Below, piece after piece: positions 1 to 64,000 of a DNA stretch of 64,000 nucleotides. Every line of letters starts with the position of its first letter. Positions within the stretch are counted from its first letter, which is position 1. The DNA is from Thermosynechococcus sp. NK55a (GTDB lineage Bacteria > Cyanobacteriota > Cyanobacteriia > Thermosynechococcales > Thermosynechococcaceae). Made by a program: the position numbers and the translations under genes. The stretch covers positions 930,001 through 994,000 of the forward strand of contig NC_023033.1 in NCBI RefSeq assembly GCF_000505665.1, written 5' to 3'. The notes under the pieces are model-generated. The model had not been told where the DNA came from, made no database searches, and worked only from the letters and a program-made list of their open reading frames with translations.

Positions 1-1
1 T

Positions 2-1402
2 ATTGCCGAGAGGGAAACCTTCTTAGTGGTTTACCCTGATGACGGTGCAACTTCCGCCACCAAATTACCAGAAACCCCTGAACCGACCCCTGTAGATCTT
101 CCTGAAACCCTGGTGGGGGTTCCTGCCCCGCAGCCAACCGCTCCCTCAGCGATACCCCTAACACTGCCCCCTGATTTACCAGAAACCCAACTGCCGGTTC
201 CCGAAGCCTTGAGAACAATGCCGCCGACCCCTAGCGTCCCCAGTGTTGATTTGCCTGAAACACCACTGACGCCACCAGAACCACTGACCACCCCAGAACT
301 GACCTCGACACCATCCACCCCATTCACCACCAGGGTGGACTTGCCTGAAACCCAATTGTCAACCCCAGATGCCCCTAGGGGAGAGCGGTCGGAAAGAGAG
401 CCATCTAACCCTGACCTCTTGACCTCGATGCCTGCGGAGCCCACCCCGCTTTCAGGGATGATTCCCCCCAGGACAGTCCCCTCCCCTCCACCCCCAACCA
501 CAGAAACGCAAGAAACGCAAACACCGACTGGCACCGAGCCCAAAACCACCGCCATTTCTGACATCGCCACAGAACCCAGTGAACCGCTGCCACAAACGGT
601 TGGCGGACGCTACCGAGTCCTGAGTCAACTGGGGCAAGGTGGATTTGGCCGCACGTTCTTGGCTGCGGATTTACACCTGCCGGATCATCCGATTTGCGTC
701 GTCAAGCAGTTGGTGCCCTCCCGTAAGGATGAACGCTTTTTGGCCATTGCCCGTCGCCTCTTTCAGCGGGAAGCAGAAACCTTAGCCCAATTGGGTGAGC
801 ACCAGCGCATCCCTCGATTACTGGCCTACTTTGAGGAGGGGGGATATTTCTATCTCACCCAAGAGTATGTGGATGGCGAATCCCTCAAAGAGGAGTTTGA
901 AAAGAAAGTTACTCTCTCCCAAGGGGAAGCGGTTGTGATTCTCAAGAGTATTCTGGAAATTTTGCAGTACGTGCATCAGTTTGGCGTCGTGCATCGGGAT
1001 ATTAAGCCCGCCAACATCATACGCCGCCGCAGTGATCAACAGCTGTTTTTGATTGACTTTGGCGCAGTCCGCCATGTCCAGCCAGAGGATCTGCTCCAGC
1101 ATGGCAAATACACGATCTCGATTGGTACCCGTGGTTATGCGCCTAGCGAGCAAATGGCAGGACGCCCCGTGATTGCCAGTGATATTTACTCTTTGGGCAT
1201 GGTAATTGTTGAAGGTCTGACGGGGCTCGCTCCGATGGATTTACCCTCTGATCCCCACAGTGGTGATATTGTCTGGCAGCCGGGACGGCATCTTTCGCCG
1301 CAGTTTGTTGCCATTATCAATAAAATGATCAAGTATAACTTTCGCGATCGCTACCAGAGTGCTGTGGAAGTGCTCACTGACCTCGCCAAAGCTGGTTTAT
1401 AG
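2..1402 (+). CDS. Serine/threonine protein kinase with Pro/Thr-rich DLPET-repeat linker (5' truncated by window)
   Basis: A Hanks-type kinase domain fills the C-terminal half from about nt 600. It has a glycine loop (GQGGFG), the VVKQL lysine, the catalytic HRDIKPAN loop near nt 990, a DFGAVR Mg-binding loop near nt 1057 and GTRGYAPSEQ in the activation segment. It should phosphorylate Ser/Thr on unknown partners. The roughly 190 residues before it are low-complexity Pro/Thr/Glu and carry four DLPET copies and one KLPET. This is probably a flexible linker to an N-terminal domain outside the window. The frame is open from nt 2 with no stop, so GTG 26 is not necessarily the start. It lies about 140 bp upstream of psbE on the same strand. 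No transmembrane segment is visible in the part seen. Confidence 0.88.
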   Translation: MAERETFLVVYPDDGATSATKLPETPEPTPVDLPETLVGVPAPQPTAPSAIPLTLPPDLPETQLPVPEALRTMPPTPSVPSVDLPETPLTPPEPLTTPELTSTPSTPFTTRVDLPETQLSTPDAPRGERSEREPSNPDLLTSMPAEPTPLSGMIPPRTVPSPPPPTTETQETQTPTGTEPKTTAISDIATEPSEPLPQTVGGRYRVLSQLGQGGFGRTFLAADLHLPDHPICVVKQLVPSRKDERFLAIARRLFQREAETLAQLGEHQRIPRLLAYFEEGGYFYLTQEYVDGESLKEEFEKKVTLSQGEAVVILKSILEILQYVHQFGVVHRDIKPANIIRRRSDQQLFLIDFGAVRHVQPEDLLQHGKYTISIGTRGYAPSEQMAGRPVIASDIYSLGMVIVEGLTGLAPMDLPSDPHSGDIVWQPGRHLSPQFVAIINKMIKYNFRDRYQSAVEVLTDLAKAGL

Positions 1403-1469
1403 CCTCAAAGATGGTATGTTCTTGCCTGAGGGAACAGGTGTGGGCTTCCGATGGCCAAAGCTCAATCCT

Positions 1470-1490
1470 TGTGAAAAAAGGCTGTATGAT
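1470..1490 (+). promoter_or_regulatory. psbE promoter element with -10 TATGAT
   Basis: A TATGAT -10-like hexamer at 1485-1490 is preceded directly by TGTGAAAAAAGGCTGTAT (1470-1487). The same 18 bases recur at 25072-25089 over the -10 box of the STAS gene. The predicted start of transcription is about 45 nt before the psbE GTG. There is no good -35 at normal spacing, which suggests activator dependence or recognition through the conserved block. This is inference from sequence only. Confidence 0.55.
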
Positions 1491-1541
1491 AGAAAGTAGC
1501 GTTTCCTTTTTTAACATTAGACACTTTGGAGGCATCGCAAC

Positions 1542-1796
1542 GTGGCTGGAACGACAGGAGAACGACCATTTTCCGACATTATTACCAGTGTCCGTTATTG
1601 GGTGATTCATAGCATCACCATTCCGGCGTTGTTCATTGCTGGCTGGCTCTTTGTCAGCACCGGTTTGGCCTATGATGTGTTTGGCACACCACGCCCCGAT
1701 AGCTACTATGCTCAGGAACAGCGGTCGATTCCTCTGGTGACCGATCGCTTTGAAGCCAAACAACAAGTCGAAACCTTCTTAGAAGAGTTGAAGTAG
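1542..1796 (+). CDS. psbE: Cytochrome b559 alpha subunit PsbE
   Basis: The 84-residue alpha subunit of photosystem II cytochrome b559 has one transmembrane helix (about 19-40). Histidine 23 in WVIHSIT is the axial haem ligand, paired with the histidine of PsbF. It is needed for PSII assembly and photoprotective electron flow in the thylakoid. The start is GTG, supported by GGAGG at 1528-1532, nine bases upstream. It is first in psbEFLJ, with 7 nt to psbF. In many cyanobacteria ycf48 and a rubredoxin gene precede it; here a kinase gene does. Confidence 0.98.
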
Positions 1797-1803
1797 GATT
1801 GCC

Positions 1804-1941
1804 ATGACCAGTAACACACCCAATCAAGAACCCGTTTCTTACCCAATTTTTACGGTCCGCTGGGTGGCCGTTCACACTCTCGCTGTGCCCACGATTTTCT
1901 TCCTCGGGGCGATCGCGGCAATGCAGTTTATCCAACGTTAG
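1804..1941 (+). CDS. psbF: Cytochrome b559 beta subunit PsbF
   Basis: This 45-residue protein was read directly from the sequence. It has a single transmembrane helix and histidine 24 (VAVHTLA), which supplies the second haem ligand of cytochrome b559. It ends in FIQR, as expected for the family. It forms a heterodimer with PsbE at the periphery of photosystem II. It follows psbE by 7 nt and precedes psbL by 12 nt, so it is certainly co-transcribed. Confidence 0.97.
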
Positions 1942-1953
1942 GAGGGTGCACCC

Positions 1954-2067
1954 ATGGAACCGAATCCCAATCGTCAGCCGGTCGAACTGAATCGCACCTC
2001 CCTGTACCTAGGGTTGCTGCTGATCTTGGTTCTTGCGTTGCTCTTTTCAAGCTACTTCTTTAACTAA
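1954..2067 (+). CDS. psbL: Photosystem II protein PsbL
   Basis: A 37-residue single-helix photosystem II subunit. The hydrophilic N-terminus ([18 protein letters not shown]) is followed by a leucine-rich helix and the SSYFFN end typical of PsbL. It lies at the PSII monomer interface and helps keep quinone electron transfer forward. GGAGG at 1941-1945 is its ribosome binding site and begins on the last base of the psbF stop codon. Third gene of psbEFLJ. Confidence 0.97.
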
Positions 2068-2106
2068 ATTTCTGCATCTATAACTGAATCTGCTTAGGAG
2101 GAATTG

Positions 2107-2229
2107 ATGATGTCTGAAGGCGGACGCATTCCCCTCTGGATTGTGGCTACAGTGGCCGGCATGGGAGTGATTGTGATTGTGGGGCTGTTCTTCTACGGTG
2201 CTTACGCTGGTCTGGGCTCCTCTCTCTAG
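2107..2229 (+). CDS. psbJ: Photosystem II protein PsbJ
   Basis: A 40-residue single-helix photosystem II protein ([15 protein letters not shown]...). PsbJ sits near the plastoquinone exchange channel and influences QA to QB transfer and PSII assembly. Two ATG codons stand in tandem at 2107 and 2110 behind an AGGAATTG ribosome binding site. The stop TAG shares the palindrome CTAG (2226-2229) with the stop of the convergent permease gene, so no terminator separates the two. Confidence 0.97.
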
Positions 2230-3082
2230 AGATTGGGGTCTTGACGCGTGCGCAATTGTAGCCACAGGAGTCCAAGGGTAACCCCCAAAAGCAGCGTTGC
2301 TGCAGCAGCCGCATAGCCAAAGTCAAATAATGCAAACGCCTGTTGGTAAATATAAAATACCAGCAGGTTTGTTGTATCCAGGGGGCCGCCACCCGTTACC
2401 ACATAGACCTGCTCAAAACTGCGTAACGTGAAAATCGTTGTTGTTACAAACACTAGAACTAAAGTGGGTCGCAGCCCCGGCAGCGTAATGTGGCGAAATT
2501 GTTGCCAAGCATTGGCACCATCGAGAAGTGCGGCTTCATAGCGATCGCGGGGAATCGTTTGCAGCCCCGCCAAAAAGACAACCAAATTAAATCCCAACTG
2601 CTTCCAGCTACTGAGCAAAATCAGCACTGGCATTGCCCAGGTCGGATCACTGAGCCAAGCAATCGGTTGCCCCCCGAAGGTTTGTACCAGTTGATTCACG
2701 GGGCCGTCGGTTTGAAACAGCCACCGAAACCCTAGGCCTGCGGCCACAATTGAGGTCATAGTGGGTAAAAAGTAGGCCGTACGGAGCCAATCCCGTCCCT
2801 TGATCCCTTGGTTGAGACCCACCGCCAAGAATAAGGGCAGCACCATCGTCGGTAGCACCGTTGCCACTGTGAAATAGAGAGTATTGCCAATCACCTGCCA
2901 AAAGTCTGGACTGAGGAGTAACTGTTGATAATTGTGCAGGCCAACCCAACGCGCCCCCTCTTGACTAAAACCACCCGTCGTAAAACTGAGATAGACAAGG
3001 TACAAAATTGGCAAAAAACAAAAATTGTCAGAAACAAAAGTGCAGGTAGAAGGAATAACCAAGCTACCCCGGTTGATGACAA
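2226..3082 (-). CDS. MalF/UgpA-type ABC transporter permease, frameshifted near its N-terminus
   Basis: The inner-membrane permease has the MalF-type EAA loop ([21 protein letters not shown]) near the C-terminus, which docks on the ATPase of a carbohydrate or polyol importer. The first helix ([19 protein letters not shown]) lies in one frame and the rest, from [11 protein letters not shown], in the next frame. One extra T in the T6 run (plus-strand A 3013-3018) would join them into a normal permease of about 285 residues. The likely start is TTG 3082; the ATG at 3089 belongs to the wrong frame. No partner permease, binding protein or ATPase lies nearby. Either a sequencing error, slippage or a recent lesion explains the break. 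Confidence 0.75.
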
Positions 3083-3239
3083 AAAACATTCCCCAATCGT
3101 AGGAATTGCGATCGCGCCATTAGCAAAGATGATGACCTCAAAATTTCGTCTGGCTATAAATTCAATCCTAGGGGAGTGGCGCCCGAAATTGGAAATGATA
3201 AGATCAAAATCAAAACGCACGCCAGCTTGGGGAGATGCT

Positions 3240-4229
3240 GTGATTCACACTGCGCCATTGCCCACGACTAGCCCCTCTCACATTTCTGACCATAGTCGTC
3301 TAAAGCTGTTTTCGGGTTCTGCCAACATTGCCCTTGCTCAGGAAATTGCCTGCTACCTTGGTATTGATCTCGGCCCAATGGTGCGTAAGCGATTTGCCGA
3401 TGGCGAGCTGTATGTGCAGATTCAAGAGTCGATTCGCGGTTGTGATGTCTACCTGATTCAGCCCTGTTGCCGACCTGTCAATGACCACCTGATGGAACTG
3501 CTGATCATGGTGGATGCCTGCCGCCGCGCCTCAGCTCGTCAAGTGACTGCAGTGATTCCCTACTATGGCTATGCCCGTGCCGATCGCAAGACAGCAGGCC
3601 GCGAATCCATTACCGCCAAACTAGTGGCCAACCTGATTACCCAAGCAGGTGCCAGTCGTGTCTTGGCTATGGACCTGCACTCAGCCCAAATTCAAGGCTA
3701 CTTCGACATTCCCGTGGATCACGTCTATGGTTCACCCGTGCTCCTTGACTACCTGCGCAGCAAAAATCTAGAGGATATTGTGGTGGTCTCACCGGATGTG
3801 GGTGGAGTAGCGCGGGCCCGTGCCTTTGCCAATAAGCTTGATGATGCGCCCCTAGCGATTATTGATAAGCGCCGCCAAGCCCACAATGTGGCCGAGGTGA
3901 TGAATGTGGTGGGTGATGTTAAGGGCAAAACAGCGGTACTCGTGGATGACATGATTGATACAGCCGGCACCATTTTAGAGGGGGCGCGACTCCTACGCCG
4001 CGAAGGTGCCAAAGAAGTCTATGCCTGTGCCACCCATGCCGTCTTTTCGCCACCGGCGATTGAGCGGCTCCAAGGGGGCGATTTTGAAGAGGTGATTGTG
4101 ACCAATACGATCCCTGTGCCGGAAACGCAACGCTTTCCCCAGCTCACGGTGCTCTCGGTGGCTAGTATTCTTGGAGAAACCATTTGGCGGATCCATGAAG
4201 ATAGCTCTGTGAGCAGCATGTTCCGCTAA
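3240..4229 (+). CDS. prs: Ribose-phosphate pyrophosphokinase (PRPP synthase)
   Basis: It makes PRPP from ribose 5-phosphate and ATP, feeding purine, pyrimidine, His and Trp synthesis. It shows RKRFADGELYVQIQESIRG near the N-terminus, the YYGYARADRKTAGRE ATP-site region and the PRPP loop VLVDDMIDTAGT. I chose GTG 3240 (329 residues) because GGGGAG sits five bases upstream and the N-terminus then aligns in length with other cyanobacterial Prs proteins. ATG 3195 in the same frame (344 residues) is the alternative, and the frame happens to stay open back to 2925. It precedes purH, a sensible metabolic pairing. Confidence 0.93.
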   Translation: MIHTAPLPTTSPSHISDHSRLKLFSGSANIALAQEIACYLGIDLGPMVRKRFADGELYVQIQESIRGCDVYLIQPCCRPVNDHLMELLIMVDACRRASARQVTAVIPYYGYARADRKTAGRESITAKLVANLITQAGASRVLAMDLHSAQIQGYFDIPVDHVYGSPVLLDYLRSKNLEDIVVVSPDVGGVARARAFANKLDDAPLAIIDKRRQAHNVAEVMNVVGDVKGKTAVLVDDMIDTAGTILEGARLLRREGAKEVYACATHAVFSPPAIERLQGGDFEEVIVTNTIPVPETQRFPQLTVLSVASILGETIWRIHEDSSVSSMFR

Positions 4230-4265
4230 AATAGGGGTTCTTGGTCGCCGAGGAGGATTGCAGGC

Positions 4266-5822
4266 ATGGGGCGAATTGCCTTGCTCAGCACCAGTAATAA
4301 GCAGGGGCTGGTGGAGTTGGCTACGGCCTTGGTGCAGGAGTTTGGCTTTACGCTCCTGAGTAGTGGTGGCACCGCAAAGACCTTGCAGGCGGCGGGGATT
4401 CCTGTGACAACAGTCTCTGAGTACACAGGGGCACCAGAAATTCTTGGTGGACGGGTCAAGACCCTGCACCCGAAAATCCATGGCGGCATTTTGGCACGGC
4501 GCGATCGCCCCCAAGACGAGGCCGATCTGCAAGCCCAAGCCATTCATCCCATTGATTTAGTGGTTGTTAACCTCTACCCCTTTGCCGAAACAATTGCCCA
4601 ACCCAACGTCACCCTTGCCGAGGCCATCGAGCAAATTGATATTGGTGGGCCGACGCTGATTCGCGCTGCCGCGAAAAACCATGCCCATGTGACAGTGTTG
4701 GTAGATCCCAGTCAGTATGAAACTTACCTTCAGGAATTACGATTATACGGGGAAGCCCAACCTGCCTTCCGCCTAGCCTGTGCCCAACAAGCGTTTGCTC
4801 TAACAGCCAGTTACGATCAGGCGATCGCTGAGTATCTTCAAGAAATAACGTCCGCCGGTACGGAACCAGACATTCTCCCCCCCGTTTTTCACCTCACCGG
4901 ACGGCAAAAACAAGTCCTGCGCTATGGCGAAAACCCCCATCAACGGGCTTCTTGGTACATCCGTGGGGCACACCCCAGGGGTTGGGCCGCTGCCCACCTG
5001 CTCCAGGGAAAAGAACTCAGTTACAATAACCTGCTAGATTTAGAAGCCGCACGGGCAGTGATCAGTGAATTCCTAGGGGACAGTGCCCCCGCTGCCGTCA
5101 TTATTAAACACACCAATCCCTGTGGCGTCGCTGAAGGCAAAACCCTAGTGGAAGCCTATGAACGGGCCTTTGCAGCCGATAGTGTCTCTGCCTTTGGCGG
5201 TATTGTTGCCCTAAACCGCCCCTTGGATGTGGCCACTGCTGAAGCCTTAACCCGTACTTTTTTAGAGTGTGTGGTGGCTCCCGCCTGTGAGGAAGCGGCA
5301 CTGCCGATCCTGAAAACCAAGCCCAAGATGCGGGTTCTCACCTTACCTGAGTTGCATACTGCTCCGACCACGGCAATTCAAACCATTGCCGGCGGCTTTC
5401 TTGTCCAAGATATTCACCCCCTCCCCATTGATCCAGAGGCATGGCAGGTGGTCACAGCCACTGAACCCAGCCCAGAGTTGATGGCGGAACTGATCTTTGC
5501 CTGGAAAGTTGTGAAGCACGTCAAGTCCAATGCCATTGTTGTCAGTCGCGATCGCCAAACCCAAGGGATTGGGGCTGGTCAAATGAATCGGGTCGGTGCT
5601 GTGGAAATTGCCCTCAGTCATGCTGGTGAGGCGGCGCGGGGGGGAGTGCTGGCCAGTGATGGCTTCTTCCCTTTTGCCGATTCTGTGGAAGCGGCTGCCC
5701 TTGCCGGTATTGCTGCCATTATTCAACCGGGGGGCAGTCTGCGCGATAGTGAATCTATCGAAGCAGCTAATGCAGCGGGAATTGCTATGGTCTTTACCAA
5801 CCGGCGACACTTCCGCCACTAG
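4266..5822 (+). CDS. purH: Bifunctional AICAR transformylase / IMP cyclohydrolase
   Basis: It catalyses the last two steps of purine synthesis: AICAR formylation with 10-formyl-tetrahydrofolate, then ring closure to IMP. The N-terminal MGS-like cyclohydrolase domain (about 1-190) includes LLSSGGTAKTL and GRVKTLHPKIHGGIL. The transformylase domain (about 200-518) includes the RYGENPHQ and IKHTNPCG motifs. Length 518 is normal for the family. An AGGAGG-like site precedes ATG 4266. It lies 36 bp after prs on the same strand, so both may form a purine transcription unit. Confidence 0.97.
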   Translation: MGRIALLSTSNKQGLVELATALVQEFGFTLLSSGGTAKTLQAAGIPVTTVSEYTGAPEILGGRVKTLHPKIHGGILARRDRPQDEADLQAQAIHPIDLVVVNLYPFAETIAQPNVTLAEAIEQIDIGGPTLIRAAAKNHAHVTVLVDPSQYETYLQELRLYGEAQPAFRLACAQQAFALTASYDQAIAEYLQEITSAGTEPDILPPVFHLTGRQKQVLRYGENPHQRASWYIRGAHPRGWAAAHLLQGKELSYNNLLDLEAARAVISEFLGDSAPAAVIIKHTNPCGVAEGKTLVEAYERAFAADSVSAFGGIVALNRPLDVATAEALTRTFLECVVAPACEEAALPILKTKPKMRVLTLPELHTAPTTAIQTIAGGFLVQDIHPLPIDPEAWQVVTATEPSPELMAELIFAWKVVKHVKSNAIVVSRDRQTQGIGAGQMNRVGAVEIALSHAGEAARGGVLASDGFFPFADSVEAAALAGIAAIIQPGGSLRDSESIEAANAAGIAMVFTNRRHFRH

Positions 5823-5831
5823 GAAAGCGCA

Positions 5832-6926
5832 ATGGCAGTGCGGCTTGGCATTATCAGTGATCCCCACATTGCCCTGCCGGAGACAATTCCGACAGATTAC
5901 CCGCCTATTTTTCTTTATGAAATTAGTATCCCTGCCTTTGAAGCCGCCGTCACCCATCTCCTTGATCTCGGCATTGATGCCCTGCTGATTCCTGGCGACC
6001 TGACACGGGATGGTGAAGTGGCAAACCACCACTGGCTCAGTACCTATTTACAAACACTGTCGGTGCCCTGTTATGTGATTCCCGGAAACCACGATGTGCC
6101 TCTACCGCTAGGGGACAACAGCCGCATTGGCTGGGCTGACTTTCCCCAGTGGTATGCCCATGCGGGCTATGGCAACGCTGGCAAGCATTACTACCAAGCC
6201 CTACTTGCAGAAAATCTGCAACTGATTGCCCTCAACTCCAACCAATTCAGTCCAACAGGACAACAGCTGGGAGTCGTCGATCAAGGGCAGTTGGCATGGT
6301 TAGCGGCTCTATTGGCAGAACCCTTTGCCGGACTACGCCTGGTCATGATTCACCACAATGTCCTTGAGCACTGGCCACAGCAGAGCCAAAGCCCGATGGG
6401 GCAGCGCTACCTCTTGGAGAATCGGGCAGAGCTATTGAACCTGTTGCGCTCGGCGGGGGTGGCGTTGGTCTTAACCGGACATCTCCATGTCCAAGACATT
6501 GCCTATGAGCAGGGGTTGTTTGACCTAACGACCGGTTCCCTCGTCAGCTATCCCCATCCCTATCGTCGTCTCATTTTGCAGGAACACCCCCAAGGGGGCT
6601 GGCAGGTGGCCGTGGAATCCTACCGCATTGAATCCCTGAAGGCCTATCCCACCTTGAGTGACCTCTCCCGCCAATGGATGCTGCAGCGCGGCGCGGGGTT
6701 TATGGTGCGCTTTCTGACATTGCCGCCCTTTAATTTATCGGAAACTGAGGCCAAGCCCCTCGCCCAAGCCCTATCCTCCCTCTGGCCAGACATTGCCCAA
6801 GGAGATACCCAAGTCATGCTACCGACTTTACCGGAACCCTTGGCCGCCTACTTTGCTCAGTTTAACCACAGGCCACCAAGGGAGCATCCCCAGCTCCGGG
6901 ACAACAATACAGTCTTTGTGATTTAA
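5832..6926 (+). CDS. Calcineurin-like metallophosphoesterase (CpdA-type)
   Basis: A 364-residue cytosolic phosphoesterase with the dimetal motifs in order: SDPH near residue 9, GDLTRDGE near 55, GNHD near 83, a metal-binding HH pair near 174, and TGHLH near 215. The order is typical of class III cyclic-nucleotide phosphodiesterases and related hydrolases. The substrate cannot be assigned from sequence. The region after 240 is a family-specific extension. It begins 9 bp after purH and is probably co-transcribed with it. Confidence 0.85.
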   Translation: MAVRLGIISDPHIALPETIPTDYPPIFLYEISIPAFEAAVTHLLDLGIDALLIPGDLTRDGEVANHHWLSTYLQTLSVPCYVIPGNHDVPLPLGDNSRIGWADFPQWYAHAGYGNAGKHYYQALLAENLQLIALNSNQFSPTGQQLGVVDQGQLAWLAALLAEPFAGLRLVMIHHNVLEHWPQQSQSPMGQRYLLENRAELLNLLRSAGVALVLTGHLHVQDIAYEQGLFDLTTGSLVSYPHPYRRLILQEHPQGGWQVAVESYRIESLKAYPTLSDLSRQWMLQRGAGFMVRFLTLPPFNLSETEAKPLAQALSSLWPDIAQGDTQVMLPTLPEPLAAYFAQFNHRPPREHPQLRDNNTVFVI

Positions 6927-6973
6927 GTCTTTGCGATTTAGCTGATGCAAATTCCCTTTGCTTTCCCTTTGCT

Positions 6974-7004
6974 TTGACGGCATTGTCCCAAAACCTGTTC
7001 TAAT
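6974..7004 (+). promoter_or_regulatory. Candidate promoter for the AI-2E family gene
   Basis: TTGACG (6974-6979) and TCTAAT (6999-7004) are separated by 19 bp, a little longer than ideal. Transcription would begin near 7011, leaving a short leader before GTG 7037. A near-tandem TTCCCTTTGC duplication lies just upstream (about 6950-6972). Confidence 0.45.
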
Positions 7005-7036
7005 AGGGGGTTGAGGCAGGAATTGGATGCAAAGTA

Positions 7037-8176
7037 GTGACATTTGGTCAGTGGATTGGCTTGCTGGTACTGGGGATGTGTCTTTACATCCTCTGGGAAA
7101 TTCGCCAAGTGTTACTCTTGGTCTTTTTGGCGGTAGTCTTGGCAACGGCCCTCAACTGGCTGCAACTGCGGCTCCAAGGCTGGGGACTGCAACGGGGGCG
7201 GGCGATCGCCATCAGTATTAGCTTGACTTTCCTGATCATCTTTGGCTTCTTTTGGATGATTATTCCTCCCTTTTTACAGGAAGCGCAGCAACTGGGTGTG
7301 TTGATTCCCAAGGGTCTAGAACGGGTGGAAGCATGGCTGGATGGCATGGCTCATCTCTTACCCAGTGGTGGCCTTGACGACACACCGATGATCAATCGAC
7401 TGATCGCCCAATTGGAACCATTTCTCCAGCAAATCCTTAACAATTTCTTTGCTCTGTTTTCCAATACCCTGGCGGTCTTACTGAATACGCTGTTGGTCCT
7501 GGTGCTGACGGTGATGCTAGTGATTGATCCTCAGCCCTATCGCCGAGGGTTTATTCGCCTGTTTCCAGCATTTTACCGTTCTCGCATTGACACCATCCTC
7601 AGGGAAAGTGAACAGGCACTCTTGGCTTGGCTAGCAGGGACAGGCTTGAATATGGTGGTGATTGGCGTCGTCAGTGGCCTTGCGCTGGCTCTATTGGGAG
7701 TGCGGTTGGTCTTAGCCAATGCCTTCCTCGCAGGACTTCTAGAAGCTATTCCCAATATCGGCCCTGCCCTCAGTGTAATTCCGCCAATGATTATTGCGTT
7801 TATTGATGATCCATGGCAGTCGGTGGCTGTTCTCATTGCCTACATTCTGATTCAACAGTTGGAACAATACCTGCTGGTGCCCGTTGTCATGGCCAAACAG
7901 GTGGCTCTACTGCCTGCTGTGACGCTGGTGTCCCAAATTATTTTTGCTATCTTCTTTGGTTTTCTAGGCTTACTACTGGCACTGCCTCTAGTGATTGTGG
8001 GTCAGATTTGGTTTACGGAAATTGTGCTCAAGGACATTCTGGATCGCTGGCAGGCCAGCCCGCCACCTGAAGTGTCAAATCCACCAATTTTGCCCCTGCC
8101 CCCGGCGAGCCCACCTGCTCCCGCAAGTCCTGCCGCATCTGCTCCAATTTCTGAGGATGATTCAGTAGATCAATAA
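7037..8176 (+). CDS. AI-2E family transporter (PerM/YdiK-like membrane protein)
   Basis: A 379-residue polytopic inner-membrane protein with about eight hydrophobic segments and the family layout: paired helices at the N-terminus, an amphipathic middle (110-150) and the conserved LLEAIPNIGPALSVIP stretch followed by LEQYLLVPVVM. Members export small molecules or ions; autoinducer-2 transport should not be assumed here. The final 45 residues are Pro/Ala-rich and overlap the convergent glycosyltransferase gene by 149 bp. The start is GTG 7037. An ATG at 7027 is in another frame and is discarded. Confidence 0.88.
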   Translation: MTFGQWIGLLVLGMCLYILWEIRQVLLLVFLAVVLATALNWLQLRLQGWGLQRGRAIAISISLTFLIIFGFFWMIIPPFLQEAQQLGVLIPKGLERVEAWLDGMAHLLPSGGLDDTPMINRLIAQLEPFLQQILNNFFALFSNTLAVLLNTLLVLVLTVMLVIDPQPYRRGFIRLFPAFYRSRIDTILRESEQALLAWLAGTGLNMVVIGVVSGLALALLGVRLVLANAFLAGLLEAIPNIGPALSVIPPMIIAFIDDPWQSVAVLIAYILIQQLEQYLLVPVVMAKQVALLPAVTLVSQIIFAIFFGFLGLLLALPLVIVGQIWFTEIVLKDILDRWQASPPPEVSNPPILPLPPASPPAPASPAASAPISEDDSVDQ

Positions 8177-9383
8177 TTTGTTGGGCAACGGTCTGCGGGT
8201 CAATGGGACCCACCAGCTCTGGGACAATTTCTCTGCCTGCCCAGATATTAGGCCACGCCTTGTAGCCGAGACCCTGTTTCACCAAGTCCCAATCTATCTC
8301 TGGCGATCGCCACAGCTGCCAAAATCGCCACCAGCCCAATCCCTTGGCAACAAGTGCCCAAAACACCAACGCTGTCCACTGCCGCCCGATCGCCGGCAAG
8401 CCCACCAGCAACCCAGCCAATCCATCCCAAGGGTGTGCCCGCTGTACCCGCAGTTGTTGTGCAGGCAACAGAACAATCATCGGCACATTCAAGGCAGCCA
8501 GTTCAGCAGTATTGGCGCCAACCGTAGTCACACAGAGAGCAACCTGCCGCAGCAGGGGATAGTTGGGTAACTGCTGCCAGAGATAGATCTTTGTACCCCT
8601 CGGCGTCTCCAGATAGGGCAGGCCTTCCCTTGGCTGGATCAGTGTGGCAGTTGTGCCCTCAACGTGCTTGAGTTCGGGGTTAAAGCGAGGATTGGCATAG
8701 CAACTGAGGGTGTTGAGCGTCAGGGTCGGTGCCACTGGAATCACACAGTGAATCGGGGGATAAGCAGCCGCTAAATGGTCGGCGATCGCCAAGGAAAGGG
8801 GAACCCCCAGCTTGAGCTTATTGGGCTTGGATCCTACCATCAACCCCACAAGGGGAGCATCTGGGGCAACGCCCAACTGTTGGCGGACATTGGGGAGAGA
8901 ATCGAGGGCAAGGGCTTGCGCATCGGTCATCAGGTCCCCCACCACCGCCACCTTGGCCTTGGTGTTGCCCACGGCTAGAGGACGCCGCAGCCCAATGCCA
9001 TCCACCCATCCTTGCCAGCGTGGCTGCCACTCGCAGTAGAGCACACAGCGATAGCCCAAGCGCTTGGCCAATAGTACCGCAAAGAGTTGATCTCCCCCCA
9101 AAAAGACCACAACCCCCTGGGGAAACCAATCCCAATTGCTGCGAGTGGTCTTTGTGCGTAGGAGGTGCCAAAATTCGGTGGCTGGCAGCACCCGAGCTAC
9201 CCCTGGATAGCGGCGAGCAATCTCTGCTTCCTGACCACTTGCATGGGGACAGGGAACCATCACCACTGAAACCCGCCACCCCTGTTTGACCTGTTGCTGC
9301 AGCGTTGTTACAAAAGGGTAGACCCAAGTGGCCAGTTCACCGGGACCATTGCTGACAACCACAATTTCAAGGGGAGATGTCAT
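8028..9383 (-). CDS. LpxB-like GT-B glycosyltransferase (lipid-A-disaccharide synthase-related)
   Basis: A 451-residue protein beginning with VVVSNGPGELATWVYPFV, a glycine-rich loop typical of GT-B-fold enzymes related to lipid-A-disaccharide synthase. Further conserved pieces are FLGGDQLFAVLLAKRLG and a C-terminal TTVGANTAELAALNVPMIVLLP donor-site region. The acceptor is unknown; it is not a canonical LpxB. A second relative lies at 36753-37943. Its 3' end overlaps the AI-2E gene. It lies 45 bp downstream of apcD on the same strand, separated by a small inverted repeat (9390-9408). Confidence 0.75.
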   Translation of the reverse strand: MTSPLEIVVVSNGPGELATWVYPFVTTLQQQVKQGWRVSVVMVPCPHASGQEAEIARRYPGVARVLPATEFWHLLRTKTTRSNWDWFPQGVVVFLGGDQLFAVLLAKRLGYRCVLYCEWQPRWQGWVDGIGLRRPLAVGNTKAKVAVVGDLMTDAQALALDSLPNVRQQLGVAPDAPLVGLMVGSKPNKLKLGVPLSLAIADHLAAAYPPIHCVIPVAPTLTLNTLSCYANPRFNPELKHVEGTTATLIQPREGLPYLETPRGTKIYLWQQLPNYPLLRQVALCVTTVGANTAELAALNVPMIVLLPAQQLRVQRAHPWDGLAGLLVGLPAIGRQWTALVFWALVAKGLGWWRFWQLWRSPEIDWDLVKQGLGYKAWPNIWAGREIVPELVGPIDPQTVAQQIIDLLNHPQKLEQMRQDLREQVGSPGAGAKLVDLTLQVAGWPASDPECP

Positions 9384-9389
9384 AGGTTC

Positions 9390-9408
9390 TCTTCCCCTTG
9401 AAGGAAGA
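9390..9408 (-). repeat. Inverted repeat TCTTCC-N7-GGAAGA between apcD and the LpxB-like gene
   Basis: Six-base perfect arms surround a seven-base loop, just after apcD on the minus strand and 6 nt before the next start codon. No U-tract follows, so it is at best a weak attenuator or an mRNA processing/stability element at the apcD 3' end. Confidence 0.3.
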
Positions 9409-9428
9409 ATTGACTGCCGCCCGTCGCC

Positions 9429-9914
9429 CTAGGACATTTCCTGAATAATGTAGTCAAAGTAGGGTGCCGCCACTTCAGCATCTTCAGTGCTCAAGAGGGC
9501 CAAGGAGGCGTCCTTGAGGCAACGTATGGCTTCTGCCATCCCTGTCATCGGCACACCAAGGGAGTTGTACATTTCCCGTACCCCAATAATACCCGTGCGC
9601 TCAATGGGGTCTTTGTCACCGGCGAGGATGCCATAGGTAATCAGGCGCATATACCAGCTATAGTCCCGTAGACACAGGGCACGCTGTTTCTGGCCGTAGG
9701 CGTTGCCCCCCGGTGAGATAAAGTCAGGCCGCTTCTGCCACAGTTGCTTGCTGGCTTGCTCTACAATCCGTTTCTCATTTTCGGCCAGGGTTGTGGCAAT
9801 GCGGAGGCGTTGCTCACCCGTTTGGAAAAAGTCACTAATCGTCTGGAGTTCGCCCGTGGTGGGGTAGCGCAATTCATCGTCCGCTTTAAGAAGAACCTGA
9901 CTAATGACACTCAT
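9429..9914 (-). CDS. apcD: Allophycocyanin alpha-B subunit ApcD
   Basis: A 161-residue phycobiliprotein of the allophycocyanin alpha type, with the phycocyanobilin attachment cysteine 81 in [13 protein letters not shown]. The N-terminus [19 protein letters not shown] and [15 protein letters not shown] match ApcD rather than ApcA. ApcD is a terminal emitter of the phycobilisome core that passes energy mainly to photosystem I or both photosystems. The frame stays open back to 10037, but the family start is ATG 9914. The gene stands alone, away from apcA/apcB, as is usual. Confidence 0.95.
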
Positions 9915-10111
9915 ATTGCTAACACCGCTTAATACATCCCTCATTTTAGAGGACGGCGACCCCTTGTTGACACCACCAATGATCAAAATCTCAACGGTTG
10001 GTAGGAGGAATTTAGTCATCTCGATAGTCAACAACACTAAGACAGCTCCCTAGAGTCAATTTCCCCCTTGGTGATAGGATCAATGCGGTTTGCGCTGGTT
10101 TTCGTCCACCT

Positions 10112-11404
10112 GTGATTGATCTAAAACAACTGCGAGAAAATCCCCAAGCCTTTGGCGATCGCCTGCGGCGGCGCGGCGGTGACTTTGACCTCGACCGCAT
10201 TTTAGAATTGGATGCGCAGCAGCGACAGCTTGAACAACAGCGATCGCAACTCCAAGCCCGCAGTAATGAGATTGGTGCCCTCGTCGGCAAAAAGATCAAG
10301 TCCGGCGTTGCCCCCACTGACCCCGAAATTCAAGCCCTCAAAGCCGAGGCCAACGATCTCAAGCAAAAACTCAGTGATCTGGAGCCCCAGGAACGGCAGT
10401 TGAAAGAGGAGCTAGAGAGCCTGCTGCTGACGATTCCCAACCCCCCCAGTGAGACCACCCCCATTGGCCGTGATGAAACTGACAACGTTGAGGTGCGGCG
10501 GTGGGGGGAGGAGTATAAACCCACCTACCCTTGCCAGCCCCACTGGGACATTGGGACTCAATTGGGACTCTGGGATGTGGAGCGATCGGTCAAAGTAGCT
10601 CAGAGTCGTTTTGTTACCCTATTAGGCATGGGGGCTGCCCTTGAGCGGGCCTTGATCCAATTCATGCTCGATAGCCACCGCGAACGCGGCTATGTGGAAG
10701 TCTTGCCGCCTTTGCTGGTCAATAGTGCCTCGCTGACGGGAACAGGGCAGTTACCGAAGTTTGCTGAGGAGAGTTTTCGCTGTGCCGATGACGATCTCTG
10801 GCTAATTCCGACAGCGGAAGTACCCGTGACGAATCTCTACCGTGATGAAATTTTAGCCGCCGATCAACTCCCCATTTACCACTGTGCCTATACCCCCTGT
10901 TTTCGCCGCGAAGCAGGCAGCTACGGCAAAGATACCCGCGGTCTGATTCGACTGCACCAATTTAACAAAGTGGAGTTGGTCAAGTTTGTTCACCCGGAAA
11001 CCTCTGCCGCTGAACATGAAGCCCTGGTGGCGGATGCCGAGTCCATTCTCCAAGCCCTGAAGCTGCCCTATCGAGTGATTGAACTGTGTACTGGGGATTT
11101 GGGGTTTGGTGCTATGAAGTGCTACGACCTGGAGGTGTGGCTCCCCGCTGCGGGTTGCTACCGTGAAATTTCCAGTTGCTCTAACTTTGGCGATTTTCAG
11201 GCGCGGCGTGCCAAGATTCGCTTCAAAGGGGCTAAGCAAAAGGGAACGCAGTTTGTCCACACTCTCAATGGCTCTGGCCTAGCTGTTGGGCGAACCATGG
11301 CGGCCATTCTCGAAAACTACCAACAACCCGATGGAACGGTGCGGGTACCGGAGGTGCTGCAACCTTATCTGAAGTGCAGCCACATTGGCGGGGCAACATC
11401 GTGA
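10112..11404 (+). CDS. serS: Seryl-tRNA synthetase
   Basis: A 430-residue class II synthetase. It has the N-terminal antiparallel coiled-coil arm that holds tRNA-Ser (about 30-105), motif 2 ([14 protein letters not shown]) and motif 3 ([19 protein letters not shown]). It starts at GTG 10112 ([14 protein letters not shown]), the usual SerS N-terminus. The stop TGA overlaps the GTG start of murF (GTGA at 11401-11404), implying translational coupling. Confidence 0.97.
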
Positions 11405-12744
11405 AGACCACCCTAGGGGCGATCGCCCAAGCTTTGGGGTTAGACACGACTCATCCAAATCTGCCCATCACAGGAATTTGCACCGACTCTCGCCAAGTCG
11501 CCGCTGGCAACCTGTTTGTCGCCCTGCGGGGGGCAACCTTTGATGGCCATCAATTTGTCGATCAGGCAGCTGCCGCTGGAGCGATCGCCCTGATGGTCGA
11601 AACACCGCTGTCTGCTGCGCTTCCCCAACTTCAGGTGGCCAATACCCTGAGTGCCTATCAGCGCTTGGGACAGTGGTGGCGGCAGCAATGTCCAGCCAAA
11701 GTTATTGCCGTCACTGGCTCCGTGGGCAAAACCACCACCAAGGAAATGATTGCTGCTGTCCTCCGTCACTATGGCACGGTCCTCAAGACCGAAGCCAACT
11801 TCAACAACGAGATTGGCGTGCCCAAAACACTTTTACAACTGGAACCCCACCACCAGTTTGCAGTGATTGAAATGGGGATGCGTGCTCGCGGTGAAATTGC
11901 CCTGTTGAGCCAGATTGCCCAACCGGATGTTGCGGTGATTACCAACGTTGGCACTGCCCATATTGGCCGCCTTGGTTCGCGGGAAGCCATTGCCCAAGCC
12001 AAATGCGAACTTCTTGCGGAAATGCCCCCAGGGGGAACAGCGGTGCTCAATGCCGATAGTCCCCTACTTTTGCCGACAGCGGTGCAGGTCTGGTCAGGGC
12101 GCACTATCACCTATGGCCTTGAGGGGGGCACCCTACGGGGAATCTACCAACCGCCCCAAACCCTCCATGTGGGTGGACGCACCTACACCGTCCCCCTTGC
12201 GGGGGCACACCATGCCCTGAACTTTCTGGCTGCCCTTGGGGTGCTGCAAGCCTTGGACATCGAGGGCGATCGCCTGCCTTCACAGTTGACGCTAGAATTG
12301 CCCGGTGGTCGCGGTGGTCGCTATCGCCTCGAACCAGATATTCTGCTTTTAGATGAAACCTACAATGCGGGCCTGGAATCCATGGTGGCGGCTTTGCACC
12401 TGTTGCGATCGCTCCCCGGTCAGCGACATCTGGCGGTTCTTGGCCCGATGCGGGAATTAGGCGCCTTTTCTCTCTCCTTCCATGAGCAGGTGGGGGCAAC
12501 TGTTGCCGAATTGGACCTCGATGGCCTCTTAATCCTCGATCAAGGTGACGAAGGGGCAGCCCTTGCGCAGGGAGCAGGGCGGATTCCCACTCAACAATTT
12601 GGTTCCCATGAAGAATTGGTGGAGTACCTATTGCGCGAGTTACAAGCAGGCGATCGCCTCCTCTTTAAGGCCTCCCATGCCGTTGCCCTTGATCGAGTGG
12701 TCACTGAACTGCGGCAGCGCTGGCCAAAACTGCAGTCGGGTTGA
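11401..12744 (+). CDS. murF: UDP-MurNAc-tripeptide:D-Ala-D-Ala ligase MurF
   Basis: This Mur ligase adds D-Ala-D-Ala to UDP-MurNAc-tripeptide, the last cytoplasmic peptidoglycan precursor step. It contains the N-terminal [15 protein letters not shown] motif, the ATP P-loop [10 protein letters not shown] near residue 108, the [13 protein letters not shown] motif and [11 protein letters not shown] in the C-terminal domain. The start GTG 11401 overlaps the serS stop, giving 447 residues. Starting at 11374 would add nine residues inside serS. The gene ends about 50 bp before tRNA-Asn. Confidence 0.95.
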
Positions 12745-12792
12745 GACTTGCCAACAGCGGTGAACTACGCTACATTAGAAAATTGCTGATAT

Positions 12793-12864
12793 TCCTCAGT
12801 AGCTCAGCGGTAGAGCGGTCGGCTGTTAACCGATTGGTCGCTGGTTCGAATCCAGCCTGGGGAG
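12793..12864 (+). tRNA. tRNA-Asn (GTT)
   Basis: All four arms fold. The acceptor TCCTCAG (12793-12799) pairs with CTGGGGA (12857-12863), with one U-G pair; discriminator G is at 12864. The D arm is GCTC/GAGC. The anticodon arm is GTCGG-CTGTTAA-CCGAT with anticodon GTT at 12825-12827. The T arm is GCTGG-TTCGAAT-CCAGC. CCA is not encoded. The convergent receiver gene ends only 1 nt beyond its 3' end. Confidence 0.97.
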
Positions 12865-12865
12865 T

Positions 12866-13480
12866 TTAGTAACTTGAGCCGCGATAGCGCCGGCGAGGCT
12901 GGCCGTTATCTTCACTCTTTGGTGCCGGAGCTGTGTCGGCAACGGTGCGAATGCCGCGATATTGGGTATTGGGTGGAGCAGCCAGAGGCAGGGGCGCGGG
13001 TACTGACGGGGTTGGGACTGGTGTCGGTGCTGTTAAGCAACTGAGGCTTTGCATTAGGGCATCCTGCTGAATTGGTAGGGCATCGAGGATCTCTAACACT
13101 CGAGTTAGATGGGAAACAGCTGTAGCAATGAGACTCGACTCTTCGATACGGGGCAAGAGATCCACAGCCCCCATACGCAAGGCCCAGCGCCGTTCTACTG
13201 CACTAATTTGGCGATCCTGACCCGCTGTAATGACCACAGGCATCCCCGGAAAACGAGACTGTGCCACCTGACAAAAGCGGTAGGGATTGGTGACCGTCAT
13301 CCCCATATCCAACAGGAGCAATTGGGGCAATGCTAAGCCAGCCGCTTCCATCTCCTCTAGCAAAGTAAGAACGTCAGCATCAAGGTTTTCCCAAATGACA
13401 GTAATGCTTTGACTGCTGAGGATGTTGTGCCAAATTTCTCCCTGCCGTTGGAGGGCTTGTATCATGAATATCGTTGTCAT
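12866..13480 (-). CDS. Receiver-like (CheY-fold) protein with C-terminal YRG motifs
   Basis: A 204-residue protein whose first 125 residues resemble a response-regulator receiver. The hydrophobic strand LLLLD carries a candidate phospho-acceptor Asp58, and MPVVITAG and GAVDLLPR follow in the expected places. The paired acidic residues after strand 1 are absent (IFMIQAL) and the conserved lysine is not evident. Phosphorylation is therefore doubtful and it may be a pseudo-receiver. There is no DNA-binding domain. A Pro-rich linker leads to two YRG motifs (QYRGIR and RRRYRGSSY), reminiscent of the short cyanobacterial DUF4278 motif. Function unknown. Confidence 0.65.
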   Translation of the reverse strand: MTTIFMIQALQRQGEIWHNILSSQSITVIWENLDADVLTLLEEMEAAGLALPQLLLLDMGMTVTNPYRFCQVAQSRFPGMPVVITAGQDRQISAVERRWALRMGAVDLLPRIEESSLIATAVSHLTRVLEILDALPIQQDALMQSLSCLTAPTPVPTPSVPAPLPLAAPPNTQYRGIRTVADTAPAPKSEDNGQPRRRYRGSSY

Positions 13481-13599
13481 AAATGCTTAAATCCTTCGAC
13501 GGTTGCGAGGGCAATCGCAATGTTAAAAAGACTTAAACACTACAATGACAGGTTGGCGATTGCAGAGATGTTCATAGAGAACAGTCGCACCAACTCTCC

Positions 13600-14508
13600 C
13601 TAGGGAACCGCTACCGTTTCCAACAATTCTGCCACACAGGCACGGCCTGAGCGCCCGGCGGCTGTAATCAAACGATGAGCCAAGACGTGGGGAGCCAATT
13701 GCTTCACATCATCGGGGAGGACATAGTCACGGCCATTCAGGAAAGCCAAGGCCTGAGCGGTGCGCTGCAGCATCACCGTACCGCGAGGACTGACCCCCAA
13801 GGTAATGCAATCACTTTCGCGGCTCGCCCGCACAAGGGCAAGAATGTACTTTTGCAAGACTGAATCTACCCGCACCTGTAGCACCTGCTGCCGCAACTGT
13901 TGAATCGCCGCCAAGCTCAGGCACGGTTCCAGTTGATTGACATCTAAGCCCCCCTGCACCCGTTGCAGCATTTGTAGCTCCTCTTCCTCGGTGGGGTAGC
14001 CCAAACTAAAACAGAGGGCAAAACGATCCAACTGCGCCTCCGGCAGTGGAAATGTGCCTTGGTACTCCACCGGGTTTTGGGTGGCAATGACGAAAAAAGG
14101 CTGAGGCAGGGGGTAGGTGACACCATCAATGGTGACCTGGTACTCTTCCATGACCTCTAGAAGTGCTGATTGGGTCCGCGGCGTAGCACGGTTAATTTCA
14201 TCCGCCAGCAGGATATTGCAGAACACAGGACCTGGGCGAAACTCAAACTCCGCTGTTTTGGGATTCCAGATATTAGTGCCCGATAAGTCGGTGGGCAGGA
14301 GATCGGGGGTGGCTTGGATGCGCTGAAAGGTGCCCGCCAGCGATCGCGCCAGGGCTTTAGCTAAGAGGGTTTTTCCCACCCCTGGTACATCCTCCAGCAA
14401 GACGTGTCCCCCCGCCAGCAATCCCACCAACAGCAGTTCAATGGCCGCTTCTTTGCCCACCATAACTTGTCCAAGGTTATTCACCAGTCGCTGTAGGGGT
14501 TCACGCAT
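13600..14508 (-). CDS. MoxR-family AAA+ ATPase
   Basis: A 302-residue AAA+ chaperone-like ATPase. It has Walker A GVGKTLLAK near residue 43, Walker B ILLADEINRA near 105, sensor 1 FVIATQNPVEYQGTFPLPEAQLDRF and an arginine-rich C-terminal lid. MoxR ATPases usually act with VWA/DUF58 partner proteins in maturation or stress responses, but no such partner lies next to it here. Its ATG overlaps the end of ribF by 8 nt, so it is translationally coupled to riboflavin kinase, an unusual pairing. Confidence 0.9.
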   Translation of the reverse strand: MREPLQRLVNNLGQVMVGKEAAIELLLVGLLAGGHVLLEDVPGVGKTLLAKALARSLAGTFQRIQATPDLLPTDLSGTNIWNPKTAEFEFRPGPVFCNILLADEINRATPRTQSALLEVMEEYQVTIDGVTYPLPQPFFVIATQNPVEYQGTFPLPEAQLDRFALCFSLGYPTEEEELQMLQRVQGGLDVNQLEPCLSLAAIQQLRQQVLQVRVDSVLQKYILALVRASRESDCITLGVSPRGTVMLQRTAQALAFLNGRDYVLPDDVKQLAPHVLAHRLITAAGRSGRACVAELLETVAVP

Positions 14509-15448
14509 AGGAGACTACTCGTTCTAAGAGATCAGCCGCTACTTGGCAATCGGCAGCAATTTGCGCTTGTAGGGCAGCCAAACTGGAAAATCTGAGCTCA
14601 GGACGAATAAATGCCTCCAGGTGGAGCGTGATCTCTTGGTTGTAGAGATTTCCCTGCCAGTGCAGTAGGTGCACTTCCGTCCTGACCTCCTGCCCCCTCA
14701 CTGTGGGTCGCACGCCGATATTCACGACCCCCACCTGCTCCCTGGGGAGAGCTGCCCCGCTGACACGGCAGGCATAGACACCGTAGCGAGGCAATAATTT
14801 TTCGGGAGGGAGGGCTAAATTGGCCGTAGGAAATCCCAACTGGCGGCCCAACTGTTCCCCTTGAGTTACCGTGCCTGTTAAGGTATAGGCGCGTCCCAAC
14901 AGCTCCCGTGCCAAAGCCACATCTCCCGCGGCCAGGGCGGCTCGTACTGCTGAACTACTGACGCGATCGCTCCCCCAACAAAAGGGGGGCACAATATGCA
15001 CCGCAATGCCAAAGGCAGCACAGAGGGTGCGCAAATCTTCCGCTGTCCCCGATCGCCCCCGGCCAAAGCCAAAATTAAAACCAACACTCAACACCTTGGC
15101 CTGCAACTGCTGTACCAAAATCTGCTCAACAAACTCTAAAGGCGAGAGTTGGGCCAGGGCCTGGGTAAAAGGCAGCACAATCACCTGTTCAATACCATAC
15201 TGGTTCAAAAGGGCCCGTTTTTCGGCCTCTGGGGTCAGCAGCAATCGCTGTTCTCCCGTAAAAAATGCTTGGGGATGGGGCGAAAACGTAATCACTGAAG
15301 GGCAACAGTCGGCAGGCGCTGCCTCAAGGAGAGTACGGATAACCTCTTGATGCCCTCGATGGACACCGTCAAAGTTGCCCAGGGCGATCGCCGTTGGAGT
15401 TTGCAAGGGTAGGGCACTCTTAAATTGACACAGAAAACATTTTGACAC
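14501..15448 (-). CDS. ribF: Bifunctional riboflavin kinase / FAD synthetase
   Basis: It converts riboflavin to FMN and then FAD. The N-terminal adenylyltransferase domain contains ALGNFDGVHRGHQEVI and ITFSPHPQAFF. The C-terminal kinase domain contains GRQLGFPTANL and GVYACRV. GTG 15448 gives 315 residues with a normal-length leader before GNFDG; ATG 15484 would give 327 residues and is the alternative. The last 8 nt overlap moxR. An inverted repeat lies at 15492-15510 upstream. Confidence 0.93.
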   Translation of the reverse strand: MSKCFLCQFKSALPLQTPTAIALGNFDGVHRGHQEVIRTLLEAAPADCCPSVITFSPHPQAFFTGEQRLLLTPEAEKRALLNQYGIEQVIVLPFTQALAQLSPLEFVEQILVQQLQAKVLSVGFNFGFGRGRSGTAEDLRTLCAAFGIAVHIVPPFCWGSDRVSSSAVRAALAAGDVALARELLGRAYTLTGTVTQGEQLGRQLGFPTANLALPPEKLLPRYGVYACRVSGAALPREQVGVVNIGVRPTVRGQEVRTEVHLLHWQGNLYNQEITLHLEAFIRPELRFSSLAALQAQIAADCQVAADLLERVVSYA

Positions 15449-15491
15449 ATCGCACCCAAGTGCAACACGCCAGAAAACCGCCATTGGAATT

Positions 15492-15510
15492 TTCTATTCA
15501 CTTCATAGAA
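15492..15510 (-). promoter_or_regulatory. Inverted repeat TTCTAT-N7-ATAGAA upstream of ribF
   Basis: Perfect 6-bp arms lie just upstream of the ribF start, inside an A/T-rich stretch that also offers -10-like hexamers on the minus strand (TATTCT). It may be a repressor site or the promoter itself. No FMN riboswitch is recognisable in the short leader. Confidence 0.35.
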
Positions 15511-15554
15511 TAGATTCCCATTTGGTCTTGACCACTGTCGAAGCTTGCCTTGCC

Positions 15555-15815
15555 TCACCAGGTGGGATCCCGAAAAACATAAGCCGTAATGTGGGGGCAG
15601 TCGTCTAAAGTGGCGGGGGCGCGATCGCCCGCAATCGTGGAGATACAGGCGCGAATTTCCGCGCCGTCCTCCAGTTCAAGGGTACAGGCACCGCAACTGC
15701 CCATGCCACAACCCGTGGGAATCTCTACCCCCGCGCGTGCTGCCACGCTCAGCCAACCTTCACCCGCTGCCGCTTCCACAGACACCTGATCCGGCAGAAA
15801 CGTTACTCTAATCAT
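15555..15815 (-). CDS. Small 2Fe-2S ferredoxin-fold protein
   Basis: An 86-residue soluble protein with four cysteines at 36, 41, 44 and 57 ([10 protein letters not shown]...RAC). The C-x4-C-x2-C-x12-C spacing resembles the N-terminal 2Fe-2S domain of the xanthine dehydrogenase/CoxS group more than plant-type photosynthetic ferredoxin, whose last cysteine is much further away. The start ATG overlaps the pyrB stop by 4 nt (ATGA), so it is the last gene of the phosphoribosyltransferase-pyrB-ferredoxin cluster. The electron partner is unknown. Confidence 0.85.
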
Positions 15816-16807
15816 GGCTTGACTCCGTGGTACGTTCCCATCAAATACAGTAATGCCATCCGCACTGCCACCCCACTGGCTACCTGCTGATTCACTAAGC
15901 TGAACTGGGGATCATCCAGTAAGGCCGAACTCAATTCCACACCGCGATTCACCGGTCCTGGATGCAATACTCGCACATCGGGTCGGCACAGGCGCAGCCG
16001 CTCATGGGTAATGCCAAAGTGTTGATGGTATTCCCGCAAACTGGGAATTAAGTGCTGATCCATGCGTTCCTGTTGCAGGCGCAGGGTCATGACAATATCG
16101 GCATCGGTTAGGGCGGGTTCCAGCGTCCAGTGGAGGGTTGCCCCATAGTCTGCAAATTCTGGCGGCAAAAGGGTGGGCGGCCCTGCCAAGTGAACATCGG
16201 CCCCAGCGGTCTTGAGGCTATAGAGGTTCGATCGCGCCACGCGGGAATGACGAATATCGCCAACAATGGCAATTTTTTTTCCCTGCAACAGGGCACAGCG
16301 GGGCTGACGCGGATCGTAGAGTTGGCAGAGGGTAAACAGATCAAGGAGCGCTTGGGAGGGATGCTCGTGCAAGCCATCGCCGGCATTGAGAACCGCCACT
16401 TGGCCGCCCAGGCGATCCATTTCCGCAGCAATCGTATGGGGTACGCCCGACTGCTGATGGCGAATCACCATGAATTCTGCCCCCATCGCCCACAGGGTCT
16501 TAGCGGTATCCAGGATGGTTTCCCCTTTGTTGAGGGCTGAGGTGCCAGGAGAAAAGTTGAGAATATCGGCAGAAAGACGTTTGGCCGCCAGTTCAAAGCT
16601 ATTGCGAGTGCGCGTCGAGCTTTCAAAGAAGAGATTGGCCACAACCCGCGCTTGGAGGGTGGGGACTTTTTTGGTGCGACGATTCAGGACTTCCTGAAAG
16701 CTCAGTGCTGTTTGCAAAACAATATCCAGCTCCGCCAGTGTAAAGTCTTGGAGGGAGAGGACGTGGCGACGCTGCCATTGCAGAGGTGGAGGGAGGGTAG
16801 GCGTCAT
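15812..16807 (-). CDS. pyrB: Aspartate carbamoyltransferase catalytic subunit
   Basis: The first committed step of pyrimidine synthesis, carbamoyl phosphate plus aspartate. The 331-residue protein has the carbamoyl-phosphate motif [13 protein letters not shown] near residue 59, [25 protein letters not shown] and the [10 protein letters not shown] substrate loop. Both ends overlap neighbours by 4 nt: the upstream phosphoribosyltransferase and the downstream 2Fe-2S gene. This indicates one coupled operon. No regulatory subunit gene is present. Confidence 0.97.
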
Positions 16808-17322
16808 GGACAGGAGGTTAGCGTTTGAGCAAGATCAGCGGCTGTCAGGTGTTCGTAGCGTTCAAAGGGTTGATGGATCCAAGGATTTTCGGGCAGGTAA
16901 TGAACGTAGTAGTCCGGACGAATGCAAGAGGCCGCTTTGTACCAGAGGACAGCGGTGCGCACTTCCTCCACTGCAAAACCATATTTAACCTCCAGCCAGC
17001 GCCGGCTTTTTTGCAATGAAAGACCAGAGTCCACCAAATCATCCACCAAAAGGACATGGCTGCCCAGGGTAGCGGTGGTCATCGTTAAGTCCTGGGCAAA
17101 GGTAAGGCGACCCCGCTCTTGATTATTGACACCGCCATAGGAGGACACTGCCAGAATTGCCAGGGGTTGATTAAAGAGGCGGCTGAGAATGTCCCCCACC
17201 CGCAGGCCGCCCCTAGCCAGGCAGAGAATTTGATTGAACTGCCATCCTGATTCATAGATGGCGATCGCCAACCGTTCAATTGTACGATGATACTCTTCCC
17301 AATCTACGTACAAATCTGCCAT
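16804..17322 (-). CDS. Purine-type phosphoribosyltransferase
   Basis: A 172-residue type I phosphoribosyltransferase with the PRPP loop [15 protein letters not shown] and the upstream [11 protein letters not shown] motif, resembling xanthine/hypoxanthine phosphoribosyltransferases. It should salvage a purine base using PRPP. I chose ATG 17322 ([18 protein letters not shown]) over the ORF start at 17349. It is first in the cluster with pyrB, overlapping it by 4 nt. It starts just 5 bp after crtB ends, so the minus-strand transcript may begin further upstream. Confidence 0.85.
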
Positions 17323-17327
17323 GGTAC

Positions 17328-19740
<2,413 letters not shown>

Positions 19741-19744
19741 TCAT

Positions 19745-19750
19745 ATTATA
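19745..19750 (-). promoter_or_regulatory. -10 box TATAAT of crtP
   Basis: The minus strand reads a perfect TATAAT within GTAAATATAATATG, 65 nt before the crtP start. No consensus -35 is seen 17 bp upstream (GTGTTT), so an activator or extended recognition may be needed. Confidence 0.5.
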
Positions 19751-19778
19751 TTTACAAAACGTTACGGAAACACCCGCC

Positions 19779-20414
19779 TTAGGCTAATGTTGGGTCTGCA
19801 TTTGCCCAATAGGCTGCACTTCCCATCGGGCCAAGGTAACGGCAGAGGTAGGGAGAAAAGACTTCATAGATGAGGGTAATGGGACGGCGATCGTGCCAAA
19901 AGAGGTAATGGCGTCCCCAAAAGGGTCCTGCTTCCCCAAAGGCTGCCGCCAACGTTTCAGAGTGGCCTAGATACACCGCCTGAATGTCCCGATAAAGCTC
20001 CACCTTGCGCTGGGCGAGGTTTGTCCAAATGGGCATGGCACGGTTTTGCAAATACTCATCCACATGGGCGGCTTCCCACCAGGAGGTGGCATAGGCCAAG
20101 CGTTGACCCGACGCTGTGCGTAGCCACACTTGACGCCGGAGCCGTGGGCCGGGAATTAGTTGCAGTTGCGCGGGGGCGCGATCGCTGGCATGGCCAATGG
20201 CCGACATATCAATCACATCCACTTCCGTGGTTTCGCCAGTCAGCAGTTGCAAGTGGCGAGTGGGGGAGCCATCCCCCAGAATCAGGATTTGCCACGCCGG
20301 CGCTAAAAGATCATGGGGCAGTCCTTGGGCGATCGCCGCCGCATCCCCCTGCCAAATGGGATCAAGGGCATACCAAGGGGTTGAGCAGGTGGAGGGCAAC
20401 AGCGAAACAGTCAA
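19779..20414 (-). CDS. Chorismate lyase of the DUF98 family (plastoquinone head-group synthesis)
   Basis: This 211-residue protein resembles the cyanobacterial chorismate-pyruvate lyase family (Synechocystis sll1797 type), which makes 4-hydroxybenzoate for plastoquinone. The conserved pieces are LTGETTEVDVIDM, RRQVWLRTASGQRLAYATSWW and the C-terminal PITLIYEVFSPYL. It lies 98 bp upstream of crtP on the same strand. This is notable because the CrtP desaturase uses plastoquinone as acceptor. Confidence 0.8.
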   Translation of the reverse strand: MTVSLLPSTCSTPWYALDPIWQGDAAAIAQGLPHDLLAPAWQILILGDGSPTRHLQLLTGETTEVDVIDMSAIGHASDRAPAQLQLIPGPRLRRQVWLRTASGQRLAYATSWWEAAHVDEYLQNRAMPIWTNLAQRKVELYRDIQAVYLGHSETLAAAFGEAGPFWGRHYLFWHDRRPITLIYEVFSPYLCRYLGPMGSAAYWANADPTLA

Positions 20415-20541
20415 GGCCGTGACACAGTGCTTAACAAAACTTCGTCAATTGTAGCAAGGATTTTCTCTGTGGCTGAGGGTGGCACGGAAGGCCAAGACCT
20501 AGAGTACAGTCGTAGTGAGCAGCACTCTTGGGGTAACCTCT

Positions 20542-21198
20542 ATGGCAACCACCGCAGCATGTACCCTTGAACTCACACCGGAACAAACGGCCATTTGGAT
20601 CAAGGGGCTTTTGAGCGTTGCCTGTGCCGATGGTCATTTTGATCCGGAAGAGAAGCAACTGATTGCAAGCCTGATTCAAGAGGAAATTGCTCCGGAAATT
20701 GACACTGATCACTTTGCCCCCGTCACCGACGCAGAACTGGTGGCAGCCTTTGGGGGCGATCGCGCCCTTGCCGAAAATTTTGTGCGTACCGCCGTGATGG
20801 TGGCGCTTGCCAATGGCATTTACTCCCAATCAGAGGATGCCGAACTGCAACGCTTCTGCAGCGCCTTAGGACTAGAAATTGATGCCCTAGAGTCCCTAAA
20901 ACATACCCTTGATGGTCAGCACGGGAGCAATGAACAAACCCTGCGCCTGTTGGATCCCGTGCGCCATTGGCTGGATGGGTTAGAGGTCAAAGATGCCAAG
21001 GTCGCTCGCTTTCTCTGCCGCCTGATTCCCCCCCAATGCCCCTTTGAGCGCGACATTACCCTCTTTGGTCGCAAGATTGTCCATATTCCCCCCCTCTGTA
21101 AACTCAATCCCCTTTATGATCAGTTAGTGGGGCTGCGCTTCCGCGCGCTCACCTATTTAGCGGATGAGTGCGGCGAAGACATTACCCCCTACTGTTAG
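20542..21198 (+). CDS. TerB-like protein with Mo-dependent nitrogenase C-terminal domain
   Basis: A 218-residue protein in two parts. An acidic alpha-helical TerB-like N-terminal half contains LLSVACADGHFDPEEKQLI. The C-terminal 55 residues (PFERDITLFGRKIVHIPPLCKLNPLYDQ...CGEDITPYC) match the cyanobacterial Mo-nitro_C domain. Despite that name the organism group does not fix nitrogen, and no nif gene is near. The function is unknown. ATG 20542 is preferred to GTG 20515. It shares its upstream region with the divergent chorismate lyase and precedes rimO by 19 bp. Confidence 0.8.
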   Translation: MATTAACTLELTPEQTAIWIKGLLSVACADGHFDPEEKQLIASLIQEEIAPEIDTDHFAPVTDAELVAAFGGDRALAENFVRTAVMVALANGIYSQSEDAELQRFCSALGLEIDALESLKHTLDGQHGSNEQTLRLLDPVRHWLDGLEVKDAKVARFLCRLIPPQCPFERDITLFGRKIVHIPPLCKLNPLYDQLVGLRFRALTYLADECGEDITPYC

Positions 21199-21217
21199 AT
21201 GGTGCTGACCTGTTTAG

Positions 21218-22540
21218 ATGCCAAACCCAACAAAACCGAAAATTGCCTTTGCCCACCTTGGCTGTGATAAGAACCGCGTGGATACGGAGCACATGATTGG
21301 TCTGCTGGCCGCAGCGGGCTATGGGGTGGGTACCGATGAAACCGAAGCCGACTACGTCATTGTCAACACCTGTAGCTTTATTCAAGCCGCCCGCGAAGAG
21401 TCGGTGCGCACCCTAGTAGAGCTGGCGGAGGCCAATAAAAAAATTGTAATCACAGGCTGCTTAGCCCAGCATTTTCAAGGGGAACTATTGGCAGAGCTGC
21501 CCGAGGCGGTGGCCGTTGTCGGCAGTGGCGACTACCAGCACATTGTGGAGGTGATTGAGCGGGTAGAAACGGGTGAGCGAGTACAGCAAATTAGTGCGGT
21601 GCCCACCTACATTGCCGATGAAACCGTTCCCCGCTACCGCACCACGCCGGCGCCTGTGGCCTATCTGCGGATTGCTGAGGGCTGTGACTATCGTTGTGCC
21701 TTTTGTATCATTCCCCATCTGCGGGGCAACCAGCGATCGCGCTCCATTGAGTCCATTGTTAGCGAAGCTCACCAGTTAGCGGCTGAGGGGGTCCAAGAAA
21801 TTATCATTGTTTCCCAGATTACGACAAATTACGGCCTGGATCGTTATGGCCAACCCCAACTGGCGACTCTGATTCGCGCCCTCGGCGAAGTGGATGTGCC
21901 GTGGATTCGCTTGCACTATGCTTATCCCACTGGGCTAACCCCTGAGGTGATTGCAGCAATGCAAGAAACCCCCAACATCTTGCCCTATTTGGATTTGCCA
22001 TTGCAACATTCCCATCCCGAGGTCCTACGGGCGATGAATCGGCCTTGGCAAGCAGGGGTTAACGATCGCCTGATTGAACGGCTGCGGCAGGAATTACCGG
22101 AAGCAGTGATGCGGACGACCTTTATTGTGGGCTTTCCCGGTGAAACCGAGAGCCAGTTTGAGCATCTCTGCCAGTTTGTGCAGCGGCATGAATTTGACCA
22201 TGTGGGGGTGTTTACCTACTCCGCCGAGGAGGGGACTACTGCCTATGATCTGCCGGATCAGATTCCCGAGGAGATCAAACTGGCGCGGCGCGATCGCCTC
22301 ATGGCACTGCAACAACCCATTGCCCACCGCAAAAATGCCGCTGAAGTGGGTAAAACCGTGCCAGTGCTCATTGAGCAGGAAAACCCGCAAACGGGGGAAT
22401 TCATTGGGCGATCGCCCCGATTTGCCCCGGATGTGGATGGGGTTGTCTATGTCAAGGGAGCCGCTACCCTAGGCACGATTGTCCCCGTAGAAATTACTGC
22501 TGCTGATATTTACGATCTGTACGGCATCATCCCCGCCTAA
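21218..22540 (+). CDS. rimO: Ribosomal protein S12 methylthiotransferase RimO
   Basis: A radical-SAM methylthiotransferase that modifies an aspartate of ribosomal protein S12. The N-terminal UPF0004 domain has [17 protein letters not shown] and TGCLAQ cysteines for one cluster. The radical SAM motif [12 protein letters not shown] supplies the second. A TRAM domain closes the C-terminus ([12 protein letters not shown]...). Length 440 is normal. The short spacing after the Mo-nitro_C gene suggests co-transcription. Confidence 0.96.
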
Positions 22541-22580
22541 GTTCGGTTTTAACCCTAGGCGAATCGGAAACGTTGGGGCT

Positions 22581-23855
22581 ATGGTCAAGGCAGTTGGGGA
22601 CGTTGCATGGGCTGCTATGGGGCGCTCGCATTCCACCATTGATCGTTATGATACCCGTGCCAGCGATCGCTTTTGGCAGTGGCAAGCGGGGGTTGCTGCC
22701 TTAGAAAAATTATTGGCAGTGATACATCCCATTGAGGGCTTTTTAGTTTCTTTCCCCAGCCTTATTCTTCAAGACTGTCCCTTAAAAACCTATGTCCTCA
22801 TTCCCCAGGGGCGATCGCTTCCCTCCTTGCCGCCGTCAGAGGCCAATTCTGCTCTACCGGCAATGACCCTTTTGCCCCTAGTTCAGGGGGGGATGAGTCC
22901 CTTTTGCTTGCTTCTAAGTCCAGAGGTGAATCTTTTGCTGGTTTATCAAAGGGAGCAAGGACTGCACTTTTCCTTTGCCCCTGAGGAAATTCATGCTTTT
23001 TGGCAGCAGTTGCGGCAGCAACTTCCCTTAAGCGATCTCCACGCCATTGATCAGTGGTTTGCCAGCGTGGAGATGGTACCCCCGAGCTATCGCTTGGTGA
23101 GTCAATTTGGTCAATGGCTGCTGGACTATAGTCAACCGGAGACCACGCCCCTGCCTGTAACTTCTATCCCCATGGCCCCTGACATTCCGCTGCTCCAAGC
23201 CCTCTCCCACGAGGTGCGTACCCCCCTCACCACCATTAATACCCTTATCCAATTGCTACAACGGCAAGAGAATCTCCCTCAGCGCACATACCAGTATCTG
23301 CAAAAGATTGGTCAAGAGATTCAAGATCAAATCAGCCGCTTTAATCTCCTGAGTGATGCTGCTGAAATCTTCACCAGTCCTAACCCCAAACCCCGCCTTG
23401 CTTTTGGGCAGACCCACTTGGCGGAACTCTTGACAACCAACTTGGCTCGCTGGCAAAAACAGGCGGCGCGGCGTCAGGTCAAATTAGTGCTAGATTATCC
23501 GCCCAACTTACCCGTTGTCCTCAGTGATCCAGCCTCCTTAGACCAGGTCTTGACTGGGTTAGTGGAATACTATAGCCAAACCCTTGCCTCGGAGAGTGAA
23601 CTGCAATTGGTGGTGCAGCGGGCAGGACAGCACGTGAAGCTAGAATTACGATCGCCCCAGTACAAGCACCGCAGTGATCTTGCTGCCTTGGGGCACCTCC
23701 TCCTCTGGCATCCGGCGACCGGACAAGTGAGTCTGAACTTTCAGGCGGCAAAACTCCTCATTGAAGCAGTTGGCGCTAAGGTGATTCAACGGCGCGATCG
23801 CCAAGCGGGAGAAATTCTCACCCTTTACTTGCCCATTGCCGAAAACAGTGGCTGA
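22581..23855 (+). CDS. Sensor histidine kinase with degenerate ATPase domain
   Basis: A 424-residue cytosolic protein. A HisKA dimerisation box LSHEVRTPLTTINTLIQLL with the phospho-acceptor histidine lies near residue 210. The following HATPase region is recognisable (LDQVLTGLVEYYSQTL in place of the N box), but no DxGxG or GxGxG lid motif is visible. ATP binding may be lost or altered. The N-terminal 190 residues form an unrecognised sensor region without membrane segments. It could be an orphan cyanobacterial Hik. Its 3' end overlaps mutM by 31 bp. Confidence 0.75.
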   Translation: MVKAVGDVAWAAMGRSHSTIDRYDTRASDRFWQWQAGVAALEKLLAVIHPIEGFLVSFPSLILQDCPLKTYVLIPQGRSLPSLPPSEANSALPAMTLLPLVQGGMSPFCLLLSPEVNLLLVYQREQGLHFSFAPEEIHAFWQQLRQQLPLSDLHAIDQWFASVEMVPPSYRLVSQFGQWLLDYSQPETTPLPVTSIPMAPDIPLLQALSHEVRTPLTTINTLIQLLQRQENLPQRTYQYLQKIGQEIQDQISRFNLLSDAAEIFTSPNPKPRLAFGQTHLAELLTTNLARWQKQAARRQVKLVLDYPPNLPVVLSDPASLDQVLTGLVEYYSQTLASESELQLVVQRAGQHVKLELRSPQYKHRSDLAALGHLLLWHPATGQVSLNFQAAKLLIEAVGAKVIQRRDRQAGEILTLYLPIAENSG

Positions 23856-24679
23856 CACTGGGGACAATAGTGACTGGAGCGCCCTGCCAAGCGCAGCCGT
23901 TCAATGGTTGTGCCACAGACGCGGCAGGCCTCCCCTTTGCGACCATAAACCCATGCTTGAGCCCCATAGCGACCATTCACCCCCGCCGGCGTGACAAAGC
24001 TACGAATTGTCGTGCCCGCCGCTGCAATTCCTGCCCTCAGCACTTGGCGAATGACCTGGTGGAGGCGCACAATCTGCTCAATGGTTAGGGTATTGGTGGG
24101 TAGGGCGGGGTGCAGACCACTCAAAAAAAGACTCTCATCGGCATAGATATTGCCCATGCCCGCAACAATAGTTTGATCCAAGAGCGCCGTTTTAATAGAG
24201 CGACGACACTGAGCCAGCCGGGCCGCCAAGAATGCCACTGTAAAAGCCTCACTCAGGGGTTCCGGTGCCAAGGTGGCCAGCGCGGGAATTGCTTTCTCTG
24301 GGCGGCAGTGTGCAGGAACCCACCAACAGCGACCAAAAGTTCGTTGATCCACAAAGCGGAGTTCTGCCGTCGTTGGGAAAAACCAGCGCACACGCGTATG
24401 GGGACAGGGGGGCTGGGGAGTGGTTAGCCACAACAACTGGCCACTCATGCGCAGATGAATCACGAGGCGACTGCCGTCATCTAGGTTGGCCAAAAGGTAC
24501 TTGCCCCGTCGTTGCCACTGTTCAATGGCGCGATCGCGCAAGCGATCGATGAACGCTTGCGGCTGTTTGGGAAGGGCAATAGAACGGGCTAGAAGTACGT
24601 TAACCTCAACAATAGGTTGTTCAAGGGTGACGACTTCTAGCCCACGACGTACTGTTTCAACTTCTGGTAATTCCGGCAC
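23825..24679 (-). CDS. mutM: Formamidopyrimidine-DNA glycosylase
   Basis: It removes 8-oxoguanine and formamidopyrimidines from DNA and nicks the abasic site. The N-terminal catalytic MPELPEVETVRRGL, the lysine in KYLLANL, the H2TH region QTIVAGMGNIYADESLF and the C-terminal zinc finger CRVCGTTIERLRLAGRSS...CPQC are all present. It begins 11 bp after psaE, so it probably rides on the psaE transcript. That gives a DNA repair gene linked to a photosystem I gene. Confidence 0.96.
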   Translation of the reverse strand: MPELPEVETVRRGLEVVTLEQPIVEVNVLLARSIALPKQPQAFIDRLRDRAIEQWQRRGKYLLANLDDGSRLVIHLRMSGQLLWLTTPQPPCPHTRVRWFFPTTAELRFVDQRTFGRCWWVPAHCRPEKAIPALATLAPEPLSEAFTVAFLAARLAQCRRSIKTALLDQTIVAGMGNIYADESLFLSGLHPALPTNTLTIEQIVRLHQVIRQVLRAGIAAAGTTIRSFVTPAGVNGRYGAQAWVYGRKGEACRVCGTTIERLRLAGRSSHYCPQCQPLFSAMGK

Positions 24680-24690
24680 GATCCCAGAAA

Positions 24691-24924
<234 letters not shown>

Positions 24925-25003
24925 TTATCGTCCTAAAAATTTCTCAACGGCTAGAGTTAAGCCTACTATGATTACTACGGCTTGTTACGCTCGCTCCACA
25001 AAA

Positions 25004-25078
25004 TTTCACAGAGCCCGCCATTTCTGGAGCGAAGTAAAGGGCGGTTATGTGTTTGCTCCCTTGCGAATCTCTGTGAAA
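25004..25078. repeat. 10-bp inverted repeat spanning the psaE/STAS divergent region
   Basis: TTTCACAGAG (25004-25013) and its exact complement CTCTGTGAAA (25069-25078) are separated by 55 bp. The right arm overlaps the conserved promoter block of the STAS gene. The arms contain TGTGA/TCACA, the half-site of CRP-type regulators, but the spacing is far too long for one dimer. Looping between two sites or an mRNA stem on one strand are possible roles. Confidence 0.5.
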
Positions 25079-25092
25079 AAAGGCTGTATACT
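25072..25092 (+). promoter_or_regulatory. STAS gene promoter with -10 TATACT and psbE-like block
   Basis: The 18-base block TGTGAAAAAAGGCTGTAT (25072-25089) is identical to that upstream of psbE. In both places its final TAT begins the -10 hexamer (TATACT 25087-25092 here). Transcription should start about 22 nt before the ATG. Confidence 0.55.
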
Positions 25093-25121
25093 AGCGGGGA
25101 ACTCCTTTCCGTCGTCCTGTT

Positions 25122-25460
25122 ATGGCCAACACTGTCGAAGTGATCAAGCTGTCTGGGGTCTTTGGTGGTCCACAAGCTCAGGAATTTCGTCAAACCATTA
25201 GTGAGCTGGTTCAAGGGGGGACTAAAGCTCTATTGCTGGATTGTGGGAATGTTACCTTTATTGACAGTTCTGGCTTGGGTGCTCTTGTTGTGGCCCTGAA
25301 AACTGTCCGTGCAGGTGGGGGACAGCTTTACCTATGTAATATTCCCAAACAAATGATGATGCTCTTTGAACTCACGAGCATGGACAAGGTCTTTCAAATC
25401 CTCAAAGATGCGGAAGAATTCTTCTCATTGAAGCTACCTCCCCAACAGACCAGTAACTAG
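25122..25460 (+). CDS. STAS-domain anti-sigma factor antagonist
   Basis: A 112-residue single STAS domain of the SpoIIAA/RsbV type. The conserved VTFIDSSGLGALVVAL loop contains the candidate phospho-serine (49 or 50). Such proteins bind anti-sigma kinases in partner switching, releasing a sigma factor or other target. No cognate kinase or phosphatase lies adjacent. It is divergent from psaE and its promoter shares an 18-bp element with psbE. Confidence 0.9.
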   Translation: MANTVEVIKLSGVFGGPQAQEFRQTISELVQGGTKALLLDCGNVTFIDSSGLGALVVALKTVRAGGGQLYLCNIPKQMMMLFELTSMDKVFQILKDAEEFFSLKLPPQQTSN

Positions 25461-25487
25461 CTTCTCTTCCTTTGGGAGGCGATCCGG

Positions 25488-26549
25488 TTATCTGGCGACC
25501 AGTTGGGATCCTACGGCACTCGCCAATTGCTCGAGCATCGTTACTGTTGTCGCAAAGTCGACGCAGGGATCGGTAACACTTTGGCCATAGACCAACTGTG
25601 AGAGATCTTTGGGAATTGGTTGATTACCCGCCTTGAGATGGCTCTCGATCATCACACCCGCTAAATAACGGGAACCTTGCTGCACCTGCTGGGCGAGATT
25701 CTCACACACTAGCACTTGGCGTTGGGCGTCTTTGGCGGCGTTGGCATGGCTACAGTCTACCATTAGCCGAGGTGTGAGTCCCTTGCGCTCTAAGAGTGCA
25801 GCAGCCATCTCGATGTGGGCCGCAGAATAGTTGGGGCCGTCTTTACCGCCGCGCAACACAAGGTGAGTATCAGGATTCCCGGTGGTGGCAACAATACTGG
25901 CACGGCCTTCAGCATTAATTCCCAGAAAATGGTGTGACTGCTGTGCCGCGATCATGGCATTAATCGCAGAATCTAAGTGACCATCAGTGCCATTTTTGAA
26001 GCCTACGGGCATCGAAAGACCCGACGCCATTTGACGGTGAGTTTGGCTTTCGGTGGTGCGAGCACCAATAGCTGTCCAACTGACAACGTCGGCAATGTAC
26101 TGGGGAATGATCGGATCGAGTAATTCTGTAGCGGCGGGTATTCCCAAGTTGGCCAAATCCAGCAGTAGCTTGCGGGCGAGGCGTAGCCCAGTGTTGATAT
26201 CATAGCTGCCATCGAGGTGCGGATCGTTGATGAGGCCTTTCCAACCTACAGAGGTCCGTGGTTTTTCAAAGTAAACCCGCATAACAATTTCAAGACTATC
26301 CTGCAGGCGATCGCGCACCCGAGCCAACTTTTCCCCATATTCCAGCGCTGCCTTGACATCATGAATTGAACAAGGCCCCACAATGACGAGTAGGCGGCGA
26401 TCGCGCCCCTTGAAAATGTCACGAATGCGATCGCGAGTGGTGGCCACAAGGGTAGCTTGGGATTCAGTCAGCGGTAAATCCGCCAGCAGGGTAGCAGGCG
26501 TCAACAAGGGTCGCGTCTCAACAACGTGAAGATCAAACGTTTGCGGCAT
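25488..26549 (-). CDS. aroF: 3-deoxy-7-phosphoheptulonate synthase (class I DAHP synthase)
   Basis: First step of the shikimate pathway, PEP plus erythrose 4-phosphate. The 353-residue protein has LLVIVGPCSIHD, FEKPRTSVGWKGLINDP, GARTTESQTHR and LMVDCSHANAAKD, the AroFGH-type motifs. I chose ATG 26549 (MPQTFDLHVVETRPL). The frame stays open to 26651 inside lptF/G. It lies 35 bp downstream of the lptF/G gene on the same strand and may be co-transcribed. Which aromatic amino acid inhibits it cannot be read from the sequence. Confidence 0.92.
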   Translation of the reverse strand: MPQTFDLHVVETRPLLTPATLLADLPLTESQATLVATTRDRIRDIFKGRDRRLLVIVGPCSIHDVKAALEYGEKLARVRDRLQDSLEIVMRVYFEKPRTSVGWKGLINDPHLDGSYDINTGLRLARKLLLDLANLGIPAATELLDPIIPQYIADVVSWTAIGARTTESQTHRQMASGLSMPVGFKNGTDGHLDSAINAMIAAQQSHHFLGINAEGRASIVATTGNPDTHLVLRGGKDGPNYSAAHIEMAAALLERKGLTPRLMVDCSHANAAKDAQRQVLVCENLAQQVQQGSRYLAGVMIESHLKAGNQPIPKDLSQLVYGQSVTDPCVDFATTVTMLEQLASAVGSQLVAR

Positions 26550-26584
26550 GGATGAGCAATCAGCACTTCTTTCATCATAACTCT

Positions 26585-27721
26585 CTAGCTGCGATCCGCA
26601 CGCCACAGTAGGGCGATCGCCACCACCAAGCCAATACTGTGGGGCAACCACGCCGCCGCCAGGGGCGAGAGGGTGCCAATCGTCCCCAGTGCACCGAGGA
26701 AAAACGTAAGCACGTACTGACCAAACACCACCGCCACACTAATGCCAAATCCCTGCCGCCCCCGCCGTTGGGAGGGACTGAGGCCAAACCCCACCCCTAA
26801 AAGGGCAAAGACCACGGCCAAAAAAGGCTGAGCATGGGACTGAGCCAAATGAACCTTGAGGGCACGCACCAGTTCTGGCTCTTGATCGGGATCGAGACGT
26901 TGCAGGGCACGGCGGGTTTGGGTGATCGAGAGCTCATTCACATCTGTGGGCCGCAGTGGCTGGGATTGGGCAGGCCGAGGCAAGCGGATCTCCTGTTGGT
27001 CAAATTGCAAGAGATTGCGGCTGACCCCCGTGTGGCTAATTAGATAGGCTATTCCCCGAGAGAGTAACCAGCGACTCTCACGTACATTCCACTCAGCGGA
27101 TTCAGCACTAATGACCTGAGTCACCTGCGGTTCCGAAAAATCCAAAACCGTGATCCCCTGAATGCGGCTGCCATCAAAGCGATGCCCATAATACAGTCGC
27201 CGCACATTCCCGTGGCGATCGTACTCAGGGTAGAAAATATCGGTGCCTGAGCCAAGGGTGCGCTCCTGCTGCAGTAACTCGCGCATGAGTTTTTGCGATT
27301 CATACTTGGCGATCGGTACCGCTGTTTCATTCAGCGCGAGGGTCAACCCACTCACAAATAGAGCAAAAACCACCACAGGTATGAGGACACGGGCCAGACA
27401 AATGCCCACACTGCGCAGGGCAATCCACTCCCCTTCCTCCGAGAGCCGACTCATCGCCCCCACAACCGCCAGTAGCACAGCCATGGGAAAGACCAAGACC
27501 AAGACGGCAGGCAGTTGATAACTAATCAATTGCAGCAAAATCGCTAGGGGCAGTTGAGCATCGGCGACTTGCCGCACCAGATCAAAAATCGTGCCGACGG
27601 TCAACGCCAAGGTGGTAAAGACGGTGAGGCCAAAAATAAACCCCGGCAGTAGTAGCGAGAAAAGATACTGATCCAGCTTGGGAAGGGTCGGCAGCCAGAT
27701 CTGCCGCAGTGCTCTAATCAT
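26585..27721 (-). CDS. LptF/LptG-family permease (lipopolysaccharide export)
   Basis: A 378-residue inner-membrane permease with the YjgP/YjgQ pattern: three N-terminal transmembrane segments, a large periplasmic beta-rich domain (about 130-260) and three C-terminal segments. With LptB it extracts LPS from the inner membrane. Cyanobacteria usually have one such protein doing the work of both LptF and LptG. It lies 2 bp after lptB, so lptA-lptB-lptF/G form one operon. Confidence 0.9.
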   Translation of the reverse strand: MIRALRQIWLPTLPKLDQYLFSLLLPGFIFGLTVFTTLALTVGTIFDLVRQVADAQLPLAILLQLISYQLPAVLVLVFPMAVLLAVVGAMSRLSEEGEWIALRSVGICLARVLIPVVVFALFVSGLTLALNETAVPIAKYESQKLMRELLQQERTLGSGTDIFYPEYDRHGNVRRLYYGHRFDGSRIQGITVLDFSEPQVTQVISAESAEWNVRESRWLLSRGIAYLISHTGVSRNLLQFDQQEIRLPRPAQSQPLRPTDVNELSITQTRRALQRLDPDQEPELVRALKVHLAQSHAQPFLAVVFALLGVGFGLSPSQRRGRQGFGISVAVVFGQYVLTFFLGALGTIGTLSPLAAAWLPHSIGLVVAIALLWRADRS

Positions 27722-27723
27722 GC

Positions 27724-28512
27724 CTAGAAACGAAAATCCTCACCAAGGTAGTATTGCCGCACTTTGGCATCCTGTGCCAATTCCCAGCTATTCCCGGCAG
27801 CTAAAATCTGCCCTTCCCGTAAAATGTAGGCGCGGTCAATAATTTCCAGTGTTTCCCGCACATTGTGATCGGTAATGAGAATGCCGATTTGGCGATCGCG
27901 CAGCTTCGCAATCATGTCCTGGAGGTCATGCACGGCAATGGGATCTACCCCCGCAAAGGGCTCATCGAGCAGTAAAAAACTGGGGCCTTGGGGACCTGCT
28001 GCCAAGGCACGGGCTAGTTCGGTGCGCCGCCGTTCTCCCCCTGAGACTCGCCGACCGAGGGTGTGGGCAATATGGGTCAGCCGAAATTCAGTCAGCAGTT
28101 GATCCAAGCGATCGCGCCACTGCCGCCGAGGCACTCCTGTTTCCTCTAAAACCAAGAGAATATTTTCAGCAACCGTCAACTGGCGAAAGATACTTGGTTC
28201 TTGGGGCAGATAGCCAATGCCCCGCCGTGCCCGCTGATGTAGGGGAGCATGGGTAATATCCTCATCATCCAGCCATACTCGACCCTCATCCGGTCGTTCA
28301 ATCCCCGTGGCCATGTAAAAGGTTGTCGTTTTTCCTGCACCATTGGGCCCCAGCAGACCCACCACTTCTCCCCGTGCCACCGAGAGACTGACATGATCCA
28401 CCACCCAGCGACTGCCATACCGTTTACATACTCCCTCTAGGCGAAGCGTGGTCGGTAGTGCAAACCGCCCGCTAGGGCTGCACAGGTGTAAGAATTTGTT
28501 GGTTAGGGTCAT
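27724..28512 (-). CDS. lptB: LPS export ABC transporter ATP-binding protein LptB
   Basis: A 262-residue ABC ATPase with Walker [11 protein letters not shown] loop YLPQEPSIF, signature VSGGERRR, Walker [12 protein letters not shown] and the H-loop ITDHNVRET. The sequence is clearly of the LptB subgroup. It drives LPS extraction with the LptF/G permease next to it. The start ATG 28512 lies inside lptA (41-bp overlap) and no later good start exists before the ABC core, so coupling is likely. Confidence 0.93.
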
Positions 28513-28918
28513 CTGGGATCATTAAAATAGATTCGACTTGGCGGCTGGGGGCGGGTAGAGCGACAAATTTTGCTTCCTCAATAAGATAGGTGATGGTATC
28601 GGCCCGAAGACTGTTCCCCTGTTGCAAAACATACACATTCCCACTGAGGACAATGCGCCCCTCACGGCTGAAGTATTGTGCCTGTGCCGCCGTGGCCTGA
28701 ATTTGGCGGGCAGGGTAACGCAGTTGCACATTGCCCTGGGCTGTAATCACCCCCGTGATTGCATTTGCTTGCTGTACATCAGCCAAGATGGTGAGGGCTT
28801 GGGAAGGGGTTTGTTGGGAGTCTGCGGGTCGCCAGAAAAGGGGAGCAATTGCTAACCCTACTCCCAGTGTACCTATTACCAAAAGGCGGGATGGCCATCG
28901 GGAACAAGATTGCAGCAT
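28472..28918 (-). CDS. lptA: LptA/OstA-like periplasmic protein
   Basis: A 148-residue protein with a signal/anchor helix (about 12-30, [18 protein letters not shown]) and an OstA beta-strand domain ([34 protein letters not shown]...). LptA forms the periplasmic bridge carrying LPS to the outer membrane. First in lptA-lptB-lptF/G. It starts about 60 bp from the divergent holA start. Confidence 0.85.
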
Positions 28919-28978
28919 TTCCTTAAATTCTCCGCCACAATGTCTTTATCCTAGTGGATGAGGGAAAATTTCCGCATC

Positions 28979-29986
28979 ATGCCCGTTTACTTCTACTGGG
29001 GGGAGGATCAATTCCAACTCGAGCAGGCCGTCAAAAACCTACGGCAACAGGTCGTTGATCCCCTTTGGGAGGGTTTTAACTTCGAGAAATTTGCTGGGGA
29101 GGAGGCCGAAGCTGTTCAAGCTGCGTTAGCACAGGTGATGACGCCGCCCTTGGGAGGGGGCGATCGCTTGGTGTGGCTGGTGAATACGACACTGGGTCAA
29201 CGCTGTAGTGCGGAACTACTTGCCGATTTAGAACTGACCTTGCCGCAAATTCCCCCGAACTGTCATTTGCTCCTCACCAGTACCCAAAAACCCGACAGCC
29301 GCAGTAAAGCTGTCAAGCTGCTGCAGCAGCATGGCAACATTCAGGAATTTAGTCCAATTGCCGCTTGGAAAACCGCTGAGATTGAACAGCAGATCCGTGA
29401 GGCAGCTCAACGCTATCAGCTGCACCTGCCCCCGGAAGGGGTACAACTGCTGGCAGCGGCCGTGGGTAATGACAGCCGCCAACTCCACAACGAACTAGAG
29501 AAATTGGCTTTGTTTGCGGGCGATCGCCCCCTTACCGCTGAAGACATCACAACCCTTGTTCATGCCACCCAACAAAGCAGCCTCACCCTTGCCAGTACCC
29601 TGCTGCGGGGAGATACAGCTGCTGCCCTGACCCAACTGGAGGACTTGCTGCTACAAAATGAACCCCCGTTGCGCCTTTTGGCTACCCTGACGAAACAATT
29701 TCGCACCTGGTTGTGGGTCAAGTTGCTCAGCCATGAGCGGGACAATCAACGGATTGCCAAGCTAGCTGAGGTCGGAAATCCGAAACGGGTCTATTTCTTG
29801 CAAAAAGAAGTAAACGCTGTTGCTCTGCCTGCCCTTCAGACCTGTTTACAGATTCTCTTAGCCACGGAGTATCAACTAAAGCTAGGGGCTGAGCCAGTGG
29901 CGACCCTACGCCAAGGGATGATTCAGCTTTCCTTGGCCTGCTCACGGCGTTCTTGGGGCGATCGCTCTGGGGGCGGTGACAGTTGA
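28979..29986 (+). CDS. holA: DNA polymerase III subunit delta
   Basis: This subunit opens the sliding clamp in the clamp-loader complex. The 335-residue protein begins MPVYFYWGEDQFQLEQA, the usual delta N-terminus, and contains LLTSTQKPDSRSKAVKLL and GNDSRQLHNELEKLALF of the AAA+-like and collar regions. ATG 28979 is preferred to ATG 28958. The final 64 bp overlap the convergent DUF948 gene, encoding a serine/arginine/glycine-rich tail unlikely to be structured. Confidence 0.92.
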   Translation: MPVYFYWGEDQFQLEQAVKNLRQQVVDPLWEGFNFEKFAGEEAEAVQAALAQVMTPPLGGGDRLVWLVNTTLGQRCSAELLADLELTLPQIPPNCHLLLTSTQKPDSRSKAVKLLQQHGNIQEFSPIAAWKTAEIEQQIREAAQRYQLHLPPEGVQLLAAAVGNDSRQLHNELEKLALFAGDRPLTAEDITTLVHATQQSSLTLASTLLRGDTAAALTQLEDLLLQNEPPLRLLATLTKQFRTWLWVKLLSHERDNQRIAKLAEVGNPKRVYFLQKEVNAVALPALQTCLQILLATEYQLKLGAEPVATLRQGMIQLSLACSRRSWGDRSGGGDS

Positions 29987-30378
29987 CTCGAGGGCAGCCG
30001 CGAAGGTTTGCGACTGGGACGATTCCACGTTTGCCATGCAGCTTTTACCCCAGCAAAGACACTCCGGGTGGTCACTTTCACCTCTTGGACTTGGCGTTTT
30101 GCCGCTGCAATCCCTTGATCCACCTGCTTGACCACGTTCCCAGCACTTTCTACCCCTTGGCTAATGTCGTCGGTGAGATCGCTAATCTCTAGACCCGTCA
30201 AGCGAATTGCTTCTAGGGTAGGGGGAAGTTCACGCCCCAAGGTATCAAAGAGCTTTTCAGCACTGCGAGCAGCCCGTGCTAACTCCATAAATGCCGGAAT
30301 TGCAGCAACCAGAACGGCTGCCAAGCATACGGCCACCAATACCAGTGACACCGCCAACCAAAAAATTGGTTCTGTCAC
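29923..30378 (-). CDS. DUF948-type membrane-anchored protein
   Basis: A 151-residue protein with one N-terminal transmembrane helix (about 6-30), then a long helical segment (RSAEKLFDTLGRELPPTLEAIRLTGLEISDLTDDISQGVESAGNVV) of the DUF948 type, and a basic Pro/Ser-rich tail. Members are short membrane proteins with apolipoprotein-like helices; their role is unknown. The tail lies in the overlap with holA. Confidence 0.75.
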   Translation of the reverse strand: MTEPIFWLAVSLVLVAVCLAAVLVAAIPAFMELARAARSAEKLFDTLGRELPPTLEAIRLTGLEISDLTDDISQGVESAGNVVKQVDQGIAAAKRQVQEVKVTTRSVFAGVKAAWQTWNRPSRKPSRLPSSQLSPPPERSPQERREQAKES

Positions 30379-30591
30379 GTTGCTTCGTCCATTGAGTCTT
30401 GCAGGGGATGTGTCCCGATACTATCACGACTTCCCTAGGAGCAACAGTTACAGGAGTGAAGCCCAAGGCAGAGGGCCACTGAAGAACTGAGAAATGAGCC
30501 GTAATATTCATGCCCAAAACCAAGCGCAACTAGCAAGTTTGCTACAATTGCTGTGCAGCCATTGGTTGCTGTTCCGTGCGAGGAATCATCA

Positions 30592-31008
30592 ATGTCTTTA
30601 CGCCAGCCGTTGCTCTGGGGAGGTGCCACAATCGTTATCTCTTTGATCAGTTTAGGGGCGGCTGCTGCTCCCTTGCCCAAATGGCGGGAGCGCTTCAACC
30701 TGAGATCTCAGCAAGCCCAACACATGCAGGCGATCAACGAACGGTATAGGCAAAAAGTGCAACAGGTGGCATTGAACACGACTAAAGAACACCTAGAGAA
30801 ATTCTTCGTGGCCGGTGCCCCCACAGCTGAACTTCAGCAACGATTTGACTTGGTGATGAGCTTACAGCAGATGCTGCAACGGAGACGTTTTGCGGCTGCT
30901 TTAGGAATCCAGCAAGATCTCACCCCTGCTCAGCGCCAACACCTGGCGGCCATGAATTGCCAACGCTTGGTGAATTTACCCAATCACCGGGGGGTAACCA
31001 TGCCCTAG
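30592..31008 (+). CDS. Exported Spy/CpxP-like (LTxxQ) periplasmic protein
   Basis: A 138-residue protein with a clear signal peptide (GGATIVISLISLGAAAA, cleavage near 27). A basic helical mature part follows, containing a LTPAQRQHL motif near residue 110. This recalls the LTxxQ motif of Spy/CpxP chaperones and CnrX-type heavy-metal sensors. ATG 30592 is preferred to 30553. It lies 60 bp upstream of an InrS-like metal regulator, so a role in metal or envelope stress is a reasonable guess. Confidence 0.65.
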   Translation: MSLRQPLLWGGATIVISLISLGAAAAPLPKWRERFNLRSQQAQHMQAINERYRQKVQQVALNTTKEHLEKFFVAGAPTAELQQRFDLVMSLQQMLQRRRFAAALGIQQDLTPAQRQHLAAMNCQRLVNLPNHRGVTMP

Positions 31009-31068
31009 TTTGGTTGGCTTCTTGAGGTATCTGCTGATCGTTGGACTGATTGTTTAGGACGGTTTGCC

Positions 31069-31392
31069 GTGAGCACTGAATCCCATTCTCATTTTTCCCC
31101 TTCTGTGCATTCCCATCCCCATCATCACAGTGAAGAATCCCTGCGGGCAATTGTCAATCGGCTTTCGCGGATTGAGGGACATGTGCGCGGCATCAAAACG
31201 ATGGTGCAGGATAGTCGTCCTTGCCCCGAGGTGCTGATTCAAATTGCCGCCGTGCGGGGAGCATTGGATCGGGTGGCACGATTAATTCTAGATGAACACT
31301 TAGATAAGTGTGTTACCCATGCGGCTCAAGAGGGGCGCATTGATCAGGAACTCGCCGAACTCAAAGCTGCCCTTGATCATTTTTTGGGATAA
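31069..31392 (+). CDS. CsoR/RcnR-family metal-sensing repressor, InrS-like
   Basis: A 107-residue four-helix regulator (NRLSRIEGHVRGIKTMV core). The His-rich N-terminus (HSHPHHH) together with Cys52, His77 and Cys81 gives an H-C-H-C ligand set at the spacing known for the cyanobacterial nickel sensor InrS. It probably releases DNA when nickel, or another first-row metal, binds. The start is GTG 31069. The target efflux gene is not in this window. It lies between the Spy-like gene and yggT on the same strand, with 21 bp to yggT. Confidence 0.85.
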   Translation: MSTESHSHFSPSVHSHPHHHSEESLRAIVNRLSRIEGHVRGIKTMVQDSRPCPEVLIQIAAVRGALDRVARLILDEHLDKCVTHAAQEGRIDQELAELKAALDHFLG

Positions 31393-31413
31393 TAGTTCGG
31401 GATAGCGTAATCA

Positions 31414-31713
31414 ATGCCAATGCCTGCTGTTGTTGTGGTCAATTGGGTACTGGGAATCATCCTCGCCATTTTTACCCTGATCTTTTTGGTGCGGATTGTC
31501 CTCACGTGGTACCCACAGATTAGCCTCACCCAAGGGCCATTGAAAGTGATTTACTGGCTCTCAGAGCCGGTGCTGGCACCCACCCGCCGCATTGTGCCGC
31601 CTCTCGGGGGAGTCGATATTAGCCCGATTATTTGGGTGGGTATTGTTACACTCCTTCGGGAATTACTCGTGGGGCAGCAGGGGCTGTTGTTCATCCTGTT
31701 TCCACCGGCCTAG
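31414..31713 (+). CDS. YggT-family membrane protein
   Basis: A 99-residue protein with two hydrophobic segments flanking the conserved SEPVLAPTRRIVPPLGGVDISPI motif of the YggT (Ycf19-like) family. Homologues affect thylakoid or nucleoid organisation and osmotic tolerance, but their activity is unsettled. The stop TAG shares its last base with the GTG start of the DNA methylase, so translation is coupled. Confidence 0.88.
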   Translation: MPMPAVVVVNWVLGIILAIFTLIFLVRIVLTWYPQISLTQGPLKVIYWLSEPVLAPTRRIVPPLGGVDISPIIWVGIVTLLRELLVGQQGLLFILFPPA

Positions 31714-32585
31714 TGGGAACAGCAACGATCCTCAACCCGAGGCCGTTTCTCAAGTGGGCGGGGGGCAAGTCCCAATTACTGAGCCAAATGGCCCCCTACT
31801 TACCTCGTCAATGTCGCTGTTATGCTGAGCCATTTTGTGGTAGTGCAGCGCTCTATTGGTATCTCTTTGGCCAAACCCAGCAAGGGCAGTTTCAATTTCA
31901 GCAGGCGCGGTTGAGCGATCGCAATCCTGAGCTTATTAATTGCTACCAAATCGTGCGCGATCGTGTTGAGGACCTGATTCAGAAACTCACAGAATATCGA
32001 CAACAGCACAGTGAAGCCTTTTACTATCACATTCGGAGTTGGGATCAACAGCAACTTGATCCCCTGACCCGTGCCGCTCGCTTGATCTATCTGAACAAAA
32101 CCTGTTTTAACGGCCTCTATCGCGTTAATCGTGCGGGGCGGTTCAACGTTCCTATGGGGCGTTATCGCAATCCCCAGATTTTTGATCCTGAGGCTCTGCG
32201 TCAGGCGAGTATTGCCCTCCAAGACGTGACGCTGAGTGTGGCCGATTTTCAAGAGGTCTTAACTTGGGCAGCGGCGGGAGACTTTATTTACTTTGATCCA
32301 CCTTATTATCCTCTTTCCAAAACAGCCAGTTTCACCAGTTACACCGATCAGCCCTTTGGCGAGGCAGAGCAGATTGCCCTAGCTCAGGTTGTCGCTGAGT
32401 TGGCTCAGCGGGGATGCTACGTCATGCTTAGCAATGCCTGGGTTGAACCCATGCTGCAACTCTATCGCTGTTGGCGTTGCATTGAACTTAAGGCCAGCCG
32501 TGTCATCAACTCCAATGGCCATAAACGCGGTAAGGTTAGTGAACTGTTGGTTGTCACCTATGGTTGCTCAACCCAGGAATTCTGA
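31713..32585 (+). CDS. D12-class DNA adenine N6-methyltransferase (Dam/DpnM type)
   Basis: A 290-residue alpha-class amino-methyltransferase: the SAM motif PFLKWAGGKSQLL at residues 11-23, AEPFCGSAALYW, the middle INLNKTCFNGLYRVN-type segment (YLNKTCFNGLYR) and the catalytic DPPY at 195-198. The family usually methylates adenine in GATC. I chose GTG 31713, which abuts the yggT stop; the ORF start at 31632 lies inside yggT. No restriction enzyme of a known type lies next to it, but a PD-(D/E)XK-like protein converges on it with a 6-bp gap. Confidence 0.9.
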   Translation: MGTATILNPRPFLKWAGGKSQLLSQMAPYLPRQCRCYAEPFCGSAALYWYLFGQTQQGQFQFQQARLSDRNPELINCYQIVRDRVEDLIQKLTEYRQQHSEAFYYHIRSWDQQQLDPLTRAARLIYLNKTCFNGLYRVNRAGRFNVPMGRYRNPQIFDPEALRQASIALQDVTLSVADFQEVLTWAAAGDFIYFDPPYYPLSKTASFTSYTDQPFGEAEQIALAQVVAELAQRGCYVMLSNAWVEPMLQLYRCWRCIELKASRVINSNGHKRGKVSELLVVTYGCSTQEF

Positions 32586-32591
32586 CAAGGC

Positions 32592-33446
32592 TCATTCAGG
32601 GAAGTATTTACCCCGTGTTGTGATCATGACGGCGCCCCGTTCTCGAATCAAATCCTTGGCGGCCCGTTCCAAGCGATAGCCAAAAAAGAGGGGACGAATC
32701 TCCTCACTGGCCTCTACCTGAGCCACAAGGTTCAAGAATCGTTCCACCTCTGATTCGGTAATGTTGCTTTTCACCTCTCCTAGCACCAATACAGGACGCC
32801 CCGCCACCTGAGCGCGAATCACTAAATCAAACTCATACTCGCCATTGTTGCGCAGGGGCAGGGTGTCGCGATCGCAAAACTCAATCTCTATCCCCCAACG
32901 ATACTCTAGAATTTCTGGCACTACTTCCAAAGCCAAGTCCTCCAGGGAGCCACCGAGGGCTTCACTGAGACCTCCCACCTGCCGCGCCAGTTGTTTCACT
33001 GCCCTTTCTGTGCGCTCTTGGGCAGCAGACAGCCGATCTACAGCAACAGCTAGCTGATCCACCCGTTCTTCAGTACGTTTTTGGGCTTGGGCAAGTTCCT
33101 CTACCCGCTCCTCAGTGCGTTTTTGGGCTTGGGCAAGTTCCTCTACCCGCTCCTCAGTGCGTTTTTGGGCTTGGGCAAGTTCCTCTACCCGTTCCTCAGT
33201 GCGTTTTTGGGCTTGGGCAAGTTCCTCTACCCGTTCCTCAGTACGTTTTTGGGCTTGGGCAAGTTCCTCTACCCGTTCTTCAGTACGTTTTTGCGCTTGA
33301 CCCAGATCGGCAACGATTGACTTCAGTTCATTGAAGTCCTTCGCCCTTACGACGTCGTCATAGGCCTCACGAATCACTTCCACCAGTAGATGGGCCTGTT
33401 CCGGTGTAAAAGCAGTCCGTAACTTTTCTTCCAGCGTAGATGCCAT
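32592..33446 (-). CDS. Coiled-coil repeat protein with C-terminal PD-(D/E)XK-like nuclease domain (DUF3782-like)
   Basis: A 284-residue protein. The N-terminal 45 residues are helical. Five near-identical 14-residue repeats ([14 protein letters not shown]) and a divergent sixth then build a long, charged coiled coil (about 50-130). The C-terminal domain carries [11 protein letters not shown] and [10 protein letters not shown], fitting the D...ExK core of PD-(D/E)XK nucleases. This is a cyanobacterial family of unknown function, often multicopy. It faces the Dam-type methylase tail to tail. The DNA repeats make coil length prone to change. Confidence 0.78.
33061..33312. repeat. Six tandem 42-bp repeats inside the coiled-coil gene
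   Basis: Unit starts lie at 33061, 33103, 33145, 33187, 33229 and 33271, each beginning ACCCGYTCYTCAGTRCG. The first five differ by only a few substitutions and the sixth diverges after about 30 bases. Each unit encodes 14 residues, so copy-number change keeps the frame. Substitutions are mostly third-position (CGC/CGT, TCC/TCT). Confidence 0.97.
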
Positions 33447-33547
33447 TGCCTTTGGAATTTGTTGGTACTTTACATTCTAACGACAACCCAATTTGCCGGT
33501 TATTAGTGATTAAACTATAAACAATCAGGTGGCTTGAGGACGGTGTG

Positions 33548-35302
33548 ATGGTGAAAGATGGGTTACGCTACTGGCCGCTGGGTATGGCTTTTCTTTTAGG
33601 AGTGGGTCTTGAACCCGTCAGAGCAGCGGAGATGTCTCTATCCCCAACTGGTCTAGCAGAAGAGGAGTTGATTGCTCTCATTGAAGCAGACCCCCTTGCC
33701 CAAGCTCGCCTGCCACAATCTGAAGGCTCTGCTATCGATCTATTGCCGCTGCCACCCCAGCCCGCCCCAGAAGTTGACCCCCCTCGAAAATCTCCCCCTT
33801 CCCTACCGACGACCATTGAGGTCAAGGTTGATTCGCTGCCTTCTCCTGTGGAACCCCCACCAACAACGACTGACAATTCTCCAGAGAATTCTCCAGAGGC
33901 CCCAACAACACCGCAACTAACAGCAGAGCAAGCAGTACAGGAGGCGCGTTTAGCACTTCTACGGGAGGGCGATCGCTACTGGCAATTAGGCGAGCTAACC
34001 ACAGCCCAAACCTACTACCAAAAGGCCAAAGCTGACCTGAATGTCCCACCACCCCGTGTCACACCTCCCGCTGTACTGGAAATTAGTCAACTGCCCCCTG
34101 CGGCCCAAGTCTATTGGCGAGAAGTTCAGTCTGGCTCCCAACTTTACAGTGCCCAAGCAGTGCCGCTGCAGCTCTTGGTGGAACAATTTCCAGAGTTTAT
34201 TCCCGCTCAAGTGCGGTTTGCCGAGTTTCTAGCTCAGCAGGGTTCCCTCAAAGAGGCCTATGCCCATCTAGAGAAGGCCGCTAGTCTCTACCCAGATCAG
34301 CCGGAGATTCAACGTAGTCTGATCACAATCTACGATCGCCAGCAGCAGTGGCTGGAAGCAGCTCTTGCCGCCCAGCGGTTTGCCCTCCTGAATCCTGATC
34401 ATCCTGCTACACCAGAATTTGAGCAACTGGCCGCAGAGCGCATGCAACGATTCCGGCGCCGTCTTCAAGGGCAATTGCGCGAAGGCATGGTTATGGGTGC
34501 CCTCACCGGCCTAGTCGGTGTCGCCCTCACGGGCAATCCCCTGCTGTCTTTGAACTCGATTCAAATGATGACCTTGATGATGCAAGGGGAGTCTGCCCTA
34601 GGCCGCTCAGCGGCGCGGAATATTAGCCGCCAAGTCAAGCTCCTTGAGGATGCGGAAGTACAGACCTATGTCAATCAAGTTGGGCAGCGCCTTGCCAAAG
34701 TGGCCGGTCGCAATGAATTTGAGTATGAATTTTTTGTGATAAAAGACAATGATCTCAATGCCTTTGCCCTTCCCGGCGGCAAGATCTTTATCAACTCTGG
34801 TGCAATTCTCAAAGCGAATACCGAAGCGGAACTTGCAGGATTACTTGCCCACGAAATTGCCCATACAGTCCTCTCCCACGGTTTTCGCCTGATGACCCAA
34901 GGCACGGCCACTGCCAACTTGACGCGGCTATTACCCGCTGGTGGCTATGTGACAGGGATTCTCGTGACTAGCTATAGTCGTGAAATGGAGCGAGAGGCCG
35001 ATATTTTGGGCACGCAGATTCTCGCAAGGGCAGGCTATGCCGCTGATGGCCTACTTAACCTAATGCACACCCTCAAAAAGGAATACCGCCATCAGGAGCC
35101 ACCGCTACCGTGGTTTTCCACGCACCCTCCTACTAATGAGCGCATTCGCTATATCCGTGGTTTGATGCGCGATCGCGGGTACACCCCCTTTGCCTTTGAG
35201 GGGGTCGAACGGCATCAACAAATTCAAGCGCACTTGCGTACCCTGGTGGATTCCCCTAATCCCCCAAAATCCAAAGGGGAAACTGCCAAGACACTCCAAT
35301 AG
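33548..35302 (+). CDS. M48-family zinc metalloprotease with TPR-like region
   Basis: A 584-residue exported protein. A signal peptide (about 8-27, ending PVRAAE) is followed by a Pro-rich linker and TPR-like helices (about 130-310, including ERFAEFLAQQGSLKEAYAHLEKA-type repeats). The peptidase domain has the zinc motif HEIAH at residues 435-439 and the third ligand in EMEREADILG. It resembles BepA/YfgC-type periplasmic proteases that check outer-membrane proteins. ATG 33548 is preceded by an in-frame GTG. TATAAA upstream (about 33517) may be its -10 box. Confidence 0.85.
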   Translation: MVKDGLRYWPLGMAFLLGVGLEPVRAAEMSLSPTGLAEEELIALIEADPLAQARLPQSEGSAIDLLPLPPQPAPEVDPPRKSPPSLPTTIEVKVDSLPSPVEPPPTTTDNSPENSPEAPTTPQLTAEQAVQEARLALLREGDRYWQLGELTTAQTYYQKAKADLNVPPPRVTPPAVLEISQLPPAAQVYWREVQSGSQLYSAQAVPLQLLVEQFPEFIPAQVRFAEFLAQQGSLKEAYAHLEKAASLYPDQPEIQRSLITIYDRQQQWLEAALAAQRFALLNPDHPATPEFEQLAAERMQRFRRRLQGQLREGMVMGALTGLVGVALTGNPLLSLNSIQMMTLMMQGESALGRSAARNISRQVKLLEDAEVQTYVNQVGQRLAKVAGRNEFEYEFFVIKDNDLNAFALPGGKIFINSGAILKANTEAELAGLLAHEIAHTVLSHGFRLMTQGTATANLTRLLPAGGYVTGILVTSYSREMEREADILGTQILARAGYAADGLLNLMHTLKKEYRHQEPPLPWFSTHPPTNERIRYIRGLMRDRGYTPFAFEGVERHQQIQAHLRTLVDSPNPPKSKGETAKTLQ

Positions 35303-35328
35303 CTCTGAACGTTTTGAATATGTTTTGA

Positions 35329-36756
35329 ATGTCTCGACACCGTTTTCAAGCCCTTGAGTACGAACCCGCGTTTCTTTCCCTAGGGGAAGAGTACTGGGAC
35401 GAGGTACAGGCAGCAACATTTCCGCGGCATATTCTGCGTTTTCGCAATGATGCTCTCTTACCCTTGATGGGCTTAGATCCTGCTGAAGTCACGGATGTCG
35501 ATTTTATTGCAGCCTTTGGCCAGTTTCAGGGGCGAGAACCCTTTTTGGCGATGCGTTACCACGGCTATCAGTTTGGGGAATATAACCCCCGTTTAGGAGA
35601 TGGTCGCGGGTTTCTCTATGGCCAGTTTCGCGGTGGAGATGGTCAACTGTATGACCTTGGCACAAAGGGTTCTGGCACCACCCCCTATTCGCGAGGCGGA
35701 GATGGTCGCCTTACATTAAAAGGGGGTGTCCGTGAAGTTTTGGCCAGTGAACTGCTGCATCGCTTGGGGGTGCGTACCTTTCGCAGTCTCAGTTTAGTGG
35801 AAACGGGGGAATCCCTGTGGCGAGGGGATGAGCCATCGCCGACACGATCAAGTGTCTTGGTGCGCCTTGGGCGCTCCCATATTCGCTTTGGTACCTTTGA
35901 GCGGCTCCATTATCTGCGGCGACCAGACTTGATTCAACGGTTGCTCGACCACGTCATTCACTACTACTATCCCCATTTGCTAGAGATCCGAGACCCCAAG
36001 GAACGGGGTTGTGTCTTCTATCGTGAACTGGTGGCACGCACAGCGGATCTGGCGGCACAGTGGTTGGTGGCGGGATTTTGCCATGGTGTTTTGAACACCG
36101 ATAATATGGCCATCACGGGTGAAAGTTTTGACTATGGTCCCTATGTTTTTTTGGAACGGTATGATTTAGGATTTACGGCGGCCTCCTTTGACTACTATGG
36201 CCGATATGCCTATGGCAATCAACCGGCAATTTGTGCTTGGAATCTGGAGAAACTGCAAGTCCCGCTGTCTTGGGTCATTCCCCTTGAGGAAATGGCAGCA
36301 GCGCTGAAAACCTTTGGGGATCGCTGTCAAACCACCTACTTGAAACTGATGCTCAAACGCCTCGGTTGGGCAGATCTTCCCCCAGAGCTTGGCCGTTCCC
36401 TCGTAGCGGCGACCCAAGCTTTCCTCAGTCGCAGCATCATCAGTTATCCTCAATTCTTTATCAGCTTGCGGCAGGAATTTTCCCCAGAGTGGGCTGCCGA
36501 TGTGGGTCATTTCTTTTCGGGAAGCCTAACCCTGACACCCGCTGATCAGAAATTGCTAGAGGCTTGGAAAAGATGCTACTTTGAGCTATTGCAGCAGGCA
36601 ACTCCACCACAGCGGGCAGCGATTCCCCAGACCCTACGGGCAGCCAACCCCCTTGTCATCCTCACTCGCCCCCACATCGAACAGATTTGGCAAGCCATTG
36701 ATCAGGAGGATGATTGGTCGCAATTTACGGCAACTCTTGAGCTAATGCAAGCATGA
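35329..36756 (+). CDS. selO: SelO/YdiU-family protein adenylyltransferase (pseudokinase fold)
   Basis: A 475-residue protein with [28 protein letters not shown]-like ([18 protein letters not shown]) and [22 protein letters not shown], the signature blocks of SelO. SelO transfers AMP from inverted ATP to Ser/Thr/Tyr of proteins and has redox links in bacteria. No selenocysteine is expected in this group. The stop overlaps the ATG of the LpxB-like gene (ATGA), so the two are coupled. Confidence 0.88.
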
Positions 36757-37943
36757 AGCGACTCCTTTGCCTCAGTAATGGTCACGGTGAGGACGCGATC
36801 GCCAGTGTCACTTTACAAGCCCTGAAACAGCGTTGCCCAGATATAAATGTAATGGCGTTGCCCTTGGTGGGCTTAGGGTCTGCCTATACTCGGCTCGGTA
36901 TTCCGCTGTTGCACGCAGGAAAAGTCCTGCCCTCCGGTGGGTTTATCTACATGGATTTACGGCATTTATGGCGGGATCTCAAGGCTGGTTTGCTGGGACT
37001 TTTAGGATCGCAGATTCGCACCCTCCAAGCTTGGCAGCAGTTGGGAGGGCATCTTTTGGCGGTGGGGGATATTGTGCCATTATTGCTGGCCTATGGCAGT
37101 GGCGGCACCTACAGTTTTATTGGTACTGCCAAGTCTGACTATTACCTTTACGATGGGACGGGGCGCCCCTATGGCTGGGGAATGGGTTGGGCAGGCAGTG
37201 ACTATCTTCCCTGGGAACGGTGGTTGTGGCGATCGCCCCGCTGTCGAGGCATTTTTATCCGCGATGAGCTAACCGCCAAAGGGCTGCGGCAATTGGGTTA
37301 CACCGTTCACTACTGTGGCAATCCAATGATGGACTTAGTGATGCCCCCCCCTGGGCAATCCCCCTTTACCACTAGAACTATTGTGCTGCTGCCGGGGTCT
37401 CGTGCCCCCGAGGCCTACCGCAATTGGCAACACATTCTAGGGGTACTGACACCCCATCAGGATCAGCCCCTGACATGTCTTGCCGCTGTGAGTCCCAGCC
37501 TTGATTTACAGCTTCTTGAGCAGAGTCTGAAGGGTTGGCAACCGATAGCCAGTCCATTACCCAAGACCACCGCATGGCGGTTGGGTCAGCAACAACTAAT
37601 CCTAAGTTCACACCACTTTCGTGAATTTTTACACTGGGCAGAAGGGGGTATTGCCCTTGCTGGAACCGCAACCGAGCAGTGTGTTGGCCTCGGCAAGCCA
37701 GTCGTTACATTTGCCGGTGAAGGTCCTCAGTTTACCCGTCGTTTTGCCCGCCGTCAAAAACGCCTACTGGGGGAGTCCATCTTTTTTCTAGATGATCCCC
37801 TAGAAGCCCTCCCTACCCTCTGGGGTATTTGGCGAGATTCTGAGTTACTAGCTCGAATTGCCGCTAACGGTGTCGAGCGTATGGGGCGTCCAGGAGCGAG
37901 CGATCGCATTGCTGCCCAACTTCTAGAAATACTCACCGATTAA
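36753..37943 (+). CDS. LpxB-related protein (lipid-A-disaccharide synthase-like, TIGR03492 type)
   Basis: A 396-residue protein starting [14 protein letters not shown] with the GT-B glycine/histidine loop. It contains [31 protein letters not shown] and [20 protein letters not shown], the donor-site block of LpxB-like enzymes. It is clearly distinct from true LpxB and from the relative at 8028-9383. The acceptor is unknown; a lipid or cell-wall glycoconjugate is plausible. It is translationally coupled to selO. Confidence 0.75.
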
Positions 37944-38001
37944 GTCTTCAGTGACACTGCCATATTCCCCGAAGGGGATGGGTATTCTGGCGCCGCTCTA
38001 C

Positions 38002-38033
38002 AAAAAAAAGACCCCCATCGGTCAATGGGAGTC
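38002..38033 (-). terminator. Intrinsic terminator of psbD-psbC
   Basis: On the minus strand a nine-base stem GACTCCCAT/ATGGGGGTC (one U-G pair) with a six-base loop is followed by eight T residues. It lies about 30 bp after the psbC stop and is the best intrinsic terminator in the window. Confidence 0.85.
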
Positions 38034-38065
38034 AAGAGGTGCTAAGTAAGAATCGGTGAGCTGCC

Positions 38066-39451
38066 CTAATCTAGGCTAGGCATCGAGAGCACGGGTTCAG
38101 ACTCACGGTCAATCCCCTTCTCAAAGCCAGCCGCTGCCGCCCGGGCACGCCCTGCATGCCATAGGTGACCCACCAAGAAGAAGAAGGCCAGAACAAAGTG
38201 GGAGGTTGCTAGCCAAGAGCGGGGAGACACGAAGTTCACCGAGTTAATTTCGGTGGCCACACCACCCACAGAGTTGAGAGAACCCAAGGGAGCGTGGGTC
38301 ATGTACTCAGCGGCACGACGTTCCTGCCAAGGCTGAATATCATTTTTGATCTTGTTCAGGTCAAGACCATTGGGACCACGCAGGGGCTCCAGCCAGGGAC
38401 CACGGAAATCCCAAAAGCGCATTGTTTCACCACCGAAGATAATTTCACCAGTGGGAGAGCGCATCAGGTATTTGCCAAGACCCGTGGGACCTTGAGCCGA
38501 GCCAACATTGGCTCCCAGCTTTTGGTCGCGGATCAAGAAGGTCATTGCCTGCGCCTGAGAGGCCTCCGGACCCGTAGGGCCATAGAATTCACTGGGATAG
38601 ACCGTGTTGTTGAACCAGACAAAGCAGGTGGCAATGAAGCCCATCATGGAGAGGGCACCTAAGCTATAGGAAAGATAGGCTTCTCCAGACCAGATGAAGG
38701 CACGGCGTGCCCAACCGAAGGGGGTCGTCAGGATGTGCCAAATACCACCGGCAATGCAGATCAGACCGATCCAAATGTGACCACCGACAACATCCTCAAG
38801 GTTATTGACGCTGACGATCCAGCCCTCACCCCCAAAGGGAGACTTCAGCAGATAGCCAAAGATGACCCTTGGGTCAAGGGTGGGGTTGGTAATGACGCGG
38901 ACATCGCCGCCACCGGGTGCCCAGGTGTCATAGAGACCACCAAAGAACATGGCTTTAGCCACCAGCAGTAGGGCACCAATACCAAGGACGATCAGGTGGA
39001 AACCAAGGATCGTCGTCATTTTGTTTTTATCTTTCCAGTCGTAGCCAAAGAAAGAGGAGTATTCCTCAAGGGTTTCAGGGCCACGAATCGCATGGTAAAC
39101 CCCACCAAAGCCGAGAACGGCAGAGGAAATCAGGTGTACCACTCCAACCACAAAGAAGGGGAAGGTGTCCACGACTTCCCCACCAGGGCCAACACCCCAC
39201 CCAAGGGTGGCAATGTGGGGGATGAGAATGAGCCCTTGCTCATACATTGGCTTCTCGGGAATGAAGTGAGCCAACTCGAACAGGGTCATGGCACCGGCCC
39301 AGAAAACAATCAGGCCAGCGTGGGCGACGTGGGCACCCAAGAGTTTGCCGGAGAGATTAATTAGACGAGCATTACCGGCCCACCACGCGAAACCGGAGGA
39401 TTCTTGGTCGCGATTGGTGGCAAAAATCGAATTACTAGAGAGCGTTACCAC
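38066..39451 (-). CDS. psbC: Photosystem II CP43 chlorophyll protein PsbC
   Basis: A 461-residue core antenna of photosystem II with six transmembrane helices. The large lumenal loop carries GGETMRFWD and the Glu/Arg region ([10 protein letters not shown]...) near the manganese cluster. The proper start is GTG 39451 (VTLSSNSIF...), 17 bp before the psbD stop and preceded by GAAGAGGT, as in other cyanobacteria. The upstream ATG 39487 ([12 protein letters not shown]) lies in frame inside psbD and is the historical alternative. Confidence 0.96.
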
Positions 39452-40493
39452 GGGGGAGTACCTCTTCTGGGAAAACAAAGTTTTCATGGGGTTGGTCTTG
39501 GGGCGCCATCCAAGCACGGATGCCCTCGTTCAATAGCAGGTTCTTCGTGTAGAACGTCTCAAACTCAGGGTCTTCCGCGGCCCGAATCTCCTGCGAAATG
39601 AAGTCATAGGACCGCAGGTTCAACGCTAGACCCACCACGCCAATCGCACTCATCCACAGCCCCGTCACCGGCACAAACAACATGAAAAAGTGCAACCAGC
39701 GCTTGTTCGAGAAGGCAATGCCAAAAATTTGGCTCCAGAACCGGTTTGCCGTCACCATCGAGTAGGTCTCTTCCGCCTGTGTCGGGCTAAAGGCTCGGAA
39801 GGTGCTGGCACTCTCCCCATCTTGGAAGAGGGTATTTTCCACTGTGGCGCCGTGGATGGCACACAACAGGGCACCCCCCAGCACACCGGCTACCCCCATC
39901 ATGTGGAAGGGGTTCAAGGTCCAGTTGTGGAATCCTTGGAAAAATAGCAGGAAACGGAAGATGGCGGCAACCCCAAAGCTGGGGGCAAAGAACCAGCTGG
40001 ATTGCCCCAAAGGATAGATCAAGAAGACGCTGACAAAGACGGCAATGGGGGCACTGAAGGCAATGGCGTTGTAGGGACGGATGCCCACCAGGCGGGCAAT
40101 TTCAAACTGCCGCAGCATGAACCCAATCAGACCAAAGGCGCCGTGCAGGGCAATAAAGGTCCACAGACCGCCCAGTTGGCACCAGCGGGTGAAGTCCCCT
40201 TGGGCTTCAGGGCCCCACAGCAGGAGCAGGGAGTGCCCCATGCTGTTGGCGGGGGTGGAAACGGCAACGGTCAGGAAGTTGCACCCTTCCAGGTAGCTGG
40301 AGGCCAGGCCATGGGTGTACCAGGAGGTAACAAAGGTGGTACCGGTCAGCCAGCCCCCCAACGCCAGGTAGGCGCAGGGGAAAAGCAGGATGCCTGACCA
40401 GCCGACAAAGACAAATCTGTCCCGTTTGAGCCAGTCGTCGAGGATGTCAAACCATCCCCGTTCTGCTGGCGCTCGTCCAATCGCGATCGTCAT
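39435..40493 (-). CDS. psbD: Photosystem II reaction-centre protein D2 PsbD
   Basis: A 352-residue D2 protein with five transmembrane helices. It binds P680, pheophytin, QA and non-haem iron and contains the redox tyrosine YD in the family position. It starts [21 protein letters not shown] and ends [10 protein letters not shown]. It is first of the psbD-psbC operon, overlapping psbC by 17 bp. AGAGGAT precedes the ATG. The long upstream region (40494-41035) probably carries light-responsive control. Confidence 0.98.
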
Positions 40494-41035
40494 GGAATTA
40501 AATCCTCTTGCAGATATAGATGCCAGATTTAGAACCTTACAGTTGCTGGTAGGGCGTTATCAGCTCCTTAAAAATTTAAGAGCGATCGCTCCAGCATCCT
40601 GTTAATTTGGCTTCATAAATAAGAAACCCATCCCTCGCTAAGGCTTGAGCTAGTAGGTAGTTTTACCTAGTTGCTGTTGGCGCCCACCAAGGGTAGGTTA
40701 AGCACCCCATCAGCATTTGCTGTGGGAGAGCTATATTAACGTGATAGCGGAATTCTTACAAAATATCAAGGTGATTGTTGCCTAGCTTCTCAGGTTTCTC
40801 ATTTTTGAGCAAGGGTCCCAAATTAGCAAGATTAGCAAGACAGCAGAAAATTGAGGCTTCAACCTAAACAGAACACCAGCAGGAAATATTAAGTATTGTA
40901 ACCCTGCTGGCAGCGGTTACTGCTCCAGAGGTCTTGAGCGATCGCCCCCAAACCAGAAACAGAGGAATAGCTATCCTGATAAGATTAGGAGAGGTGCAGG
41001 ATAGTCTTTGCCAACATGAGAAAAGGAGGCCCGCC
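40494..41035. other. Non-coding region between divergent psbD and rbfA (542 bp)
   Basis: No convincing gene. It holds the psbD leader and promoter (minus strand) and the rbfA promoter (plus strand). Visible items are a palindrome CTTAAAAATTTAAG at about 40569-40582, a small hairpin AGGTA-GTTT-TACCT (40655-40668) and a tandem ATTAGCAAG duplication (40822-40839). A candidate rbfA -10 TAAGAT lies at 40980-40985. A long psbD leader or a small RNA is possible but not shown. Confidence 0.5.
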
Positions 41036-41416
41036 ATGGCGACTGAACGACGGGTGGCACGGGTAGCAGAATTAATCAAGCGGGAAGTCAGCCAGTTGTT
41101 AATGTATGAAATCCGCGATGAGCGCGTGGGAGCAGGCATGGTCAGTGTCACCGCTGTGGAAGTTTCCGGTGATTTGCAGCACGCCAAGATTTTCGTCAGT
41201 ATCTACAGCACTGATGAGGTACGGCGCTCAACGATGGCGGGATTGAAAGCGGCTTCGGGCTTTGTGCGGCGGGAATTGGGGCAGCGCATTCGCCTGCGGC
41301 GGACACCTGAGGTTGTGTTTATTGAGGATCGATCGCTCGAACGGGGCAGTCGCGTTCTTTCGCTGCTCAATCAAATTGGGCAACAGCAGAGTACCTCAGA
41401 AGCCCCAGCGTCTTAA
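41036..41416 (+). CDS. rbfA: Ribosome-binding factor A
   Basis: A 126-residue KH-like protein that matures the 30S subunit, with [34 protein letters not shown] and the AxG kink region [17 protein letters not shown] 41036 is chosen because AGGAGG stands just upstream; the frame is open to 40934 by chance. The stop shares TTAA with the stop of the convergent TauE-like gene. Confidence 0.95.
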
Positions 41417-42300
41417 GTGCGGCCTGGTCTTGTGGGAACGGATGCAGTAAGATAGTGCCTCGGCAGCAGGGAGGAGCTTTTGCTGCGCTGGGGCGGTGCC
41501 AGTAGGGTTTTCAGGATCACGAAGGCCGCAATGCCAATTAAGAAGTAACCAAAGCCCTGCTGAAGTCGCTTGGCAGAAATGCGATGGCTGAGATAACTCC
41601 CGACAACAGAACCACCAGCGGCTGCCAAGGTTAGTGTCAGGGTCAAGCGCGGATCCAAGGTAACAGTGCCCAGGTAGCCCCAAACCGCCGCCACCGAATT
41701 AATAGTAATAATCAGCAGTGAGGTCCCGATTGCCTGCCGCATTGGAATTTTTCCCAATAAAACAAGGGCGGGCACAATGGCAAACCCCCCACCAACCCCC
41801 ACCAACCCCGTTAGAACACCCACACCTAGGCCTTCAGTGGGTAGCCACAGCCAACAGTACTTACATACTGGGGGGGCATAAAGCTGGCTTTCAAGGGAAC
41901 TTTCCGGCGGGGTTAGTTCAGGGGCAGGGGGACGCTGTTGCCGCCGAATCATTAAAATAGCCGCTACCATCATGGCAACGGCAAAGAGTAGGAGTTGCAC
42001 CGTATCGGTAATCCAGGGCAAGGCTGCCAGGCGTGCTCCCAGGTAAGCACCCACCATGGTTGCCGAGCCAAAAATCAGAGTTAGACGCAGGTTGACGTAG
42101 CCGCGCCGCCACTGGGGGATCACCGCCAATAAGCTGACGCTGCCGACAATCACAAGCGTCATCGGAATCGCGACTTTGGTTTCAATGCCCATGACATAGA
42201 CCAGTACTGGCAGGGCAAGGACAGAACCGCCGCCCCCCAATAGACCCAGACTCAAGCCGATGGCGATCGCTAGACCATGCCCTATCCAGTAGCTCAGCAT
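41413..42300 (-). CDS. TSUP/TauE-family sulfite (sulfur anion) exporter
   Basis: A 295-residue membrane protein with about eight segments and the duplicated TauE/SafE motifs ([20 protein letters not shown] and [20 protein letters not shown]). The sites between the halves include a short cysteine pair (CKYC). Such proteins export sulfite or related anions. It is the last of a minus-strand set with a rhodanese (12 bp gap) and a persulfide dioxygenase-like protein, which points to sulfide or persulfide detoxification. Confidence 0.85.
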
Positions 42301-42312
42301 GTGCTATTTCAC

Positions 42313-42846
42313 CTAGGGACGATTGAAGGGCAGCAGTACCAATACCCGCCCTAGGGCACAAATACCGGTGATACCGGCAAAGAGCAAACCAGCACCGACA
42401 AAGCCCGACAGGAAGAAGAATGCCGGATTGACGGTAAAGCCTAAGATCACGCCGGTGAGAATCAGGCTGCCAGCCACAATTTGCACCTGCCGCATCAGGC
42501 TAATGGGGGCACTAGCCGCACCCTTGACCGGATAGCCCCCCTGTTTCCAGCGTTGAATGCCCCCTTCAAGGTTTTTCAGGTTTTTCCAGCCTCGACGGGC
42601 AAGGGTTTCGTAGGCCATGCCCGAGCGCCGGCCCGATTCACAGTAGAGCACCACAGGAGTGTTAGAGCTACAGGGGGGTTCAAGTTCCTTGACATTCGCC
42701 AAGGGACAGAGCAGCGCCCCCGGAATATGGGCACTGTTGTATTCGCTTGGCTCACGCACATCAATCAGCAGTACCTGTTGTCGTTGCAGGGCCTCGTGGA
42801 GTTCAGCCGCGGAAATGAGAGGAGACTCAGTCGTTGTTGTAGTCAT
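42313..42846 (-). CDS. Rhodanese-domain protein with C-terminal membrane helices
   Basis: A 177-residue protein. The rhodanese domain (about 10-105) has the catalytic cysteine 69 in LYCESGRRS, which carries a persulfide. Two transmembrane helices (about 118-172, VQIVAGSLILTGVILGF and FLSGFVGAGLLFAGITGI) anchor it, resembling the DUF2892 module. It would transfer sulfane sulfur between the adjacent dioxygenase-like protein and the exporter, at the membrane. Confidence 0.88.
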   Translation of the reverse strand: MTTTTTESPLISAAELHEALQRQQVLLIDVREPSEYNSAHIPGALLCPLANVKELEPPCSSNTPVVLYCESGRRSGMAYETLARRGWKNLKNLEGGIQRWKQGGYPVKGAASAPISLMRQVQIVAGSLILTGVILGFTVNPAFFFLSGFVGAGLLFAGITGICALGRVLVLLPFNRP

Positions 42847-42913
42847 CGTCGTTGGTTCTCAAGTAGTTACTTAGGGTTAGCTAACAAGACGGGAGCGATC
42901 AGGAATCAAAGAG

Positions 42914-43612
42914 CTAAACGGCAGCGGCAACCATGCCACACTGTTGGTTAGCGGGCACCGCTTCCATGATTTTCTTGGGATCGGGCAGGTTCAGATTGGC
43001 CATGAATTCAATGAACTGCTGGCGATCGCGACCGACAAAGCGAGGATTAAAACGTTTTTCCTCACCAATGGTGGAAACAGTGTGACCGCGATAGTCATGG
43101 CCGGGATAGACCAAGGTAGTGTCTGGGAGTGTAAAGAGCCGCTGTGTTACCGCATCATACATCGCACCCGCATCACCACTTTGGAAGTCAGTGCGCCCAC
43201 AGCCACGGATAAAGAGAGAATCCCCCGTCAGCAGGTGGGTGCCATTCACCAAAAAGGCCATGTGGCTATCGGTATGCCCCAAGGTGGCGATCGCCTGAAT
43301 CGGGATGCTACCGACGTGAATCACTTCACCGTCTTTAATATAGCCATCGGCACAATCCACATGGGCATTTTCAGGTACCAGGGTTTTGCAGCCCGTGCGT
43401 TCGCGGACTTTGCCCGCTCCGGTAATGTGGTCGGCGTGGACATGGGTTTCGAGGCAATAGCGCAGTTTCAATCCCAATTGCTCAATTAACTGCACATCGC
43501 GATCCACCTGCTCAAGGACGCTATCGACCAAAGCGGCCTCACCCGTGGCTTCATCGGCAATTAGGTAAGAATAGGTCCAAGTGTCATAGTCAAAGAGTTG
43601 GCGAAACAGCAT
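42914..43612 (-). CDS. Metallo-beta-lactamase fold protein, ETHE1/persulfide dioxygenase-like
   Basis: A 232-residue enzyme with THVHADH (His57, His59, Asp61, His62), the GHTDSH metal ligand, LLTGDSLFIRGCGRTDFQ and YPGHDYRGHTVSTIGEE. The pattern is that of ETHE1-type mononuclear iron persulfide dioxygenases, rather than glyoxalase II. It would oxidise glutathione persulfide to sulfite, matching the rhodanese and TauE-like exporter downstream. AAGGAGT precedes ATG 43612. Confidence 0.88.
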   Translation of the reverse strand: MLFRQLFDYDTWTYSYLIADEATGEAALVDSVLEQVDRDVQLIEQLGLKLRYCLETHVHADHITGAGKVRERTGCKTLVPENAHVDCADGYIKDGEVIHVGSIPIQAIATLGHTDSHMAFLVNGTHLLTGDSLFIRGCGRTDFQSGDAGAMYDAVTQRLFTLPDTTLVYPGHDYRGHTVSTIGEEKRFNPRFVGRDRQQFIEFMANLNLPDPKKIMEAVPANQQCGMVAAAV

Positions 43613-43664
43613 AGCGGACTCCTTTATTGGGGTAAAGCGTGAGGGGACTCGTTTAGCCTAAAAA

Positions 43665-43718
43665 CTAGACTTAAAGATTAAAGACTAGACTTAAAACGGT
43701 AACTACTTCAGTCTAGTT
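43665..43718 (-). promoter_or_regulatory. Candidate operator: 20-bp-spaced repeats upstream of the sulfur genes
   Basis: ACTAGACTTAAA occurs at 43665-43676 and again at 43685-43696, exactly 20 bp apart, and an inverted AGTCTAGT lies at 43711-43718. On the minus strand they flank a candidate -10 TAATCT (43676-43681) and -35 TTACCG (43698-43703, 16-bp spacer). Two sites two helical turns apart over a promoter suggest repressor binding, for example by a sulfide- or persulfide-responsive regulator. The regulator is not in the window. Confidence 0.55.
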
Positions 43719-43832
43719 GATCTAAACATAATTTTATAACCATTGAGTAAACAAATGTCAAATCCCCCCCGTCCCCATTTTTTCAAGGGGAACCCATCTA
43801 GGATAAAAGAAAGTGGTTTCAGAGCACTGGGG

Positions 43833-45296
43833 ATGTTCACACTACAGCAAATGACGCCTTGGCAGCGGGTAACGGAGGAGCTAACAGCCATTGTCGGCAA
43901 GGGCAGCATCATCAATGACGCAGCCGCAGCCCTTGTGTATGAATGCGATGGCCTCTCCATGTATCGGCAGCGGCCAAAGTTAGTGGTGTTACCAGAAACC
44001 ACTCCCCAAGTCTCCGCCATCCTCAAAGTGTGCGATCGCTATCGGATTCCCTTTGTTGCCCGTGGCTCAGGGACGGGGCTCTCCGGAGGTGCTTTGCCCC
44101 ACAGTGAGGGGATTCTCATCGTCACTTCTCGCATGAACCAGATTTTAGAGATTGATCTGACCAATCAGCAGGTGGTGGTGCAGCCGGGGGTTATTAATGC
44201 ATGGGTGACCCAAGCCGTTGCCGATCAGGGCTTTTACTACGCCCCCGATCCCTCCAGTCAAATTATTTGCTCCATTGGTGGCAACGTGGCCGAAAACTCT
44301 GGGGGCGTTCACTGCCTAAAGTATGGTGTGACCACAAACCACGTCCTAGGCCTCACAGTGGTTTTGCCGAATGGGAAAATTGTCGAATTGGGTGGGGCTG
44401 CCCCCGAAATGCCCGGCTACGATCTCATGGGGGTTTTCGTTGGCTCTGAAGGCACTCTCGGTATTGCCACGGAAATTCGGCTGCGGATTCTCAAACAGGC
44501 GGAGGCGATCGCTGTGCTACTAGCAGACTTCACCACAATTGAAGCAGCAGGGGAAACCGTTTCTGCCATTATCCGAGCGGGGATCATTCCTGCGGGCATG
44601 GAAATTATGGACAACCTCAGTATCAACGCCGTTGAAGATGTGGTGGCCACCAATTGCTACCCCCGTGATGCTGGCGCTGTGCTGCTAGTGGAAGTGGATG
44701 GCCTAGACGTCGAAGTGCCCATTTTGCAGGAGCGCGTGATGCGCATTTGCTATGAACAGGGGGCACGCCATGTGACGGTTGCCACCGAGGCCGAAGATCG
44801 CCTCCGCCTTTGGAAGGGTCGCAAAGCTGCCTTTGCCGCTGCGGGTCGCCTGAGTCCCAACTATTTTGTCCAAGATGGGGTCATTCCCCGCAGTCAACTG
44901 GCCACTGTCCTGAGGGAAATTGAACAGCTCAGCCGCCGCAGTGGTTATCGCATTGCCAATGTTTTCCACGCGGGGGATGGTAATCTGCATCCCTTGATTC
45001 TCTATGATCAAGCGGTCCCCGGCGCCCTTGCGGAAGTGGAGGCCTTGGGGGGCGAAATTCTCAAACTCTGTGTACGCTTGGGGGGCAGTATCTCTGGAGA
45101 ACACGGCATTGGCAGTGATAAAGCCTGCTTTATGAGCGAAATGTTTAGCCCAGCAGACCTAGACACGATGCAGCAGGTGCGTGCCGCCTTTGATCCAAAA
45201 CGTCTGGCCAACCCCGAAAAGGTCTTTCCGACACCGCGAACCTGTGGTGAAGCCGCTCATCAACTTCAAGACTTTCCCAACATTGAGGCATTTTAA
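43833..45296 (+). CDS. glcD: Glycolate dehydrogenase FAD subunit GlcD
   Basis: A 487-residue FAD flavoprotein of the vanillyl-alcohol oxidase fold: VARGSGTGLSGGALP and PSSQIICSIGGNVAENSGGVHCLKYG in the FAD domain, and NVFHAGDGNLHPLILYD in the cap. It oxidises glycolate to glyoxylate in photorespiration. No glcE or glcF neighbour is seen. ATG 43833 is preferred; 43743 and 43851 are in frame. The stop overlaps the ATG of the cobW-like gene (TAATG). Confidence 0.9.
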   Translation: MFTLQQMTPWQRVTEELTAIVGKGSIINDAAAALVYECDGLSMYRQRPKLVVLPETTPQVSAILKVCDRYRIPFVARGSGTGLSGGALPHSEGILIVTSRMNQILEIDLTNQQVVVQPGVINAWVTQAVADQGFYYAPDPSSQIICSIGGNVAENSGGVHCLKYGVTTNHVLGLTVVLPNGKIVELGGAAPEMPGYDLMGVFVGSEGTLGIATEIRLRILKQAEAIAVLLADFTTIEAAGETVSAIIRAGIIPAGMEIMDNLSINAVEDVVATNCYPRDAGAVLLVEVDGLDVEVPILQERVMRICYEQGARHVTVATEAEDRLRLWKGRKAAFAAAGRLSPNYFVQDGVIPRSQLATVLREIEQLSRRSGYRIANVFHAGDGNLHPLILYDQAVPGALAEVEALGGEILKLCVRLGGSISGEHGIGSDKACFMSEMFSPADLDTMQQVRAAFDPKRLANPEKVFPTPRTCGEAAHQLQDFPNIEAF

Positions 45297-46312
45297 TGCG
45301 TACAAAAATTCCAGTTACGATTATCACCGGTTTTCTCGGCAGTGGTAAGACGACTCTCATTCGGCAGTTACTTCAGAATGCAGCGGGCAGGCGCATTGCC
45401 GTGATTGTGAATGAGTTTGGCGATGTCGGTATTGATGGCGAGTTGTTACAGGCCTGTTGCGATCGCACAGCGGGCATCTGGGAACTCACCAATGGCTGTC
45501 TGTGTTGTACGGTGCAGGAGGAATTCTTGCCAACGATGCAGACCCTCTTGGCGCGGCGGCAGGAGATTGATCACATTGTCATTGAAACGTCGGGACTAGC
45601 ATTGCCCAAGCCCTTAGTCATGGCCTTCCGGTGGCCGGAGGTGCGCCATGCCGCCACCGTTGATGGCGTCGTAACCGTTGTGGATGGTGTTGCTTTGGCA
45701 GCGGGCCAAGTGAGTGCAGATTTAGAGGCGCTCTTTGCCCAGAAAGATGCGGATCCCAGTTTGCAGCATGAAGATACGCCCCTTGAGGAACTCTTTAACG
45801 ATCAACTGGCCTGTGCTGACTTGGTTATCCTCAACAAGGCAGATCAACTGACCCTCGATCAGGTACAGCAATGCCTGAGGGAACTCCGCCAGCAACTCCC
45901 GCCCCGGATTAAGCTTCTGGCAGCTCAGCAAGGACAGGTGCCCGCAGATCTTTTGCTGGGATTTAATGCAGCGGTGGAGGAGAACTTGGGCCAGCGACCT
46001 AGCCACCATGACGTTGAGGAGGAGCATGATCACGACGCAGAGATTCAAGCGGTTTGTTTAGAGTTGGGGGCTTGGGATCTGCAACGCCTACGTGAATCCC
46101 TGGAGCGATTGCTGCAAGTACCCGACATTTATCGCGTCAAGGGCTTTGCAGCCATTGAGGGCAAGCCGATGCGTCTGGTGGTACAGGGGGTCGGTCAGCG
46201 GTTAGACGTGTTTTACGATCGCCTGTGGCAAGCGGCAGAGTCACGTCAAACCCGCCTTGTGGTGATCGGTCGTCAGTTGGATCAAAAGACGTTGCTATCC
46301 TACTTTGCCTAG
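45296..46312 (+). CDS. CobW/COG0523-family G3E GTPase (metallochaperone)
   Basis: A 338-residue GTPase with Walker A GFLGSGKTTL near residue 12, the metal-binding CxCC in NGCLCC near 68, VIETSGLALP and the guanine motif NKAD. A His/Glu/Asp-rich loop (HHDVEEEHDHD) near residue 240 can bind metal. The CobW C-terminal domain follows. Members deliver Zn or Co to client proteins; cobalamin synthesis should not be assumed, since no cob genes are near. It is coupled to glcD by the overlapping TAATG. Confidence 0.9.
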   Translation: MRTKIPVTIITGFLGSGKTTLIRQLLQNAAGRRIAVIVNEFGDVGIDGELLQACCDRTAGIWELTNGCLCCTVQEEFLPTMQTLLARRQEIDHIVIETSGLALPKPLVMAFRWPEVRHAATVDGVVTVVDGVALAAGQVSADLEALFAQKDADPSLQHEDTPLEELFNDQLACADLVILNKADQLTLDQVQQCLRELRQQLPPRIKLLAAQQGQVPADLLLGFNAAVEENLGQRPSHHDVEEEHDHDAEIQAVCLELGAWDLQRLRESLERLLQVPDIYRVKGFAAIEGKPMRLVVQGVGQRLDVFYDRLWQAAESRQTRLVVIGRQLDQKTLLSYFA

Positions 46313-46318
46313 GAGAAT

Positions 46319-48646
46319 ATGGCTAGCCTCAAGGATGTCATTGACGGCCAACTGCGCCAACTCTTGGGTAGCAGTGGAACCTGGTTCATTGATGTCGGCG
46401 ATCGCTACTTCAGCATCTGGATTGAATCCACCAACCTTGATCTCAATCGCCTAGCCACTTGGGGTAAGACCTTCTGGCAGCAGTGGCAGCGGGGCAATTT
46501 CCTGCTCTTTGTGGCAGAACCCCATCAGCCTTTTCCCTATTGGTGGAAATCGTGGTCTGTTGCCTCAGCCCTACCGCAGTCAACTCAGATAGGTGAAACT
46601 GTTGCCAGCGATCGCTTTATCATCTGTGGCTTGGGCAGTTTAGGTCAGTTTTGTATTCAAAGCTTGCACCGGTTTGCCGGTGAGCATTTGGCTCTCGAAA
46701 TTTGCGCCATTGACCGCCACGCCAACATTGAGTGGGAAATTCCCCAGTTGACAGAGTTGCTCAGTGAGCCTGTGATCATTGGTGATTGTCGGCAAGAGGC
46801 GATTCTTAAAACCGCTCGTATTGATCGCTGCCGCACACTACTGGCGGTGACGAGTGATGAGGCTACCAATATTGCCACGGCGATTGTGGCTCGGCGCTTA
46901 AATCCAAATGTCCACCTTGTGGTGCGCTCTAGTCGTGATAATCTCAACGCACTTCTCAAGAAAAAGTTGGGGAACTTTTTGGCGCTCAATCCCACCGAAC
47001 TGCCGGCACCGGCCTTTGCCCTTGCAGCGCTTGAGGAGAATATCCTTGCTGTGTTTACGATTGAGGGGCAACAGTTTCGGGTCTTGCAACACACCATTAC
47101 CGCCGATAGTCCCCTAGTGGGCACGCCTGTCCACCACTGGCAGCGCCGTCATCAACGCCTGATTAGTATCCGCACCTGCCATTCCCAGTCCTCGATTTTC
47201 CAGCCGACTCGCCCCCACCGTCTCTTTAACCATTGGCCGCCGGATTTGTGCTTTCAGGCGGGCGATCGCCCCATTTGGATTGAACGGGTACAGAGGGTGA
47301 CCCCATCGCCGATGTCAGAGCCGCATTCGCTTCAGCAACTACTTCAGTGGGTACGGCAATTTCCTGAGCAGGTACAACGATTTTGGCAGTGGATCCATCG
47401 CGATCGCTCCCGCGAATTGATCTTCAATGGCCTTTGGATTGGCAGTAGTCTGTGGCTGTTGACTGCTATCCTGCTGCGCTACAACGTCCCCAAGCTAACG
47501 TGGCAAAAGGCCTTTGCTGCCGGGTTTATTCTCTTGCTGGGGGGCTTTGGTGATGTCTTTGGTGGGCTAGACAACGATCCGGTTCCTCCTTGGCTGTTGG
47601 TGGTCTGTATTTTGGTGGCGATCGTGAGTCTCCTCTTTATTGTCGGCATCTTGGGACTTTTGGCAGAAAAACTGCTGCAAGCGCGGTTTGACTTTCTTAA
47701 GAAACGTCCTCCCCTGCCTGCAGCGGATCACATCATTGTGGTTGGGCTAGATCGCATTGGTCAGCAGGTCGTGCAGCTTCTACGCGCCTTCCGTCAGCCC
47801 CTGGTCCTACTGGTGGACAACCCAGAGCAGACCCAGCTTTTTGAAGACCTGCCAATGCTCCTTGGCAACATTCCAGAAAAGCTCCCCCAAGCCCATCTGG
47901 AAACCGCCAAAAGTGTGGTTCTCACCACCGCCGATGAAATGTTGAACCTAGAGGCAGCCCTAATTGCCCGCCAAGCCACGGAACAGCGCGAGTCCCCCAT
48001 TGGGTTGGTCATTGGTATTCACAATCCCACCCTCACCAACGATCTGCAAGATCTCCTACCCCGTGCCCGTCCTCTTTGTGCCTATGCCCTTGCTGCCGAA
48101 GCCTTTGCTGGTGCTGCCTTTGGGGAAACGATGTTGGGTTTGTTTCAAATTGATCAGCAGACGGTACTGATTGCCGACTACACCGTTGCCGCTGGAGATA
48201 CCCTTGAGGGCAAGTTGATTGGGGAGGTGGCCTATGGTTATGCAGTCATTCCCATTTTTTACAATCGCCATCAGCAGTTTCTGGGCGGTGAAACCAGTCA
48301 TCAGTTTTTGCCCAGTGACACGCTGCAACTTACGGCGGGCGATCGCCTGACTGTTTTAGCGACGATTGATGGCCTACGGCGCATTGAACAGGGCAAAATG
48401 GCGCCCCGACGGCTCTGGCGGCTTTGGGTCGGTCATCCTCGCATCGCGGAAGCGGCCCTAGAAATTGGGAATCTGATCACCAAGATCACGGGTCTGCCCC
48501 TACTGCGATCGCGCACCTTTATCCAGCAACTGCCTGCTGCAATCACCCTTGAACTCTACGAACCCCAAGCCTTTCGCCTCGGTCAACAACTACAGGCCCT
48601 AGCCCCCGTGCGCCTCTTTCCCTTGGCAGATCGAGAAAAGGGGTAG
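46319..48646 (+). CDS. Potassium-channel-like protein with two TrkA-N (RCK) domains
   Basis: A 775-residue protein in an unusual order. An N-terminal RCK/TrkA-N Rossmann domain comes first (about 98-230, ICGLGSLGQFCIQSL). Two transmembrane helices (about 370-390 and 420-450) then flank a pore-like loop GGFGDVFGG. A second RCK domain follows (from about 470, VVGLDRIGQQVVQLL), then a TrkA-C-like region (about 605-690). The loop resembles a TVGYGD filter but is not canonical. It may gate K+ or another ion in response to a nucleotide. It follows the cobW-like gene by 6 bp. Confidence 0.75.
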   Translation: MASLKDVIDGQLRQLLGSSGTWFIDVGDRYFSIWIESTNLDLNRLATWGKTFWQQWQRGNFLLFVAEPHQPFPYWWKSWSVASALPQSTQIGETVASDRFIICGLGSLGQFCIQSLHRFAGEHLALEICAIDRHANIEWEIPQLTELLSEPVIIGDCRQEAILKTARIDRCRTLLAVTSDEATNIATAIVARRLNPNVHLVVRSSRDNLNALLKKKLGNFLALNPTELPAPAFALAALEENILAVFTIEGQQFRVLQHTITADSPLVGTPVHHWQRRHQRLISIRTCHSQSSIFQPTRPHRLFNHWPPDLCFQAGDRPIWIERVQRVTPSPMSEPHSLQQLLQWVRQFPEQVQRFWQWIHRDRSRELIFNGLWIGSSLWLLTAILLRYNVPKLTWQKAFAAGFILLLGGFGDVFGGLDNDPVPPWLLVVCILVAIVSLLFIVGILGLLAEKLLQARFDFLKKRPPLPAADHIIVVGLDRIGQQVVQLLRAFRQPLVLLVDNPEQTQLFEDLPMLLGNIPEKLPQAHLETAKSVVLTTADEMLNLEAALIARQATEQRESPIGLVIGIHNPTLTNDLQDLLPRARPLCAYALAAEAFAGAAFGETMLGLFQIDQQTVLIADYTVAAGDTLEGKLIGEVAYGYAVIPIFYNRHQQFLGGETSHQFLPSDTLQLTAGDRLTVLATIDGLRRIEQGKMAPRRLWRLWVGHPRIAEAALEIGNLITKITGLPLLRSRTFIQQLPAAITLELYEPQAFRLGQQLQALAPVRLFPLADREKG

Positions 48647-49081
48647 GTAGAAATCGGCCTCATCTATAGCTCTGCATTAGCGAAGAGATTGAAAGATCAA
48701 ATGAATTAATTTTGGTATTGTGACATAGAGTGCCGGTCTCATTATTTAGGTCCATAAATGTTCTGCCTAAATCAAGGTAAAAACATTTACAAAAATCTAT
48801 TAATTTCTTACCGCAACTGCTGCCAGGGGGCAGGGCTAATGTGTCCCTTTTGTTAAGGAAGCCTTCTTTGTTCCTCCTGAGTTCAAAAGTGATCACCAAA
48901 CTACGGTGGTTGGGGTTTTGTGCTCCGCCTTTACGCCCTAGTTTCTGACCCTCTTATTGAGAGGGGATGGGATTGCGGCCCGGGGATGGTCGTTGCCCCT
49001 AGCTTTTTTGATATCTTTGGGAATTCTAGTCCTCAGGCTAAGATAGTGACTAGTTATCATCCATCAATCTAGGCTGTTCCC
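48647..49081. other. Non-coding region before the FHA gene (435 bp), A/T-rich in its first half
   Basis: No recognised gene. The first 250 bp are visibly richer in A/T than the neighbours and contain only a weak minus-strand ORF (48660-48899), which I reject. A hairpin CCCTCT-TATTG-AGAGGG lies at 48949-48965. The FHA promoter probably lies around 49040-49062 (TAAGAT, TATCAT). It could be a decayed gene or a small RNA locus. Confidence 0.4.
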
Positions 49082-49734
49082 ATGAGCGGTAACCATGAGC
49101 ACCATCTACTCAACATCGAGGATGAAACGGGTAAGCGCACAATCCCTTTGGATGCAGCAACCTACTCCATTGGCCGCGATGTCACCAATGCGATTGTCAT
49201 CCATGGTCACGGTGTCTCACGGCAACACGCCTTGCTGCTGCGGATTCCCTCACCAAATGGCTATCGCTATCGCGTGGTGGATGGTAATGCTGAGGGTAAG
49301 CCCAGTGCCAACGGTCTCCTCGTGAATGGCCAGCGAGTGCAAAGCCATGAGCTAAAAGATGGAGATGAAATTAACTTTGGTGGATCCGTCAAGGCGCACT
49401 ACGCCACCGTGTCGATGGGGGATGCGGAGTTTGTCAAATATTTGAAGAGCGTCAACTATCACAGTATTAAGGCAGTGCCCATGACCGCAACGATTACCCA
49501 AGCAGAGGAAGGTGCAGAGGATAAACAATCAGAAGAAGAAACGAAATTTAATGCCACTCCCCCCCACCGCCATCCAATGCTCCCCCAGCGTCGGCTCCGA
49601 CACCCAAATCCGCTTCCCCTTTGCTGCCTATTGTTGCCGGGATGGTCATTGTGCTTGCGATCGCGGGAATTGGCGTTGTGATCATGAACCGACCCCCTGC
49701 CCCCCAACCGCAGCCCCCTACGCAAACGCAGTGA
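49082..49734 (+). CDS. FHA-domain protein with C-terminal transmembrane helix, frameshifted
   Basis: The FHA domain (about 5-105: YSIGRDVTNAIVI, HGVSRQHALL, ANGLLVNGQRV, LKDGDEINFGG) binds phosphothreonine peptides. The frame then enters nonsense after a C7 run (49559-49565) and would stop at 49681. Adding one C joins it to the next frame: Pro/Ser-rich linker, helix LLPIVAGMVIVLAIAGIGVV and a Pro/Gln tail ending at 49734. The full product would be about 217 residues. That stop overlaps the next gene's ATG as TGATG, which supports the restored frame as the natural gene. Confidence 0.8.
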
Positions 49735-50636
49735 TGGCCTCTTCCAAAAACTTAGCTCCTGCTTTGAACTCAACCTGGCAACCGCAACCCACCGCCGACG
49801 GCTCTTTTACATTTTTTTCTTCGGAGTTTGGCGAAACATTCCATAGCCTTAGGGGAGCGCGTCAAGAAGCCTTTGAAAAGTTTGCGATCGCCACCGCTCT
49901 GCCCCGCAAAGCCCAAGCCTCTCATCTGCGGCTTTTGGACATCTGCTATGGTTTGGGCTACAACACTGCCGCTGCCTTAGAGGTCATTTGGCAGCACAAT
50001 CCCACCTGTCAGGTCACGATCATTGGCCTAGAGCTAGATGTGGGCGTTGCCCAAGCAGCTTTAGCGGTGATGCCCCCTTGGCCAGCATCGGTTCAAGAGA
50101 TTCTTGAGGGATTGGCTCAGCAACAGCGGGTGAGCATCCCACGGTGTGAGGCACGACTTTTAATTGGGGATGCCCGCCAAACGATTCAAGACCTTGTTTG
50201 CCAGGGATTCCAAGCAGATGCGATTTTTCTCGATCCCTTTTCACCCCAGCGCTGTCCGCAACTGTGGACGGTAGAGTTTCTCAGCTTAGTGGCTCAGTGT
50301 TTGGCACCGGCGGGGCATCTGGCCACCTATTGTCGTGCGGCTGCCGTTCGTTCTGCTTTGCAGGAGGCGGGTTTACACCTTGGGACACTGCCAATTGTTG
50401 CCCCCCGGCACAGCCATGAATGGGCACAGGGAACTGTGGCTCGCTGGCAACCAGATCAACTCATTCCCCTGTCGCTGATGGAACAGGAACATTTGCAAAC
50501 CCGTGCGGGTATTCCCTACCGCGATCCCCACCTGCGGGATAGTGCCCAGACGATTCGATGGCGCCGCCAAGTGGAGCAGCAAACTGCTAACCGTGAGTCT
50601 ACAAGTCGTTGGCGACACCGCTGGGGCATTACCTAG
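49734..50636 (+). CDS. MnmC-like SAM-dependent methyltransferase (DUF752), oxidoreductase domain absent
   Basis: A 300-residue protein. It has a Rossmann methyltransferase core with LLDICYGLGYNTAAAL, VTIIGLELDVG, LLIGDARQTI and the catalytic-type FLDPFSPQRCPQLWT motif. It matches the methyltransferase half of MnmC, which finishes mnm5(s2)U34 in tRNA wobble positions. The C-terminal FAD oxidoreductase half is missing, so it may act on already deacylated cmnm5-type tRNA or have another substrate. ATG 49734 overlaps the FHA-gene stop. Confidence 0.85.
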   Translation: MASSKNLAPALNSTWQPQPTADGSFTFFSSEFGETFHSLRGARQEAFEKFAIATALPRKAQASHLRLLDICYGLGYNTAAALEVIWQHNPTCQVTIIGLELDVGVAQAALAVMPPWPASVQEILEGLAQQQRVSIPRCEARLLIGDARQTIQDLVCQGFQADAIFLDPFSPQRCPQLWTVEFLSLVAQCLAPAGHLATYCRAAAVRSALQEAGLHLGTLPIVAPRHSHEWAQGTVARWQPDQLIPLSLMEQEHLQTRAGIPYRDPHLRDSAQTIRWRRQVEQQTANRESTSRWRHRWGIT

Positions 50637-51372
50637 GGTGGGTATAGGCCACCTTGAGACTCCACAGCAGCAGCCACAACGTCATCCCAGAAATCAATGC
50701 TCCCCACAGCCAATAGGGAAGCCAGAGGTACCGTTGAAGAAGCCCGGTATCGGAAAGCTGGGGCCCCGCAATGGCATAGGTAAAAAGGTAGTCCACCTGC
50801 TGAAACGTGCTAATACAGGCCTGAACCCCAAGGAACTGAATTGAAATCCCCTTGAGCCAGCGATTCCCGCGATAGGCCACCAGCAGAATGGCAATCGCCA
50901 CCAATGTCATGAAGACAATGCCAAACAGCGATCGCACCCACAGCAGCAGCGAGACTAGGATCATCATCCCTAGGGCTTTGAGACAAAGGTCTGTGGCACG
51001 ATGGGAGCGGCTCGACAAAATAAAGAGACTGCCAGCGATCGCGGGTCCCAGTGGCCCACCAATGGCGACGAAGCCATGTCCTAAATTTCCCAGTAGCACC
51101 TCGCCCCCATAGCGCGCAAATCCTGAACCATTGGGATAGATGACCAATTCCCGAAAGTAGCCCCCCAACAGAATCGCCGTGAGACCATGCCCCATCTCGT
51201 GGAACCATGTGGCCAAGATTGTAAAGGGGTAGAGCAGATAGTTCCCCAAGGGAATCTGCCAAAGAAGAATTGTGGCCAGGGCAGCGATCGCCAGCAGCAG
51301 TGCCGAACGGGGTTGCTCACTGGCTGAAACCTCCAGCGGCGGGGATTTGGGCTCTGGACGAAAGCCAAACAT
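50629..51372 (-). CDS. M50-type membrane metalloprotease-like protein
   Basis: A 247-residue polytopic protein with about six helices. The zinc motif HEMGH in TILATWFHEMGHGLTAILLGG occurs near residue 59, and an NLGHGFVAIGGPLGP segment follows. It belongs to the M50B-like group of site-2-protease-fold proteins. The usual second motif (NxxPxxxLDG) is not evident, so activity is uncertain. Its tail overlaps the MnmC-like gene by 8 bp. It is followed 16 bp upstream on the same strand by infC, which is transcribed first. Confidence 0.75.
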   Translation of the reverse strand: MFGFRPEPKSPPLEVSASEQPRSALLLAIAALATILLWQIPLGNYLLYPFTILATWFHEMGHGLTAILLGGYFRELVIYPNGSGFARYGGEVLLGNLGHGFVAIGGPLGPAIAGSLFILSSRSHRATDLCLKALGMMILVSLLLWVRSLFGIVFMTLVAIAILLVAYRGNRWLKGISIQFLGVQACISTFQQVDYLFTYAIAGPQLSDTGLLQRYLWLPYWLWGALISGMTLWLLLWSLKVAYTHPR

Positions 51373-51388
51373 ACGGCCCTAGCATTGC

Positions 51389-51919
51389 TTACCGCTTTGG
51401 TGCCAAAAACATGATCATATTGCGCCCTTCTTGCTTTGGTGCCTGCTGCACTTCGGCCACCGCTTGCAGGTCATTGGCCATACGGTTGAGGAGCTCTTCT
51501 GCCAAGTGGGAGTGCTGAATTTCTCGGCCTCGGAATGTCACCGTAGCCTTGACCTTGTCCCCGGCTTTGAGGAAACGCTCCGCGCGGTTGATGCAAACAT
51601 TGTAATCGTGTTCTTCGATTTTGTAGCGCATCTTCACCTCCTTGACATCGGAGGTATGCTGCTTTTTGCGAGCTTCACGCGCCTTCTTTTCCTGTTCAAA
51701 GCGAAACTTGCCGTAGTCAATAATTTTGCAAACGGGTGGATCTGCCTTGTCACTGACAAGAACCAGATCAAGCTCCTTTTCGCGGGCGATCGCGATCGCC
51801 TCTTGGGACGACATAATCCCCAATTGGGAACCATCAGTATCCACCACCCGCACCCGCGGAAAACGGATGCGCTCATTAATCATCGGTTGTTCTTGCTGCG
51901 TTTTCTTGGTAAGAGCCAC
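51389..51919 (-). CDS. infC: Translation initiation factor IF-3
   Basis: A 176-residue IF-3: N-domain [23 protein letters not shown], linker [30 protein letters not shown] and C-domain [21 protein letters not shown]. It prevents 50S joining and checks the initiator tRNA. GTG 51919 matches the usual cyanobacterial length. TTG 51955 with an upstream AGGA is an in-frame alternative (188 residues). Unusual start codons are a known feature of infC autoregulation. rpmI/rplT do not follow it here. Confidence 0.9.
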
Positions 51920-52157
51920 TGGTACCTGTACTGTCGTTGATAAAGGTTGGTGCAAGGATTGTCCTAGCCTCTAAGGTAGACCAGAAATGACCCCCTGCCC
52001 CTTGCTCTACATCTTAGCGGAGGATTGCCAATAGAAGGTATTCTCTCTGCACCCCAGATATACAAAAACTCATCATTAAAGCAGCACTCGCCATAGGTGC
52101 CTTTAGGCTAGACTGAGGGTACTTATTGCCTACGCGGGGTCACATAAGGTCTGAGGT

Positions 52158-53365
52158 ATGGTGCAACGGCAACTGTTCACATCAGCTCTCCTAGGAAGTC
52201 TTTGCTTCCTTGCTACCGCCTGTGGTCAACCAAAGGCAAAGGCTCCCCCCCAGCGGCCCGGGTGAAACTTGCGGCGGTTCAAACGGAAACTCTTTTGCAA
52301 ACCGCTGTTTACAACGCCTCTTTGCAATCCCGTGAGTCCATCACCCTACAACCCCAAGTTTCGGGTCGAATTGCTCAAATCAATGTTCAAAACGGTCAGT
52401 TTGTCAATCAAGGTCAGCCCCTCATCCTCATTGACCCCTCAGAACAGCAAGCCGTTGTTGCCAGCAGTTTAGCCGCAATTCAATCCGCTCAAGCGAATGT
52501 AGAGAATGCCCACTCCATCCTCCGCGCCCTTGAAGCCCAGCGACGTGCCAATCTCGCCACTGTAGAGTTCAATCGGATTCAAGCGGAACGCTATACGGCG
52601 CTCTTAGCGGAAGGGGCTGTTTCCAAGGAACAAGCGCAATCCTTCATCACCAGCTTTCGCACCGCCCAAGCAGCACTCCAACAAACCGAAGCCGATATTC
52701 GTGCCCAACAGGCCACCATTGCTCGCTTAGAAAAAGCCCTCCTTGCTGCCCAAGCTAACGCCCAGCAGCAGGCCATTGTCCTAAATTGGTTTCAGGTGCG
52801 CGCTCCCTTTAGTGGTGTTGTTGGCAATATTCCCCCCAAAGTAGGGGATTTTGTAACGCCCCAAACCAACCTCCTCACCCTGACCTCAAATCAACCTCTA
52901 GAGGTCTATATCCAAGTGCCCATTGAGCAGATCCCCCGCATTCGGCTGGGAACGCCGGTGGAGTTAGTCGATATCAATGGCAGTGTTGTCGGTAGGAGTT
53001 CCGTTTTTTTCATTGCCCCCAACACCACCAACAATACCCAAACCATTTTAGTTAAGGCGCTCTACAACAATACTCGGAATAATCTCCGTGCCGATCAACA
53101 AATTCAAGCCCGTATTATTCTCGATCAGCAACCGGGGATTCTGGTGCCGACGACGGCCGTCTCCAATCTTGCCGGCCAAAACTTTGTCTTTGTTGCCGAA
53201 AAAGACACCGAGGGCAAAATGATTGCCAAACAAAAGCCCATTCAAGTGGGGGCAATCCAAGGGAACAGATATCAAGTTTTTAAAGGCCTCAAACCGGGAG
53301 AGGAAATTGTTGTCTCGGGAATTCAGCGCCTGCGCGATGGTGTGCCCATTACTCCTGAGTCTTAA
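52158..53365 (+). CDS. RND efflux membrane-fusion lipoprotein (AcrA/MexA type), frameshifted
   Basis: This periplasmic adaptor has a lipoprotein signal peptide (ATG 52158; FLATAC, Cys22), then PKAKAPP. The biotinyl-lipoyl half-motifs (SRESITLQPQVSGRIAQINVQNGQFVNQGQ), an alpha-hairpin and RVRAPFSGVVGN-like (QVRAPFSGVVGNIPPKVGD) follow in another frame. The switch falls at a C7 run (52245-52251); an eighth C restores one frame of about 402 residues. The downstream frame alone (52202-53365) would lack export. It lies 19 bp upstream of its RND partner. Confidence 0.85.
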
Positions 53366-53384
53366 AACTGAGTCTTAAAAGAGC

Positions 53385-56300
53385 ATGATTAGCAATTTTT
53401 TTATTAAACGCCCCGTCTTTGCAACAGTTTGTTCTCTACTAATTATTCTGGTGGGGGCGATCGCGCTGCCAACGCTAGCCATTGAGTACTACCCTAACGT
53501 CAGACCACCGACAATTCAGGTATCTGCCAACTATGCCGGTGCTAATGCCGAAACCGTCGAAACGAATGTCACCACAATCCTAGAAACGCAAATTAATGGC
53601 GTGGAAGGGATGGATTACATTGACTCCACCAGTAACAGCTTTGGCAACAGCAATATCACGATTACCTTCACTGAGGGCTATGACGAAAACATTGCGGCGG
53701 TGGATGTGAATAACTTAGTTGCCTCTGTTACCTCGCAACTGCCACCAGAGGTCATTAACACTGGGGTCAATGTTAGCAAATCCACGAATCAGATTGTTTT
53801 GGCCTTAGCCCTGTACCCAGAGGAGGGCTACGACTACGACGCCACCTTCATCAGCAACTACGCGACCCTCTATGTGGTACAACCTCTGCAACGTCTGAAG
53901 GGCGTAGGGAAGGTTCAGGTCTTTGGTCAACGCACCTATGCCATGCGGATTTGGCTTGATCCCAATCGCTTAGCCAGTCGCGGTCTCACGGCTCAGGATG
54001 TGGTGCGCGCTCTCTCCGATCAGAACGTCCAAGTGGGGGCCGGGATTATTGGTGCCCCCCCAGCACCAGAGGGACAGGAGTTTCAAATTTCCATTCAAGC
54101 CCAAAGTCGCTTAGCCTCAGAAGAAGAGTTTGCCGACATTATTATTCAGCGCGGTGAAGATGGCTCCGTGGTTCGCATTCGCGATGTCGGTCGGACTGAG
54201 CTAGGAGCACAAAACTACAACACCAACTTTCAGTTTGATGGCCGTAACGCGGTTGGGATTGGTATCTATCAACTCAGTAGCGCCAATGCCCTCGACATTG
54301 CCCGTGCTGTGGAGGCGGAGATGGCTATTTTAGCCGAGAAATTTCCCCCCGGACTGAAATGGAGTGTGGGATTTAGCACCACCGATGCGGTGCAGGAGTC
54401 GATCAAAGAGGTGGTCATTACACTGATTGTGGCCATCATTCTTGTGATTGCGGTGATCTTTTTATTTCTTCAAGATTGGCGTGCCACAATTATTCCGTCG
54501 GTGACGATCCCCGTCTCGTTGATCGGCACTTTTGCGTTTATGAAGGCTTTTGGGTTCTCGATTAACAGTCTGACCATGTTTGGTCTGGTGCTGGCGACGG
54601 GGCTGGTGGTGGATGATGCGATTGTGGTCGTGGAAAATGTCACCCGGCTCATAGAAGACGAGGGCATGACTCCCCAAGAAGCGGCCAGTCGCTCAATGGC
54701 GGAAGTCACCGGAGCGTTGATTGCCACCTCATTGGTGATGATGGCAGTCTTCATTCCTGTGGCCTTTTTTCCGGGGGTTACTGGGCGGCTGTATCAGCAG
54801 TTTGCTTTGACGATTGTCTTTGCAATTGCCCTTTCTACTTTTAATGCCTTAACCCTTTCTCCCCCTTTGTGCGCTCTGCTCCTGCGGCGGGAACGTCCCT
54901 CGATGGCGAACTTTATCTTGTTTCGCTGGATCAACCGCTTGATTGCAAGAACGCGGCGAGGCTATGCCCGAAGCCTCAATGTGATTGTGCGACTAAAATA
55001 CTGGGTGCTGGCGGGCTTTGTCGCCCTGCTGGGGATGACCTACTGGCTGTTTCAGATCGTTCCCGGTGGCTTTGTCCCCCAAGAGGATCAGGGCTATTTT
55101 GTCACCCTTGTACAATCACCCCAAGGGGTCTCCCTAGAGTACACGAGTAATATTGTCTTCAAAACAGCGGACGCGATCGCCCAAAATCCAGCGGTCGAAC
55201 ATACCTTTGCCATTGGCGGCTTTAGCTTCTTCGGCACAGGTTCAGATAAAGGAATTATCTTTACGAGTCTCAAGCCTTGGTCACGGCGGCCAACCCTTGA
55301 TCAGTTGCTACCCCAGTTTCAGAAGGTGGTAGCGGGTGAACTCGGAGCAGTGGTGTTTTCGTCCAATGTGCCGACCATTAACCTTGGTGGGAGTGGCCTT
55401 GGCGGCTTTGATATGCAGGTGATGGATCAGCAGGGCCTAGGTCTTGAAACCCTTGCAAGTTCGGTGAACGAGCTGATCCTAAAAGCAAATAACACTCCCG
55501 GTTTTGTTGCTGTTAATACCCCCTTTGCCATTAATGCCCCCCAGTTAAATGTGACGGTTGATCGCACCCGCGCCCTTGCCTTGGGGGTTTCCCTCAAGGA
55601 CATTTTTAATGCTATGCAGATTTACTTGGGGTCGTTATACGTTAACCAATTCACAATCTTTGCCCGCAGCTACCAAGTAATTGTGCAGGCGGACAAGCAG
55701 TTTCGCTCGAATCCCGATGACATCAACCGCATCTATGTGCGTTCAGAGCAAAATGCCCTCATTCCCCTCAGTAATCTCGTAAAAATTGAAGAGGTCTCGG
55801 CACCGCCCATTATTTATCACCATAACCTGTTCCGTTCGGCAGAGGTGACCGGCCAAACTGTGCCGCCCCTTAGTGATCGTCAAGCGATAATGACCATGGC
55901 ATCCTTGGCTGAGGAGGTTCTCCCCAATGGCATCGGCTATAGCTGGACAGGGTTATCCCTAGAGTCCGTCCGCTCCGCAGGCCAAGCACCGTTGATTTTT
56001 GGCCTTGGTTTGGTGTTTGTGTTCCTCGTGCTCTCAGCGCAGTACGAAAGCTATATTGACCCCTTGATCATCATCCTTTCGGTGCCTTTGGCGATCATGG
56101 GCGCGTTGCTGGCACAGTGGTTGCGGGGGCTGAATAATGATGTGTTTTGCCAAATTGGCTTGGTGATGCTGATTGGCCTCGCCAGTAAGAATGCGATCCT
56201 GATTGTGGAGTTTGCCAACCAAATTCGTGAAAGCAAGGGCACTACCATTGTCAAGTCGGTGATTCATGCTGCCGAAGAACGGCTGCGCCCTATTTTGATG

Positions 56301-56519
56301 ACGGCAATCTCCTTCATTTTGGGCATCTTCCCACTGGTAATTGCCACGGGGTCTGGCGCAAAATCCCGTCACTCCTTGGGAACCAGTGTCACGGGTGGCA
56401 TGATTGCGGCCACATTCCTCAGTTTCTTTGTGGTGCCGATCATTTACATCCTCATTAAGGAAGTGGTGGCACGGCTGACCAAGGAGAAGCCCGAGGAAGC
56501 AACGCCAAGGGGGTCTTAG
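53385..56519 (+). CDS. RND multidrug efflux transporter (HAE1/AcrB type)
   Basis: A 1044-residue inner-membrane pump with twelve helices and two large periplasmic loops. It starts MISNFFIKRPVFATVCSLLI and shows GLVVDDAIVVVENV (TM4 Asp pair), FFPGVTGRLYQQFALT and the repeat-half LIGLASKNAILIVEFANQ (TM10/TM11 region). It exports drugs or hydrophobic compounds in exchange for protons, together with the upstream adaptor. An outer-membrane TolC partner is not in the window. Confidence 0.95.
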   Translation: MISNFFIKRPVFATVCSLLIILVGAIALPTLAIEYYPNVRPPTIQVSANYAGANAETVETNVTTILETQINGVEGMDYIDSTSNSFGNSNITITFTEGYDENIAAVDVNNLVASVTSQLPPEVINTGVNVSKSTNQIVLALALYPEEGYDYDATFISNYATLYVVQPLQRLKGVGKVQVFGQRTYAMRIWLDPNRLASRGLTAQDVVRALSDQNVQVGAGIIGAPPAPEGQEFQISIQAQSRLASEEEFADIIIQRGEDGSVVRIRDVGRTELGAQNYNTNFQFDGRNAVGIGIYQLSSANALDIARAVEAEMAILAEKFPPGLKWSVGFSTTDAVQESIKEVVITLIVAIILVIAVIFLFLQDWRATIIPSVTIPVSLIGTFAFMKAFGFSINSLTMFGLVLATGLVVDDAIVVVENVTRLIEDEGMTPQEAASRSMAEVTGALIATSLVMMAVFIPVAFFPGVTGRLYQQFALTIVFAIALSTFNALTLSPPLCALLLRRERPSMANFILFRWINRLIARTRRGYARSLNVIVRLKYWVLAGFVALLGMTYWLFQIVPGGFVPQEDQGYFVTLVQSPQGVSLEYTSNIVFKTADAIAQNPAVEHTFAIGGFSFFGTGSDKGIIFTSLKPWSRRPTLDQLLPQFQKVVAGELGAVVFSSNVPTINLGGSGLGGFDMQVMDQQGLGLETLASSVNELILKANNTPGFVAVNTPFAINAPQLNVTVDRTRALALGVSLKDIFNAMQIYLGSLYVNQFTIFARSYQVIVQADKQFRSNPDDINRIYVRSEQNALIPLSNLVKIEEVSAPPIIYHHNLFRSAEVTGQTVPPLSDRQAIMTMASLAEEVLPNGIGYSWTGLSLESVRSAGQAPLIFGLGLVFVFLVLSAQYESYIDPLIIILSVPLAIMGALLAQWLRGLNNDVFCQIGLVMLIGLASKNAILIVEFANQIRESKGTTIVKSVIHAAEERLRPILMTAISFILGIFPLVIATGSGAKSRHSLGTSVTGGMIAATFLSFFVVPIIYILIKEVVARLTKEKPEEATPRGS

Positions 56520-56582
56520 CTTACTTTACTATTTGCAAAACTCTTGTATCGTGGGGAATGATCCTTTGGCTCGTTTGTGATC

Positions 56583-59012
56583 ATGCCCAAGCAACTGGAT
56601 TTGCTGACCTCTGGACAGGTGATTCCTACACCACTGCACAGTGAAATGCAGCGCTCCTATCTGGAGTACGCCATGAGTGTGATTGTGGGGCGGGCGCTAC
56701 CAGATGTACGGGATGGGCTAAAACCAGTACATCGGCGGATTCTCTATGCGATGTACGAGTTGGGGCTGACGCCCGATCGCCCCTTTCGCAAGTGTGCACG
56801 GGTCGTGGGGGATGTGCTCGGGAAATATCACCCCCACGGGGATCAAGCGGTCTATGAGGCACTGGTGCGCTTGGTGCAGCCCTTTAGTAGTCGCTATCCG
56901 CTGTTGGCGGGGCATGGCAATTTTGGCTCCATTGATGATGATCCACCGGCGGCAATGCGCTATACGGAAACGCGCTTGGCAGCGATCGCCCACCGCACGC
57001 TACTGGAGAATATCAGCGATGCCATTGTGGATTTTGCTCCCAACTTTGACAGTTCCCAAGAAGAACCATTGGTGTTGCCGGCGCAACTGCCGATTTTGCT
57101 GCTGAATGGCTCAACGGGAATTGCGGTGGGCATGGCTACAAACATTCCACCCCACAATCTGGGGGAAGTGGTGGATGCACTAATTGCTCTCATTGACCGA
57201 CCCCATCTCTCCCTAGAGGAGCTCCTCACCCATCTGCCGGGACCAGACTTTCCCACGGGGGGTGTGATTGTGGATGGGGCAGGATTGCTACACGCCTACA
57301 GGACGGGTCGAGGAACAATTACACTGCGGGGAGTGGCTACCCTTGAGGATATTGCGCCCGGACGCGGCCGCCACCGCCGCCAAGGGATTGTGGTGACGGA
57401 GTTGCCCTATCAGGTGAATAAGGCGGCATGGATTGAAAAGGTGGCCGATTTGGTGAATCAAGGTCGCCTTGAGGGCATTGCCGATCTGCGGGATGAGAGT
57501 GATCGCGAGGGGCTGCGGGTGGTGATTGAACTAAAGCGGGATGCCCCAGCGGCGCAACTCTTGGAGCAGCTCTATCACCTAACAGCGTTGCAAGTGACCT
57601 ATGGCATCAACTTGATGGCACTGGTGGGCAATCAACCCCGCCAGCTCTCCCTCAAGGAGATCCTCAGGGAGTTTTTGCAGTTCCGCGAAAAGACGCTGCT
57701 GCGGCAATATCACCATGATCTGGCAACAGCTCAAGCCCGCCAACAGGTGGTGACGGGACTCTTAATCGGCCTCAATGCCGTGGAGCAGGTGATTGAGATT
57801 GTGCGATCGGCGGCGGATGGCAGTGCAGCCCAGCGGGAATTGATGACCCGCTTGGGTTTGAGCGATCGCCAAGCTAATGCCCTGATTGCCATGCCCCTCC
57901 GCCGCCTCACCCAACAGGAACGCCAAGAACTGGAACGGGAACAGGCGGAGCTGCAAGCGCGGATTGCCCAATTACAGACCCTGATTCACCAGCGGCCTGA
58001 GCGCCTCAAGGCACTGAAGAAAGAATTGCGGCAGTTGAAAAAAGAATTTGGCGACCCTCGCCGTACCCAAATTCTGAGGGAAACTCCTCCCCCTGAGGAA
58101 GTCGCTGATTGTGGGGGGGATTCCCTCTGGATAGAAATCAGCTGTCGCGGCTATGGTCGCTGTCTGCCCCAGCAGCGTCGTCGCAGTGGTCTGCCGTTGC
58201 AAACGTGGCTACCGTGGTCAGAGCCATTGCCCTTGGGCTTCTCGGTACAGGCCAGCGATCGCCTGTGGGTGTTTACGGAGAGTGGCAAGGTCTATCCGCT
58301 GCCTGTGGAGCGACTACCCGTCACCAGCCGTCGTGAGGGCGATCGCGGCCAACCCCTCCTTACCCTCCTAGCGGAGTCAGCTCAAGGGGAAAGCCTCCTT
58401 ACCGTCATTCCCAGTCAAGCCACAGCGGAAAAGCTCATTCTGCTGACGCGCCAAGGTCGCATCAAGGTGATTCCCATCTCAGACCTGCAAGACCTGAGGG
58501 GGCGCGGTCTCCAACTCACCAAACTGAAGGCGGGGGATGCCCTTGGTTGGGTATTGCCTGCGGACAGGGATCATTTGGTGTTGGCCACCTCGCGGGGGCG
58601 GGTTTTTCACTTTTTCATCCCCGACATTCCAGCTTTGGGACGGCTCAATCAAGGTCAAGCGGCGGTGCGCCTTAGTGTGCAGGAGATCTTGGTGGGGGCG
58701 ATCGCCCTTTCGGAACGAGAAAATGTTATCCTCGTTACCGCTTCCGGTCTTGGTAAACAAGTGCCCTTGCCCCTGATTGAAGTGGTGCCCCTCGGTCATT
58801 TAGGTCAATTGGCGATGCCCTTGCAGCAAAAATCGGATCGCTTGGCGGGCATTGGCCCTGGCCGTAGCTCCCTCGCACTGGTGACGACCCAAGAACGGGC
58901 CTGGATCACCAATGGGGAAGAGATCCCCCTCCTTAATAAAGAGGCGATGGGGGTGGCGATCGCCCCCCTTGACCCGGGGGAACAGGTGCAGGCGGTGGTG
59001 GCATTGGCCTAA
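56583..59012 (+). CDS. DNA gyrase/topoisomerase IV subunit A, divergent paralogue
   Basis: An 809-residue type IIA topoisomerase A subunit with [29 protein letters not shown] at the N-terminus, [13 protein letters not shown], the catalytic tyrosine 127 in MRYTETR, and a C-terminal beta-pinwheel (from about 510). The GyrA box expected at the start of the pinwheel is degenerate ([15 protein letters not shown]). Cyanobacteria commonly carry two such genes, and this looks like the ParC-like second copy. ATG 56583 is chosen; GTG 56577 is in frame. Confidence 0.85.
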
Positions 59013-59973
59013 CTAATTCAATCCAGCGGCCACAGACTCGCAGGTGCTTGCCCCCTGGCAGGCTTGCGGTTTGGCTACCATTGCCGGCAGTGATCAGAGC
59101 TCGGACTGCTTCAATCACCCTGAAGTTGAGACCCCGTTTCAGGTGCTGCCGCAGAAAGCGCTGGATTAAGCGGCGTTGCAGGGCAAGGGGCAATTCCCGC
59201 AGGCGCAACCGATCTAAGGCCGGAGGATGCTCGCGGATCACTGTGGGGGCAAGACGCTCCACCTCAGCCTCGAAATAGGCGCGATCGCTAGCGAGCAGCT
59301 CAGCGGTTTGGCCAAGCACCTCTTCCAGATTCGGATTGAAGTGCTGTTGTAAATAGGGGATTAACTCCAAACGCAGCCGATTGCGGCGATACGCCACATT
59401 GTGGTTGGTTTCATCCTGCCAGATGGGCAATCCGTAGGCTTGGCAAAAAGCAGCGGTTTCAGCGCGGGTCATGCCCAGGAGCGGGCGCACCAACTGAATA
59501 GCGCCCAAGGAACGGCTGGGCAAGAGGGTGGCGAGGCCATCGGGGCTAGTGCCCCGCAACAGATGCAGCAATAGACTTTCAGCGCGATCGCTCTGGGTAT
59601 GGGCTGTCACCACATGGGTGCAATCCAACGCCTTGGCCATGATCTCAAAGACTTGGTAGCGCCATGAACGGGCTGCTGCCTCAGTTTTCGGCAAATCAGG
59701 GGCACTCACCACCTCACAGGGTAGATGCCATTTCTGCGCTAGCTGTCGGACAAAATTTGCATTGGCGGTGCTATCTGCACGCCAGCGGTGATCACAATGG
59801 ACCGCCGCCAAAAACCACTGCCAGTGGGGTTGTAGATCCAGCAACAGGCGCGTTAAACAAACGGAGTCTTGCCCCCCCGATAGAGCAATGAGAATGCGTG
59901 ACCCCAAAGGAAGCCATTGCTGGATTTTTAAGGTGGTGTGCAGGCGGGCGTGGTGAATGCCCCACACGGGCAA
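58933..59973 (-). CDS. tilS: tRNA(Ile)-lysidine synthetase
   Basis: It adds lysine to C34 of tRNA-Ile(CAT), changing it to read AUA. The 346-residue protein has the PP-loop SGGQDS near residue 34, [31 protein letters not shown] and [18 protein letters not shown]. The C-terminal region is short, lacking much of the domain seen in E. coli. Its 3' end overlaps gyrA-like by 80 bp. It starts 4 bp after ccsA, so the two are probably co-transcribed. Confidence 0.93.
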
Positions 59974-59977
59974 CCCC

Positions 59978-60937
59978 CTAGAAGAACCAGCCGTAGGAGT
60001 GTAGGCCCTTCCCCAGCAGATTCACCCCTAGGTAGCAGACCCAGACCACTCCAAAGCCAACCGTGGCGAGAATCGCCGGTTTACGTCCTTGCCAATCGCG
60101 GGTAATGCGGGCATGGAGATAGGCAGCATACACCAACCAAACAATCAGTGCCCAAGTTTCTTTTGGATCCCAACTCCAAGGTGCGCCCCAAGCCTCGTTG
60201 GCCCATACGGCACCGGAGATAATGCCAATCGTCAACAGGGGAAACCCCAGACCAATCATGCGGTAGCTCAGGTTATCGAGGGTTTCGGCTAAAGTCAGGC
60301 GTTGTAAACTCAATTGCAGAGCTGGTGGGGTGAGTACCGTTGTGCCACCGCCCCCCGTCGAGGATTCTAGGGCAGGGTCTGGCGGGCGACTGCGGAAGCT
60401 GCCTGTTCCCACAGAACTCCCCCTGAGGTTGATGGGCTGGCCCCAGGTGACGATAAGAAAGGCGATCGCCAACAGGGAGCCCACCATCAAGGTGGCATAG
60501 CTGAGCATCATCACACTGACGTGCATCATTAACCAGTTGGACTTGAGAGCTGGCACCAAAGGGGCTGACTGTTGCATCTCAGGGGGCAGAGAGAGGGCAG
60601 CAAAGGCTGTAATTCCCATTGCAACGGGTGCAGTGACAACTCCCACAAGGGGCTGGCCACTGATGGACTCGGCGACAAAGTGCATGGCCGTCAGCCCCCA
60701 ACACAGGAAAAAGAGGGATTCATAGAGATTACTGATGGGAAAGTAGCCCCCCTCAATCCAGCGCGCCGCCAGCAGGCCAGTAATACAGAGGTTAGCGATC
60801 GCTATCCCCGTGCGACCGGCAGCGGTCAGCAGTGGCCACTGGGGAAATGCTGCCCCGCACCAGTAGAGCAACATGGTGATAAAAAGTACCGCAAAGGCGG
60901 TATTATCGAGCCAACCTTCTAGGGTCAATAAATCCAT
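59978..60937 (-). CDS. ccsA: System II c-type cytochrome biogenesis protein CcsA
   Basis: A 319-residue membrane protein with about eight helices and the haem-handling WWD motif [19 protein letters not shown] near residue 253. Conserved histidines occur in [10 protein letters not shown] and GKGLHSYGW. With Ccs1 it delivers and attaches haem to cytochromes c6, f and c550. ATG 60937 is chosen over the ORF start at 61045. The Gly/Ser-rich insert at about 180-205 ([15 protein letters not shown]) is a variable loop. Confidence 0.93.
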
Positions 60938-61121
60938 AGGTTTTTGTATTGCCAGCCTGCTACTCTTTCTGTATTGTACTGTCCGAACCGCGCTTTTCTG
61001 GGATAGGGGAGTGGGTTCCATTCTTAGTAACAAGGGCTGTACCACAATTTAGCCTGAATCCCTATAATCAGGGGTGAAGAATCATCCTGTTCTATTGTGC
61101 TGCTGCTGGAGCAAGAACCCC

Positions 61122-61904
61122 ATGAATGAGCTACGGGCTGCGCTGGAATTGGCGACAGAGGAGGAGTTGCAAGACCTAACAGAAATTCTGTTTCGTCGTC
61201 GGCTCAACCCCTTGGACTATCTAACCACGCCGGATCCCATTGCGGTACAAGCCCAAGATCGTCAAGCCTGGTTAGATGACATTGAAGAGCGGTTTCGCTT
61301 TTTGGCAGCCGATGGTTTGACGGTGCTCAAGGGCAAAGCCCAGCAAATCAGCTATCGGCAAACTTTGATGCGGGTCTGTCGCTACTTAAAAATTAAGTTT
61401 TCCCCCAGTTGGACGGTGCCTGAACTGGAAATGGAGATCTTCTTGAATGTGTTGCAGCGGATGTGGAAAAAGCTGGGGGATCAGGATCGGCGGGTTTTGG
61501 CCGCCCAAATTCAAGAGAGCTTGCCCGAATTGCGCCATGGCCACCCCATTTCCATGGAAATGGTGCGCTTAATCCTAGAGGGCAGTGCCGCGATCGCCAT
61601 CAGTTCTGTTGTGCGCTCCATGGTGGTGCAGCAGGTGGCACGGCAGTTTGCAATTCATTTTGCTGGCTCCAAGCTCTCAATGATCCCCTTGGTGTCACGG
61701 GGGGCAGCCATGGGAGCCGCTCGATTGGCAGTGGGGCGCAGTCTCTTGGCCTTTGCCAGTACTGCCCTGTGGGTATGGTTTATTGCCGATTTGGGTTGGC
61801 AAGCCATTTCCACTAACTATGCCCGCATTATTCCCACCATTTTTGCGATCGCCCAAATTCGTCTTTTGCGGGGTGAACAGGCCGCCCAGTGGGCGATGGC
61901 CTAG
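61122..61904 (+). CDS. YaaW-like (DUF3944/UPF0174) protein
   Basis: A 260-residue protein beginning MNELRAALELATEEELQDLTEILFRRRLNPLDYL, a helical N-terminal motif of YaaW-type proteins. Hydrophobic, Gly/Ala-rich segments follow in the C-terminal half (about 155-250). The function is unknown. ATG 61122 is preferred to the ORF start at 61074. Its stop shares CTAG with the stop of the convergent SNF2 gene. Confidence 0.72.
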   Translation: MNELRAALELATEEELQDLTEILFRRRLNPLDYLTTPDPIAVQAQDRQAWLDDIEERFRFLAADGLTVLKGKAQQISYRQTLMRVCRYLKIKFSPSWTVPELEMEIFLNVLQRMWKKLGDQDRRVLAAQIQESLPELRHGHPISMEMVRLILEGSAAIAISSVVRSMVVQQVARQFAIHFAGSKLSMIPLVSRGAAMGAARLAVGRSLLAFASTALWVWFIADLGWQAISTNYARIIPTIFAIAQIRLLRGEQAAQWAMA

Positions 61905-64000
61905 AGGGTGATCAGCCGCTCTTTGTCCAAGGTGAGCAGTTGCCGCAGCTGGTCAAGGTTGAGTTCGGTCAGCCAGTGTTCGCCGCTACCCACAATCATT
62001 TCCGCAAGGGCTTTTTTCTGTTCGATTTGCTCGTGGATCTTTTCCTCAAGGGTACCCGTGCAGACAAATTTATGGATTTGGACATTGCGGGCTTGACCAA
62101 TGCGGAAGACGCGATCGCTGGCCTGATTTTCTACCGCTGGGTTCCACCAGCGATCGTAGTGAAAGACATGGTTAGCGCGAGTCAGATTGAGACCCACGCC
62201 CCCTGCCTTGAGGGAAAGGATAAAGACCCTGGGGGCTTCGGGATCGTGCTGAAAGCGTTCCACCATGAGTTCCCGCTGGGCTTTGGGGGTGCGTCCTGAG
62301 AGGAAAAACACCTCCTGCTGGAGCACCTTTTCCAGGTAGGTTTTCAGGTGGGTGCCAAACTCCGCAAATTGGGTAAAGACAAGGGCGCGATCGCCCACTT
62401 CCTGAAGCTCTTGCAGCATTTCTATTAGGCGTTGCAATTTACCTGAGCGAGCGGGGGCATAGTCTTCTTGCTTGAGATACTGGGCAGGATGGTTGCAGAT
62501 TTGCTTCAGCTTGGTCAGGGTGGCCAAGATATTGCCCCGCCGCTGGATGCCTTCACTATTTTCGATGGCAGCAAGGGAGTCTTCCACCACCGCAGTGTAA
62601 AGCTGCATCTGCTCTAGGGTGAGGCCGCAATAGACCAGCATCTCCTGTTTTTCGGGCAGGTCTTGAATAATGCTGTGGTCGGTTTTCAGGCGCCGCAGAA
62701 TGAAGGGTTGGACATAGGTGCGCAGGGCGTTGAGGGAGCTGGTGTCGCCATAGCGTTCAATGGGACGGACATAGCGGTGTTGAAAGTAGGTGCGATTGCC
62801 CAAGTACCCCGGATGGAGGAAGTCCATAATTGACCAAAGTTCGAGCAGGCGGTTTTCTAGGGGGGTTCCCGTCAGGGCAATGCGAAACTGGGCGGACAGT
62901 TCCCGCGCCGCTTGGGACTGTTGGGTGTTGGCATTCTTGATGTTTTGGGCTTCATCCAGGACCAAGTGCTGCCACAGAACCGGTTGCAAGGTGGCGCGAT
63001 CGCGCTGCAGGAGGGCATAGCTGGTCAGAATCAAGTCATGGGTTTCCACCCTTTTGAGGAAGGCCTTGCCCTTGGGGCGATCGCTCCCGTGGTGGACATA
63101 GGCCCGCAAGGTTGGGGCAAACTTTTGGCACTCCCGCAGCCAGTTCCCCAGCACCGACGTAGGACAGATCAACAGTGTCGGTCGGTAGGCACGTCCCTTT
63201 TCCTTGAGGTGGAGCAAAAAGGCCAACAGTTGAATCGTTTTCCCCAACCCCATATCGTCTGCCAAGCAAGCCCCCAGCCGCCAGCGTTCCAAGAAACTCA
63301 GCCACGCCACCCCCCGTGCCTGGTAGGGGCGCAGTTCACCACAAAACTCCTGCGGTGTTGGCACTGGATCCAAGCTTTGTTTGCCCGTGAGGCCATCCAA
63401 GAGTGTCTGCAGCGCATCATTGGTGTCTAAGCCAAGAATCGGCAACTTGGCCACCGTCACCGTATCCCCCGTAGCAATGCGCAGTGTCTCTGCAAGGGAG
63501 AGTTGGGTCTTTTGGGGAGACTGGAGAAACTCTTGAGCAGCCTTGACCTCTTGGGGGCGCAGCAGCACCCATTCACCATTGAGATAAACCAGGGGAGTCC
63601 CTTGGCGGCGCAGTTGATCAAAATCTGCTTCCGAGAGGGGATGCTGCCCCAACTGCAACTGCCACTGAAACTGCATCAAGCTGTCAATACTCAAGCCGCT
63701 AGTGGCCGGCGGCAATGTGGCAATTATTTTCAGACCCAAGCGATGTTGGGCGCTATTGCGGCGCAAACTCGGTGGCAAAATGATCGCAACCCCCTGCTGC
63801 TCAAGGGGCGCAATTGCACTTTGCAAGAAGGCATACACTTCGGTGGTGTGCAGCGTCAGACCCAGGGGGGAGCGTTCTTGAAGACTGCGATCGAGGGGAC
63901 GATAAATGCGGGAGGCCAAGCCCAGTCCCCGCAGCAGGGTCTCTTGGGGCTGCCAGAGCACCTGCCCTTGATAGAGGAGGGCCTCTTGGGTGCATTGCCA
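61901..64000 (-). CDS. SNF2-family DEAD/DEAH helicase (5' truncated by window)
   Basis: At least 699 residues of a Swi2/Snf2 ATPase. It has an N-terminal accessory region, motif I DDMGLGKTIQLLAFLL, motif II LDEAQNIKN, motif III ALTGTPLENRLLELWSIMDFL, motif V GVGLNLTRANHVFHYDRWWNPA and motif VI QASDRVFRIGQ. Such proteins remodel protein-DNA or RNA polymerase complexes. The frame is open to the last base, so the true start lies outside; GTG 63961 is unlikely to be the start. No zinc-finger SWIM partner is visible here. Confidence 0.93.
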   Translation of the reverse strand, partial: WQCTQEALLYQGQVLWQPQETLLRGLGLASRIYRPLDRSLQERSPLGLTLHTTEVYAFLQSAIAPLEQQGVAIILPPSLRRNSAQHRLGLKIIATLPPATSGLSIDSLMQFQWQLQLGQHPLSEADFDQLRRQGTPLVYLNGEWVLLRPQEVKAAQEFLQSPQKTQLSLAETLRIATGDTVTVAKLPILGLDTNDALQTLLDGLTGKQSLDPVPTPQEFCGELRPYQARGVAWLSFLERWRLGACLADDMGLGKTIQLLAFLLHLKEKGRAYRPTLLICPTSVLGNWLRECQKFAPTLRAYVHHGSDRPKGKAFLKRVETHDLILTSYALLQRDRATLQPVLWQHLVLDEAQNIKNANTQQSQAARELSAQFRIALTGTPLENRLLELWSIMDFLHPGYLGNRTYFQHRYVRPIERYGDTSSLNALRTYVQPFILRRLKTDHSIIQDLPEKQEMLVYCGLTLEQMQLYTAVVEDSLAAIENSEGIQRRGNILATLTKLKQICNHPAQYLKQEDYAPARSGKLQRLIEMLQELQEVGDRALVFTQFAEFGTHLKTYLEKVLQQEVFFLSGRTPKAQRELMVERFQHDPEAPRVFILSLKAGGVGLNLTRANHVFHYDRWWNPAVENQASDRVFRIGQARNVQIHKFVCTGTLEEKIHEQIEQKKALAEMIVGSGEHWLTELNLDQLRQLLTLDKERLITL

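Follow-up and report, generated by a model that had tools for sequence, protein, structure and literature searches.

The psbE and STAS promoters

Why should psbE and a STAS-domain gene, far apart in one 64-kb stretch of Thermosynechococcus DNA (the window, by which we mean the whole stretch analysed), be preceded by the same block of 18 bp? A sequence-only reading had described TGTGAAAAAAGGCTGTAT as identical at the two places, as running into the −10 hexamer at both and as a match unlikely to arise by chance, and had proposed a small regulon joining the two genes. In the whole window the block is indeed found exactly at 1470–1487 and 25072–25089, each time on the + strand, with its last TAT forming the first letters of −10-like hexamers (Table 1). 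Identity and common register thus both hold: each copy lies directly 5′ of its −10-like box, with the start codon 46–68 bp downstream of the block. Chance is also a poor explanation of the match, as 100 dinucleotide shuffles of the window contain no copy; when up to three mismatches are allowed the window still has these two sites alone, with a shuffle mean of 0.06.

Genome-wide (2,520,064 bases), the same tolerance retrieves five matches, the two exact copies and three with three mismatches, and within two mismatches TGTGAAAAAAGGCTGTAT is absent from the genome except at the psbE and STAS sites. The longer pattern AATCNNTGTRAAAAAAGGCTGTAWRNTAG, composed after inspection of the psbE, STAS and other sites, fits both places (shuffle mean 0.00 at up to three mismatches). 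A consensus −35 is absent at psbE and STAS, a simple sigma-70 scan finding no + strand pair in either region. Allowing up to three mismatches, the block precedes psbE in nine of 11 Thermosynechococcus genomes and the STAS gene in seven of 11.

Table 1. Features of the window that bear on the shared block
Feature	Position	Strand	Basis
psbE copy, putative right-end remnant of the repeat	1460–1484	+	full-element profile columns 78–102, reaching the last column
−10-like box TATGAT	1485–1490	+	sequence; contains the TA at which insertion presumably occurred
psbE, cytochrome b559 alpha subunit, GTG start	1542–1796	+	PF00284 (E 1.5e-22), PF00283 (E 1.4e-16)
STAS copy, putative shorter right-end remnant	25066–25086	+	profile columns 82–102, weak alone (E 1.8)
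−10-like box TATACT	25087–25092	+	sequence; kept in 8/8 aligned copies of relatives
STAS-domain gene	25122–25460	+	PF01740 (E 3.6e-18)
Third copy, both ends, internal deletion, about 54 bp	60987–61040	+	profile columns 43–102; sequence

Dispersal of related sites

Relaxed searches return many further sites in the same genome, where GAAAARGGCTGTAWNNTA has 98 matches at up to three mismatches versus 35 for a reversed control. At up to one mismatch the same pattern gives 8–21 matches in nine genomes of the genus (controls 0), none in genome G001, one in G008, and 0–3 in 18 other genomes of the order (controls 0–2). A 38-column profile, R1, built from 43 distinct sites with psbE and STAS included, finds 47 matches in the NK55a genome with an E cut-off of 10; with a cut-off of 0.03 there are 21–53 matches in each of nine of the 11 Thermosynechococcus genomes, none in G001, one in G008, and none or one in each of 18 further genomes of the order. 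The idea that the site is confined to a few co-regulated promoters is contradicted by the 98 relaxed-core and 47 profile matches in this genome. The distribution of the 12-mer GAAAARGGCTGT is similar, with 15–50 copies per genome in the nine genomes, one in G001 and none in G008 (reversed control 0–1). A scan of genome contigs that extended to other bacteria returned 15 stretches, of which the 14 outside Thermosynechococcus (12 in clostridial MAGs, one in Paenibacillus and one in an Alphaproteobacterium) were taken for chance matches.

One exact A6-type block lies before phosphoglucomutase (L031:1500–1533) in G008, a genome with hardly any other member of the family. In G001, eight reversed-control matches were obtained versus three real ones; seven of the eight lie on one strand, and these control matches suggest that another repeat is present in that genome.

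Position relative to genes

Forty-five of the 47 profile matches in the NK55a genome are intergenic (the coding fraction of the window is 0.85), and 26 lie within 150 bp of a start codon read in the same direction; the 47 are not all independent, because two elements contribute both of their ends. The next gene is co-directional for 34 of 45 ends (p 8e-4), and for 25 of the 32 that have no second end (p 0.002). Of the 26 ends no more than 150 bp from a co-directional start, 15 are followed by TANNNT, versus four of the 19 others (p 0.018), in matches to a profile that itself favours TANNNT; conservation of the −10 in R1, and in a table of 44 sites, is likewise partly imposed by the search pattern. 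Gene calls in this comparison come from a simple codon-usage gene finder, by which at least one gene beside a match was missed.

Across the genus, the 112 sites with up to one mismatch fall into 44 clusters of downstream sequence, six of which contain no gene by our ORF rule. A scan with family models, covering part of the 44, identified downstream of the sites dCTP deaminase, RibBA, a WecB/TagA/CpsF glycosyltransferase, pyruvate dehydrogenase E1 alpha, TrpA, PanC-CMK, a class II aldolase, ThiG, a Clp ATPase, a class I W/Y tRNA synthetase, ferredoxin-thioredoxin reductase and phosphoglucomutase. No common functional theme was seen among these scanned genes.

A MITE-like repeat with inverted ends

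Among the matches listed, at least 15 pairs of GAAAARGGCTGT are divergent and 81–92 bp apart. These pairs set back our working idea of a plain transcription-factor motif, which we have kept as a rival and weigh below. Pairing of ends in the retrieved loci gave 45 candidate elements, 40 of them above the end-similarity cut, and the 34 of 90–110 bp were used. These full copies, orthologous ones among them, yield one 102-bp consensus, ACAGCCCTTTTCTaaAatAtGGgaTacAcaAagGagAtgcaaTCCTcTCctatagtgGcTTTcacagTgtTgAGcGTGTTCcATCctTGtGAAAAGGGCTGT, with inverted ends; separately, 44 full matches collapse to 16 distinct insertions. The family thus has the hallmarks of a MITE in being short and bounded by terminal inverted repeats, with ends of the ACAGCCCTTTTCT ... 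AGAAAAGGGCTGT type, and in its many dispersed non-coding copies, as counted by the exact end 12-mers in nine genomes. At 102 bp it would be too short to encode a transposase. The two ends are unlike in their inner portions, and single sites accordingly fall into two sub-types, with CATCCTTGT or CATATTTTA 5′ of GAAAAGGG. The psbE and STAS blocks represent an A6GG variant that is one base longer than the consensus repeat end.

We built a terminal profile from nothing but the 34 full copies, a set without psbE and STAS, and applied it to 127,920 window positions on both strands. It ranks psbE first (score 30.1), the copy ending at 61040 second (24.6) and the STAS copy third (14.4), with the next independent place at 10.3; the best left end of the window belongs to that same third copy, at 60987 (19.6). 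The predicted gene at 61122, which starts 81 bp after this copy, matches no Pfam family. The profile of the full element scores weakly on psbE (E 0.12) and STAS, because only the terminal columns given in Table 1 match. In the retrieved loci, 178 matching rows, a series that counts overlapping loci and matches on both strands, form a gradation, with full copies at one extreme, short ends at the other and halves between them.

At psbE and STAS the right end alone is recognisable. A left end was not found at either place, the best candidates agreeing in seven of 12 letters at psbE and eight of 12 at STAS, values like those of random positions. With no left end recognisable, we infer that the two blocks descend from full elements, and from sequence similarity they are best regarded as probable remnants of the family rather than as members by structure. 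Rfam contains no family matching three loci that carry full copies. One full copy in the NK55a genome (L274, near 1494297–1494402), with ends pointing both ways, lies beside a WecB/TagA-type gene; its other neighbour has a gene start that we take to be that of psbD (D2 protein).

Probable insertion at TA

The promoter of a response-regulator gene in genome G003 contains a 68-bp copy that is missing in eight relatives, the presence/absence polymorphism characteristic of MITEs. Once the element and one TA are taken away, the G003 sequence is as long as that of G002, G004, G005, G006, G009 and G010; the empty sites of G000 and G007 are 4 nt shorter, and G001 and G008 are unalignable at this locus. 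At this one locus, comparison of the filled site with the empty ones suggests that insertion is likely to duplicate a TA target. Among the 16 distinct full insertions, T precedes the element in ten and A comes after it in 11; identity between the two flanks is hardly above that of shuffled pairings (at k = 3 alone, p 0.044), with no excess at 2 bp. A 4-bp target duplication, our first reading of the flanks, was abandoned, TA being the better fit at six of eight empty sites.

Promoters with and without the block

Among the nine genomes with a block at psbE, aligned without gaps from the −10, the invariant columns number none of 52 upstream, 19 of 28 in the block and 27 of 45 from the −10 onwards, the last figure being depressed by a 1-nt length change in the leader. 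The block-free psbE promoters, of G008 with TATGAT and of G001 with TATCAT, retain the leader, and their likeness to the block genomes starts at the G before that TA, which is the edge of the element. The eight aligned copies at the STAS gene all keep the −10-like box, and the block there is more variable than at psbE and has decayed in G009. At thiG, the block is present in G009 and G005 and, in diverged form, in G006, while eight block-free genomes keep TATNGT and have AACCCTGA 5′ of the −10. Thus at both psbE and thiG the block-free relatives keep the −10, next to unrelated upstream sequence. The net gain at thiG in G006 is only about 7 bp, so that this gene may instead have changed in place or undergone a short conversion.

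Origin of the shared block

We consider it probable that the shared block stems from a MITE-like repeat inserted at TA, of which it is the gene-proximal end, and that it was kept as the upstream half of a promoter. On this model a repeat of about 102 bp would spread within one Thermosynechococcus clade, presumably moved by a TA-specific transposase, and would enter at TA, including the TA of a −10 hexamer of the form TANNNT. Its right junction would re-form TANNNT at the −10, and the gene would therefore keep its −10 box, the spacer and −35 region being swapped for the end of the element, which would then contribute to promoter function. At psbE, the remainder of the element would have eroded or been deleted, with about 25 bp beside the −10 conserved. 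The STAS copy may have had the same history, on weaker evidence. In a more far-reaching version, the TA-targeting repeat, by repeatedly hitting −10 boxes, would have given dozens of core genes of one cyanobacterial clade, including one of photosystem II, a shared promoter half read by a single factor of that clade, and so created a genome-wide promoter class; we regard this as speculative and rather unlikely.

Several of the observations above would also be expected if a dedicated activator or alternative sigma factor reads TTCCATCCTTGTGAAAARGGCTG in place of a −35, within a large regulon built by selection, the repeat carrying or having acquired the same site. Single ends tend to face genes (25 of 32) at a fixed distance from TANNNT, the psbE block is conserved while its flanks are not, a consensus −35 is missing, thiG of G006 has acquired the block with a net change of only some 7 bp, and G008 has one isolated site. 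Against such a regulon, the similarity extends into a repeat of roughly 100 bp with a second, inverted end, two end types of different inner sequence serve genes alike, a filled site can be matched to an empty one with TA, and the downstream genes scanned are without a common theme. We judge it unlikely, and shared ancestry in the repeat appears, on the sequence comparisons, to account better for the identity of the block at psbE and STAS than a single dedicated regulator does. One factor may nevertheless read all of these ends. The smaller regulon of the sequence-only reading, in which the 18-mer would place psbE and the STAS gene under specific joint control, draws on the restriction of the exact 18-mer, within two mismatches, to these two promoters, and on its recurrence at the same genes in relatives. 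The non-chance match and the shared promoter register of that reading stand; its regulon is not supported: the block is a variant of the end of a dispersed repeat whose profile matches are nearly all intergenic, the search for it in the NK55a and related genomes places near variants upstream of many other genes, and the genes that follow such ends across the genus are of mixed function. We assign this possibility a probability close to nil.

Alternatively, the ends could be inert remnants, collected upstream of genes through a preference for TA in promoters, with the −10 and other sequences driving transcription. The −10 boxes of relatives that have no block, the lack of a −35 in the block itself, and the eight solo or full ends found in other settings, with 11 of 45 ends not facing the next gene, all agree with this. 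Conservation of the psbE block in nine genomes, against none of 52 invariant columns upstream of it, speaks against this, as does the orientation bias of single ends, and we hold inert remnants to be very unlikely.

Relation to known elements

Some cyanobacterial promoters have a −10 but no clear −35, and the psbE and STAS promoters resemble them in that the −10-like box is the sole part recognisable by consensus; they differ in that the region upstream is here conserved, probably because of its repeat ancestry. Cyanobacteria also harbour the MITE Nezha, a non-autonomous small repeat. The Thermosynechococcus family would be non-autonomous and small as well, a likeness at the level of description, and promoter-forming ends are not mentioned for Nezha in the accessible part of PMC10969869. 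A close parallel is provided by the Correia repeat enclosed elements (CREE) of Neisseria, which the accessible parts of two papers describe as non-coding inverted-repeat elements of about 100 bp, often 5′ of genes and with a TA target (PMC2649163, PMC10969869). According to the same parts, the gene-proximal Correia end carries a −35 and part of a −10 that is completed by insertion, often at TA, giving the 'Black promoter' (PMC2649163, PMC10969869). As far as these accounts go, the short inverted-repeat element, a probable TA target and a putative promoter at the junction of element and native sequence, at the −10, are shared by analogy, while sequence and host differ and Thermosynechococcus has many single eroded ends. 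In the Black promoter, as described there, the element brings the −35, whereas the + strand sigma-70 scan detected no −35 from the element end at psbE or STAS, and the −10 of the Thermosynechococcus ends seems to be native and restored.

A literature search that covered few subscription papers found no report of the Thermosynechococcus repeat, and the family may already be known; neither the accessible part of a thermophile transcription-factor census (PMC10775510) nor that of a cyanobacterial insertion-sequence study (PMC2246112) reports it. If our model is correct, parts of core-gene promoters in a thermophilic cyanobacterial genus, including that of psbE of photosystem II, would have been domesticated from the ends of transposons. 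The filled and the block-free promoters of closely related genomes would then constitute a natural experiment in which half of a promoter is swapped with the −10 intact, and exact matches between promoters of this genus would be a sign of repeat ancestry, not necessarily of a regulon.

Other features near the STAS gene

Just 5′ of the STAS block, 25020–25045 contains a weak left-end-like sequence (score 9.6) that may be due to chance. The psaE gene (PF02427) is divergent from the STAS gene, and upstream of it, at 24980–25012, lies a stretch of 31–33 bp that G001 and G008 share without any difference. A further copy of this stretch in G008 (L030), almost identical to the first, is not followed by psaE.
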